Below are positions 1-40,478 of a stretch of DNA of 40,478 nucleotides, one piece after another. The notes under the pieces are model-generated. The model was not told the origin of the DNA, did no database searches, and was given only the letters and a program-made list of their open reading frames with translations. Numbering within the stretch: position 1 is the first letter of the stretch; each line of letters opens with the position of its first letter. Both the position numbers and the translations under genes were made by a program. Source of the stretch: Candidatus Peribacteria bacterium RIFOXYB1_FULL_54_35 (GTDB taxonomy: Bacteria > Patescibacteriota > Gracilibacteria > Peribacterales > Peribacteraceae); assembly GCA_001787755.1 (NCBI GenBank), contig MFYJ01000009.1:1-40478 (forward strand), written 5' to 3'.

Positions 1-53
1 GCCATCAGGAAACACACAAATTCCATAGCGAGTGGTGAGTGTCCAGAACCCGA

Positions 54-85
54 CCGGGTACCCGAACGGAGTGAGTGGTTCCCGG
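54..85. repeat. Hairpin with 9-bp stem and 14-nt loop
   Basis: CCGGGTACC at 54-62 pairs with GGTTCCCGG at 77-85 (one mismatch) around the loop CGAACGGAGTGAGT. A second hairpin at 40119-40150 has a different stem but nearly the same loop, CGAGCGTAGCGAGT. This suggests a dispersed element with a variable stem and a conserved loop. Confidence 0.6.
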
Positions 86-137
86 GAGTGGTGCTGGGCT
101 GGTGCGGGGCAAACAAGGGACATACAATCCGCTTCCT

Positions 138-404
138 ATGTCTTTCTGGTATGTCTACGTTCTGCGCAGTCCAAAAGATCACGATTTCTATGTAGGGTCT
201 ACCAATAATCTGAAGCGCCGGATGCAGCAGCATCGGCAGGGAGAGAACGTTTCCACAGCAAAACGACTACCTGTCGAACTCATGTTCTTTGAGGGGCATC
301 GTTCCAAGGATGATGCACTACGGCGCGAAAAGTATTTCAAGACAACAGAGGGGAGAATAACGCTACGACAGATGCTACGAGGTGGTTTGGGGAGTAAAGT
401 GTAG
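138..404 (+). CDS. GIY-YIG family endonuclease domain protein
   Basis: An 88-residue single-domain protein of the UvrC/Slx1-type GIY-YIG superfamily, as small stand-alone members usually are. It begins FWYVYVLRS, where YVY is the first motif strand, and continues to DFYVGSTNNLKRRMQQH, with YVG as the second half of the motif and the Arg and His positions that follow it. The RREKYFKTTEGR block near the C-terminus is the usual end of this subfamily. I chose the ATG at 138 because conserved sequence begins there; an upstream in-frame ATG at 75 would add residues encoded by repeat-like DNA. These small proteins are often of unknown function and scattered next to mobile or repeated DNA, as here beside the hairpin at 54-85. 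The family is clear; the biological role is not. Confidence 0.85.
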   Translation: MSFWYVYVLRSPKDHDFYVGSTNNLKRRMQQHRQGENVSTAKRLPVELMFFEGHRSKDDALRREKYFKTTEGRITLRQMLRGGLGSKV

Positions 405-458
405 GTGCTCGTGGGAATAGACCTGCTTGTATCTACCAGTTCTTCACTTCACTAAAGT

Positions 459-1055
459 ATGGATGTAATCCTCAGTCAACTAAAGGAAATGTTCATGGGT
501 CTTTTTGGAATGTTCAACAAATCAGGCGAGAAAAATATGGGCCTAGCAGCTGATTATACAAAAGAAGAGACCTATCGCGTTTCCAATCTATATATCACTT
601 TAAATGTTGGAGTTTTGTCTGCCTCTTCATTCATTTTCTCCAGCATCAATCTGGCTAAATCTGCGAAGATTTTTGTACCGCTGCTTTTTCTTTCTCTAAT
701 CTCGATTATTCTTGAAATTTTTATTCGGAAAAATACTCTTAAAATTCTCAGAGCTGGTAGCGCCGAGAAAATGAATCATGCCGATAAATATAACACAAAG
801 TTAGCGGAGGCATTTCGCAATAATGCAAATGATGCTATCAAATGCAGTGAAGAAATGGCTAAAGTTGCGATTGCATTTAATGCGGAAAATTTGGGGACGA
901 ACGCTAGTATTAGCTCAAAAATTCAGCCTTATCTGAGGTTGCGAGTATGGTCAGAAGTAATGATTTTTACAGCTGTGTTTTCGCTATTGCTTGTCGCTTT
1001 ATCTCAGCTTGGAATTTTGCAAGCTCTGCTAACTTGCGTGGCGATCCAGCAGTGA
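459..1055 (+). CDS. Hypothetical multi-pass membrane protein
   Basis: A 198-residue protein I do not recognise. It has a short amphipathic N-terminus, two closely spaced hydrophobic helices (about residues 48-66 and 70-90), a polar helical middle section rich in Lys, Glu and Asn (about 95-155), and a C-terminal hydrophobic helix (about 167-192). The arrangement resembles small membrane sensors or effectors with two N-terminal helices, but no motif supports that reading. The gene is visibly richer in A+T than the surface-protein genes that follow, which hints at a different origin. It stands alone on the plus strand after the GIY-YIG gene, 54 nt downstream, and converges with the lipoprotein gene ending at 1160. 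Confidence 0.6.
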   Translation: MDVILSQLKEMFMGLFGMFNKSGEKNMGLAADYTKEETYRVSNLYITLNVGVLSASSFIFSSINLAKSAKIFVPLLFLSLISIILEIFIRKNTLKILRAGSAEKMNHADKYNTKLAEAFRNNANDAIKCSEEMAKVAIAFNAENLGTNASISSKIQPYLRLRVWSEVMIFTAVFSLLLVALSQLGILQALLTCVAIQQ

Positions 1056-1159
1056 CCCACGTGCTTTCCTTTGTCTGGGTGTCGTCCTTTTATAACCCCT
1101 AAAAAATCGCTGAGGTCTTGTTGCCAGACCCGCCCACCCACCTACTCATCCCCGCCCTT

Positions 1160-1774
1160 TCACTCCACTGCCATCGCTGGCTTCTCGCCCCCCACGCCGA
1201 GCGCGTCGAATCCGCCGATCATCTCGTCCAGGATTTCGCCGTACCGTGCGGTGGAGGAACTGCGGACATGCGCGGTCGAGACAAAGATCCTGCCGTCGCG
1301 CAGCAGGTCTCCGATCTCCTTGAAGCGGTACTCCGTCCCGTCATCGGTAAAGCCCCCGCGTGCGATGTACATCCCCGCGAAGGTGCCATTCTCCTCCCTT
1401 TGTTCCTCGTACCCCTCGAGGGAGTAGCGGGCATCCTGGTCAAACCCTGCCCGGATATCCGCGAGCACGGCATCCAGACCGCCCTGTTCCGCGAGGCGTT
1501 GATCGCCGAGTGAGGAAACGATGAACACCGCCTCCCAGTCGGGCGATTCGATGCGCAGGGGCGGGCCCTCGGCGCCCGTGTCATCGGGGATCCATGTGCT
1601 TGGGTACCAGAGCGCATAGCCGTGCGATGGGCTGCGGTAGAGCGTCCATTCCGCCGCCTCGGGCGCCACTTCCGGCGCTGCATCGTCTGCACCGGGGCCT
1701 TCCTGTGTGGGGGCGCAGGCTGGGAGAAAGAGGAGCATCCCGAGTGCGAGCATCGTATTCCGGATAGCGGTCAT
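1160..1774 (-). CDS. Lipoprotein with a PsbP-like domain
   Basis: A 204-residue secreted lipoprotein. The N-terminus has a short positive region, a hydrophobic stretch and the lipobox LPAC, so cleavage should leave a lipid-modified Cys at about residue 19. A low-complexity Pro/Glu/Ala linker follows. The folded part then begins WTLYRSPSHGYALWYPSTW, the opening typical of PsbP/MOG1-like extracytoplasmic domains (aromatic residues around a 'YP..W' turn). The role is unknown; such domains are common in cell-surface lipoproteins. It is 29 nt downstream of the large SLH gene and could be co-transcribed with it, but it also has its own -10 hexamer (TATACT, 1787-1782) 7 nt before the ATG. Domain assignment is by eye. 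Confidence 0.7.
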   Translation of the reverse strand: MTAIRNTMLALGMLLFLPACAPTQEGPGADDAAPEVAPEAAEWTLYRSPSHGYALWYPSTWIPDDTGAEGPPLRIESPDWEAVFIVSSLGDQRLAEQGGLDAVLADIRAGFDQDARYSLEGYEEQREENGTFAGMYIARGGFTDDGTEYRFKEIGDLLRDGRIFVSTAHVRSSSTARYGEILDEMIGGFDALGVGGEKPAMAVE

Positions 1775-1781
1775 TGGTGCG

Positions 1782-1787
1782 AGTATA
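1782..1787 (-). promoter_or_regulatory. -10 hexamer of a leaderless promoter
   Basis: TATACT lies 7 nt upstream of the lipoprotein ATG at 1774 with no Shine-Dalgarno sequence between. Transcription starting about 7 nt after the hexamer would begin at or beside the start codon. No convincing -35 is visible. Confidence 0.5.
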
Positions 1788-1803
1788 CACGATCTCCGGG
1801 CCC

Positions 1804-4800
1804 TTATTTCCAGATGGTGAATTCCACCCGGTCCGTGTCGCTCGGCCCCCCCCGCATCTTGCCGACGACGCCGTCGTCCGTTTTGAAGCAGATGACTGTC
1901 GCGTTGTAGCCGAAGATGATGGCCTCGTGACCGCTCGCGTAGTCGGGGTTATCCCGGCAATCTGCCTCGGTCAGCTCTTCGTAGCGCTTCGTGGGCATGG
2001 CGAATAGTGCGGCACTGCCCTCCCTGCTTGCAGCCTCCAGGTAGGAGTTGCTGATGCCTGCAGCGGGCTGCATGCTGAAACGGAAGTCCCAGGGGCGGTC
2101 GTTCTGATCCCGCCGGTAAACGCCGGCGGAGAAATCATAAAATTTTGAGACCCGGGATAGTCCCTGGAAGAAATCCGAGAGATCGATGGCTCCGGTGATC
2201 TGCTGTCGCACGGGTACGGAGGAGACTGGTCGAGATACCACGGAGGATGAGGTCCCCGCAGGCGTGGGTGAAACCGCGGTCTGTGCGCTGTAGTCGATCT
2301 CCCCCGGCCAGCGCTCGTACTCCATGTACTGGCCGGACCAGTGGCGCGTCATCTTCACGATGTAACCGTCCTCGGTATCGATGCAGACGGTATCGCCCGC
2401 GCCAATTCTCGGTTCGTCGAAGCGCCGCGTCGTCTTTAACTGGCGGATGCAGTCGTCGAGGCGGACGCGGGAGTAGTCCCGGTCTGCCTGGTTGATGCGG
2501 CTGATCCAGCCGTCGCCGTTGTAGACCCAGACCTTCGTCTGATCCGCAACGGGCCCCGGCTTCTCTACGCGGATGTCATAGGACCGGCCATCGGAATAGG
2601 ACATCATCACTTCCTTCGAGAAGTCGAAGTAGATGGTCCACTGGCTGAGGCTGAAGGTACCGGTCCTCTGTGTGCGGCCGTCTACGGATGATTGCGCCGT
2701 GTTCAGAACAGACGAGGGTGCCTGGGAGCTGGAACTCACAGGAAGGGAAGCGGAGGATGGCTGGGCTGTGTTCTGTGTGTTCGCTGTCGGAGCCTTCTTG
2801 CAGACGCCGTTCTCACAGCCGTACTGGCATACTTTGCCCGTATTCAGGATGCTCCCGTATTCACCGCAGTAGAACTCCAGCTGATGTACGGCTTTCCCGT
2901 AATCGACGCATCCGTCCGTCGAGGAGGACTCAATCTCTCCCGTATCGGCATTGCGGATGGAGACGGTGCCCTGCACGTCGAAGTTCTGCCCGTCGTCGCT
3001 GTCTTCGCAGGCGGTGCGCGTGCATGCCCCGTTCCTGCACGTGCTCGCTTCGGGGCATTCCTGTTCGCCGTAGCCGATGTAGAGACCGCGGTCGCAGGAA
3101 TACTCCTTCACGGTCCTCTGGGTCAGGCATTCGTCCTGGAACTCCTGTGCGCGGTCCGGCTGGCCATGGAATGTGCCGTAGATGATGCCCTGTTCAAAGA
3201 GGTTCTCCCCCCCGTCCGAATCATGGCATGCGATAGTCTCGGCGGCACTCGATGCAGCGCCCGTCTGCGGGCACTCATGGTATGCGCTCCCGCTCGCGGC
3301 GCCCCCTCCGGTCTTCACCGTGCCATCCTTAGCGAAGAGGATTACGCCCCACTGGACCCTGCGCTGCGCATTGACGGGTTCCGAGCAATAGGTATCCATC
3401 AGTTTCCTGTATTCCGTATCCGTGCAGCGTGCCCGGATGGATGCGAGACTGTGGTCATCGGTATATGTCACCTTCGCGTACCCGTCTCCGAAGTCCGACT
3501 GATCAGCAGTCGGAGTCGTGATGTTATCCGCCTGTACGATGCAGGCCGCGGTCGGGATGGTTGCAGGCGGAGGAGGGACAGAGGAAACCGGCGCAGCACT
3601 GTGGACAGAACCGCTGAAGTCTCCCCCGGAGAACTTCTGGAGCAGCCGGTCCATCACCACTGCGACCGCCGCGCGGTTGATGGGGTCCTGCACGCCGAAA
3701 TCCCCGGTGGGGTACCCCGTCATGACGCGGAGTGCGTTGACGACGGCTACGTCGGCGAAGAAGGAGTTGCCCGGAGCGACGTCATCGAAGACCTGCGGTC
3801 CGTCAGCCAATTCCTCCCTATCAATCTGGGATTCTCCGATGAGAGGTTCTGCGACCATGGAGACGAGTTTCGCGACAACTCCGCGCAGCGCAGGGTCGTT
3901 CGGCAGGAAGTATGATTCATCGAATCCCCATCCGTTCGCGGCGAACGCGCAGACGGCTTCCTCCATATATTCTCCGGGGAGCACATCCTCGTAGGCATAG
4001 CAGCCGGTTTCTCCCTTTGCGATGAGGTCGGCAGAGCGCAGCATGCGGTAGAGGAGCGTCACCACCTGGCCGCGGGTCACCGGATCTCCCGGGCCGAACC
4101 TTCCGTCGTCATATCCTTTGGTGATGCCTGCCCGGTGCAGCCGTACGATCGCGGGCAGAGCCCACTCCGGCAGAGCATCTGTGAAGGGATTCGTCAGTGT
4201 CTCCGTGATCTCCACCGTCGCAACCGCGCGGTACCCCTCTGCTTCAGCTTCGATCTCTGCCGTTCCCGGTTCCTCACCGGCAGTGACAGTGCACTGCTTC
4301 GACTTCCTGCACCCTTCAAGTGTCACGGGGACACCCCCCCGTGCGGACCACCGCGCCTGCACGGGCATGGTCATGGTGCCGTAGTCTCCTTCGGCGGTGA
4401 GCCGGAGGCTGCCTCCCGCCTCCACGGAGAGCGGATCGTCTGCGTTGATCTGAATGCCGATGAGCCCGTCAGATACCGCGGCGCGGAATGTGTGGAAAGT
4501 GACAGCGGACGCAGCTGTGAGGACGGCCGCAAAGCCGAATGCGACTGCAGTGACGGTGGTCTTTTTCCGGGGACAATGGTGCATGGATGTGGATGGGAAA
4601 TGTTGAGAACGAGTATTGTGATTTGCATGGCTCCGCGAGCCACGGCTTGTGATTTCTCTATGTTCCATCTGGTGCCAGAGTAGGAGAACGGCGACGTTGG
4701 AGCAGAGGAGGAGCAGTGCCGCGGCAAAGGGAGCTGTTTCTGTCAGGGAGGAGATGACGATGTTTCCCGGGAGCATCCGCAGCATGGCGGCGAAGAGGAG

Positions 4801-5139
4801 AAAAGTGGCGAGAATTTGCATGCAGGCCGCCCCCTTGAGGAACATTGCATGCCGTGCGGTGCCAAGCAGGATCAGTGCGACGGCGACGCTGAGTGCGAAG
4901 GCGGCGAAGAGCGCATTGCCTTGGAAAAGTACGGTGATGCCTGTCACAGGGCCTCCCCGGCTTGCCGGAATCCATGGGAGCAGCAGGGAGAGGAGTACGA
5001 ATGTATCCATGGCGGCGGTCGCGCGACGGAGTTCCGCTGCGCGCTTTTCCCCATGGGCGTAGTAGTACCGCGGCAGGAGCCAGGCGCAGAGGAGGGAGAG
5101 AGCGATCCAGAAGCCGATGGTTGGCAGGAGCGACTGCAT
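1804..5139 (-). CDS. SLH-domain surface protein fused to an N-terminal multi-pass membrane segment
   Basis: A continuous 1111-codon frame with two unlike parts. Residues 1-160 hold about five hydrophobic helices and look like a separate small membrane protein. From Met186 (ATG at 4584) the protein resembles the paralogue at 5158-8169: Lys-rich start, signal helix, a bacterial Ig-like segment beginning near 230, then three SLH repeats (about 317-365, 380-430, 449-497) with 'GYDDGRFGPGDPVTRG'-type signatures. SLH repeats usually bind pyruvylated cell-wall polysaccharide. Residues 638-706 and 711-780 are two copies of a Cys-rich 'C.DSDgG.N...G' domain, followed by a Ser/Pro linker and two similar C-terminal modules. 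The first ATG is 18 nt after the upstream stop, consistent with an operon. Either the product is a true fusion, or a second protein starts at 4584. Confidence 0.85.
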   Translation of the reverse strand: MQSLLPTIGFWIALSLLCAWLLPRYYYAHGEKRAAELRRATAAMDTFVLLSLLLPWIPASRGGPVTGITVLFQGNALFAAFALSVAVALILLGTARHAMFLKGAACMQILATFLLFAAMLRMLPGNIVISSLTETAPFAAALLLLCSNVAVLLLWHQMEHREITSRGSRSHANHNTRSQHFPSTSMHHCPRKKTTVTAVAFGFAAVLTAASAVTFHTFRAAVSDGLIGIQINADDPLSVEAGGSLRLTAEGDYGTMTMPVQARWSARGGVPVTLEGCRKSKQCTVTAGEEPGTAEIEAEAEGYRAVATVEITETLTNPFTDALPEWALPAIVRLHRAGITKGYDDGRFGPGDPVTRGQVVTLLYRMLRSADLIAKGETGCYAYEDVLPGEYMEEAVCAFAANGWGFDESYFLPNDPALRGVVAKLVSMVAEPLIGESQIDREELADGPQVFDDVAPGNSFFADVAVVNALRVMTGYPTGDFGVQDPINRAAVAVVMDRLLQKFSGGDFSGSVHSAAPVSSVPPPPATIPTAACIVQADNITTPTADQSDFGDGYAKVTYTDDHSLASIRARCTDTEYRKLMDTYCSEPVNAQRRVQWGVILFAKDGTVKTGGGAASGSAYHECPQTGAASSAAETIACHDSDGGENLFEQGIIYGTFHGQPDRAQEFQDECLTQRTVKEYSCDRGLYIGYGEQECPEASTCRNGACTRTACEDSDDGQNFDVQGTVSIRNADTGEIESSSTDGCVDYGKAVHQLEFYCGEYGSILNTGKVCQYGCENGVCKKAPTANTQNTAQPSSASLPVSSSSQAPSSVLNTAQSSVDGRTQRTGTFSLSQWTIYFDFSKEVMMSYSDGRSYDIRVEKPGPVADQTKVWVYNGDGWISRINQADRDYSRVRLDDCIRQLKTTRRFDEPRIGAGDTVCIDTEDGYIVKMTRHWSGQYMEYERWPGEIDYSAQTAVSPTPAGTSSSVVSRPVSSVPVRQQITGAIDLSDFFQGLSRVSKFYDFSAGVYRRDQNDRPWDFRFSMQPAAGISNSYLEAASREGSAALFAMPTKRYEELTEADCRDNPDYASGHEAIIFGYNATVICFKTDDGVVGKMRGGPSDTDRVEFTIWK

Positions 5140-5157
5140 GGTGGTCCGGGGATGACC

Positions 5158-8100
5158 TCACTCGCCGGAACAAGGCGGAATGTTGGCAGCTTCGTATTTT
5201 GCCGCCTGTTCCTTCATTGCCCTCGCAATGAGGTCGTTTGTGGTCTGGAAGATTTCCTGGCTGGAGCGCAGCATGCAGGAGGGGTCTTGGATCGTGAAGG
5301 CGTCCTCGTCATTGAATGGTCCGCATTCATAGCGCCTGGTCACCGTTGAGGATTCCTCCGAGGTTTCCGAGGAATGATTCCAGGGGACTTCCGCACACTG
5401 CCCCGCACTGCGCGATGTCCAGGTGTCCACTGTGCGCCGGATCGTCACGCGGACGGGTATGTCCATCCCTTCGAGAATCTTCGGCCAGCTGTCAATGAGT
5501 GTCTGCAGTGCGTCGAGGACGTGGTCCTTGCTCAGGTACGACGGGTTCGCTTCGATGCCGGCGAGTCCCGCCACAAATTCAGCGACCATCGCAATCCGTT
5601 CGCCGGGACCCTCCAGCCCTCCTGCAAGGAGGCTTGCCCAGTCGATGGCCTGCATCCACTGCCGGAAGCCGTCGAACGATTTCTGATCGAAGTACTCCCC
5701 GTATCCGCCCCAGTCAATCTTTACGCCGGTTTCGCCCGCGAAAGAAACTTCGTAGCATTGTTTGACGAACGTGCGGACACTCCCTGCGCAGCAATCACTG
5801 CCTGCCTGTGTGCCCGGCGGGATCTCGCCTTTGTCTTCCCGCACATGTGCGGCCGAGCGCATGCGCTTCCATTCCAGCTCGTGCTGATTCCACTCCTCCA
5901 GCCGTTTGATGCGCGCTCGTTCGTATGCTTCCCTCTTCTGCGCCTCCTGTTTCTGCTCACAATCGTAGAGGCGATTGTACGCGGCTGAGGCTGCGGCTTC
6001 CGCTGAGCTCAATTCCCGCTTGAGAGCCTCATACTGCTCGATCAGTGAGTTATATTCGGCATTTAATTGCTGAAGTTTCTGCTGGAGCGATCCTATTTCA
6101 TCCAGCGCTTTCACGTATTCGGGGGCGCGTTCTGTCTTTCCCTGGTTGTCTCTGCTCAGCGGATACCCTTCGTTGTCCAGTAAGCCGAATTTCGCATAAT
6201 TTTCCTTGAGTTGCTTCCAGTTGCGTAGATTAACAAGGCGTTGCAGCGCTTCTTCGACGATGGAGAGTTCTTCCTCCAGATGCTGTCCGCGGGCCACAAT
6301 TCCGTCCCGTGCAGTATTCTCCCGCTCGAGTGCTTCCCGGGCGCGGCTCGCGCGTTCTCCCGCCTCACGCGCTGCCTGCTTAAGTTCGCTGCAGTCAATG
6401 AGAGGTTCTGGAGCGCCGCCGCCGGCTTCTCCTGCAGCTCCGTTTGCTGCACGGTGTTCCATCTGGGCGAGGAGCTGGCCGTTCTTGCCGACCGCATTGA
6501 GGGCGACGTTCTGATTCTGCCATTGCTGCTGAAGGAGCGGTCCGTTGACACTGCAGCCGCTCGGGCCGCGGCAGACGAATTCCGGATCGCCGGAGATCTG
6601 CTCCTGCCACACCGTCTGTCCTTCCACGGAGAGCGTGACGGTGATGGGGAGCTGCTTTGTCATGTCCGTTCCTTCACTCCCGACGATGAGGTGTGGCCTC
6701 TGCCCGAATGGGAGGTCGGAGACCGGCTGCCCCTGCCTGTCCAGGAGTTCCCACGCCCCGAGTGTCTGCGGACGGTTGGGGCAGCGGGATCCGTAGGTGA
6801 TGGGCAGGCGGTCGGTTTCTTCCATGAGTGGATTCCCGCATGCGTTTCCTGTGAGGTCGTCCCGCCGCACGTCGCCTGGCTCGCAGGTGTTGCCCGCGAA
6901 GGGGATGTAGAAGCGGTCGGCATCGGTGGCCGGGCATGCCTCGCAGCAATCTGCCGGAGTCAGAGGCGCGGAGTCCGAGGGTCTCTCATCTGCCGGAGCA
7001 TCGTCTTCTGGCTTGCACTGATCATCAGTCGGCGCAGGAAGGGAAAGGTACTGCTGCGCGTCCACTGGTGCGAGGGTTGGTCCCCCTGCAAGCGGGCGCG
7101 GTACCACCGACGGTGCTCCCTGGTGTGTGGGAGGACCCGGCTGGATCGCATTCACATCAAAGTCTGCGTTTGGCAGCGCCTTGAGGGCGCGGTCCACGAC
7201 CGCGGCTGCCGCTGCTCTGTTGAGCGGATCTTCACCGCCGAAGTCGCCGTTCGGGTACCCCGTCATGATGCCTGCGCGCTGCAGGAGTGCGGAGGAATAG
7301 AAGTAGGGGGATTCCACCGGGACGTCCCCGAACACGGGGGAAGAGTCCGGCTGTCCGAAACTTTCTATGAGAGTCTGTCCAATGGATACCGCAAGGAATT
7401 GTGCGGTGTCTGCGCGCGTCGCGATGTCATCAGGGCGGAGAGCCACCTTCGGTTCTATCCACCCGCGGTTTCCAAATGCGCACGCGGCGGCGTAAGCGTA
7501 GTGGGATGTTGGGACATCCTTGAGTGTCCACTGGCAGGGTTCATCCGGCTGCACGGCTCTTAAGCCTGTGAGCATGCGATGGATGAGCGTGACGATCTGC
7601 CCGCGTGTGAGCGGATCCCCCGGTCCGTAGCGGCCGTCGTCATACCCGCGCACAATGCCCCGGCGATGGAGGCGCACGACAGAAGGGAGCGCCCAGGAGG
7701 GGAGCTCATCGCTGAAGGGATTCTTCAGCGATTCTTCGATGGTGATCTTCGTGATGGCGATGGCTTCTCCGTCTCCCACCTGCGCCTGGATCACGGCGAC
7801 CCCCGCCTCATCTCCCGCGCGGAAGTCGCAGGTTTTGCTCCGCTCGCATCCTTCGAGGACTGCAGGGACTTCGCTCTCGAGGAAGAACCAGTCCGCCCGC
7901 ACGGGCATGGTGGCGGTGCCGAAATCCCCTTCGGCAGTGAGCCGCAGAGTGCCTCCTGCTTCGATGCTCGGCTGCTCCGGTGTGATCTTGAGTCCCCGCA
8001 GGGAATCATCGATGACCGAAGCGGTGCGGAATGTCGAGGCGGTCTCAGTTGTCGGGGTCGCGTTGTCCTCATACACGGACCACGCTGCTGCACCTGTCGC

Positions 8101-8169
8101 AGCCGATGCGACGAGTGCCGTGAAAATCCACGCGCGGCCGGATCGCAGAAAAGCGGTCTTCTTCTTCAT
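5158..8169 (-). CDS. SLH-domain surface protein with a coiled-coil stalk
   Basis: A 1003-residue exported protein. A Lys-rich start and hydrophobic helix (about 12-31) form the signal or anchor. Residues 58-145 are an Ig-like segment very similar to that of the downstream paralogue. Three SLH repeats follow (about 150-200, 215-262, 278-328), with the signatures GYDDGRYGPGDPLTRG and TGYPNGDFGGEDPLNR. A Cys-containing region (about 384-545) leads to a long Glu/Arg/Gln-rich coiled coil at about 592-790 and a C-terminal domain with several Cys. The likely role is a cell-wall-attached surface fibre or structural protein. It is first of a probable three-gene operon (8169 to 1160) and is divergent, by 47 bp, from the O-antigen-ligase-like gene. 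The promoter is at 8210-8238. There is no Shine-Dalgarno; a C-rich leader similar to that before codon 186 of the paralogue precedes the ATG. Confidence 0.88.
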   Translation of the reverse strand: MKKKTAFLRSGRAWIFTALVASAATGAAAWSVYEDNATPTTETASTFRTASVIDDSLRGLKITPEQPSIEAGGTLRLTAEGDFGTATMPVRADWFFLESEVPAVLEGCERSKTCDFRAGDEAGVAVIQAQVGDGEAIAITKITIEESLKNPFSDELPSWALPSVVRLHRRGIVRGYDDGRYGPGDPLTRGQIVTLIHRMLTGLRAVQPDEPCQWTLKDVPTSHYAYAAACAFGNRGWIEPKVALRPDDIATRADTAQFLAVSIGQTLIESFGQPDSSPVFGDVPVESPYFYSSALLQRAGIMTGYPNGDFGGEDPLNRAAAAAVVDRALKALPNADFDVNAIQPGPPTHQGAPSVVPRPLAGGPTLAPVDAQQYLSLPAPTDDQCKPEDDAPADERPSDSAPLTPADCCEACPATDADRFYIPFAGNTCEPGDVRRDDLTGNACGNPLMEETDRLPITYGSRCPNRPQTLGAWELLDRQGQPVSDLPFGQRPHLIVGSEGTDMTKQLPITVTLSVEGQTVWQEQISGDPEFVCRGPSGCSVNGPLLQQQWQNQNVALNAVGKNGQLLAQMEHRAANGAAGEAGGGAPEPLIDCSELKQAAREAGERASRAREALERENTARDGIVARGQHLEEELSIVEEALQRLVNLRNWKQLKENYAKFGLLDNEGYPLSRDNQGKTERAPEYVKALDEIGSLQQKLQQLNAEYNSLIEQYEALKRELSSAEAAASAAYNRLYDCEQKQEAQKREAYERARIKRLEEWNQHELEWKRMRSAAHVREDKGEIPPGTQAGSDCCAGSVRTFVKQCYEVSFAGETGVKIDWGGYGEYFDQKSFDGFRQWMQAIDWASLLAGGLEGPGERIAMVAEFVAGLAGIEANPSYLSKDHVLDALQTLIDSWPKILEGMDIPVRVTIRRTVDTWTSRSAGQCAEVPWNHSSETSEESSTVTRRYECGPFNDEDAFTIQDPSCMLRSSQEIFQTTNDLIARAMKEQAAKYEAANIPPCSGE

Positions 8170-8209
8170 ACGGGAGATGGGAATGGATGTGGAGAACTGC
8201 TAACCTCCC

Positions 8210-8238
8210 ATTATACATGAATACACTCACCCGTTCAA
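8210..8238 (-). promoter_or_regulatory. Sigma70-type promoter of the SLH operon
   Basis: On the minus strand TTGAAC (8238-8233) and TATAAT (8215-8210) are 17 nt apart, predicting a start near 8203 and a 5' leader of about 34 nt. The -10 overlaps the start region of the divergent gene at 8217, so the two genes may be expressed in competition. Confidence 0.6.
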
Positions 8239-10121
8239 TTCCTGCTCTGCTTCCGGCAAAAACCTTCGCAGCGGCACTCGCGCTCGTCGCCATCGTCTTC
8301 CTGCCTCTCGATGCCGTCGGTTTCACCCTGCCGAAGATCTTCTGCATCTCTCTTGCGGGTTTCCTGGGGGCGCTAGCCGCTTTACGCGATCCGGAACGGG
8401 ACATTCTTTCGATGCTCCTGACCACCTGGACGGGCCGGTTCTTTCTTGCGCTGGCCGCCATCACGGTACTCTCGCCGCTCTGGTCCATCGCGCCCATCCT
8501 GAGCATCGTTGGCTCGCCTCCACGCTTCCAGGGCGCCATCACGCAGGTTGCGTATTTCTCCATCGCGATCGGCGGGCTCGTTTCCGTGCAGCGGGAGGGA
8601 TCGCGCTCCGCACTCGTGCGGGCCATCGTCATTGCCAATGCGATCGTTGTGCTCTACGGGATGCTGCAGGCGGCAGGACTCGACCCTTTCGCAGGGGTAT
8701 GGAGGGGTGAACTCTTCCTCGGGCGCGTCTTCTCCACCATCGGCCAGCCGACGATGCTTGGGAACTTCCTGCTCCTCACTTTGCCGTTCGTTGCGTGGCA
8801 GATGCGTGAGAGCACCGGGGACAGGCGGTACGCGGGTGGTGTGCTCACATTCCTCAATCTCGCCATACTGCTTGCGACCGCCAGCCGTGCTGCGGTGCTG
8901 GGGCTCCTCGTTGCCGGGGTGCTCTGGATGCTCACGATGCCCTGGCCAGCCGATATCCGGCCTGACCGTCGGGTGTTTGTGGCCTGTGTGCTCATCATCG
9001 TTTCGCTCGCCGGTATCGCTACATGGTCATTCTCCAACCGCTTCAGCAGTGCAACGCAGCAATTCCTCTCGTTCGGAGTCCGCGGTGTTCTCTGGGAGAG
9101 TGCGGCATCGATGGCGAAGGAGCGGCCCTCCGGCTACGGTCTCGGGACGGTCGGGCTCGTCTCGCCGCGGTTCCTCTCGCCGGGGCTCTACGAAGGGGAG
9201 TCGCTCACGGTGAAAATCGATGACGTGCACAGCGAGCCCCTCCAGATCCTCGTTTCGCTCGGCTTGCCGGGAATACTGCTCACTTTCGGATTCCTCGCGC
9301 TCCTGCTCGCCGGGCTCTGGAGGAACCGCACAGGGCACCCGCTCCTGCCGGTTCTCCTCGTCGCGCTCGCAGGAACGCATGCGAGCTTACTCTTCGGCGT
9401 GGCCGGTCCCGCGACGGGCGCGTTCCTCTGGCTGCTCTCGGGCATGGCGCTCGGATCGTTGCCGTCTCCGGCGTGCCCAGCACCAGGTGGAAGCCTTGGT
9501 ACTGTGGCGCTGGGACGGCATCCGTCTTTCACGAGGTGCCTGCTCTCTGCGGCGGTGGCCGGTTCCTTCATCACTGCTATTGTCAGCGGTTGGTGGCTCG
9601 TTGCCCGTGTGCACCGTGAGCGCTCGGAAGCAATTCTCCGCGGCGGTGCGACGCTGGCGGCGGCGAATGCTTCGATACGTACTGCAGTGATCTTCCCCTA
9701 CGACCGGCAGATTCTCATCGAAACTGCGGAAACAGCCCTGCTGGCGTTGGAACGCACGGAGGACCCTGTCGTGGCCGATCATCTCCATCGCGCGGTCCAC
9801 GAAACCATGGAACAGCTCTCGACGTTGACAAGCGGTCAGGATGGCATGGTGCCGCTGCTTCTCGGATGGCAGGCTGCAATCCGCGGTGATGTCGGGAGTG
9901 CCGATCGGTTCTTCACGGAAGCGCGGGTGATGCGTCCTATTGATGTCACCGTCTATCGCATCGCCGCGCACGGGTACTTGCTCCTCGGTGACAGAGTGCG
10001 CGAGCGGGAGACCCTCCAGGCTCTCGCAGCGCTGCTGCCGCCAGCATGGAACGATCCTTCGTCTCCGCGCGGACGGATCCTGCGCAAGGAAAATCCCTGG
10101 CTGGAGCCGCTGTTCCAGTAG
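8217..10121 (+). CDS. O-antigen ligase/polymerase family membrane protein (Wzy_C-like)
   Basis: A 634-residue integral membrane protein with about a dozen hydrophobic helices in the first 440 residues and a soluble helical C-terminus. The large periplasmic loop after 'FLSFGVRGVLWESAASMAKERPSGYG' and the following 'DDVHSEPLQILVSLGLPGILL' segment match the Wzy_C/O-antigen ligase family, in which the loop carries the conserved 'W' and 'xHN/HS...l.E.G..G' elements. Such proteins join or polymerise lipid-linked glycans at the outer face of the membrane, or transfer them to proteins (PglL-like). The C-terminal part (about 480-634) looks TPR-like. Beside SLH genes, it may make or attach a surface glycan. 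The ATG at 8217 was chosen over an upstream in-frame start at 8187 because the hydrophobic helix begins right after it. Confidence 0.8.
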   Translation: MNTLTRSIPALLPAKTFAAALALVAIVFLPLDAVGFTLPKIFCISLAGFLGALAALRDPERDILSMLLTTWTGRFFLALAAITVLSPLWSIAPILSIVGSPPRFQGAITQVAYFSIAIGGLVSVQREGSRSALVRAIVIANAIVVLYGMLQAAGLDPFAGVWRGELFLGRVFSTIGQPTMLGNFLLLTLPFVAWQMRESTGDRRYAGGVLTFLNLAILLATASRAAVLGLLVAGVLWMLTMPWPADIRPDRRVFVACVLIIVSLAGIATWSFSNRFSSATQQFLSFGVRGVLWESAASMAKERPSGYGLGTVGLVSPRFLSPGLYEGESLTVKIDDVHSEPLQILVSLGLPGILLTFGFLALLLAGLWRNRTGHPLLPVLLVALAGTHASLLFGVAGPATGAFLWLLSGMALGSLPSPACPAPGGSLGTVALGRHPSFTRCLLSAAVAGSFITAIVSGWWLVARVHRERSEAILRGGATLAAANASIRTAVIFPYDRQILIETAETALLALERTEDPVVADHLHRAVHETMEQLSTLTSGQDGMVPLLLGWQAAIRGDVGSADRFFTEARVMRPIDVTVYRIAAHGYLLLGDRVRERETLQALAALLPPAWNDPSSPRGRILRKENPWLEPLFQ

Positions 10122-10162
10122 ATGCGTGACTGATGTGTCGCCCTAGCTACGCCGGTCATGCG

Positions 10163-10250
10163 TTGCTCGTTGGCTCATTTGCCTGTGCTCTCGTTTCCTC
10201 GTTCGGTCGTTGTAACGAGGAACGAGCCAACGAGTGAACGATCCAACGAA
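10163..10250. repeat. CGTT/AACG-rich inverted repeat cluster
   Basis: CTCGTTTCCTCGTT (10190-10203) pairs with AACGAGGAACGAG (10214-10226) with one bulged base. CTCGTTGGCTC (10166-10176) pairs perfectly with GAGCCAACGAG (10224-10234), so the two foldings compete. Related 'ACGAGCCAACG' sequence recurs at about 33950-33972, upstream of pheS. It may serve as a transcription end between the convergent genes on either side, though no T-tract is seen. Confidence 0.55.
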
Positions 10251-10583
10251 CTATTCCGGAAACTCCGGTGCCACCACCCCCGTCTCCTTATCCACGCGGT
10301 ACCAGTTGAAGGTGGCGGTGTGCCCGTCTTTCACCTCGTACACCTGCACCAGCCACTCTCCGTTCTCCAATTGCACATCGACGTGTGCCGCGGCACCCGC
10401 TTCTATGAGGGTGCGTTCGTACGCCTGCACTTCCGGCAGGGCGCGCACGGCAGCGACGGCCGCTTCCTGCGGGATATCCTGTCGGGGTTCTCTGGGTGTG
10501 GCTGCAGGAGCACAACCTGCGAGCATGAGGGTGCAGACACACCCGAGCGAGTACACCATCGGTCTGGACATGGGGTTGCTCAT
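10251..10583 (-). CDS. Small lipoprotein, function unknown
   Basis: A 110-residue lipoprotein precursor. The ATG at 10583 gives a positive start, a hydrophobic segment and the lipobox LAGC at about residues 22-25, so a lipid-modified Cys is expected. The mature part has an Ala/Glu-rich helix followed by a beta-rich stretch (VDVQLENGEWLVQVYEV, then ATFNWYRVDKETGVV) that resembles a PepSY-like or small cystatin-like fold, often found in exported inhibitors and binding proteins. An upstream in-frame extension to 10724 is unlikely because it would bury the signal peptide. A -10 hexamer (TATGCT, 10600-10595) lies 11 nt before the ATG. No neighbour suggests a specific role. Confidence 0.65.
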   Translation of the reverse strand: MSNPMSRPMVYSLGCVCTLMLAGCAPAATPREPRQDIPQEAAVAAVRALPEVQAYERTLIEAGAAAHVDVQLENGEWLVQVYEVKDGHTATFNWYRVDKETGVVAPEFPE

Positions 10584-10594
10584 TGTTGAGTTCC

Positions 10595-10600
10595 AGCATA
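10595..10600 (-). promoter_or_regulatory. -10 hexamer of a leaderless promoter
   Basis: TATGCT lies 11 nt upstream of the lipoprotein ATG at 10583, with no Shine-Dalgarno sequence. The position matches the pattern seen at several other genes in this window and helps decide the start codon. Confidence 0.45.
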
Positions 10601-10910
10601 CTCCATGGAGGACAGATGTCACGTCGCGCGGGGTTCGCAGCAGGGGATCGGGGAGTGCGGAACTTGTGGTATCCTGTCCACTGTCACCCTCCGGCAAAGC
10701 TCGTCGCTCGTTTGCGCTGGGCATTGTCGAAGTGCTTCCGCGTCATCGAAAGAAGTGTTTCCTTCGGGGAGGGGCTCAGGGTCAAGCGCGGAGGCTTGCC
10801 CCCCGCGTGTGTGACAGAGCTCCACGGAGGGGGAATGAGGAGCGTACCTCAATACTGATGGAGAAACTGCAGCCAAGCACAGAGTTCTTCTTCATCAGAA
10901 AGCCAAAAAC
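10601..10910. other. Gene-free spacer
   Basis: About 310 bases between the divergent lipoprotein and exchanger genes. Open frames here show no protein-like features and I see no RNA gene. It contains two short GC-rich stretches with weak self-complementarity near 10765-10830 but nothing I can name. Confidence 0.4.
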
Positions 10911-10919
10911 TGCTATACT
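10911..10919 (+). promoter_or_regulatory. Extended -10 promoter of the cation exchanger gene
   Basis: TGCTATACT is an extended -10 element (TGn plus TATACT). TTCATC, 17 nt upstream at 10891-10896, is at best a weak -35. The ATG at 10940 is 20 nt downstream. Confidence 0.5.
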
Positions 10920-10939
10920 ATACCTACAAACTCACATTC

Positions 10940-11941
10940 ATGGTTGTCCTGCTGCATTGCTTCTTATTCCTGCTTTCCGCCGCAGTCATCTGGGGGCTCT
11001 CGGGCATGCTCGTGAGTGCGACGGATCGCGTTGCCAAGCGCTACAAAAAGCCCGGGTTCGCCGTTGCTTTCCTTGTTCTTGGCATCATGACTTCGATCGG
11101 CGAGGCCTCTGTGTTGGTGAATGCGACCCTCGAGGGTGTACCACAGGTGTCAGCGGGGAATCTTGTTGGTGCCTCGCTTGTGATCTTCCTGCTCATCATC
11201 CCCCTGCTTGCGGTGCTGGGCGGCGGCGTTCCCATGAACGGGTCTCTCAGGACGAGAAGCCTTGTTCTTCTGCTCCTGATCGTGGCATTGCCTTCGTTGC
11301 TTGTGCTGGATGGTGGATTGGACCCGGCAGAAGGCCTTGTGATGATCCTCCTCTATTGCACACTCCTCTACGCGGTCCAGAAGCGCAAACCGGCCGAGGA
11401 AGTCATTGAGCAGACCATACAGCAGGTTGGAGTTGAGCTGTTGCACACACAGAGGTTTCTGCACCGCAGAAAGGCCACAATGTTGGATATCGGGAAGATC
11501 GCGATCGCAGGTGTTCTCATCTTCCTCGCGGGGAGGCTGCTTGTGGATGAATCCGTCTATTTCTCAAATTTACTTTCTATTCCGGCTTCGCTCGTCGGGC
11601 TTATTCTGCTGTCTGTCGGAACGAATATTCCGGAACTCGTCATTGCCATCCGTTGTGTCGTGGGGAGGCACAAGGACATTGCTTTCGGGGACTACATGGG
11701 ATCAGCTGCGGCCAATACGCTGCTCATGGGGTTCCTTGCGCTCGCCAATGGATCATTCAGCCTGGAGCGCAGCGAATTCATTCCCACGTTCTTCCTGCTC
11801 TCGCTTGGCTTGGTGCTGTTCTTCATTTTCTCCCGTTCGAAGCACAATCTTTCGCGCAGAGAAGGCATGACGCTGCTCAGCATCTATGCGGTGTTTTTAA
11901 TTATGCAACTCTCGAATGTCGCGCGGTTTGTGGGTGACTGA
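10940..11941 (+). CDS. CaCA-family Na+/Ca2+ (cation) exchanger
   Basis: A 333-residue inner-membrane antiporter with about ten hydrophobic helices. The two inverted alpha repeats that define the CaCA superfamily are visible: 'GIMTSIGEASVLVNATLEG...GNLVGASLV' at about residues 48-84, and 'SVGTNIPELVIAIRCVVGR...GDYMGSAAANTLL' at about 222-259. Each carries the acidic residue (Glu in 'GEA' and 'PEL') that coordinates the cation. A charged cytoplasmic loop (about 135-170) separates the halves. Family members exchange Ca2+ or related cations for Na+, H+ or K+; which ions are used here cannot be told. The alpha-1 repeat departs from the classic 'G(S/T)S.PE' and reads TSIGEAS, so specificity may differ. 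The gene is followed 50 nt later by a small membrane protein gene. Confidence 0.85.
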   Translation: MVVLLHCFLFLLSAAVIWGLSGMLVSATDRVAKRYKKPGFAVAFLVLGIMTSIGEASVLVNATLEGVPQVSAGNLVGASLVIFLLIIPLLAVLGGGVPMNGSLRTRSLVLLLLIVALPSLLVLDGGLDPAEGLVMILLYCTLLYAVQKRKPAEEVIEQTIQQVGVELLHTQRFLHRRKATMLDIGKIAIAGVLIFLAGRLLVDESVYFSNLLSIPASLVGLILLSVGTNIPELVIAIRCVVGRHKDIAFGDYMGSAAANTLLMGFLALANGSFSLERSEFIPTFFLLSLGLVLFFIFSRSKHNLSRREGMTLLSIYAVFLIMQLSNVARFVGD

Positions 11942-11991
11942 TCATTGCTCTCAGCGTTCGTGCTCTCCTCGGAAACATGGAGGCGTCTGTG

Positions 11992-12261
11992 ATGCCAGCC
12001 TTTCTCCATCTCATTGCCCTCTTTGGCATCTTCCTGCTCATGCGGGCGAAGAGCTCCCCGCCAGATCAGCATCGGCAATGCGCGATGCTGGGTATGTACA
12101 TTGTCATGCTGTTCCTCACAGCCTCTGTGTACTACCTGACCACCGCCTCGGTGGAGGTCTACATGGGGCGCTATGCGGCAGCGACGGGGATCGAACTGCA
12201 TCTCATGGTGTTGCTTGCCTTCTTTGCTGTGCCGGTGCTGTTTGCCCGTGACACGAAGTGA
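11992..12261 (+). CDS. Small three-helix membrane protein
   Basis: An 89-residue protein that is almost entirely three hydrophobic helices (about 4-17, 33-52 and 66-83). I do not recognise the family. I chose the ATG at 11992, not the one at 11977, because GGAGG at 11979-11983 lies 8 nt upstream. This is one of the few good Shine-Dalgarno sequences in the window and fits an internal cistron translated from the exchanger mRNA. It ends 2 bp before the stop of the convergent ketoacyl synthase gene. A role with the cation exchanger is possible but not shown. Confidence 0.6.
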   Translation: MPAFLHLIALFGIFLLMRAKSSPPDQHRQCAMLGMYIVMLFLTASVYYLTTASVEVYMGRYAAATGIELHLMVLLAFFAVPVLFARDTK

Positions 12262-12263
12262 GT

Positions 12264-13796
12264 CTACGGTTCTCCTACGAGTGCCGAGACATTCGTCCCG
12301 CCAAAACCCATAGAAGTAATGATTGTCTTACCCTTTGGAGCAAGTTTCTCATTTCTGCGGCACAGCATTCCGTCTGCAGTGGCACAGAGGTCTTCCGGGT
12401 CGATGACCAAACCTTCCACTCTGCTGATGTCAGGATTCAATTCTTTCAAGCGGGGATCTACCTTCTCAGTACTCGGGAGCCCTGCGATGATTCTTTTTCT
12501 CATTGCTTCCACAGCGTCTATCACACTCATAATAAACGCAGCACCAAGAGTATGCCCGATTCTCTCTTTATTTCCTGTTCCTATATACAATCCCTCTCTT
12601 GCCACTCTTCCAAGGGCCTTTGCAGTGGCATTGAGCTCGTTGATTGCTCCTGCCTCCGTTCCTGTGCCATGTGTGAAGTGTACGAGCTGGTCATGAAAAG
12701 CGGATATTTGCAGGCCAATGTTTTCAAAGAGTTGCTCCATTAATGCCGATTGGCCGGTGACGGTTCCGTCAGCGAGAGTTTTTCCAGTGAATTCAAGAGG
12801 CTGGCAGGTATTTGTAGAAACTCCATGGACTGTTGCCAGAGGTTCAATTCCCAAATGATCCGCAAGGTTTCTCCGCATGAGTACCACGAGCCCCGCAGCG
12901 TCCCCAGGCACAAATCCGTCCCGGTCGGCTCCGAAAGATGTTAATGCATGCTCAGCACCTCTTCCTTTTCGCCAGCCACGCGAAAGAGCTCCCATGGAGT
13001 CGAAGGGGATCATTGTTGTGACAGATCCTGTCACATATTCGCTCCCGCCTACGATGGCAATATCAGTATTATTTCCTGCAGCTCTTATCGCGTTCATGCC
13101 GTTGATCATGGAGATGCCCGAAGCCGAGCAGGCGGAGTTGGAACTGTTTTGGGAGCCTTTGATCCCAAAAGCCGAAGCCAGTTGAGCGGCGGCCATATTC
13201 CCGAGGTTCTGGAGCAGCCACCTCGGCCTGTAATTTTTCCCCAATCTTTCGTTGTTTGGTGCGTCCAGGAAATTCATGAATTGCTCTTCGAGTCCTGTGA
13301 CGCAGAATCCTGCGCCGCTGGCGACGTCTATCATTGCCCTTTTTGCCATGTCAGATCGCATCCTCCCGTTATCCGCGAATAATTCCGGCAGGAGTTCCTG
13401 AATCTGCTTCAGTGCAAGGTAGGCCTGGACGATGGGGGTTCCAACAAGTTGATTTTTCCCGCGGAAGAACGAATCAGGATACGGTTTGTGGTTCTCTTCC
13501 GGATTCGGGAAGAACTCAGCAGGAATAACTCCTCCTGCGCCGCATTTAAATGTGTTCCGAAAGAACGCTGCTCTCTCCTCTGGTGCTGTGATCCCTTTTG
13601 CCTCTGCCATTTGGTCAAAATTGGGCAAATCTTCCGGCCTCAGTTCCCGCAGTCCGGTTTTGTAGGTGCCATCTTCAATAGCTGCAACAGCGGAGTCGTA
13701 CGATTCTTGGGGATTCCTGCCAGTGGAACAAATGCTGCCTGTGGAGACAATGACAACGTCGTTTCCATCCCGGTCAAAGGGTGATCGTTCTGGCAT
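12264..13796 (-). CDS. Beta-ketoacyl synthase (FabF/KAS II-like)
   Basis: A 510-residue thiolase-fold condensing enzyme. The Cys-His-His triad is complete: Cys223 in SNSACSASG, His376 in THGTGTEAG and His415 in ERIGHTLGAA. The C-terminal GFGGTNVSAL block is also canonical. FabF-type enzymes extend acyl-ACP with malonyl-ACP. This one is about 100 residues longer than a usual FabF (about 410), mostly through extra N-terminal sequence (about 30-115), and so resembles the larger ketoacyl synthases linked to polyketide or unusual lipid pathways. No acyl carrier protein, reductase or dehydratase gene is nearby. Lone condensing enzymes are notable if this is a CPR genome, because these bacteria generally lack a complete fatty-acid synthesis pathway. 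It runs opposite to the genes on both sides. Confidence 0.88.
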   Translation of the reverse strand: MPERSPFDRDGNDVVIVSTGSICSTGRNPQESYDSAVAAIEDGTYKTGLRELRPEDLPNFDQMAEAKGITAPEERAAFFRNTFKCGAGGVIPAEFFPNPEENHKPYPDSFFRGKNQLVGTPIVQAYLALKQIQELLPELFADNGRMRSDMAKRAMIDVASGAGFCVTGLEEQFMNFLDAPNNERLGKNYRPRWLLQNLGNMAAAQLASAFGIKGSQNSSNSACSASGISMINGMNAIRAAGNNTDIAIVGGSEYVTGSVTTMIPFDSMGALSRGWRKGRGAEHALTSFGADRDGFVPGDAAGLVVLMRRNLADHLGIEPLATVHGVSTNTCQPLEFTGKTLADGTVTGQSALMEQLFENIGLQISAFHDQLVHFTHGTGTEAGAINELNATAKALGRVAREGLYIGTGNKERIGHTLGAAFIMSVIDAVEAMRKRIIAGLPSTEKVDPRLKELNPDISRVEGLVIDPEDLCATADGMLCRRNEKLAPKGKTIITSMGFGGTNVSALVGEP

Positions 13797-13877
13797 ATAT
13801 ACATCAATACGTGGTTAAAGAGTACATGTCAATTCTTCTCTTCGCGAGTCTCTGACTGAGAAAAAATAGAATACATG

Positions 13878-13883
13878 TATACT
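13878..13883 (+). promoter_or_regulatory. -10 hexamer before the ZIP transporter
   Basis: TATACT lies 16 nt before the ATG at 13900, with TG directly in front of it. No Shine-Dalgarno is present. It supports transcription starting close to the gene. Confidence 0.4.
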
Positions 13884-13899
13884 TTCACATGTGCATACT

Positions 13900-14712
13900 A
13901 TGCTTAGCACTTTTGCCAATTTACATCCGGTTGCCCAGGCTCTCATTGCGACTCTGTTCACATGGGGGCTCACTGCACTGGGTGCGAGTTTGATCCTCTT
14001 CGTCAATACGATGAACCGGAAGATTCTGGATGCCATGCTTGCATTCACCGGGGGAGTGATGATTGCGGCAAGCTTCTGGTCTCTGCTGGAGCCTGCCATC
14101 GAGATGTCTGCCAGTGGGCCGTTCCCGCGGTGGGTGCCTGCTGCGGTAGGTTTCACTGTTGGTGGTCTTTTCATCGGCATCATTGATCGCACCGTTCCGC
14201 ATTTGCATCTGTATTTCCCTATGAAAGAGGCAGAAGGTATTCACACGACATGGAGGAAGACTACGCTGCTCATTCTGGCCATTACCATTCACAATATTCC
14301 GGAGGGGCTCGCGGTCGGAGTCGCGTTCGGGGCGCTCGCAGCGGGAGTGGAGTCCGCAACGCTTACGGGAGCAATTGCGCTCGCGGTCGGCATAGGCATT
14401 CAGAATTTTCCTGAGGGGTTTGCTGTGGCTGCTCCCCTCAGGCGCGAAGGAATCTCCCGTCGCAAGAGTTTCTGGTATGGCCAGCTCTCTGCCACAGTGG
14501 AACCGCTTGCAGGAGTACTCGGTGCTGCTGCCGTTATTCTGATGCAGCCGCTCCTACCCTATGCGCTCGCATTTGCAGCCGGGGCAATGATCTTTGTGGT
14601 GGTGGAGGAGGTGATTCCGGAGAGCCAGCGTGCAGGGAATACAGACATTGCAACCACAGGAGCAATGCTCGGTTTCCTCATTATGATGACGCTGGATGTG
14701 GCACTCGGATAG
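13900..14712 (+). CDS. ZIP-family metal transporter (GufA/ZIP11-like)
   Basis: A 270-residue inner-membrane transporter with about eight hydrophobic helices. The paired metal-site motifs of the ZIP family are clear: 'HNIPEGLAVG' at about residues 131-140 in TM4 and 'QNFPEGFAVA' at about 168-177 in TM5. 'VEEVIPES' near residue 240 is a third acidic motif in a late helix. A His-containing loop (PHLHLYFP, about 100-107) precedes TM4, as in many metal-binding variable loops. ZIP proteins bring Zn2+, Fe2+ or other divalent cations into the cytoplasm. The GTG at 13891 is in frame, but the ATG at 13900 is better placed relative to the -10 at 13878. The gene ends 3 bp before the convergent protease gene. 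Confidence 0.9.
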   Translation: MLSTFANLHPVAQALIATLFTWGLTALGASLILFVNTMNRKILDAMLAFTGGVMIAASFWSLLEPAIEMSASGPFPRWVPAAVGFTVGGLFIGIIDRTVPHLHLYFPMKEAEGIHTTWRKTTLLILAITIHNIPEGLAVGVAFGALAAGVESATLTGAIALAVGIGIQNFPEGFAVAAPLRREGISRRKSFWYGQLSATVEPLAGVLGAAAVILMQPLLPYALAFAAGAMIFVVVEEVIPESQRAGNTDIATTGAMLGFLIMMTLDVALG

Positions 14713-14715
14713 GAG

Positions 14716-16089
14716 TTACTCCTGCATGATGCGGAGCAAACTTTCAAGCTGCATTTTCTCTTTTGTGCTCAGTGCCCCAGAGCTCCGTGCAATCCTGTAC
14801 TGCTCCAGAGCTTCTGCCATGTAATGTGTCTGGGCATAATCGAGGGCGAGTCTCGCATGGATGTAAGGGTCTGAAAGCGTTGAAAGCACATTGTTGTAGA
14901 GGGCAATGGCCCGAGTATATTGCTGCTCTTCTTCGTAGAGTTTCCCGAGTTCAAGCACGTATGCGGTGGCTTCCGGTGCATCTGCTGTAACCTTCTGCAG
15001 GAGTTGCACTGCCTGGTACTGCTGCCCATTTGCTGCGAATGTCCGTGCGGACTTCACCTTCTGGTAGCGCAGTCGCTCTGCCTCAAAGTTTTCATTGTTC
15101 TGGAAGTCGTTGTTCTTCTCTCTTTCTTTCCAGTACGTGAGGTAGAGTTCCTCGCCTGACTCCAGTTTTTCCCAGTACTTCTGGTCCATCTTCCCACCTG
15201 ATCTGCTGTAGAAGTATTGCTGGAGGTAGCGCACGGCGTTTAGGAGCGGCTGCTCGTTTCTTGCCCATTGGGAGAGTTGTTCGTATTCAGTGAACATGGC
15301 CGCTGCAATCGTTGCCTGATCCTCGTCCACTCCCGCTTCTTTCCCGTATGAACTCACGAACCCAAAAGGCCTCTCTGCGTAGAAGTGCTTCTCTGCGATT
15401 TCTTTCAAGGGTATGCGGGTTTCCCACGGCATTTCTCTCCCTTGGTTTTTTGCCTGTAACCAGTCGTAGTTCTCATTGCGCATTCCGCCGTCCGAAATAT
15501 CCATGATGTGAAAAAGTTCGTGGTGCAGTACGGATTCCACGGAGGAAATTCCTATACTTCTGCGGTCGAGGAGGAAGCCGGCAACCTGAACGCCATCGAT
15601 TTCCCAGTCCTTAAACAGGTACAGGAACTGCAGTCCGCTTCCCCAGACGTATTCAACGGGATACTTCGCAAGCCAGCGTTCAAGCTGTTCCAGGTGAATT
15701 TCGAGTACAGAAGGGGAGTAGGCAGTGGCATGCACATCGTATAAATCTGTCAGTGGGTGCGGATTAAACATTCTGATGCTGAAACCGTATGTTTCTTCTA
15801 TGCGATTCCGCGTGCGATTCAGCTGCTCGAGTAACAGGGGATCTATATCCGCTTGTGGCGTATCTACAGCTTCTGCAGATGTAATCTCCACTTGCTGGAA
15901 GTAGTCCAGCTCTTCTGTTCTGTCGAATGGAAAAAGCTCCGTGGCAATGGCATTTCTTTGGTACTGTTTCGACGTGTAGGTCTGTGGGGTATGTTCCAGG
16001 ATTTGCAGGCCGAGGAACCCAAGTGCTGCCAGCAGAAGGATGCTGAGGGCAGAGAGAATGGCCAGAGAAATTGCACGTGGGTCGAACAT
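14716..16089 (-). CDS. Membrane-anchored putative zinc metalloprotease with C-terminal TPRs
   Basis: A 457-residue protein with one N-terminal transmembrane helix (about 9-31), so most of it should be extracytoplasmic. The HExxH zinc motif is H190-E-L-F-H194 inside 'VLHHELFHIMD'. A possible third ligand is Glu256 in 'EAGVDEDQATIAAA', about 60 residues on, as in gluzincin-like putative metallopeptidases. The C-terminal 100 residues form at least two TPR-like helical pairs (around 350-450), presumably for partner binding. It is the last gene of a probable operon with the class A PBP and the small HisKA-like protein; the upstream stop is only 6 nt before its ATG. This context suggests a role in cell-wall or envelope protein processing, which is inference. 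Confidence 0.75.
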   Translation of the reverse strand: MFDPRAISLAILSALSILLLAALGFLGLQILEHTPQTYTSKQYQRNAIATELFPFDRTEELDYFQQVEITSAEAVDTPQADIDPLLLEQLNRTRNRIEETYGFSIRMFNPHPLTDLYDVHATAYSPSVLEIHLEQLERWLAKYPVEYVWGSGLQFLYLFKDWEIDGVQVAGFLLDRRSIGISSVESVLHHELFHIMDISDGGMRNENYDWLQAKNQGREMPWETRIPLKEIAEKHFYAERPFGFVSSYGKEAGVDEDQATIAAAMFTEYEQLSQWARNEQPLLNAVRYLQQYFYSRSGGKMDQKYWEKLESGEELYLTYWKEREKNNDFQNNENFEAERLRYQKVKSARTFAANGQQYQAVQLLQKVTADAPEATAYVLELGKLYEEEQQYTRAIALYNNVLSTLSDPYIHARLALDYAQTHYMAEALEQYRIARSSGALSTKEKMQLESLLRIMQE

Positions 16090-16095
16090 GAGTGT

Positions 16096-16416
16096 TTATT
16101 CGTACGTTGATTCTTCTCCGGCATACCTTATGGTGTCTTTCAGGCGGCTTCCTGCCTGTGCGCAGGCTTTGCGGATTGTATGGAGGAGATCCCGCTGAGC
16201 AGGATTCAGAGCACCGTACTGCCCATCGAGCAGGAGCTCTGCCAGTCCGTCTACCGTCACGAAGTTGTCGTGGATACGGAGCATGTCTATGCTCATGTGG
16301 GCCTGATAGCGCTTATGGAGCTTGAACGTGTGTTCGTGCCAGAGTTTCCAGCACAGGTACAGCACGAACATCTGCGCAACGGCTCCAATACTGACAGCAA
16401 GAATGAGGGCTTGCAT
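16096..16416 (-). CDS. Small membrane protein with a degenerate histidine-kinase-like helix pair
   Basis: A 106-residue protein: one N-terminal transmembrane helix (about 2-24), a basic helical linker, then a segment ending 'GLAELLLDGQYGALNPAQRDLL..I..A...GSRLKDTI'. That segment closely follows the second half of a HisKA dimerisation domain ('aeLLldg.yG.L...Q...L..I..s..RL..li'). The preceding region lacks the HELRTPL phospho-acceptor motif and has only 'IHDNFVTV' there; no ATPase domain follows. It may be a signalling remnant or a dimerising adaptor. I prefer the ATG at 16416 over an upstream frame reaching 16653 because a perfect extended -10 (TGATATAAT) sits 10 nt before it and the extra residues look random. 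It lies 6 nt before the protease gene. Confidence 0.65.
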   Translation of the reverse strand: MQALILAVSIGAVAQMFVLYLCWKLWHEHTFKLHKRYQAHMSIDMLRIHDNFVTVDGLAELLLDGQYGALNPAQRDLLHTIRKACAQAGSRLKDTIRYAGEESTYE

Positions 16417-16426
16417 AAATCTATCT

Positions 16427-16435
16427 ATTATATCA
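16427..16435 (-). promoter_or_regulatory. Extended -10 promoter, leaderless
   Basis: TGATATAAT on the minus strand is a perfect extended -10 element, with TTCAAT (16455-16450) as a weak -35 at 17 nt spacing. The predicted start is about 16420, four bases before the ATG at 16416. Confidence 0.65.
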
Positions 16436-16649
16436 CAAATTTGGGTTGTATTGAATATTGGGGATATCGCGCCCGAACTGTGATCCTGATCACTGCGGTA
16501 TAGTTCTCTGTCCGTATGATAGAAATGCTTACTCCTTTCCTCTTTCTCACTATGGACGGTGGATGCTGCAAATGACACGCAGAACGTTTCGGACGGTAGG
16601 GTGGATGCACTCCACAGGAAAACTGGGCAGGAACCGGTTTTCCTGTAGA

Positions 16650-18731
16650 TCATTCGAAATCAAATTCTCTGAGAAATGGGGGCCGCTTTGCGTGCATTGC
16701 TTCAAAGAAGGCGCGCCAGAGCGGCACGACAACTGTGAGGCCATCGGCTTCCCCGAAGAGGGGAGTGTTGTCTGCGTTGCCGGCCCATACCGCTACGAGC
16801 ATTTCCGGTGTGTAGCCGATCACCCAGGTATCGTTTGCGGAGAGTGCCAAACACTTCCCCTCCCGTGTCATGACTGTACAAGTGCTGCTCGTGCCGGTCT
16901 TCACTGCCGCGTCGGTTCCGGAGAGCGTGGTGGCGTCCCGCCAGTATCCTTCGGGTCTGGCTCGGACATCGCTGAGGATGGACGTAAGATCGCGTGCAAT
17001 CTGAGGGCTGATGACCCGTGAAGATGTTCTTTCCGGTGTGTGCAGTTCGTTGCCGCTCCCGTCGCGGATGGAACGGATGGAGAGGAGTGGGAGGAACACC
17101 CCTTCTCTTGCCAGCGTTGCGTAGCCCTGGGCCATTTGCACCAGGGGTACTTCCGCGCTGCCAAGCGCGAGGGGCCAGCCGTACTGGAATGATTTGTCTT
17201 CCTGCAGTTTCCGTTCTCTTGGAGCAGTGATGCCGAGTGCGGATGCGATGTCCAGCACTGCCTCTTCCTCTCCTCCCCAGTAGAAGGCCTTAATTGCCGG
17301 AATATTCCGTGACCGTACCAGGGCATCGCGCATCTTCATCCGTCCAAAGTATCCGCCTTCGTAGTTCCGTGGTTTATACTTGCCGATGTGGATCGGTTCA
17401 TCGCGCACGTAGGAGTCCGGTGTGTAGCCGTTTTGAAATGCAGCAGCATAGACAAATGGCTTAAAGCTTGAACCGGGTTGCCGGGGAATCTGCACCATAT
17501 CAATTTTTCCTTCATCTCTCTCGTCAAAAAAATTCCAGTTTCCCACGTATGCCACAATCTCATTCGTCTGGAGATCCACTGCTATCAGTGCGAGATTCTT
17601 CGCACCGTACTTCTGACGTATGGAAGGGTAGAACGCAGCGACAGATTCCTCCGCAAGCTGCTGGAGCAGGGGATCGAGTGTTGTGTGGACCTTCAGTCCG
17701 CTGGATGTGAGAGAAGCGTTTCCCTCAAGGAGTTCTGCAAGTTGCTTCCGTATCCAGAACACGAAGTGCGGTGCAGCGATGGTGTCCCGGTCCGGTGCGA
17801 AGCGGAGTTGCAGCAAGTCCTTTTCCGCTTTCGCTCTCTCCTCTCTGGAAATGAACGACTGTTCCTCCATTTTCCCGAGTACGATGTTGGCTCTGCCGCG
17901 CAGGAGGAAGGGCTGCTTCGTAATTCTTGTCTTTGTTCCGAGGAGCCCGGTTGTCACTTCTTCCGGCGGAATATCTGCTGCATACTTGAGCGTGCCGGAC
18001 CGGATCTTCTGCCGTAGGTCCTCCGATACGGTGGTGTGCGTATTTGGGCCGTAAGGACTGAAGTGCGTCGGCCGTTGCGGTAACGATGCGAGTACCGCCG
18101 CTTGTGCTACGGAGAGTTCTGCGGCAGGTATGCCGAAGAAGCGTTTGCTTGCCTGTTCTACACCATAGATGTTCTGTCCGAAGGAAATCCAGTTGAGGTA
18201 GAGATCCAGTATGTCGTCTTTGGAGCGCATGTGTTCCAGCTGGCAGGCCAGCATGAGTTCGCGCACTTTGCGCAGGATGGTTTTTTCCGGCGAGAGTATT
18301 GCCGTGCGCACAAGCTGCTGCGTAATGGTCGATGCACCCTGCGATGGAGCATCATTGATCCAGTTCGTCCGCAAAGCCCTTCCCAGTGCACGCACGTCAA
18401 TGCAGGGCCGTTCATAGAACCGCTTATCTTCTATGGCAATGATCGCATGGCGCATGTGTGCTGGGATTTCGTCCCTCTCCAGTGTTGTGCGGTCTTCCTC
18501 CTGCACGATGCGGTAGAGTTCGTTTCCTTTCCTGTCCAGAATGGCAATGCTCTGCTCTGCACTGAGAGCCTGTGGGGTGGTGATATCCGGCAGTGCGTTC
18601 CAGATGTCCTGCAGGAGGAGGAAGAGGAGAAAACCCAGCGCGGCTGCAGTTGCCAGAGTGGAATGGAACACAACAGCAATCCGGTGTATCCAGAGCCGGA
18701 AGACGGACGGTGCTTCTCTCTCAGGAACCAT
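16650..18731 (-). CDS. Class A penicillin-binding protein (PBP1A-like)
   Basis: A 693-residue bifunctional peptidoglycan synthase with a short cytoplasmic tail and one transmembrane helix (about 20-40). The GT51 glycosyltransferase domain (about 70-245) shows catalytic Glu101 in EDKRFYE, QGASTITQQLVR (131-142), RKVRELMLACQLE (154-166) and the 'DLYLNWISFGQNIYGVEQASKRFFG' motif. The transpeptidase domain (about 345-690) has the nucleophile in S421-S-F-K424, the SRN triad at 474-476 and KTG at 611-613. All catalytic residues are present, so it should polymerise and cross-link peptidoglycan outside the membrane. It heads a probable operon with the small HisKA-like protein and the metalloprotease. 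An extended -10 (TGC TATACT, 18752-18744) sits 12 nt before the ATG. Confidence 0.93.
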   Translation of the reverse strand: MVPEREAPSVFRLWIHRIAVVFHSTLATAAALGFLLFLLLQDIWNALPDITTPQALSAEQSIAILDRKGNELYRIVQEEDRTTLERDEIPAHMRHAIIAIEDKRFYERPCIDVRALGRALRTNWINDAPSQGASTITQQLVRTAILSPEKTILRKVRELMLACQLEHMRSKDDILDLYLNWISFGQNIYGVEQASKRFFGIPAAELSVAQAAVLASLPQRPTHFSPYGPNTHTTVSEDLRQKIRSGTLKYAADIPPEEVTTGLLGTKTRITKQPFLLRGRANIVLGKMEEQSFISREERAKAEKDLLQLRFAPDRDTIAAPHFVFWIRKQLAELLEGNASLTSSGLKVHTTLDPLLQQLAEESVAAFYPSIRQKYGAKNLALIAVDLQTNEIVAYVGNWNFFDERDEGKIDMVQIPRQPGSSFKPFVYAAAFQNGYTPDSYVRDEPIHIGKYKPRNYEGGYFGRMKMRDALVRSRNIPAIKAFYWGGEEEAVLDIASALGITAPRERKLQEDKSFQYGWPLALGSAEVPLVQMAQGYATLAREGVFLPLLSIRSIRDGSGNELHTPERTSSRVISPQIARDLTSILSDVRARPEGYWRDATTLSGTDAAVKTGTSSTCTVMTREGKCLALSANDTWVIGYTPEMLVAVWAGNADNTPLFGEADGLTVVVPLWRAFFEAMHAKRPPFLREFDFE

Positions 18732-18743
18732 AGAAAGGGAGTG

Positions 18744-18752
18744 AGTATAGCA
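18744..18752 (-). promoter_or_regulatory. Extended -10 promoter of the PBP operon
   Basis: TGCTATACT on the minus strand, identical to the element before the cation exchanger gene, ends 12 nt before the ATG at 18731. No Shine-Dalgarno sequence separates them. Confidence 0.55.
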
Positions 18753-18787
18753 TCCGTTGGTGTGCCGCGTCCCTCCGATTCTTTTGA

Positions 18788-20461
18788 CTACACGCTAGTT
18801 GTGGCAGGTGCCGGTGAATCTTCCAGGGCTCTACGCAGGGGTTCAAGAAATCTTTCGTACTCAGCATCATCCATCTCTATGCACAGGCGGTGCAGTTTGC
18901 CGCGCACCTCCGCGACGTGCGCACGGTCAATCATGAAGGTCATCACCTGCTCGTTGAGGCCCTGCGTCATGAAGTGGATGTCCGCGCCTGCAATGTGCAT
19001 GGCCATTGTTGCCCTGGACGCAGGACCCGTCTGCCCCATGTTGTTCCCGAGGCAGAAGATGAGCGCCTGGTCCCTGAGCATTTCCAGTTTGAGTTCCTCG
19101 TCCGGTCCGAATGTATCCTGGAGGAAAGTCTCAAAGTCTCTGAGTATCTGCTCTTTGAATTTGCCGTTGTTGAACGTGAATGACGTCGTGCGTTCGCTGG
19201 TACTCACCTGATCAATGGAGATCTTTCGATCGGCGAACCACGTGGTCACTGCGCTTAAGAAACCGGGTTTCCCGAACATCTCGGTGGAGCTGACCTGAAT
19301 GGCCAGTGGCACTTTCCGGGATGCAATAATCTCGATCCCACTCGGTTGAGGTTCGTAGTGATGGATGTATGTGATACTGTCGTCCCGCTGTTCTCGCGCA
19401 GGGTTGAAGACGACAGTATCAATGTCATCCTCGGCGAGCATGTTGAGTGCGTCCGGGTGAATGGCTCCTCCGTCCGCTCCGCGCGTATTTCCGAAGAGCT
19501 CCATTGCAAGTGCAAAAGTCATCTCCCGTATGACGCGGGCACGGTCATTTTTCTTGGGATCGTCACTCATGATGGGGTACTCCTTCTCTATGAGGTACGC
19601 CACGCGCTCGCCGAGATCTTTTGCCGCCTGCGCGAGGAGCGCGCCGGTCTTGTCGCTGTACCCGCGCTGGCTCGCGATGACCGGCAGGTATCCTCCTGCA
19701 ATGAGGATGGTGTGATCTTGGAGCAGCGATTCCACTCTTGTGCGCATTTCTGACCGCAGGGAAGCGATGGCAGCAGTCGATTGTTGCTCGTTCTCCACCA
19801 CTTCCGCAGGGTGTGTTCCGTACAGATCCCCGGCCATCTCCTCTGTTCCGATTGCGCCTGTTTCCAGGTTCCGCAGGGCGGCATACTTCAGGTAAATGGC
19901 TTGTGCAAGCTGCTCGCCCACGCCGGTGACGGAGTAGTATCCATCGGCGCTCTCAAGCACCCAGTCCTTCTTCAGTTCATGGAGTGTGCTTGTATCTGCC
20001 CCGTCAATCCGTGTACCAAGCTCATCGAGTATCCCATCGATCACTGCATCGAGTGCTGCGTTTGCGGATGCAGCATCGAGCAGGGGATCAGCTTTCACTT
20101 CAGTGTGAACCACTTCTTTGAGAAATATTCGGGTACGCTCCAGCATGTCATGTGCGATGGCGGTATCACCGTTCCGCAGGCATTTTGCAATGGCAATAAG
20201 GTGCGAGGTTGTATTGAACCCTTCCTTCAGGTTGTCGTCGGAGTCCCGGTCCCGTGCGTCCTTGTGCGCCATCGCGGTGAAGCTCCTGTCTGAGCTGCGG
20301 ATGGCGGAAATTGCGAGAATCTGCTTCTTCCCGCGCGTCTGGCGGTCAAGGACGGTTGCGAAGTTCTCCCGGAGCTTCCCGGCATTGTCTCCGCCGATCT
20401 TTGTGACGTACACATCCGCTTCTTGCAGGACATCGAGGCCGGTACGTTGGGGGGATTCCAT
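18788..20461 (-). CDS. Divergent aspartate kinase with C-terminal ACT-like domains
   Basis: A 557-residue aspartokinase-type protein. The N-terminal strand VYVTKIGGDNAG (Lys21) replaces the usual KFGGTSV: the Lys and GG are kept but the Ser/Thr is not. 'TILIAGGYLPVIASQRGYSDKTGALLA' (about 252-278) corresponds to the 'GF...LGRGGSD.TA..lA' aspartate/ATP site, and 'ADGGAIHPDALNML' to the 'GA.vlHP' segment. From about residue 380 two ACT-like regulatory modules follow ('PLAIQVSSTEMFGKPGFLSAVTTWF', then 'ALIFCLGNNM'). Aspartokinase makes aspartyl phosphate, the first step to Lys, Thr and Met. The ATG at 20461 was chosen over an in-frame TTG at 20485. A Lys/Thr-rich leader ORF and terminator lie directly upstream, which supports the assignment. 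The divergent active site keeps a related amino-acid kinase possible. Confidence 0.75.
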   Translation of the reverse strand: MESPQRTGLDVLQEADVYVTKIGGDNAGKLRENFATVLDRQTRGKKQILAISAIRSSDRSFTAMAHKDARDRDSDDNLKEGFNTTSHLIAIAKCLRNGDTAIAHDMLERTRIFLKEVVHTEVKADPLLDAASANAALDAVIDGILDELGTRIDGADTSTLHELKKDWVLESADGYYSVTGVGEQLAQAIYLKYAALRNLETGAIGTEEMAGDLYGTHPAEVVENEQQSTAAIASLRSEMRTRVESLLQDHTILIAGGYLPVIASQRGYSDKTGALLAQAAKDLGERVAYLIEKEYPIMSDDPKKNDRARVIREMTFALAMELFGNTRGADGGAIHPDALNMLAEDDIDTVVFNPAREQRDDSITYIHHYEPQPSGIEIIASRKVPLAIQVSSTEMFGKPGFLSAVTTWFADRKISIDQVSTSERTTSFTFNNGKFKEQILRDFETFLQDTFGPDEELKLEMLRDQALIFCLGNNMGQTGPASRATMAMHIAGADIHFMTQGLNEQVMTFMIDRAHVAEVRGKLHRLCIEMDDAEYERFLEPLRRALEDSPAPATTSV

Positions 20462-20483
20462 GGAGTGAGGAGGGATATGATAC

Positions 20484-20511
20484 AAAAAACCTCCTTGTGA
20501 AGGGAGGCTTT
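20484..20511 (-). terminator. Intrinsic terminator, probable attenuator of the aspartokinase gene
   Basis: On the minus strand CCTCC (20507-20503) pairs with GGAGG (20494-20490) around an 8-nt loop, extended by A-U pairs, and is followed by six T (20489-20484). It ends 22 nt before the aspartokinase ATG. It could simply end leuA transcription, but the leader ORF and competing helix (GAAGGG at 20545-20540 with CCCTTC at 20504-20499) suggest attenuation. Confidence 0.7.
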
Positions 20512-20529
20512 ATTTCATGTAGATGGAGT

Positions 20530-20601
20530 CTAGCAGTCGCCCTTCCTGTATGAGGAGGTCTTCTTGGTCTTCATGGTCTTCGTGTGACCGAGGAGCTGCA
20601 T
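20530..20601 (-). CDS. Putative Lys/Thr-rich leader peptide of aspartokinase
   Basis: A 23-codon ORF in the spacer between leuA and the aspartokinase gene. Of its residues 5 are Lys and 4 are Thr, clustered from codon 7 to codon 15 (T-K-T-M-K-T-K-K-T) and ending SSYRKGDC. Lys and Thr are end products of the aspartokinase pathway. Its ATG is 9 nt after a TATTCT -10 hexamer, so the RNA would be nearly leaderless, like many genes here. Its stop lies 18 nt before the intrinsic terminator. A ribosome paused at codons 11-15 would leave GAAGGG (20545-20540) free to pair with the terminator's 5' arm, whereas one reaching the stop would cover it. An internal ATG at 20574 gives a 14-residue version. 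The ORF is short and could be chance. Confidence 0.6.
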   Translation of the reverse strand: MQLLGHTKTMKTKKTSSYRKGDC

Positions 20602-20610
20602 AACGAGGAG

Positions 20611-20638
20611 AGAATAGAAGGCTTCGGAGGGAAGTCAA
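20611..20638 (-). promoter_or_regulatory. Promoter of the aspartokinase leader
   Basis: TTGACT (20638-20633) and TATTCT (20616-20611) are 16 nt apart on the minus strand, just downstream of the leuA stop. The predicted start, about 20604, is three bases before the leader ATG. The -10 is only a partial match. Confidence 0.5.
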
Positions 20639-20639
20639 A

Positions 20640-22415
20640 CTATTCTTCGGATGCCTCCATCATTGCTTTGTAGTCATCCATGGCTTTCATAGCATTGAAC
20701 GCTTTGATGAGGGCAGTCCGCTCCGCGACATGCGTGTCGCGATGCGTTGCACTGTGTGTCACTTCGAATCCGTTCCGGATGGTGAAGCTGGAGACGGCAG
20801 CAGTGCCGGATCCCTCTCCCACTGCGCGGGTGTGGAATCCGTCGCGGGGCATTTCAACGCCGGGAATAATCTGTTTCATACCTTGCATGATGGCGTCGAG
20901 CTCTCCTTCATCTTTTGCGGAAGCGACGCCAATGATTTGCTCACCATCTCTGGTAGTGATCCGTACGGCGAATTTTCCATCTACACGATCTATTTCCGTG
21001 ACATCTGCAATGTATGCTCCTCCTGTGATTTCTATTACAGAGGGGTAGTATGCTTCTTCCATCACCTCGCTGTCCGAAAGCCCCTTCCGTCGCTGGAGTC
21101 TGTCGGCAGTTGCGGAGACTGCGTCGGTGAACAGCTGTCTGTCTGTTTCCCGGAAAGGCAGTTTTTTCCCTTCAAGGTAATCTTTGATCCCGCCCCATCC
21201 TGAGTGCTTGCCGAGGATGAGCTTGCTCGTGGCGCCGTACCTTTCTGCCGTGAGTATCTCGTACGCTCTCCTGCCGCTGCCGCTCCGTTTGGCCTTCAGG
21301 TGGCCATCCTGGTGGATGCCCGCCTCGTGGGCGAATGCATTCTCTCCGACAATCGGATGTTCCGGGGAGATGTCTTTTCCAAGGATGGAACTTAAGAGCA
21401 GTGCGGTTTTCATCACCTGTTTCCGCACAATAGGATCAGTGATCCTTCTCCCCGTTGCTTCCTCATAGTAGTGGAGATTAGCATCCAGCCCTGCGAGGAA
21501 ACCTTCGAAGGAGAAGTTGCCTGCCCGCTCTCCAATGCCAAGAATGGTCGGTTCAAATTGCTGTGCACCCGCCTCGAGCGCTGCGTGGGCATTGGCGACT
21601 GCATTGCCTGTGTCGTTGTGGCCGTGCCAGGAAATCACCACATGCTGGAAGCCGTGTTCATCCAGAAGCTTCCGTACATGTGCGACGCGTTTCACGATCT
21701 GCATCGGGACCGCAATACCCACTGTATCCGGCAGATTGATAATGTGTGCTCCCATCTGTGCGGCGGCGAGTATCACTTCATCGGAGACGCTCTCTTCCGT
21801 GCGCGTCCAGTCTTCCGGCGAGAACTGGATGACTGCGTTCGTGTCCTGTTCGCGGATGTACGGTATCTCTGTTTCAATACCCGGTATGACCACTCTGTGG
21901 ATGAGACTGGAGAGATTCCCGGGTCTGCCACCTGCTTTTCTGATATCTCCATCAAACTTGTCTATCTGATCCTGGGAAGTGGAGACGAATGTATGCACTC
22001 CATGATGTGGTGCTCCACCTACGGCATCCAGAACACGCTGGATGTCCTTCCTCTTGAGGCGTGCAAGGCCGGAGATGCGCGGATACACAGATTCGTGCGA
22101 CGGGCGCGGGAGCTTCTGCGATCCGACTTCGTTCGCTATACGTTCCACCGCTCTGAAATCGCCCGGGCTTGCAATGGGGAATCCTGCTTCGATGCCGGGT
22201 ATGCCCATGCGGACGAGCTGTTTGGCGATCTCCAGCTTCTCTTCTTCTGACATGGTGTTCCCTGGAGCCTGTTCGCCGTCGCGCAGCGTGACGTCGTTGA
22301 TGAAGAGGCGTGTGGTTGCCCTTCGTTTACCGATTTGCACTTCGTAGGCTTCCCGCATGAGCCTGTCGGCTGCAGTCTCGGCTCCGGGGGTTCTTTCGGC
22401 GGTTCTTCTTGGCAT
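20640..22415 (-). CDS. leuA: 2-isopropylmalate synthase
   Basis: A 591-residue acyltransferase of the LeuA/HMG-lyase-like family, which condenses acetyl-CoA with 2-oxoisovalerate in the first committed step of leucine synthesis. The TIM-barrel signature DVTLRDGEQAPG (41-52) carries the metal Asp and catalytic Arg. HGHNDTGNAVANAHAALEAGA (264-284) supplies the two metal His residues, and GIGERAGN (293-300) is canonical. A linker region and a C-terminal LeuA regulatory domain (about 440-570) follow, as in leucine-inhibited enzymes. It has about 35 extra N-terminal residues. No leuB, leuC or leuD is in the window. Homocitrate and citramalate synthases are related, but the Leu-rich leader ORF directly upstream favours leucine. 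No Shine-Dalgarno precedes the ATG. Confidence 0.9.
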   Translation of the reverse strand: MPRRTAERTPGAETAADRLMREAYEVQIGKRRATTRLFINDVTLRDGEQAPGNTMSEEEKLEIAKQLVRMGIPGIEAGFPIASPGDFRAVERIANEVGSQKLPRPSHESVYPRISGLARLKRKDIQRVLDAVGGAPHHGVHTFVSTSQDQIDKFDGDIRKAGGRPGNLSSLIHRVVIPGIETEIPYIREQDTNAVIQFSPEDWTRTEESVSDEVILAAAQMGAHIINLPDTVGIAVPMQIVKRVAHVRKLLDEHGFQHVVISWHGHNDTGNAVANAHAALEAGAQQFEPTILGIGERAGNFSFEGFLAGLDANLHYYEEATGRRITDPIVRKQVMKTALLLSSILGKDISPEHPIVGENAFAHEAGIHQDGHLKAKRSGSGRRAYEILTAERYGATSKLILGKHSGWGGIKDYLEGKKLPFRETDRQLFTDAVSATADRLQRRKGLSDSEVMEEAYYPSVIEITGGAYIADVTEIDRVDGKFAVRITTRDGEQIIGVASAKDEGELDAIMQGMKQIIPGVEMPRDGFHTRAVGEGSGTAAVSSFTIRNGFEVTHSATHRDTHVAERTALIKAFNAMKAMDDYKAMMEASEE

Positions 22416-22441
22416 GGTCTTGTTGGGTGAAATACAAATAC

Positions 22442-22473
22442 AAAAATTCTGGCTCGCAGAAAACCTGCCAGCC
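22442..22473 (-). terminator. Weak intrinsic terminator before leuA
   Basis: On the minus strand CTGGC (22471-22467) pairs with GCCAG (22453-22449), with a possible inner helix, and is followed by AATTTTTG. The stem is short and bulged, so on its own it is weak. Its position between the Leu-rich leader ORF and the leuA ATG suggests an attenuator. Confidence 0.45.
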
Positions 22474-22480
22474 TTCGCTT

Positions 22481-22534
22481 GGAAGGATGGTCCGTACGCT
22501 CAGTTCAGTTTCCTACGCACGCGGCCGTCCTTCC
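22481..22534 (-). repeat. Large hairpin overlapping the end of the leuA leader ORF
   Basis: GGAAGGACGG (22534-22525, codons 25-28 of the leader) pairs with CCATCCTTCC (22490-22481), nine of ten positions, and the helix can extend inward imperfectly. CCTTC of the 3' arm can instead pair with GAAGG (22478-22474), just before the terminator, giving alternative structures of the kind attenuators use. Confidence 0.6.
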
Positions 22535-22608
22535 GCCGTAAGGAGGAGCCCTTCGATAAGGCTCAGGGCAAGGAGGGAGAGGCCGAGACTCAGCTGTCTC
22601 TGGTGCAT
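22513..22608 (-). CDS. Putative Leu-rich leader peptide of leuA
   Basis: A 31-codon ORF whose ATG is 12 nt after the -10 of a strong promoter and whose stop is 97 nt before leuA. Ten residues are Leu (positions 6, 8, 10, 12, 13, 15, 17, 21, 22, 23), with runs such as LSLGLSLLALSL and GLLLT. This is what a classical leucine attenuator leader should look like, although E. coli leuL is not similar in sequence. Codons 14-20 overlap a palindrome of the 'GCCCTGAGC..TCGAAGGGC' type that is dispersed in this window, so a few of the leucines come from a repeat. Codons 25-28 form the 5' arm of the following hairpin. There is no Shine-Dalgarno; leaderless initiation is assumed. Confidence 0.6.
   Translation of the reverse strand: MHQRQLSLGLSLLALSLIEGLLLTAEGRPRA
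22548..22569. repeat. Palindrome of the CCCTGAGC/CGAAGGG family
   Basis: GCCCTTCGATAAGGCTCAGG followed by GC: GCCCT pairs with AGGGC around a partly complementary centre. It belongs with the elements at 22775-22815 and 32702-32739 and lies inside the leuA leader ORF. Confidence 0.55.
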
Positions 22609-22620
22609 ACTGTGAGCAGC

Positions 22621-22648
22621 ATTTTAAGAGTGTTCTGAAGGGTGTCAA
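22621..22648 (-). promoter_or_regulatory. Promoter of the leuA leader
   Basis: A consensus -35 TTGACA (22648-22643) and TAAAAT (22626-22621) with a 16-nt spacer on the minus strand. The predicted start, around 22614, gives a leader of only about six bases before the ATG at 22608. Confidence 0.7.
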
Positions 22649-22710
22649 GTTTATTTTGTGTAATCGCTCACTACTTCCAAACTCTTTTTACGACTCCCTG
22701 CTCTTTCTTT

Positions 22711-22736
22711 CCACCTTTTTCTGGCGAAAAAGGTGG
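22711..22736. terminator. Perfect 11-bp hairpin
   Basis: CCACCTTTTTC (22711-22721) pairs perfectly with GAAAAAGGTGG (22726-22736) around a TGGC loop. It may end transcription of the minus-strand gene that stops at 22992, or be a repeat. The region 22649-22991 otherwise holds only this hairpin and the palindrome at 22775. Confidence 0.55.
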
Positions 22737-22774
22737 AGCCAAAACGCCGGCGCGCCAACGCCCCTCCGGCCTTC

Positions 22775-22815
22775 GTCCCGCGTGTCATCCCGAGCGTAGT
22801 CGAGGGACGCGGGAC
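22775..22815. repeat. 41-nt palindromic repeat element
   Basis: GTCCCGCG (22775-22782) pairs with CGCGGGAC (22808-22815), enclosing TCATCCCGAGCGTAGTCGAG and GGA, itself partly self-complementary (TCCC/GGGA). It is related to the CCCTGAGC...CGAAGGG elements at 22548 and 32702. Confidence 0.65.
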
Positions 22816-22991
22816 TACGGCCGGCAGGCCACCCGGCCCTGTGCCTCCTCATCGGCTCCTGCAGGCATTCGGAGCCGACTCGTCGGCGTGCCCCGCTGAT
22901 GCGGGGCAGGGCCTCCCCTTCACCCCCCGTGGCGCGCTCCCTCTCCTTTGAAAGGAAGTCCAGAGTAGTGAGTGGTTGCTATTTTTCCTTT

Positions 22992-23870
22992 CTACTGCAT
23001 GTTTCCTGCCAGTTGCACATTGAGCGGTATCCGGGGATGTATGCCGAGCGATGCCATTTCTTCCTCGCTCTTCATATGGGCGAATTGCAGGAGGAACTTG
23101 GCTGGTGCAACGTCGTAGCGGGGTTCCACGAACTTTGCTATTCCCACACCGGGAATGATGCTCATGGGAACTGGTTGCCCCGCACTGTGCTCCCTCACAA
23201 ATTCAGGGAGGTTCCCATGCCAGAAGACACCATCCTTTGCCTGGTCCAGCACGAAGAAGTACCGGTCATCCAGTTTGCAGATGGCCATCTGGTGCCAGTC
23301 GTGGAAGAGGCGGTCTCTCGGTTGCGTCGGCCAGGTGGAGAGGAAGTGCATCGGTATACCCGGCTGTGAGAGCTTCTCACATGCGTGGCGGGCGGGATCG
23401 TTACAGTCGAATTTGTCACCTTGCATCTGTGCGGCCCTCTCGTAGGAGATCTGGTAATTACTTGCCCAGTCGTAGGCGTTGCAGGCGACGTCGATGAGGT
23501 TTTCCTGCCGCAGTCTCTCTGCCGTTGCATGTGCCATCTGCCATGGAGCGATGCCGGCGTCTTCTTCCATGGCGGATGCAGAGTAGCCTTCCTGGAATGT
23601 CACACCCTCGAATGAAGACTGGACGAGTCGTTCGAAAGAGTACTGGTCGAGTTTTGGGATTTCCCGGTGCAGTTCTTCCGGATACTTCGGCTGTAAAAGC
23701 GTTCCTATGCCTCCCAAGATGGATGCATGAACGACGAGAATGTTTCTCAGGCTCTTGTCGAGGAAGGACCGACGGTCAAGTGTGTGTCTGGACGTGCCTG
23801 CACGCCGTAGTGCATTCCGGCACGCAGGCGTGCTTGCGGATTCGAGTCGACGAGCGCGCATTGGGCACAT
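22992..23870 (-). CDS. Putative exported transglutaminase-like protein
   Basis: A 292-residue protein of uncertain family. Near the N-terminus RRSFLDK is followed by a hydrophobic stretch (about 42-60), a pattern like a twin-arginine signal (RRxFLK). The central region has 'C...PARHACEKL...GIPMHFLSTW', then 'HDWHQMAICKLDDRYFFVLD'. This order of Cys, 'GIP', a His followed about 13 residues later by a beta-strand Asp, resembles the Cys-His-Asp layout of transglutaminase-like and papain-fold enzymes. The likely triad would be Cys at about 156 or 164, His at about 193 and Asp at about 207. The best start is unclear: ATGs occur only at 23870 and 23861, and the first 30 residues look unstructured. 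No neighbour suggests a substrate. Confidence 0.5.
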   Translation of the reverse strand: MCPMRARRLESASTPACRNALRRAGTSRHTLDRRSFLDKSLRNILVVHASILGGIGTLLQPKYPEELHREIPKLDQYSFERLVQSSFEGVTFQEGYSASAMEEDAGIAPWQMAHATAERLRQENLIDVACNAYDWASNYQISYERAAQMQGDKFDCNDPARHACEKLSQPGIPMHFLSTWPTQPRDRLFHDWHQMAICKLDDRYFFVLDQAKDGVFWHGNLPEFVREHSAGQPVPMSIIPGVGIAKFVEPRYDVAPAKFLLQFAHMKSEEEMASLGIHPRIPLNVQLAGNMQ

Positions 23871-23918
23871 TAACTCGCACTCCCAGTCTCATTGCAAGTT
23901 CACGTTGACTTGAAGTAT

Positions 23919-24980
23919 CTAGAATGTAAGTTTACTTCCATTGTAAGCCGAAAGCAGGATGTCTGATTTCTTCGTCACCACTCCCACCTGCTTTGCCTGG
24001 ATGTTCTGCTTCTTCAAACCGTTCACAGTGGCATCTGCATCGGCGGGGTCCACCACAGCGAGCATCCCTGTGCTCATGTTCCAGACGCGGTACGCTTCCG
24101 CCGTCTCTACGCCCCCCAGCTCCATGAGATCCTTGTAGAAGTCGTGGGGTTCCCAGAGATCCGTGAGTGCGGCACCCAAGCCGGACTTTTTGAGCGTGCG
24201 CCGGAAGTTCCCGGCAATCCCTCCGCCTGTGATGTGCGTGAGCGTCTTGATCTCCACTAAGCGTTCTTCCCCGAATCGTCCAAGCAGCGTGAGGAGCGCG
24301 GCATGGTAGACAATACTCGGGGTCAGGAGCATCTTCCCCCATGTGCCGTCTTTCCACGGCTGCTTGTGCCAGTCCTCCCCGTAGCGGGTGGAGAGGATCT
24401 TGCGTATGAGGGAGAAACCGTTGCTGCGTGCGCCGGAGGAGTACAGGCCGATCACCGCGTCGCCTTCCGCAATTGTCTCTGATTTGAGTTCTCTTCCTTT
24501 TTCGATAATTCCCACGCTTGTGGCATTCCATACGGGGGAAGTGGTGGCACCGGGGACTTCGGCAATTTCTCCACCGGGGATGATGATCTTCTGTTCCTGG
24601 CATGCTTTGGAGAGTCCTGCCATCAGGGAATCGATCATCTTCTCATCCACCTTCGGGACATCGATCGTGTTGCTCACGCTGATCACCTCTGCGCCGGTGC
24701 AGATAGCATCATCCACTACCATTGCCAGCAGGTCGTACCCCAGTGTGTCAAACTTGCGCATGGCACAGGCCAGTTCCATTTTCGATCCCGTTCCGTCATC
24801 GTTCTGCACGAGGTAGAAGCCGCCCATATCTATGAGGCCGGCGAATCCGCCCTCTTCCGCTACGGCACTGCCCGTCATGCCTTTACGGCTTTTGAATGTT
24901 GCCATGGCGTGTGCGTATGCTTTGCCGGAGGCACGGTCTCCTGCTTCTATATCCACGCCTGAGTCTTTGTAGGTCGTCAT
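23919..24980 (-). CDS. purM: Phosphoribosylformylglycinamidine cyclo-ligase (AIR synthetase)
   Basis: A 353-residue enzyme of de novo purine synthesis that closes formylglycinamidine ribonucleotide to AIR with ATP. It starts TTYKDSGVDIEAG, the family's conserved opening. 'GGFAGLIDMGGFYLVQNDDGTGSKMELA' is the nucleotide/substrate-binding part of the PurM-type fold; 'AICTGAEVISVSNTIDVPKV', 'PGGEIAEVPG' and 'GARSNGFSLIRKIL' follow the expected order. 'HITGGGIAGNFRRTL' corresponds to the C-domain 'HITGGGL..N..R' motif. Length is normal (about 345). The gene is separate from purE (35649-36101), so purine genes are dispersed here. No Shine-Dalgarno is seen. Confidence 0.95.
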   Translation of the reverse strand: MTTYKDSGVDIEAGDRASGKAYAHAMATFKSRKGMTGSAVAEEGGFAGLIDMGGFYLVQNDDGTGSKMELACAMRKFDTLGYDLLAMVVDDAICTGAEVISVSNTIDVPKVDEKMIDSLMAGLSKACQEQKIIIPGGEIAEVPGATTSPVWNATSVGIIEKGRELKSETIAEGDAVIGLYSSGARSNGFSLIRKILSTRYGEDWHKQPWKDGTWGKMLLTPSIVYHAALLTLLGRFGEERLVEIKTLTHITGGGIAGNFRRTLKKSGLGAALTDLWEPHDFYKDLMELGGVETAEAYRVWNMSTGMLAVVDPADADATVNGLKKQNIQAKQVGVVTKKSDILLSAYNGSKLTF

Positions 24981-25076
24981 AGATGAAAATGGAGATGAGA
25001 GCAGTGTACAGGAGAAAGAAGACAGAAGTCAGTTGGCAGAAATCTGTATTGCCCACTATCTTCTGTTCCGTTTACC

Positions 25077-25583
25077 ATGTGGCTTATGGAAACCTCACAT
25101 CGCCCCCTCCGCATTACCCTGCTTGTGCTCTTCATCATGAGCCTCGCGTTCGCGTACCTTTTCTTGCTTGATCCTTCTTCGCTGAGCCGGATGTACGGGA
25201 GAGAAGCGCTCGATACCATGCATCTCTTCCTTGCCATGGGATTCGGTTCTCTCATGGTCACGCTGGCCATCGGGGCGTTCCTGGCATTCCTGAATCCCGT
25301 GAAAAATGCAGCTATTGTGCTCCTTCTCGTCGTCGCGTACTTCTCCCTCTTCCTCACAGACGTCATCGTGCTTGCGCGTGCTCAGATGCCTCTGCGGAGT
25401 CTGATACCGGAGATGGTGTTCTACCTTGTCATTGCAACACTTCTCATCCGTTTCTTTCCCTCGAAGGAGAAGCAGAAGAAAGAGAAGAATCGGGAGGTGG
25501 CGGCGGTAAAAACAGTGAAGGATCCCCTGGAAGCGGTAGTGGAACCACTGCCGGAAGAGAAATCAAAGGTTCAATACAAGTAA
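25077..25583 (+). CDS. Hypothetical four-helix membrane protein
   Basis: A 168-residue protein with four hydrophobic helices (about residues 13-30, 47-69, 74-95 and 106-126) followed by a charged, Lys/Glu-rich cytoplasmic tail of about 40 residues. It resembles small DUF-type membrane proteins with 'lDP..l....G' at the first loop, but I do not recognise a family. An internal ATG at 25086 is also possible. It is divergent from purM and converges with ftsE; a large inverted repeat follows directly after its stop. Confidence 0.65.
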   Translation: MWLMETSHRPLRITLLVLFIMSLAFAYLFLLDPSSLSRMYGREALDTMHLFLAMGFGSLMVTLAIGAFLAFLNPVKNAAIVLLLVVAYFSLFLTDVIVLARAQMPLRSLIPEMVFYLVIATLLIRFFPSKEKQKKEKNREVAAVKTVKDPLEAVVEPLPEEKSKVQYK

Positions 25584-25645
25584 TGGTATATCGAATGTGG
25601 AATGTCGTATGTAGGGAACCCCACATACGATATACGACATACCAT
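25583..25645. repeat. Nested inverted repeat between convergent genes
   Basis: The outer arms ATGGTAT (25583-25589) and ATACCAT (25639-25645) are perfect, continuing as TCG/CGA after one mismatch. An inner hairpin pairs CGTATGT (25606-25612) with ACATACG (25623-25629). Located between two convergent stops, it probably acts as a bidirectional terminator or is a small mobile repeat; there is no strong T-tract. Confidence 0.6.
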
Positions 25646-25656
25646 ATTCAAAGTAT

Positions 25657-26454
25657 CTATGAGCCAATAGGTGTTATCCGCACCTTCTTGGCTGTGGATT
25701 TCTCTATTCTCTCTTTATCTTCCTCAGCGAAGATCCTGTGCTTGCTCTGCTTCGTATCTTCCGTGCTTGTTTCGGTCTTTCCTTTCTTATATCCGCCGAC
25801 GCTGTCACGGATCACTCTGCCCTCTTCCAAACGGATGACACGGGTCTGGAGGGAATCGACGATATCGACCTCATGCGTGGCGAGAATCACAGTTGTTCCC
25901 TGCTTGTGAATCTGCTTAAGGAGTTCGAGCACCATTGCTGTTTGCTCAGGGTCCAGGTTTCCTGAGGGCTCATCGGCAAACAGAATAATAGGTTTGTGCA
26001 CAATGGAGCGGGCGATGGCTGTACGTGCCTTCTCTCCGCCGGAGAGGGCGTTTGCCATTGTATTTGCACGGCGGCTCAGCTGCATTTCCTTCAGCACTTC
26101 TGCCACACGTTGTTCCATTACTGCATCCGAAGCACCTGCCACTTCGAGCGGGAAGCCAACGTTCTCCGCAACAGTTCTGTTCCAGAGCAGCTTGTAGTCC
26201 TGGAAGACAACGCCGATGCGGCGGCGGAACAGTTGCAGGATGGCAGGGGGGAGCACGCGCAAGTCGACGCCGTCGACGAAGACGCTGCCTTTGCTTGCTG
26301 CCTCCGCTCCGATCATGAGGTGGAGCAGCGTGGACTTTCCGGCACCGCTGGGGCCGGTGATGCAGACGAATTCCTTCGGGTGAATCCGGAATGAAATGTC
26401 TTCCAGTACTTTGTTGCGACCATACGTCTTACTGATGTTCTTCAGTACGAGCAT
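25657..26454 (-). CDS. ftsE: FtsE-like ABC-transporter ATPase
   Basis: A 265-residue ABC ATPase. The first 220 residues match FtsE: start MLVLKNISKTYG, Walker A GPSGAGKST (34-42), Q-loop VVFQDYKLLWNRTVAENV, signature LSGGEKAR, Walker B IILFADEPSGNLDP and the H-loop ATHEVDIVDSL. In FtsEX the ATPase works with FtsX to control peptidoglycan hydrolases during division. About 45 charged residues (Lys/Glu/Thr-rich) form an extra C-terminal tail. No ftsX lies in the window, so other LolD/MacB-type partners remain possible. The ATG at 26454 was chosen because homology begins there and a TGA-TACGCT extended -10 lies 7 nt upstream; an upstream extension to 26583 would overlap rlmE with non-homologous sequence. 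Confidence 0.85.
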   Translation of the reverse strand: MLVLKNISKTYGRNKVLEDISFRIHPKEFVCITGPSGAGKSTLLHLMIGAEAASKGSVFVDGVDLRVLPPAILQLFRRRIGVVFQDYKLLWNRTVAENVGFPLEVAGASDAVMEQRVAEVLKEMQLSRRANTMANALSGGEKARTAIARSIVHKPIILFADEPSGNLDPEQTAMVLELLKQIHKQGTTVILATHEVDIVDSLQTRVIRLEEGRVIRDSVGGYKKGKTETSTEDTKQSKHRIFAEEDKERIEKSTAKKVRITPIGS

Positions 26455-26461
26455 GGAGATG

Positions 26462-26470
26462 AGCGTATCA
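26462..26470 (-). promoter_or_regulatory. Extended -10-like element before ftsE
   Basis: TGATACGCT on the minus strand ends 7 nt before the ftsE ATG. It matches the leaderless pattern of this window, although TACGCT is only a four-of-six match. Confidence 0.4.
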
Positions 26471-26486
26471 GAAGCTTGCTCCAAGC

Positions 26487-27164
26487 TCACTTGCGTCTTC
26501 CCCCGGGTTTGCGCATGACGATATAGACTTCTCGGCTGCGGTCGCGGCTTGCCCGTACGTGCTGGAGTTTGACGAAGTCCCACGTGCGCTTTAATTTGCC
26601 ATAGAATGCGTCAAAATCTGCGCCGCGCAGCACTTTGATCACGCAGAAACCGCCGGGAGTCAGGAACCGGTCTGCAAGTTCCGCAACCGCTTCCGAGAGT
26701 TCAATGGAGCGCCACTGATCGACATCTTTCACGCCGCTGGTGTTCGGGGCGAGATCGGAGAGGATGAGATCCACTTCCGTTGCGTTTGCTTGCTCCAGAA
26801 TGTCCTGCACCGCGGCGATGTCTGTGATGTCGGCCTGATAGAGATGCTTCACTCCTTCAATCGGCGCTATTTCCTGCAGATCGATTCCAACCAACATTCC
26901 TTTGGGTCCAACCTTCTGCACCGCATACTGCAGCCAGCTCCCGGGCGCGGCACCGAGATCGAGTACCTTCATCCCGGGTTTGAGCAGTCGGAACTTCTCA
27001 TCCAATTCCTGCAGCTTATACACGCTGCGGGCGCGGTAGCCCTCTGCAGCCGCTCGTTGGCTCCATTTGTCGTTGGGGGTGTAGGGCTTGGGCAGAGAGA
27101 AATGGAAAATGAAAAATTGAAAATATAAAAGTATGTCTTTTTGCAGTGTACTGCAATTATCCAT
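26487..27164 (-). CDS. rlmE: 23S rRNA 2'-O-methyltransferase RlmE (FtsJ)
   Basis: An SAM-dependent methyltransferase that modifies U2552 (E. coli numbering) of 23S rRNA. The core is clear: DKWSQRAAAEGYRARSVYKLQELDEKF, then motif I VLDLGAAPGSWLQYA, 'GIDLQEI', 'LILSDLAPNTSGVKDVD' and 'FVIKVLRGADFD'-type segments carrying the K-D-K-E catalytic tetrad (Lys of SVYKL, Asp of SDLAP, Lys of VIKVL, Glu near REVYIV). The frame can open at 27164, but its first 23 codons are read from an AT-rich inverted repeat. Homology seems to start at residue 25, directly after a CTG codon (27095-27093) where homologues usually have Met, giving the normal length of about 202. The real start is therefore uncertain. 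The gene lies between ftsE and rsmG. Confidence 0.9.
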   Translation of the reverse strand: MDNCSTLQKDILLYFQFFIFHFSLPKPYTPNDKWSQRAAAEGYRARSVYKLQELDEKFRLLKPGMKVLDLGAAPGSWLQYAVQKVGPKGMLVGIDLQEIAPIEGVKHLYQADITDIAAVQDILEQANATEVDLILSDLAPNTSGVKDVDQWRSIELSEAVAELADRFLTPGGFCVIKVLRGADFDAFYGKLKRTWDFVKLQHVRASRDRSREVYIVMRKPGGRRK

Positions 27165-27186
27165 TTTCCATTTTTAATTTTCCATT
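27103..27186. repeat. AT-rich inverted repeat at the rlmE/rsmG junction
   Basis: AATGGAAAATGAAAAATTG at 27101-27119 and its continuation are nearly complementary to TCCATTTTCCATTTTTAATT and TTCCATT at 27160-27186. It overlaps the rsmG stop and the apparent 5' end of rlmE, could act as a terminator for rsmG, and probably explains the odd rlmE start. Confidence 0.6.
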
Positions 27187-27865
27187 AAAGGAGTGGTTTC
27201 TTTTTCGGCATGCCCACCGCACGGGGATATTTTGCGCTAAGAGGTCCGCGTTTCACAAAGACCAGCAGCTGACGTTCCCCCCACTTCTCAGGCAGGGAGT
27301 AGCGGTGCTGGGTTTTGAGCTGGCAGGAGAGTTCTGCACGGGCAAGGAGAGAATCCTTGAGCTCTTGCTCTGTTTTCATGCTCTTCCAGCAGATGATGTA
27401 TCCGCCCGGTTTCACAAAGGGGGAAGCATACTCGAGGAGTGTGTTCAGCGCGGCGAGCCCGCGGACAGTCACGATATCATACTGCCCGCGGTGCTGCGAA
27501 TCCCGCCCGAGTTCCTCGGCGCGTCCGCAGAGGAGGGTGACGTTGGGGATGTTCATCGCATTGACGATACGCTGAACGGCATCGATTTTCTTCTGCGTGG
27601 AATCCAGACCAAAGTGGCGCGCTGCCGGGAAGCTGAGAGCAAGCGGAAGGAGCGGGAACCCTCCGCCGGTGCCAATGTCCAGGACGGATGTCCCGGCATT
27701 TGCCTGCGAAAGGAAATCGAGTTCGAGTGCCGCCAGCGAGTCCAGCACGTTGCCGTTCCAGCAGTCTTCTTCGCTCCGGAATGCCGAGAGATTCAACTTC
27801 GTATTCTCTTCCAGAAAGAGATCTACAAGCCTGTGGAGGCTCTTGTCCAATGTTTCATCCAACAT
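27185..27865 (-). CDS. rsmG: 16S rRNA m7G methyltransferase RsmG (GidB)
   Basis: A 226-residue enzyme that methylates N7 of G527 of 16S rRNA using SAM. Typical features are the N-terminal 'TKLNLSAFRSEEDCWNGNVLDSLAAL' (where most homologues have 'NLTaI.d..e....H..DSL'), SAM motif I VLDIGTGGGFPLLPLAL, 'FGLDSTQKKIDAVQ', 'CGRAEEL' and 'YDIVTVRGLAAL', followed by 'GGYIICWKS'. The C-terminus ends with a basic tail (PKKKPLL). Length is close to normal (about 207-240). It is divergent from pyrE by 70 bp and is followed by rlmE; grouping two rRNA methyltransferases in one transcript makes sense for ribosome maturation. Confidence 0.93.
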   Translation of the reverse strand: MLDETLDKSLHRLVDLFLEENTKLNLSAFRSEEDCWNGNVLDSLAALELDFLSQANAGTSVLDIGTGGGFPLLPLALSFPAARHFGLDSTQKKIDAVQRIVNAMNIPNVTLLCGRAEELGRDSQHRGQYDIVTVRGLAALNTLLEYASPFVKPGGYIICWKSMKTEQELKDSLLARAELSCQLKTQHRYSLPEKWGERQLLVFVKRGPLSAKYPRAVGMPKKKPLL

Positions 27866-27935
27866 GGAATTGCAGCGTGCTCGCCTCTCATGGTAACGTC
27901 AAGATGCTTCAGTTCGATTCCTCCCGCCTACACAT

Positions 27936-28586
27936 ATGCCACACGGAAAACGGATAGCAGAACTGCTCATAGACATTGGTGCGGTGCATCTTTCGGTGAA
28001 CCCGCCGTTCACATGGACAAGCGGCCTCAAGGCACCCATCTACTGCGATAACCGCATGATCTACAGCCATCCGGATGCCCGCAACTTTGTGGTGGATGCG
28101 CTCGTGAGCAGGGTGAGATCTCTCCCCGTGGAGCCGGATGTCATCGCGGGTACGGCAACCGCTGCCATCGGCTGGGCGGCGCTTGTTGCCCAGAAGATGA
28201 ACCTGCCGTTCGTCTACGTGCGGCCCAAGGCGAAGGAGCACGGCGCCAAAAAGAGGATTGAGGGAGACCTGAAGCCCGGGAAGGATGTGGTGCTCATCGA
28301 AGATCTCATCTCCACCGGGGGGAGCTCCGTTTCTTCGGTGGAAGCGCTGCGGGAGGAGGGGAGAGCAACGGTCTCAGACATCGTTGCCATCTTCTCGTAT
28401 GAGCTGCATGCTGCAACCGAGAAGGCGCAGCAGGCAAGAGTGAAGCTCCATCCGCTCTCCGATCTTGGAACACTCCTGGAGGTTGCAGTGGAACAGGGGA
28501 GGCTCACGGCAAACGATGCCGGCCTTGCGGCGGATTTCGCCAAAGATCCCGAGGACTGGTACGCGAGTTTGGCCGTCGTTTCCTGA
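27936..28586 (+). CDS. pyrE: Orotate phosphoribosyltransferase
   Basis: A 216-residue type I phosphoribosyltransferase that makes OMP from orotate and PRPP in pyrimidine synthesis. 'FTWTSGLKAPIYCDNRMI' (25-42) is the orotate-binding segment, 'VIAGTATAAIGWAALVAQ' (69-86) is the adjacent strand-loop, 'YVRPKAKEHGAKKRIEG' (94-110) forms the flexible catalytic loop, and the PRPP-binding motif is VVLIEDLISTGGSS (118-131). Length is normal. It is monocistronic as far as seen; no other pyr gene is in the window. Upstream it shares a 70-bp region with rsmG. Confidence 0.94.
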   Translation: MPHGKRIAELLIDIGAVHLSVNPPFTWTSGLKAPIYCDNRMIYSHPDARNFVVDALVSRVRSLPVEPDVIAGTATAAIGWAALVAQKMNLPFVYVRPKAKEHGAKKRIEGDLKPGKDVVLIEDLISTGGSSVSSVEALREEGRATVSDIVAIFSYELHAATEKAQQARVKLHPLSDLGTLLEVAVEQGRLTANDAGLAADFAKDPEDWYASLAVVS

Positions 28587-28699
28587 GGTTTCCTGCCCAA
28601 TGCTGGTTGTGAGAGGAGCCTTGCGGTGGAGTGTTGGTATTTTGCTTTGAAATGGTATTTCTAATGAATATATCTATAGATTGACAAAGCTATAAAGTA

Positions 28700-28727
28700 T
28701 TGACAAATATCCTAAAAAGCGTACTAT
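28700..28727 (+). promoter_or_regulatory. Promoter of the large surface-protein gene
   Basis: TTGACA (28700-28705), a 16-nt spacer and TACTAT (28722-28727). A second TTGACA lies at 28681-28686, with TATAAA close downstream, so the region may hold tandem promoters. The start near 28735 gives a leader of about 115 nt. Confidence 0.6.
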
Positions 28728-28749
28728 TTTCCGGCTTTTGTACCGTCGG

Positions 28750-28800
28750 TGTGAGAGTCTCAGTATTTTGAATGTGGTACAGGAGTACCGCTCTCTCACA
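28750..28800 (+). promoter_or_regulatory. Structured 5' leader hairpin
   Basis: TGTGAGAG (28750-28757) pairs perfectly with CTCTCACA (28793-28800), and GGTAC (28776-28780) with GTACC (28785-28789) inside it. This is in the predicted 5' untranslated region of the surface-protein mRNA and may stabilise it, as in some S-layer mRNAs. Confidence 0.55.
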
Positions 28801-28848
28801 TCAACGGCTTTCGACAAAAGCGATGTTTTTCAAGGAAGGGTTGACGCC

Positions 28849-31800
28849 ATGTCAACGAAGAAGTCTCTGTTTGTGGGTCGTGGTCGTCGTCAGGGTCGCC
28901 GGAGCCAGAGCGTCGCGCGCCGCCGCGGTCTGTTCCTCGAGCCCCTCGAGTCCCGTAATTTGCTGATGGCCAGTCCGTTGGCAACGATGGGGAACGTGGA
29001 GTTCATGAGGGCGGATGTCAGCACGGGTGCCGCGGTCGATATTGCCATCATGGCTGCGGAGGCACCCCAGGCGGAGGGCGAGTACGCTGCGAACGGTTGC
29101 GGGATCGGAGTGCCCTACTATCCGCCGTACTACCGCCCGCAGGCGCAGGTGGTCGTGACCACCCCGCACGTCTACGATCAGACCGTGGATCTGCGGTGGT
29201 GGGACAGAGCCACCGGAGCGGAGGAGCTGGTCGCGTCCTTGCAGCCGTGGACGAATCTCTCGTCCGCGAGCTACAAGATCGCCGGACCGAAGGGCGGAGT
29301 GGAGATGGGCATCCTGAAGGCCGACCTGACTGGCTACGATGATCTCGGCAACGAGGTCTGGGGTCAGCCCGACGGCCACTACGAGACGCCGCTGGCGAGC
29401 GATGACGGGACCGACGGCATGCTGCAGTTCAGCCTCGGCGGCTGGGGGTTCGCGGTTCCCGAACAGGGCCTCCCCCTCCAAGTCGAGCTGGATTTCAGCA
29501 GCGACGCGCAGGAGGGCGAGTACCGCCTGAGCGAGCCGAGCATGTACTTCACCAGCAGCATGGGAAGCGTGCAGGTCCGGCAGTTCGGATACGCCAACCC
29601 GGACATTGAAGTGTTGGCGCAGCCCACCGGTGCGGTCCTGGACGCGTCGGTCAGCTATCTGAATCCCATCCAGGACACGGTGCCCAAAGGAAGCGCCGTG
29701 CAGCAATTGTTCGTTTCGCTGGCGAATGTCGGGGACCGCGATGCTACGATCAATGAGGTGACGCTGGTCCATAGCGGCATGGGAAGCGTGAAGGACATCG
29801 AAGCGGTGTACTCCATTGATACCGACGGGTTCCGGACGTCCATGCCAAGGACGTTTGATCCGGCGGACCAGACCGCAACCGTCCGCTTCGTGCAACCCGA
29901 AGTCATTCGCCCGGGCGCGCAGCACCACCTCGGCTTCGAGGTCGTCTACGCGACTGACGCTGCGACTGGCGGGGAGCACGTGATCGGGATCGAGTTGCCC
30001 AGCGACATTCAGGGTGGCATCGATGACATCGAAGGCTACTTCCCGCTGCTCGGCGAGACGTTCCGCGTCGCCGCCGTGCAGTCCGGTACGGTGCAGGTGC
30101 AGTACGATGACGTTCCGGTGTCGGAGGTGTCCGTCGGCATGACGCAGGTCGTGCTTGGGCAGTTCGACGTCGTCCTCGATACCGTCGAGGATCAGACGGC
30201 CTTCCGGGCACAGATCGAACTCAACGGGCCCGAGAACGCCATCACGAACGTCGGACTGCGGAGGAGTGACGGAACCATGCTCACCGGTACCTTCTCGGAG
30301 GCGCCGGGCGGCTACTTCAACATCGCCTACACGGTCCCGTTCACCGTCCTCGAGGGGGATCGCCTGAACGATCTTCAGGTGATCGGCGACGTGATTGGCG
30401 GGGAGGGGAGCCGCATCAGCATGGAGGTGGAGTTCGGGAACGACTGGCAGTTCGTCGGGAGCTTGTACGGGTACGGCGAGAACGGACAACACTACGCCAG
30501 CCCCGTGGAAGTGACCGGTGCATACCAGTTCATCGACATCGTGGAACCGAGCCTCGCAGTCGCCATCGACGGCCCGGTGAGCCAGGCGCATGCGCCTGGC
30601 GACGATGACGTGGTGTTGGCGAATGTGGAAATGGACGCCCGCGGAGCCGATCGGCTCTTCGTGGAGAATCTCTTCGTCATGGTCGTTGGCACCAACAGCG
30701 GCGGGCCCATCGTGGGACCGATCGCGGGTGCCGTCGAAGACGTCGAGATCCGCAATTCCGTGACCGGACGCACCATCGACGCGGTCCGCCTCACGGGTTC
30801 CACGGACGCGGGCATTGGCGTCGGCAATGAGTCCTACCAGGTCTATCGTCTCGATGACTTCTTCACGGGAGACGACGCGTGGCAGCTCAGGGTCGACTTG
30901 GCTGAAAACGTCAACTCGGGTGACCGCTTCCGCTTTCTCGTGAACACGGACGGCGAGGGCACCCCCAGCAATTTCGGAGGAGTGTTGCAGGCGGCCACCA
31001 CCGCCTATGGCGCGCGCGTCGAGAATGCGCCCGGAAGCGTGGTGGAGGTCCTTCCCGGCGGGATCGTCGCGGGGAACTGGCAGGAAGTCAGCATCCCTCA
31101 TCTGTACGTCACGCCGCGTACCATGGCCTCGAGCACCACGGCCGTGGAGAACCAGAAGGATCTCGAGGTCTTCGTCTGGGACGTCTACGCGGGCGGCCCG
31201 ACGGATCTGGGCGTCTCGGGGTACACGTTCACGGGCGAGAACCCTGTGAATGGGTACAACTACGCCGTCTGGGTCGATGCAGACAAGAACGGCGCCCGGG
31301 ACACGAAGCTCCAGGACGGCATTGCGGCCTCCGGGGGCGAGATCCGTGCGCACGACCTCGCCGGTGGCATCTACGTGGTGCAGATGGAAACCAGTGAGCG
31401 CTTCTGGCTCACGACCGACATCGGGAGCAGCGTCCCGCTGCCTCCCGATAACACGTTGCAGGTGTGGTTCGCTGCCGAAAGCCCCGTCACCGCGGAAGTG
31501 GTGAACAGCGGCGCGAGCCTCACGGACAACCAGATTACCCTCTCGCCGGGCGTGGGCACGCCTGTGGAGATCTTTGATCACGGGAACTTCCGCGTTGAGC
31601 GCGATACTACCCCCGTCCGGCCGCAGTACGTGCTGGGCGGTGCGCTGAGTGAGACGCTGGTGCGGGCGGAGTTCGGTGCGGAGATTGAGGCCGGTGACTT
31701 CTACTACGTCGGCCTCGACGTGGAGGGCGACGCGGGTAGCATCGACCGGTTCGAACTCTTCGTGTCCGGCGGCACCACCCCGTTTGCGTATGCTACGCAG

Positions 31801-32577
31801 GGCGGGGCCGAACCTGGCGACAGCTTCGGTGTCAGGATGCACTCCCGGCAGCTCGTCGTGGGTGCGGGCGAGGAAACGGATGTTCCGATCCGGGCGCGGA
31901 TCAAGTCGGACGTCGACGGCGGCGTGTCGGGAGACACGTTCACCGTCGTGGTCGACACAGTCTACGTCCGCGGGGTCGTTTCCAGTAACAATGCCCCCAC
32001 GATCAAGCCGGACATCCACAGCCCCCAGCACACGGTGGTGCTGGCCAAGCCCGCTGCGGCGGTCAATGCCCATCCGTCTCCCAACGGGTCGGCAATCTTC
32101 GTGGGCCAGGGCATGGCCCATGCCGCCAAGGTCAGCGCGAGCCCCCACAGCAATTCCAGGATGGGGCTCAACGATCTCCTCATGCGCGACCTGTGGTACA
32201 CCGTCTACGTCTCGAACGTGGAACTGAGCACCTCCGGGTCCTCGCTCTACAACCGGAGCGATCCCACGGTGTGGATGATCCCCACGTCGGTGACGTACCT
32301 TGACGGCAGCCTGGTGACCACGCCGACGGTCAGCCAGTCGTTCCGCCTCTTCTTCGAGGATGTGCCCGACCATATCGCAGCAGCCATTGACCAGGGCACG
32401 GATCAGACGCTGGCTCTGGACCTCACGGTCCTGGATCCCAGCATCTCGCCCTCGTTGGGGTCCGCATTGCAGGCCAGCCTGGATCTCGTCGATTCGGTGT
32501 TCTCCGACGAGGAGAATGACTTCGGGGGGTTTGGCCTCCCGGAGACCGAGCTCCGCGGGCCGGCGTTCCGCAGTTAG
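28849..32577 (+). CDS. Very large surface protein with an N-terminal LEPR-XLL-like motif
   Basis: A 1242-residue protein, probably exported and beta-rich. After a strongly basic N-terminus (RGRRQGRRSQSVARRR) comes LEPLESRNLLMAS at residues 30-42. This matches the 'LEP-(R/LExR)-xLL' motif seen at the start of many planctomycete giant surface proteins. The rest is a long run of Gly/Asp/Thr/Val-rich beta-type modules with few Cys; 'APHVYDQTVDLRWWD'-like aromatic strands appear early and repeated 'VLGG...GDFYYVGLDVEGDAGSIDRFEL' modules late. No SLH, LPxTG or C-terminal anchor is visible. The ATG at 28849 follows AAGGAAGGG, one of the few good Shine-Dalgarno sequences here; an in-frame TTG at 28738 is less likely. 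G+C is visibly higher than in neighbours, which may mean transfer. A strong terminator follows. Confidence 0.75.
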   Translation: MSTKKSLFVGRGRRQGRRSQSVARRRGLFLEPLESRNLLMASPLATMGNVEFMRADVSTGAAVDIAIMAAEAPQAEGEYAANGCGIGVPYYPPYYRPQAQVVVTTPHVYDQTVDLRWWDRATGAEELVASLQPWTNLSSASYKIAGPKGGVEMGILKADLTGYDDLGNEVWGQPDGHYETPLASDDGTDGMLQFSLGGWGFAVPEQGLPLQVELDFSSDAQEGEYRLSEPSMYFTSSMGSVQVRQFGYANPDIEVLAQPTGAVLDASVSYLNPIQDTVPKGSAVQQLFVSLANVGDRDATINEVTLVHSGMGSVKDIEAVYSIDTDGFRTSMPRTFDPADQTATVRFVQPEVIRPGAQHHLGFEVVYATDAATGGEHVIGIELPSDIQGGIDDIEGYFPLLGETFRVAAVQSGTVQVQYDDVPVSEVSVGMTQVVLGQFDVVLDTVEDQTAFRAQIELNGPENAITNVGLRRSDGTMLTGTFSEAPGGYFNIAYTVPFTVLEGDRLNDLQVIGDVIGGEGSRISMEVEFGNDWQFVGSLYGYGENGQHYASPVEVTGAYQFIDIVEPSLAVAIDGPVSQAHAPGDDDVVLANVEMDARGADRLFVENLFVMVVGTNSGGPIVGPIAGAVEDVEIRNSVTGRTIDAVRLTGSTDAGIGVGNESYQVYRLDDFFTGDDAWQLRVDLAENVNSGDRFRFLVNTDGEGTPSNFGGVLQAATTAYGARVENAPGSVVEVLPGGIVAGNWQEVSIPHLYVTPRTMASSTTAVENQKDLEVFVWDVYAGGPTDLGVSGYTFTGENPVNGYNYAVWVDADKNGARDTKLQDGIAASGGEIRAHDLAGGIYVVQMETSERFWLTTDIGSSVPLPPDNTLQVWFAAESPVTAEVVNSGASLTDNQITLSPGVGTPVEIFDHGNFRVERDTTPVRPQYVLGGALSETLVRAEFGAEIEAGDFYYVGLDVEGDAGSIDRFELFVSGGTTPFAYATQGGAEPGDSFGVRMHSRQLVVGAGEETDVPIRARIKSDVDGGVSGDTFTVVVDTVYVRGVVSSNNAPTIKPDIHSPQHTVVLAKPAAAVNAHPSPNGSAIFVGQGMAHAAKVSASPHSNSRMGLNDLLMRDLWYTVYVSNVELSTSGSSLYNRSDPTVWMIPTSVTYLDGSLVTTPTVSQSFRLFFEDVPDHIAAAIDQGTDQTLALDLTVLDPSISPSLGSALQASLDLVDSVFSDEENDFGGFGLPETELRGPAFRS

Positions 32578-32617
32578 TCGGCAGTCGAAAGTCGTTGAAG
32601 CTCTAGAGAGAGCACCC

Positions 32618-32655
32618 GCCGCCTGCCCCCTTTGTACCGGGGCAGGCGGCTTTTT
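32618..32655 (+). terminator. Strong intrinsic terminator
   Basis: GCCGCCTGCCCC (32618-32629) pairs perfectly over 12 bp with GGGGCAGGCGGC (32639-32650), followed by five T. It lies 40 nt after the surface-protein stop and should end its transcript. Confidence 0.9.
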
Positions 32656-32661
32656 ACGTGC

Positions 32662-32857
32662 CTAGGTTATGTTCACATATCCGATTATTGCATATTCGGA
32701 AGCGATGTCACCCTGAGCTCTGACGAAGGGCGACATCGCGTGCCATGGTTCGTCCAGTCTTCGCCCTTCGGGCTACGCCCGGCAGGCAGCTCACCATGAC
32801 ACGCTTTCTTCCTACTACAAATAGTGGCAGATAGCTGAATATGTAAACACAACCTAG
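32662..32857. mobile_element. MITE-like element with terminal inverted repeats
   Basis: CTAGGTTATGTTCACATAT at 32662-32680 is the inverse of ATATGTAAACACAACCTAG at 32839-32857 (17 of 19 positions). The ~196-bp element has no coding capacity and contains a palindrome at 32702-32739. Its right end carries the pheS stop codon (TAG at 32856-32854). No target-site duplication was established. Confidence 0.55.
32702..32739. repeat. Palindrome of the CCCTGAGC/CGAAGGG family
   Basis: GCGATGTC (32702-32709) pairs with GACATCGC (32732-32739) around ACCCTGAGCTCTGACGAAGG followed by GC. The core resembles the elements at 22548 and 22775, while the outer arms differ at each site. Confidence 0.6.
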
Positions 32858-33867
32858 AATTGTCGCAGGAACCGCAGGTCTCCCGGGAAGAGCAGGCGGA
32901 TGCTCGGGATCTGGTGCCGGATCATCACCATCCGGTCCACCCCGAAGCCGAAGGCGAATCCCTGCCACTCATCGGGATCGATGTTGCAGTTGCGGAGGAC
33001 ATTCGGGTGCACCATGCCGCAGCCGACGATTTCCAGCCAGTCGCCTTCCTTTGTCTTGTCTTCCCCCTGCCAGCGAACGTCCATTTCCAGGCTGGGCTCG
33101 GTGAAGGGGAAGAAGCCCGTCCGCCAGCGGAAGGTCGCATCTTTCGAGATCAGTTCCCGCACGGCGGTTTCCATCACGGCTTTCATGTTGGCGAGCGAAA
33201 CGTTCCTGCCGATCATGAGCCCTTCGAACTGGTGGAACATGGGGGAGTGCGTGGCATCGGCATCCTTGCGGTACACCTTGCCCGGGAAGATGGCCCGGAA
33301 CGGCGGCTTGTGTGAGCGCATGTACCGGACCTGTCCGGGGGAAGTATGCGTGCGCAGCACCTTCTTCTCCTTCCCTTTCATCTTCATCCAGAATGTGTCC
33401 TGCGTGTCGCGTGCGGGGTGATCTTCCGGGATGTTGAGCTGGGTGAAGTTCAAGTCCTCTGTCTCCATCTCCGGACTCTCCATGACGTCGAACCCCATGC
33501 GTCCGAATATTTCCTCCACCTCGGCATAGAATTCCGGAATGAGGTGCAGGTGCCCCTGCTCTTTCCGGGGAAGACGCAGCGTGACATCGAGGGCATCCTC
33601 TTTCCTAAGTGTGGCATCTTGCGGTGATGCCAGGGTGGCCTTGCGGTTCTCAATGGCATCGATGAGCTTCTTCTTCTTCTCATTGAGTTCCATGGCCTTC
33701 TTTTTGCGTGCACTCTCATCCAGTTCCTTCAGTTCCTTCATTGCGAGAGTCATGGCTCCGTCTTTGCGGCCGAAGAGCCGTTGCTCAATGACACTGAGTG
33801 CAGCGGCGCTCTGGGCCTTTTCAATCTGCTCCATGAACTCTGCCCATGATGAGGAAGTGGCTGCCAT
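32854..33867 (-). CDS. pheS: Phenylalanine-tRNA ligase alpha subunit
   Basis: A 337-residue class II aminoacyl-tRNA synthetase subunit; with PheT it charges tRNA-Phe. An N-terminal coiled coil (about 10-90, Lys/Glu-rich) is followed by the catalytic core: 'HLHLIPEFYAEVEEIFGRMGF', motif 1 region 'VMESPEMETEDLNFTQLNIPEDHPARDTQDTFW', motif 2 'LRTHTSPGQVRYMR...FRAIFPGKVYRKDADATHSPMFHQ', and 'WLEIVGCGMVHPNVL' to motif 3 'GFAFGFGVDRMVMI'. It ends RLLFPGDLRFLRQF, the usual terminus. The ATG at 33867 gives normal length and has a -10-like TAGTAT 11 nt upstream; an upstream in-frame extension to 33975 is read from repeat DNA. pheT is not next to it. Confidence 0.95.
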   Translation of the reverse strand: MAATSSSWAEFMEQIEKAQSAAALSVIEQRLFGRKDGAMTLAMKELKELDESARKKKAMELNEKKKKLIDAIENRKATLASPQDATLRKEDALDVTLRLPRKEQGHLHLIPEFYAEVEEIFGRMGFDVMESPEMETEDLNFTQLNIPEDHPARDTQDTFWMKMKGKEKKVLRTHTSPGQVRYMRSHKPPFRAIFPGKVYRKDADATHSPMFHQFEGLMIGRNVSLANMKAVMETAVRELISKDATFRWRTGFFPFTEPSLEMDVRWQGEDKTKEGDWLEIVGCGMVHPNVLRNCNIDPDEWQGFAFGFGVDRMVMIRHQIPSIRLLFPGDLRFLRQF

Positions 33868-33878
33868 CAGCGCGGAGC

Positions 33879-33884
33879 ATACTA
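33879..33884 (-). promoter_or_regulatory. -10-like hexamer before pheS
   Basis: TAGTAT on the minus strand ends 11 nt before the pheS ATG, with no Shine-Dalgarno between, again consistent with a leaderless or nearly leaderless mRNA. Confidence 0.4.
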
Positions 33885-34020
33885 CAGGTTGAGTGCTCTT
33901 CACTAGGGGGCTGAAGAAAATTGCTCTGAGCCAGTTCGTTTGATCGTTTAAACGAGCGCACGAGCCAACGGGCAAACGTTTCTATCACCTGAAGTACATG
34001 TCAGGGATCTGAGGTGCTCA

Positions 34021-34383
34021 TTAGTGGCCCAGAGCCAATTCTACGAAGAAGAATACCCCGAAGATCATCAGGCCCACCCACCAGTTGAGGAGTGCCAAGA
34101 GGTGGAAGAGGACGAGGAGCACCGTTGCGCATCCCAGGAAAATGCCCTGCCGCAGGGAAATGGAGAGCAGTTTTCCCATGTCCCACGTATGCACGGGCAG
34201 AGCTTTCCAGAGGCCGAAGAGTGCCAGGGCTCCCACAGTGCTCACACTCAGGAACAAGCTGACGAAGAACGCCGGAATGGCTTGTGCCGGAGCGGTGAGG
34301 GGGCTCACGCGCAGGATGACAATCAGGAGCGATGTTGTGGAGAGCAGCGCCGAGAAACTGATGCCAAACAGGAGGTTCTGCAC
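34021..34383 (-). CDS. Hypothetical four-helix membrane protein
   Basis: A 120-residue protein made of four hydrophobic helices (about residues 2-25, 32-58, 74-98 and 99-117) joined by short loops. It begins with GTG. I do not recognise the family; the size and layout resemble small DUF-type membrane proteins common in CPR genomes. It is 12 nt downstream of the uracil-DNA glycosylase gene and is probably co-transcribed with it, though a functional link is not apparent. Confidence 0.65.
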   Translation of the reverse strand: MQNLLFGISFSALLSTTSLLIVILRVSPLTAPAQAIPAFFVSLFLSVSTVGALALFGLWKALPVHTWDMGKLLSISLRQGIFLGCATVLLVLFHLLALLNWWVGLMIFGVFFFVELALGH

Positions 34384-34395
34384 AGGGGGGAAGAG

Positions 34396-34950
34396 TTATG
34401 ATTTTCCGTCCAGGAATGTTTTCAGCGCCTGGAAGTCATCCTCGAGTGCCTGCCGGAGGCTGCCGTTGTGGAGCGCAGCGGCAGGATGGTAAATGGGGAA
34501 CACCGTGATGCCATCAGTCAGCTTCTGAGGTTTGCCGTGTGCCTGGGTCATTCCCAACTTCGGGAAGAAGTGCCCGAGCGCGTGCCGCCCGAGCGGCACA
34601 ATCACCTTCGGCCTGATGATGGCGATTTCCAGCTTCACCCACGGCATGCACTGTTCCTTTTCCTCGTCTGTCGGGTCACGGTTGTTCGGCGGGCGGTACT
34701 TCACCACATTGCTGATGTACACGTCTCCGCGCCTGAGCCCGATGGATGCGAGCAGTTCATCCAAAAACTGCCCTGCCGGCCCCACGAAAGGGCGCTTCAG
34801 TTCGTCTTCCTTCTGGCCCGGGGCTTCTCCTATGAACATGATGTCCGCCTTGGGGTTTCCTTCTCCGAGGACAGGGTTTGCCGACTTGCAGAGTTCGCAG
34901 CCGTCCCACGTTTTGAGTTTTTCCTGGAGTTCGTCAATGGTGAGCGTCAT
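34396..34950 (-). CDS. Family 4 uracil-DNA glycosylase
   Basis: A 184-residue base-excision repair enzyme that removes uracil from DNA. Motif A is GEAPGQKEDE (about 41-50) and motif B is 'YHPAAAL' near residue 160; 'GPAGQFLDELLASIGL', 'VYISNVVKYRPPNNRDPT' and 'VIVPLGRHAL' complete the family pattern. Family 4 enzymes normally bind a 4Fe-4S cluster with four Cys. Here I see Cys18 and Cys21 (CELC) and Cys101 (EQCMPW), but no obvious fourth Cys about 16 residues after Cys101. The ATG at 34950 is preferred over an in-frame start at 34968 because TGG-TATGCT, an extended -10, ends 8 nt before it. Confidence 0.9.
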   Translation of the reverse strand: MTLTIDELQEKLKTWDGCELCKSANPVLGEGNPKADIMFIGEAPGQKEDELKRPFVGPAGQFLDELLASIGLRRGDVYISNVVKYRPPNNRDPTDEEKEQCMPWVKLEIAIIRPKVIVPLGRHALGHFFPKLGMTQAHGKPQKLTDGITVFPIYHPAAALHNGSLRQALEDDFQALKTFLDGKS

Positions 34951-34958
34951 CACCTGCG

Positions 34959-34967
34959 AGCATACCA
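34959..34967 (-). promoter_or_regulatory. Extended -10 promoter of the uracil-DNA glycosylase gene
   Basis: TGGTATGCT on the minus strand ends 8 nt before the ATG at 34950. It overlaps an alternative upstream start codon, which argues for the internal start. Confidence 0.5.
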
Positions 34968-35014
34968 TGCCTCACTTGGATGTGCTTTCAAATTCAGAGA
35001 TCTCTGTCAGGTAT

Positions 35015-35605
35015 TCACCCAACCGTCAGCGCAATGGCGGGGGGGCTGGGCTCGTGATCTCCTCCTCTTCCGGGGAGCGCCCACTTGCTGGATGGTTTTT
35101 CTGGTTCGTCCTCCAGTCCTATGACTGTGTTGCCCACTGCATCCGAAAGCACACTCCTCAGTTCCTGCAGCCGCATGGGATCGATATCCACATCTGCTGT
35201 CACAGGGGTGTTGTCGGGATTGAGAGCAGGGAACAGTGTGCTGGCGGTCACAGAGAGATCCTGCACAGGAAGAGCCCACGTTCCCGGGATATTTTCGAGG
35301 GGGGTAGGGTGCTTCCGATTTTCCAATTCGCCCCGGAGTGCGTGGTGCTCGTAGCGCACGGAGCGCGGGAGTGCAATGACCATGGAGATGCAAAGGGCGG
35401 TGGCATAGCGCTCGCCGGAAAGGATGTCCTCACACATGCCCCTGCGGCAGCATGCAAGGTAATGGTCAATTTCTTGTATTGCTCTGTAGAGATCCAAGCG
35501 GAATTCACGCATGTCTACACGCGGTTCTCTCGTGGGCCTTTCAAAGGGGATGGTGGCGAGTACCCCGTCTTCATCGAGATCCGGTTCTCCTGCAAAAATG
35601 CGCAT
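35015..35605 (-). CDS. Hypothetical soluble protein
   Basis: A 196-residue protein with no family that I recognise. The N-terminal part (MRIFAGEPDLDEDG) is acidic; the middle (about 35-80) is helical, with Cys-Cys and Cys residues (HYLACCRRGMCEDIL). The C-terminal third is Pro/Asp-rich and probably flexible, ending 'EPSPPAIALTVG'. No signal peptide or membrane helix is seen. The ATG at 35605 avoids overlap with purE, whose stop is at 35649; a longer in-frame start at 35710 would overlap it. A G-rich stretch about 12 nt upstream could serve as a ribosome site. Confidence 0.5.
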   Translation of the reverse strand: MRIFAGEPDLDEDGVLATIPFERPTREPRVDMREFRLDLYRAIQEIDHYLACCRRGMCEDILSGERYATALCISMVIALPRSVRYEHHALRGELENRKHPTPLENIPGTWALPVQDLSVTASTLFPALNPDNTPVTADVDIDPMRLQELRSVLSDAVGNTVIGLEDEPEKPSSKWALPGRGGDHEPSPPAIALTVG

Positions 35606-35648
35606 TGGGGGGCATTCTCCCCCCGCGGTGTTCTTTGGGCAACCAACT

Positions 35649-36101
35649 TTACGAGTACTTTGCTTTGACCTTTGCGATGTGTTTTTCCACCTTTTCACGG
35701 AGTTCGGCATTGGACTGCGCGAGGATCTTCACCGCAGCCAGAGCGGCATTCTTCGGATTCAGCACAGTCATCACCGGCACGTCGGAAGGCATCCGAAGGC
35801 TCGAGTGCAGGTCCACCATGTACTCTTCCAGTGTCTCAAGCGGCGGGCAGTTCACGACGGGGTGAACACAGCTGCCGGCCACCACTCCTCCGAGGCCGTT
35901 GCTCATTCCCACCACGGTGATCACCACCCGCGGCTGCGGATCTTCGTTCAGTCTCTTCACTTCCTCTACCACTTTCTCGGGGACTTTGTGCGCAGAGGCG
36001 ACAATGATTTCCGAGGGAACGGAAAATTCATCGAGCACGTCAGAGATCTTTTTTGCGTACTCGCTGTCTGAATCCGAGCCGAGGATGAATGTGACTTTCA
36101 T
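35649..36101 (-). CDS. purE: Class II PurE, AIR carboxylase
   Basis: A 150-residue PurE-fold enzyme that forms CAIR in purine synthesis. It begins VTFILGSDSDSEYAKKI and has SAHKVPE at 36-42. The diagnostic loop reads VGMSNGLGGVVAGSCVHPV (64-82), followed by NCPPLE and 'VDLHSSLRMPSDVPVMTVLNP'. These match the animal-type class II AIR carboxylase (SAHKGP, '[23 protein letters not shown]', 'SSLRLPSG') rather than the bacterial class I mutase (SAHRTP, 'GGAAHLPGM'). Class II enzymes carboxylate AIR directly with CO2 and do not need PurK; no purK is seen nearby. A perfect TATAAT (36113-36108) ends 6 nt before the ATG, so the mRNA probably starts at the start codon. Confidence 0.92.
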   Translation of the reverse strand: MKVTFILGSDSDSEYAKKISDVLDEFSVPSEIIVASAHKVPEKVVEEVKRLNEDPQPRVVITVVGMSNGLGGVVAGSCVHPVVNCPPLETLEEYMVDLHSSLRMPSDVPVMTVLNPKNAALAAVKILAQSNAELREKVEKHIAKVKAKYS

Positions 36102-36107
36102 GGTGCG

Positions 36108-36113
36108 ATTATA
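36108..36113 (-). promoter_or_regulatory. -10 hexamer of the leaderless purE promoter
   Basis: TATAAT with TTGCTG (36136-36131) 17 nt upstream on the minus strand. Transcription 7 nt after the hexamer would begin at the A of the purE ATG. Confidence 0.65.
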
Positions 36114-36239
36114 GAGAGCAAATCGCAGGACAGCAACGTTCCAACGGTGTCGTGTTGAAGAGATATTTGTGCATCTACGGGTGGCTGTGAGTTTCGGAAA
36201 AAGCCGCCGAGACCGGGGCATTTGGACCGTGACCGCTAC

Positions 36240-36269
36240 TTGACAGAATAGATTTCTAAAGCTTAGAAT
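36240..36269 (+). promoter_or_regulatory. Promoter before the tandem repeats
   Basis: TTGACA (36240-36245), an 18-nt spacer and TAGAAT (36264-36269). The predicted start is about 36276, exactly where the first 28-nt repeat begins. Confidence 0.6.
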
Positions 36270-36275
36270 GCTCTT

Positions 36276-36332
36276 GAGATTGGTAAGCCTCACAAAAACT
36301 TCCCGAGATTGGTAAGTCTCACAAAAACTTCC
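36276..36332 (+). repeat. Two tandem 28-nt direct repeats at a transcription start
   Basis: The unit GAGATTGGTAAG(C/T)CTCACA then AAAACTTCC occurs at 36276-36303 and 36305-36332 with one mismatch and one base between. Each unit has a short dyad (GAG...CTC). Position at +1 suggests a double operator or a regulatory leader for the gene at 36358. Confidence 0.7.
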
Positions 36333-36357
36333 GTTTTTGCCTTTTTCCCTCGGGATT

Positions 36358-36636
36358 ATGTCTGAATATATTCGTTTTCCTTCCGGTTTTGATGAAGCTG
36401 ACTTGCCGGGTCCAGATGACGTTGAGCGTTTGAGAACCATAGTGAATTCTTCCTTCCCGGCCACACGCCAAACAGTAAGGGAAGAGTATGGGTTCCTGCT
36501 CAGGGCATTTAATGCCGCCGCACCCAGTGTTCTGAAAAAGCACCTCGGTGAAGAGCTCAACAAGCAACTCATCACGCGCCGAAGAGAACTGCGGGAGTGG
36601 TTGGAGCGAAACCCGCTTGAAGGCACGGTGCATTGA
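36358..36636 (+). CDS. Hypothetical small protein
   Basis: A 92-residue, highly charged soluble protein that I do not recognise. The N-terminus (SEYIRFPSGFDEADLPGPDDVERL) is acidic and the rest is helical and basic, with Arg-rich segments (LITRRRELREWLERNP). It begins at the ATG at 36358, downstream of a promoter and two tandem repeats. It could be a DNA-binding or regulatory protein by charge and size, but no helix-turn-helix is obvious. It precedes the restriction-modification island without being clearly part of it. Confidence 0.5.
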   Translation: MSEYIRFPSGFDEADLPGPDDVERLRTIVNSSFPATRQTVREEYGFLLRAFNAAAPSVLKKHLGEELNKQLITRRRELREWLERNPLEGTVH

Positions 36637-36662
36637 CCGCGAAAGGGAGTGGAATGTGGTGG

Positions 36663-36688
36663 ACCACGGCACTCGCGAGTGCCGTGGT
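36663..36688. repeat. Perfect 26-bp palindrome
   Basis: ACCACGGCACTCG followed immediately by its exact complement CGAGTGCCGTGGT, with no spacer. It overlaps the first bases of the tRNA-Ala-like sequence at 36684 and marks one edge of the restriction-modification island. Confidence 0.75.
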
Positions 36689-36704
36689 GGAGCTGTAGGG
36701 AACT
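36684..36704 (+). repeat. Sequence like the tRNA-Ala 3' end, possible att remnant
   Basis: GTGGTGGAGCTGTAGGGAAC plus T matches GTGGTGGAGCTGAGGGGACT at 39935-39954, the CCA and acceptor/T-arm end of the intact tRNA-Ala gene, in the same orientation, with one inserted base and one mismatch. The pair flanks the restriction-modification genes like direct attachment-site repeats. Confidence 0.5.
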
Positions 36705-36724
36705 GGTGGGAACGAAACTTTGAT

Positions 36725-36829
36725 ATGCTTGAAGTGGCCAAAAAGTTCACAGAACTCAAATACTCTCTCGATAACATCATAATGATCCTGAACAGCCAAG
36801 TTGAGAAAAAGGATGACCTAATCCTCTAA
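36725..36829 (+). CDS. Possible small ORF
   Basis: A 34-codon ORF (MLEVAKKFTELKYS... DDLIL) predicted to be a single amphipathic helix. No Shine-Dalgarno or promoter is evident, and it may be chance or a fragment. I list it because it is the only protein-like sequence between the palindrome and the methyltransferase gene; the rest of 36830-37001 holds two TCGGGAAC repeats and an operator-like palindrome. Confidence 0.25.
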   Translation: MLEVAKKFTELKYSLDNIIMILNSQVEKKDDLIL

Positions 36830-36982
36830 TCATGAATCAGTCAATGAGCTGTCGGGAACGATCGGGAACTTTATTGATGTCATGCACACATTCCAAAGTT
36901 AGTTCAATTTGTTTAGCAAAAATGATAGGGCACAATGCAATACGTTCTTTTCAAGCCCAATGGGTGGACAATGATACACCCT

Positions 36983-36997
36983 CTTCATATTATGAAG
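36983..36997 (+). promoter_or_regulatory. Operator-like palindrome before the methyltransferase
   Basis: CTTCATATTATGAAG is a perfect 7+1+7 palindrome four bases before the ATG at 37002. Restriction-modification genes are often controlled by regulators or by the methyltransferase itself at such sites; which protein would bind is unknown. Confidence 0.5.
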
Positions 36998-37001
36998 TAC
37001 T

Positions 37002-38123
37002 ATGACATCCACGACACTTTCACCCGTTGTAGCGCTTACTAAAAAAGTCAAAGGGGAAGAAATGCCCGTTCGATTTTTCAATGTCGTCAGCCTGTTCAGT
37101 GGAGCAGGCGGTTTGGATCTGGGATTGGAAATGGCCGGATACAGTACACGAGCATGCGTGGAAATAGATCCCGTATTTAGAGAAACAATGAGGCGGAACA
37201 GGCCCGATTGGAATCCTCTTGATGATTTTGACGGAGACGTCACTTGTATCACATCGGATTTACTATTGGAGAGAGCGGATTTGACCAAGGGTCAGGTAGA
37301 TCTTCTGGTCGGCGGTCCTCCATGCCAATCCTTCAGTAACATGGGGAATAGAAAGGGTGTGAAAGATGCTCGTGGCCGACTCTTCCGAGACTATTTGAGA
37401 TTGGTTTATGAAATAAGACCGTTAGGGATCATTTTTGAAAATGTCGAAGGCATCAAACAACATGGGGTGCTCGATGAACTGCAAAAAGAGCTGGAGGCAA
37501 TGGGATATAAAGTAAAATGTGAAACGGTGATCGCTGCCGACTATGGTGTTCCCCAAAAGAGAAAGCGAGTGATCGTGCTGGGCTGTCTGGGTGTTGAACC
37601 TCGATTCCCAAAGCCGACACATTCGCGCTTCGGAGACGTACCTGAAACAAAACGCTGGGTTACCGTCGGTGAAACTTTTCAGAAAATCACGGTGCAAGAT
37701 TTACTAAGGCCGGATTGTCTTGGCATGAATCATTCATTGGAAATGGTGAACAGAATGAAAATGGTGCCGCCCGGGGGCAATTTCCACGATCTTCCGAAGA
37801 AACATCTCCCCGATTGTTGGAAGAGCGGCAAACATCAAGGTCAAGACACGTTCGGCCGTCTCAAGTTGAATGAACCCAGCGTCACAATTCGTACAAGCGG
37901 CTACAATCCGACCAAGGGTCGCTATATTCACCCCACGGAAAACAGAGGACTGAATACATTGGAGATGGCCGCTCTTCAATCTTTTCCGAAGGATTTCATG
38001 TTTGTTGGAAATCTAAAATCCGTTGGTGTGCAAATTGGCAATGCCGTTCCTCCTTTGCTGGCTAAGGCAATAGGAGAAGCTATGAAGCCTTGTTTAGTTG
38101 AGGCGCGGTTGAAGCTGCATTGA
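37002..38123 (+). CDS. DNA (cytosine-5) methyltransferase
   Basis: A 373-residue C5-cytosine methyltransferase of a type II restriction-modification system. Motif I is VVSLFSGAGGLDLGLEMAG (28-46), motif IV GGPPCQSFS with catalytic Cys108, motif VI ENVEG (146-150), motif VIII QKRKRVIVLG, and motifs IX-X near the C-terminus ('PSVTIRTSGYNP', 'VGVQIGNAVPPLLAKAIGEAM'). The target-recognition region lies between about 230 and 290, so the site recognised cannot be read directly. It is convergent with the nuclease gene (44-bp overlap of the 3' ends). A second in-frame ATG at 37062 is closer to homology and has GGGGAAG just before it. The gene is more A+T-rich than the chromosome around it, suggesting transfer. 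Confidence 0.93.
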   Translation: MTSTTLSPVVALTKKVKGEEMPVRFFNVVSLFSGAGGLDLGLEMAGYSTRACVEIDPVFRETMRRNRPDWNPLDDFDGDVTCITSDLLLERADLTKGQVDLLVGGPPCQSFSNMGNRKGVKDARGRLFRDYLRLVYEIRPLGIIFENVEGIKQHGVLDELQKELEAMGYKVKCETVIAADYGVPQKRKRVIVLGCLGVEPRFPKPTHSRFGDVPETKRWVTVGETFQKITVQDLLRPDCLGMNHSLEMVNRMKMVPPGGNFHDLPKKHLPDCWKSGKHQGQDTFGRLKLNEPSVTIRTSGYNPTKGRYIHPTENRGLNTLEMAALQSFPKDFMFVGNLKSVGVQIGNAVPPLLAKAIGEAMKPCLVEARLKLH

Positions 38124-38955
38124 TTATTTTCTTGATCATATCATTGACATCATTCGTAGTCGGTACATGGTAGACCTTATCAACAGCTCGAACAGATGGA
38201 CTGAATACATTGACGATGCTGTGGGTCGCTGCTGTTCTGAATATCTCGTGGTCGTTGTCACTGACATTATCCGTCACCGCGCCGTAGAATTTGGTTTCAA
38301 ATGAGGTATCCCAATAACGGGTCTGCAAATGTGCTATGAAGGCTTTTACTATGCTTCCTTCATGCACAATTTGATATCTCCTGTCACCACGCAGTGAAGT
38401 TTTAATAGAGATTCCGAACAGGATGCTGTTGTACGGACATTTGCCGATCAGATGTTTATAGGCATCGAACAGCATATGTGCATCGGCTGCCCCAAGACGG
38501 TCCAGACGTTTATGAAACTCAGGAGGTAAAGAGCTTCTGTCTATGCGAACTCCGATTAAATCAGGGTTGGACATGTCCAGTCTTGCATCATGCTCTTCAA
38601 GAGTTCTCATCAATCCTGATTGAATTCTCTCTTGAGCTTCCTCATCAAAGATTTTAATGAACTCCATTTTTGCAACATTCGGCAAGCGCAGCACAAGCAT
38701 GTCGATATTCCTGTCGATCACCGCATTCCAGAAATGCGCTGCCAATATCAATTCCAACCAATCGCCACGAGCGTTGTTGAAGGCAGCCTGTGCAGGAATC
38801 TTCAATTTGTTCTTCTTGGCATAACTGATAACGGTTGTTTGAATGGACTGAAGTAATTCCTCGATATTCCCTTCAGGGAACTCATCGGTGAACCTTGCTC
38901 CGATTGCAGCTTCTTTCTTTACCCCGCCCTTGGCATCGACAAATTCTGCATCCAT
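38080..38955 (-). CDS. Probable type II restriction endonuclease, PD-(D/E)xK fold
   Basis: A 291-residue protein whose place between a cytosine methyltransferase and a Vsr gene makes it the likely nuclease. The sequence shows 'NPD132LIGVRI', then 'FGISIK185TSLRG', then 'VHE199'. Asp132 and Lys185 are separated by 52 residues and Lys185 and Glu199 by 13. This fits the PD-x(46-55)-K-x(12-13)-E active site known for Cfr10I, Bse634I, NgoMIV and EcoRII/PspGI-type enzymes, which cut CCGG- or CCWGG-type sites, in which a Ser precedes the Lys. Upstream 'ARGDWLELI' is a helix that often carries another acidic residue. Recognition is unknown. The ATG at 38955 is chosen because the longer frame runs through the divergent vsr gene. 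Its 3' end overlaps the methyltransferase gene. Confidence 0.7.
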   Translation of the reverse strand: MDAEFVDAKGGVKKEAAIGARFTDEFPEGNIEELLQSIQTTVISYAKKNKLKIPAQAAFNNARGDWLELILAAHFWNAVIDRNIDMLVLRLPNVAKMEFIKIFDEEAQERIQSGLMRTLEEHDARLDMSNPDLIGVRIDRSSLPPEFHKRLDRLGAADAHMLFDAYKHLIGKCPYNSILFGISIKTSLRGDRRYQIVHEGSIVKAFIAHLQTRYWDTSFETKFYGAVTDNVSDNDHEIFRTAATHSIVNVFSPSVRAVDKVYHVPTTNDVNDMIKKIINAASTAPQLNKAS

Positions 38956-39001
38956 ATGTACGGAGTATACAATTAATAGCAGCTGGCGTAAGCCCGTTTC
39001 T

Positions 39002-39424
39002 ATGGCCGACATCTTTTCCAAGAAAAGGCGCAGTGAAATAATGTCCAATATCAAGGGCAAACTCACGGGTTTGGAGCAGGTTGGTTGGGAGATTTTGAAA
39101 GAGGCTGGATTTACATTCAGAAAACACCCAAAGGGAATTTTTGGAATGCCCGATGCCGCCAATAAGTCGAAGAAAATAGCAGTATTCTTCGACAGTGAGT
39201 TTTGGCATGGATATAAGTGGAAAATCCGCAAAGGGAACATTAAATCGAATCAAGTATTTTGGGTCGCAAAGATCGAACGAAATATCGCTCGAGATAAGGC
39301 GGTCAACGTTCGGTTGCGTTCCGAAGGTTGGACCGTCATCCGTCTGTGGGAACATCAACTCATGGCTCGGAAAAAAATGAAAACGGTTGAGGCACTGAAG
39401 GAAAAGTGGAAGCAGATACTCTGA
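39002..39424 (+). CDS. vsr: Very-short-patch mismatch repair endonuclease (Vsr-like), zinc site absent
   Basis: A 140-residue nuclease that normally nicks T:G mismatches arising by deamination of 5-methylcytosine at the partner methyltransferase's sites. It begins ADIFSKKRRSEIMSNIKGK, the conserved Vsr opening. Catalytic Asp51 lies in GMPDAAN, and the FWH motif is at 67-69, so His69 is present. 'RNIARDKAVNVRLRSEGWTVIRLWEHQL' is the usual C-terminal block. Compared with my recollection of E. coli Vsr, the zinc ligands (Cys66, His71, Cys73, Cys117) are Glu66, Tyr71, Trp73 and Glu117 here. It is divergent from the nuclease gene by 46 bp and functions logically with the cytosine methyltransferase. 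Confidence 0.88.
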   Translation: MADIFSKKRRSEIMSNIKGKLTGLEQVGWEILKEAGFTFRKHPKGIFGMPDAANKSKKIAVFFDSEFWHGYKWKIRKGNIKSNQVFWVAKIERNIARDKAVNVRLRSEGWTVIRLWEHQLMARKKMKTVEALKEKWKQIL

Positions 39425-39461
39425 AGATGACACCACTACAAATTCGCAACATGTACAACCC

Positions 39462-39692
39462 TCACGTCGAAACTAGGCCATCAAAAATAAGGATTGGGAA
39501 CTCCAAGTAAATCGCCACCCGCAGCCACTTCTTGGATTTGAATGCAGCATAAAAGACAAGTTCATCAGGTCGTAGTCGACTGGTTGTTGGTACAGCATGG
39601 TGCCTATGTTTTTCCAGACGCTTGTCCAAATTCTCAGTGCAGCCGATATAGTGCTGACCATTTGCGAGATGAAGGATGTAGATGTAGTGCAT
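39462..39692 (-). pseudogene. GIY-YIG endonuclease, C-terminus probably degraded
   Basis: A 76-codon frame starting MHYIYILHLANGQHYIGCTENLDKRL, a clear GIY-YIG opening (YIY...YIG). It matches the family to 'FYAAFKSKK'; after this the usual 'ALR.EKYLK.GSG' block is replaced by an unrelated hydrophobic tail (WLRVAIYLEFPILIF). In another reading frame of the same region the codons read 'RSGCGWRFTW', reminiscent of the lost block, so a frameshift or small deletion is likely. It lies just inside the tRNA-Ala edge of the island and could be a decayed passenger gene. Confidence 0.6.
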
Positions 39693-39838
39693 AGCAGACC
39701 ATGGTACATCGAAAAGCCCCACTTCGCTCTGTGAGTTGTAGAGAGTGGAACAAAGGTGTGTGAAAGTTATTGCCCAGGTCAGGGCAGAGCTTCGCGGGGC
39801 ACACTTCGTAGTGGAATTTATACATTCTCGTTAGCTCG

Positions 39839-39929
39839 CCAGGCCACTTCGCCTGCGGGCTACGCGGCCTGGTAAACCACTACGCCTCTGGGCTTCGTGG
39901 TTTACCACGCGAAGCTCGCCGCAGCGAGC
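39839..39929. repeat. Hairpin cluster beside tRNA-Ala
   Basis: Three perfect stems: CCAGGCC/GGCCTGG (39839-39845 with 39866-39872), TGGTAAACCAC/GTGGTTTACCA (39870-39880 with 39897-39907) and GCTCGC/GCGAGC (39914-39919 with 39924-39929). The first two overlap slightly. They follow the tRNA-Ala gene in its direction of transcription and may end it. Confidence 0.6.
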
Positions 39930-39935
39930 GAAGTG

Positions 39936-40011
39936 TGGTGGAGCTGAGGGGACTCGAACCCCTTGCCTCTTCCATGCCATGGAAGCGCTCTACCAGATGA
40001 GCTACAGCCCC
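39936..40011 (-). tRNA. tRNA-Ala (anticodon GGC)
   Basis: The minus strand folds as a standard 76-nt cloverleaf: acceptor GGGGCTG/CAGCTCC, D-arm GCTC...GAGC, anticodon stem CTTCC/GGAAG with loop ATGGCAT (anticodon GGC), T-arm AGGGG/CCCCT with loop TTCGAGT, discriminator A and an encoded CCA. All stems are paired, apart from one wobble in the acceptor. It decodes GCC and GCU. Confidence 0.95.
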
Positions 40012-40022
40012 GTACCGCTCAT

Positions 40023-40082
40023 TTCATTCGGGTACGGGGCAACGCCCCTTTAGCTCATGTTAGCAACATGAACCCGAATGAA
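40023..40082. ncRNA. Branched hairpin structure between the tRNAs
   Basis: TTCATTCGGGT (40023-40033) pairs perfectly with ACCCGAATGAA (40072-40082). Inside are two more perfect hairpins, GGGGC-AAC-GCCCC (40036-40048) and CATGTT-AGC-AACATG (40056-40070), giving a three-way junction. On the plus strand a T7 tract follows at 40093-40099. It may be a tRNA-processing spacer, a terminator or a small RNA; which one is unknown. Confidence 0.5.
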
Positions 40083-40118
40083 GTGAAACACATTTTTTTA
40101 ATGAACATAATGGCGCTG

Positions 40119-40150
40119 CCATGAACCCGAGCGTAGCGAGTGGTTCATGG
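40119..40150. repeat. Hairpin with variable stem and conserved loop
   Basis: CCATGAACC (40119-40127) pairs perfectly with GGTTCATGG (40142-40150) around CGAGCGTAGCGAGT. The loop is nearly the same as in the hairpin at 54-85. The 3' arm includes the encoded CCA of tRNA-Arg. Confidence 0.65.
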
Positions 40151-40225
40151 TGCGCCCGACAGGATTTGAACCTGTGGTCTCAAGGTCCGCAACCTTGCGC
40201 TCTATCCAGACTGAGCTACGGGCGC
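40148..40225 (-). tRNA. tRNA-Arg (anticodon GCG)
   Basis: A complete 78-nt cloverleaf on the minus strand: acceptor GCGCCCG/CGGGCGC, D-arm GCTC...GAGC, anticodon stem CAAGG/CCTTG with loop TTGCGGA (anticodon GCG), T-arm ACAGG/CCTGT with loop TTCAAAT, discriminator A, encoded CCA. Most bacteria use an ACG anticodon, edited to inosine, for these codons; this one reads CGC and CGU with G34 directly. Confidence 0.93.
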
Positions 40226-40317
40226 GCATGTAAATCAGAATGATCAAAGAGGGCTCATACAGAGCCACGAAAGGGTAGCACCGCGGAGAATGGCACACAA
40301 TTGTTTACGGGAGAAGA

Positions 40318-40478
40318 TCACTTCCTCCTCCTCTTCCTCACCCATCCCACACCTGCCGCGGCGCCTGCGGCCATCACAGCCAGCGCTGCAGGGCCGGTGT
40401 CTCCCACGGGAGCCTGCCTGGTTGCAGCAAGCGGGAGCGGGAGCTGGTACGGGAGCGGCTGGAGGTTTGCCATGGTCG
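40318..40478 (-). CDS. C-terminal end of an anchored surface protein (partial)
   Basis: The last 52 codons of a protein running off the window. It has a Pro/Leu-rich stalk, then 'APVGDTGPAALAVMAAGAAAG', a hydrophobic helix of about 17 residues, and the basic tail RKRRRK before the stop. The layout of TGP, membrane helix and basic tail resembles LPxTG-type sorting signals and the 'TGP' anchors often seen at the ends of CPR surface proteins, so sortase-like processing or simple membrane anchoring is likely. An ATG at 40473 could start a very short protein, but a longer surface protein is more plausible. Confidence 0.6.
   Translation of the reverse strand, partial: TMANLQPLPYQLPLPLAATRQAPVGDTGPAALAVMAAGAAAGVGWVRKRRRK

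Follow-up and report, generated by a model that had tools for sequence, protein, structure and literature searches.

What controls the aspartokinase-like gene of this Peribacteria genome, and what is the role of the short segment that separates it from leuA? In the window (the whole stretch of 40,478 nt that was analysed), this segment holds a promoter, a small open reading frame (ORF) rich in lysine and threonine codons and an intrinsic terminator. Directly behind them lies the predicted controlled gene, which encodes an aspartokinase-like protein with C-terminal ACT domains (18788..20461, minus strand, as are all window features below). The original prediction read these elements as a Lys/Thr attenuator, and comparison with relatives supported this reading. 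Our analyses make it highly probable that the locus is a ribosome-mediated transcription attenuator sensing the charging of Lys-tRNA and Thr-tRNA.

The promoter, leader ORF, terminator and intervening distances were all found where they had originally been placed. The leader promoter is composed of a -35 box, TTGACT (20633..20638), and a -10 box, TATTCT (20611..20616), separated by 16 nt, and the ATG of the leader (20601) follows the -10 box by 9 nt, a spacing from which a near-leaderless start is predicted. The -35 box starts 1 nt beyond the leuA stop, which is at 20640. The leader ORF, MQLLGHTKTMKTKKTSSYRKGDC (20530..20601), has 23 codons, including five Lys and four Thr, and its putative sensor codons are TKTMKTKKT (codons 7-15; 20557..20583), in which every Lys is encoded by AAG. 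Overlapping the sensor codons is arm A, CCTCCT (20553..20558), which is able to pair with the 5' part of arm B to form a protector hairpin. Arm B, AGGAAGGGCGACTGC (20533..20547), occupies the end of the ORF and pairs with arm C, GCCTCCCTTC (20499..20508), to form the antiterminator; the GAAGGG of codons 19-21, to which this pairing had first been attributed, is present at 20545-20540 inside arm B. Arm C is common to the antiterminator and the terminator, whose 3' arm is arm D, AAGGAGG (20490..20496). The intrinsic terminator, AAAGCCTCCCTTCACAAGGAGGTTTTTT (20484..20511), consists of the hairpin AAAGCCTCCCTTCACAAGGAGG followed by T6, and 22 nt separate this T-run from the aspartokinase ATG (20461). 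Folded by itself, the tail formed the terminator at -11.2 kcal/mol, and in a separate comparison the tail folded better than 193 of 200 shuffles. The whole leader region folded no better than its shuffles (z -1.04), a result that can be compatible with a leader having competing helices.

Of 74 genomes of the family that were searched, 15 encode this type of aspartokinase and have upstream DNA that could be read, and a Lys/Thr-rich leader of 19-29 codons was present in all 15 (for example, MQSSQPTKMLKTKKTSLHRKGGC, MQLVSSMKKTTKTSRSGKDGC, MQHFASTKKTMKTSLIGKDSC and MIHCCYTTTKTTKTTSSGGRLSV). The leader promoters share a TTGAC-type box (in nearly all relatives), a spacer of 15-17 nt and a TAnnnT box located 6-11 nt 5' of the ATG, suggesting that the leader transcript begins at or just 5' of the ATG and would have no room for a ribosome-binding site. 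A hairpin is found 3' of the leader in all 15 genomes, with a T-run in most of them, 43-55 nt past the stop codon; in G015, G080 and G028, either the hairpin or the T-run is weak. Relatives that are 36-66% identical in protein keep the Lys/Thr codons as well as the two alternative helices, so that the comparison by which the original prediction could have been refuted favoured it (one relative has an aspartokinase that is 66% identical). A scan of genome contigs returned a single locus, seemingly on the contig of G001. In G015, the leader (MSLSTLLKTAKMTKLPLSRGGMAA) precedes dapA, and the aspartokinase gene (lysC) is located directly 3' of dapA, indicating that the leader follows the transcription unit.

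A covariance model (R1) was mostly sequence-based, since RNAalifold gave a terminator stem of only four pairs. When used in searches, this model recovered leaders throughout the family, plus a single leader from a different family. In G049, which belongs to another family of the same class, an AK-asd-dapB-like operon (asd and dapB assigned by eye) is preceded by the leader MHVVSQIKKAKKSTS with a terminator. In addition, small uncharacterised proteins of ~100-135 aa are encoded behind Lys/Thr leaders at L073, L079, L084, L087 and L088, in several genomes that yielded no gene of this aspartokinase type. Lys-rich leaders at four other loci (L094, L095, L096 and L136) precede a formyltransferase-like or an uncharacterised gene (acetyltransferase-like by eye), which is followed by an M23-peptidase-type gene. 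An acetyltransferase-like/M23 pair also adjoins the aspartokinase gene in G013, and the four loci possibly represent a lysine-linked operon.

The original prediction proposed that covariation of the two alternative helices would be informative. As MAFFT misaligned the arms in divergent sequences and left them out of register, the column-wise analysis was dropped and an arm-swap test was used instead, which bore out covariation between arms B and C. The mean pairing energy was -20.6 kcal/mol for each genome's own B and C arms and -15.9 kcal/mol for swapped arms (15 genomes; 20,000 permutations, p=5e-5). In G082, G080 and G015 the arms have diverged in sequence, and B and C still match each other. 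In the window, the B:C helix ranks among the weakest (-10.7 when only the C arm is used). Across the set, the antiterminator (B:C) and the terminator (C:D) use the common arm C and are mutually exclusive. The last Lys/Thr codon is located 10-18 nt from arm B in 12 of the 15 genomes (median 12), and arm B ends at the leader stop codon. The footprint of a stalled ribosome would reach about as far as this distance of ~12 nt; thus, a ribosome stalled at the sensor codons would leave the antiterminator helix free. Such a predicted helix layout, together with this spacing, is the geometry of classical attenuation.

Among the 348 residues of the 15 leaders, 60 are Lys and 53 are Thr. Lys is always encoded by AAG in these leaders; the downstream ORFs contain 130 AAG and 179 AAA codons. 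The probability of an all-AAG set is ~1e-22 under independence, a figure that is overstated by the relatedness of the genomes. The same preference was observed in 17 more Lys-bearing leaders at other genes (AAG in 67 of 69), which brings the leaders at all genes to 127 AAG in 129 Lys codons. Perhaps starvation affects the tRNA that reads AAG most strongly, or runs of A are avoided. For Thr, all four codons are used and the frame stays open; thus, selection there seems to act on the residue and not on the bases.

These features suggest the following course of events. Transcription would begin at the leader ATG or a few nucleotides 5' of it, with a ribosome trailing the RNA polymerase into the leader. 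When Lys- or Thr-tRNA is scarce, the ribosome would stall in codons 7-15 and cover arm A, so that arm B could pair with arm C, no terminator would form and the aspartokinase-like gene would be transcribed. When both tRNAs are ample, the ribosome would reach the stop codon and cover arm B, arm C would pair with arm D and transcription would end at the T-run. Three elements of this scheme are deduced from the DNA: where transcription starts, that the leader is translated and that Lys and Thr elicit a response.

The position of the hairpin, between leuA and the aspartokinase gene, invites another explanation, in which it only ends the leuA transcript, the ORF is accidental and the aspartokinase promoter lies further downstream; the gap between the T-run and the ATG could indeed contain another start. 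However, 14 other genomes with differing upstream neighbourhoods have this leader and hairpin before the gene, each with a promoter before the leader, and none of the other genomes examined shows the leader tied to leuA. The Lys/Thr content, the frame and the B:C covariation are all conserved, which argues against an accidental ORF, and we regard this explanation as very improbable. Somewhat less improbable, though still unlikely, is that the encoded peptide, or the terminated transcript as a small RNA, acts in trans, with the terminator being of secondary importance; both roles could also coexist. Many relatives share the GKDGC end of the peptide, and the trp leader peptide of Sinorhizobium meliloti is reported to act in trans (PMC7298713). 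However, GKDGC is encoded by arm B, the nucleotides of which are bound to match arm C, and divergent relatives lose these residues while keeping the pairing. Poor conservation of the N-terminal half of the leader peptide likewise argues against a function in trans.

Control of lysine genes by riboswitches is common in other bacteria, and control here by a metabolite-binding RNA, for instance a lysine riboswitch or a T-box, or by a switch at the level of translation could therefore be envisaged, with the ORF being incidental. Against this, an Rfam scan of the window at the gathering score returned two tRNAs only and no family at the leader, and the covariance models of the thr operon leader (RF00506), the lysine riboswitch and the T-box had no match in the window at this score. 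The leader region spans only ~120 nt and has no conserved fold beyond the competing arms, and the distance from the hairpin to the start codon, which varies from 11 to 75 nt in relatives, argues against sequestration of a ribosome site. We thus consider such a switch extremely improbable at this locus.

Attenuation of the same design was also encountered at the neighbouring gene. As anticipated, a second leader is located before leuA: a Leu-rich ORF, MHQRQLSLGLSLLALSLIEGLLLTAEGRPRA (22513..22608), with its own promoter, TTGACA-N16-TAAAAT (22621..22648), and its own terminator, GGCTGGCAG...CTGCGAGCC followed by T5 (22442..22473). The leuA-type isopropylmalate synthase gene (20640..22415) is predicted to be under the control of this sister attenuator. 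Leu-rich leaders (e.g., MHQRNLLLGLALLLLTAEGRLRA) were found before most of the leuA relatives examined, and the antiterminators of the Leu leaders gave p=5e-4 in the own-versus-swapped test (n=12). Two such leaders at adjacent genes had been argued to make chance less likely. The Lys/Thr leader is no chance arrangement, as the layout of promoter, ORF and hairpin recurs at all 15 relatives of the aspartokinase-like gene, and shuffled or reversed controls were without runs. The window Leu leader also carries an in-frame palindromic repeat of ~8 codons, CCCTGAGC...TCGAAGGG (ALSLIEG). The L038, L040 and L045 leaders contain this insert, and it is missing from those of L039, L041 and L043, suggesting that a palindromic repeat entered the attenuator ORF with the frame unbroken.

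The same layout was observed at other genes with runs of Leu, Ile, Thr, Met or Pro codons. More distant, citramalate-synthase-like homologues of leuA lie behind Ile leaders (e.g., MRLRSTIISSIIIPALGVRR), and thrS of the window genome is preceded by a Thr attenuator, MHLLRTTTTTTTTPMRRS (L098, G000:C7:177161-177271). In several relatives, thrS or a gene resembling it has a similar Thr-run leader. A pattern search of the window genome that included the promoter-ATG spacing identified 23 places, compared with four for the reversed pattern; among them were MIQLSPVPTRIPTPPQARVGVQVVS before a proB-like kinase gene and MYRSHSLTAGTCSESSRTMMMQMMMRSMRGLSAA before an uncharacterised 335-aa gene, with a Met-rich counterpart in G067. 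At L112 (G000:C7, promoter 349517-349556, minus strand), the Met-run MMMQMMMRSM and a strong terminator precede the 335-aa gene, which has no Pfam match; L042 also has a Met-run leader. Pfam scans of the uncharacterised genes behind some of the leaders mostly gave no match. The Pro and Met specificities of these leaders are probable.

A scan for a promoter, short ORF and terminator over 0.69 Mb, made up of loci picked around amino-acid genes so that its counts are neither a random-sample nor a genome-wide rate, yielded 65 leaders, 40 of which show a pronounced run of residues from a single amino-acid class. The same scan of shuffled or reversed sequence gave 2-7 leaders, none with a run. Classical amino-acid attenuation thus appears to be used on a large scale in these bacteria. 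We think it likely that, in the Peribacteria-like family, leaderless leader-peptide attenuation serves as a general control of amino-acid genes (Lys/Thr, Leu, Ile, Thr at thrS, Pro at proB, Met and possibly Ala), and that the residue run labels the function of an uncharacterised gene behind it. If so, examples would include the gene behind the Met leader and the small genes behind Lys/Thr leaders.

The metabolic setting of the aspartokinase-like gene is less straightforward. The window genome (1.56 Mb, 16 contigs) is 98% complete. The aspartokinase-like protein is divergent, with an E-value of 1.5e-12 to a solved plant aspartokinase over its second half only, and the active-site-like motifs KIGG, GxGE and RGYSDxT are largely kept among the 15 relatives. 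A structure prediction built on two sequences was of low quality (mean pLDDT 44) and was set aside. In profile searches, homoserine dehydrogenase (HDH) was found in four of the 74 genomes and the C-terminal domain of asd in ten, the window genome being in neither group; nothing above threshold was found there for the NAD domain of asd, and lysA was not found. In 14 control genomes, the asd and HDH profiles matched all 14 and lysA matched 12. A DapA-family gene is present in the window genome, which possibly has divergent or non-homologous pathway enzymes. The original prediction linked the attenuator to the end products of this pathway. The attenuator itself was supported; however, as asd, HDH and lysA were undetected in this genome, a benefit to Lys and Thr supply is unproven and, on present evidence, the aspartokinase-like product has no known taker there. 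In G013, HDH and a class-II lysS-like gene lie a few genes from lysC. This arrangement and the dapA-lysC order of G015 suggest that the link between leader and pathway is real in some members, and the leader itself suggests that the aspartokinase-like gene matters for Lys and Thr.

Thr and Ile are the amino acids sensed by the thrL leader of E. coli, which also carries a ribosome-binding site. Our locus resembles thrL (RF00506) in having a leader rich in end-product codons, competing antiterminator and terminator helices and an aspartokinase-containing target. It differs in its Lys and Thr codons, the predicted near-leaderless start, the lack of an Rfam match and the stand-alone aspartokinase-like gene. 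Leaderless amino-acid attenuators, including leuL and thrL (before thrS), are known in Streptomyces lividans (PMC8079986). These actinobacterial attenuators have a very short ORF with its ATG at the transcript start, as is predicted for the leaders described here, followed by a hairpin, and their leuA and thrS targets recur here. In contrast, none of the eight S. lividans leaders is a lysine leader (PMC8079986), and the leaders described here have a uniform design, at least six residue specificities and, in most cases, T-run terminators. In S. meliloti, the small ORF SEP5, with six Thr and three Lys codons clustered in the 5' UTR of an aspartate dehydrogenase gene, has been proposed as a leader peptide and is reported to be conserved only in Sinorhizobium (PMC10117765). 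SEP5 is likewise a small Thr/Lys-codon ORF 5' of an aspartate-pathway gene; however, its target is aspartate dehydrogenase, and the passages on SEP5 do not mention that a terminator or an antiterminator was tested for.

For a long time, descriptions of leader-peptide attenuation came chiefly from Proteobacteria and Actinobacteria, followed by Firmicutes (PMC2965389). In the open-access literature that we searched, we found neither a report of it from Patescibacteria (CPR) nor any established leader peptide that senses lysine. The mechanism is a known, classical one, and the Lys/Thr specificity before aspartokinase, the near-exclusive use of AAG and the use of a suite of such leaders in one lineage appear to be new.

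If our reading is correct, the aspartokinase-like gene would pose a testable puzzle, being under Lys/Thr control in a genome in which the rest of the canonical pathway was not found. The leader codons would offer functional clues for uncharacterised genes, and metatranscriptomes could be used to test attenuation without cultures. More broadly, these reduced and mostly uncultured bacteria would run one stereotyped cis-switch for many amino acids.
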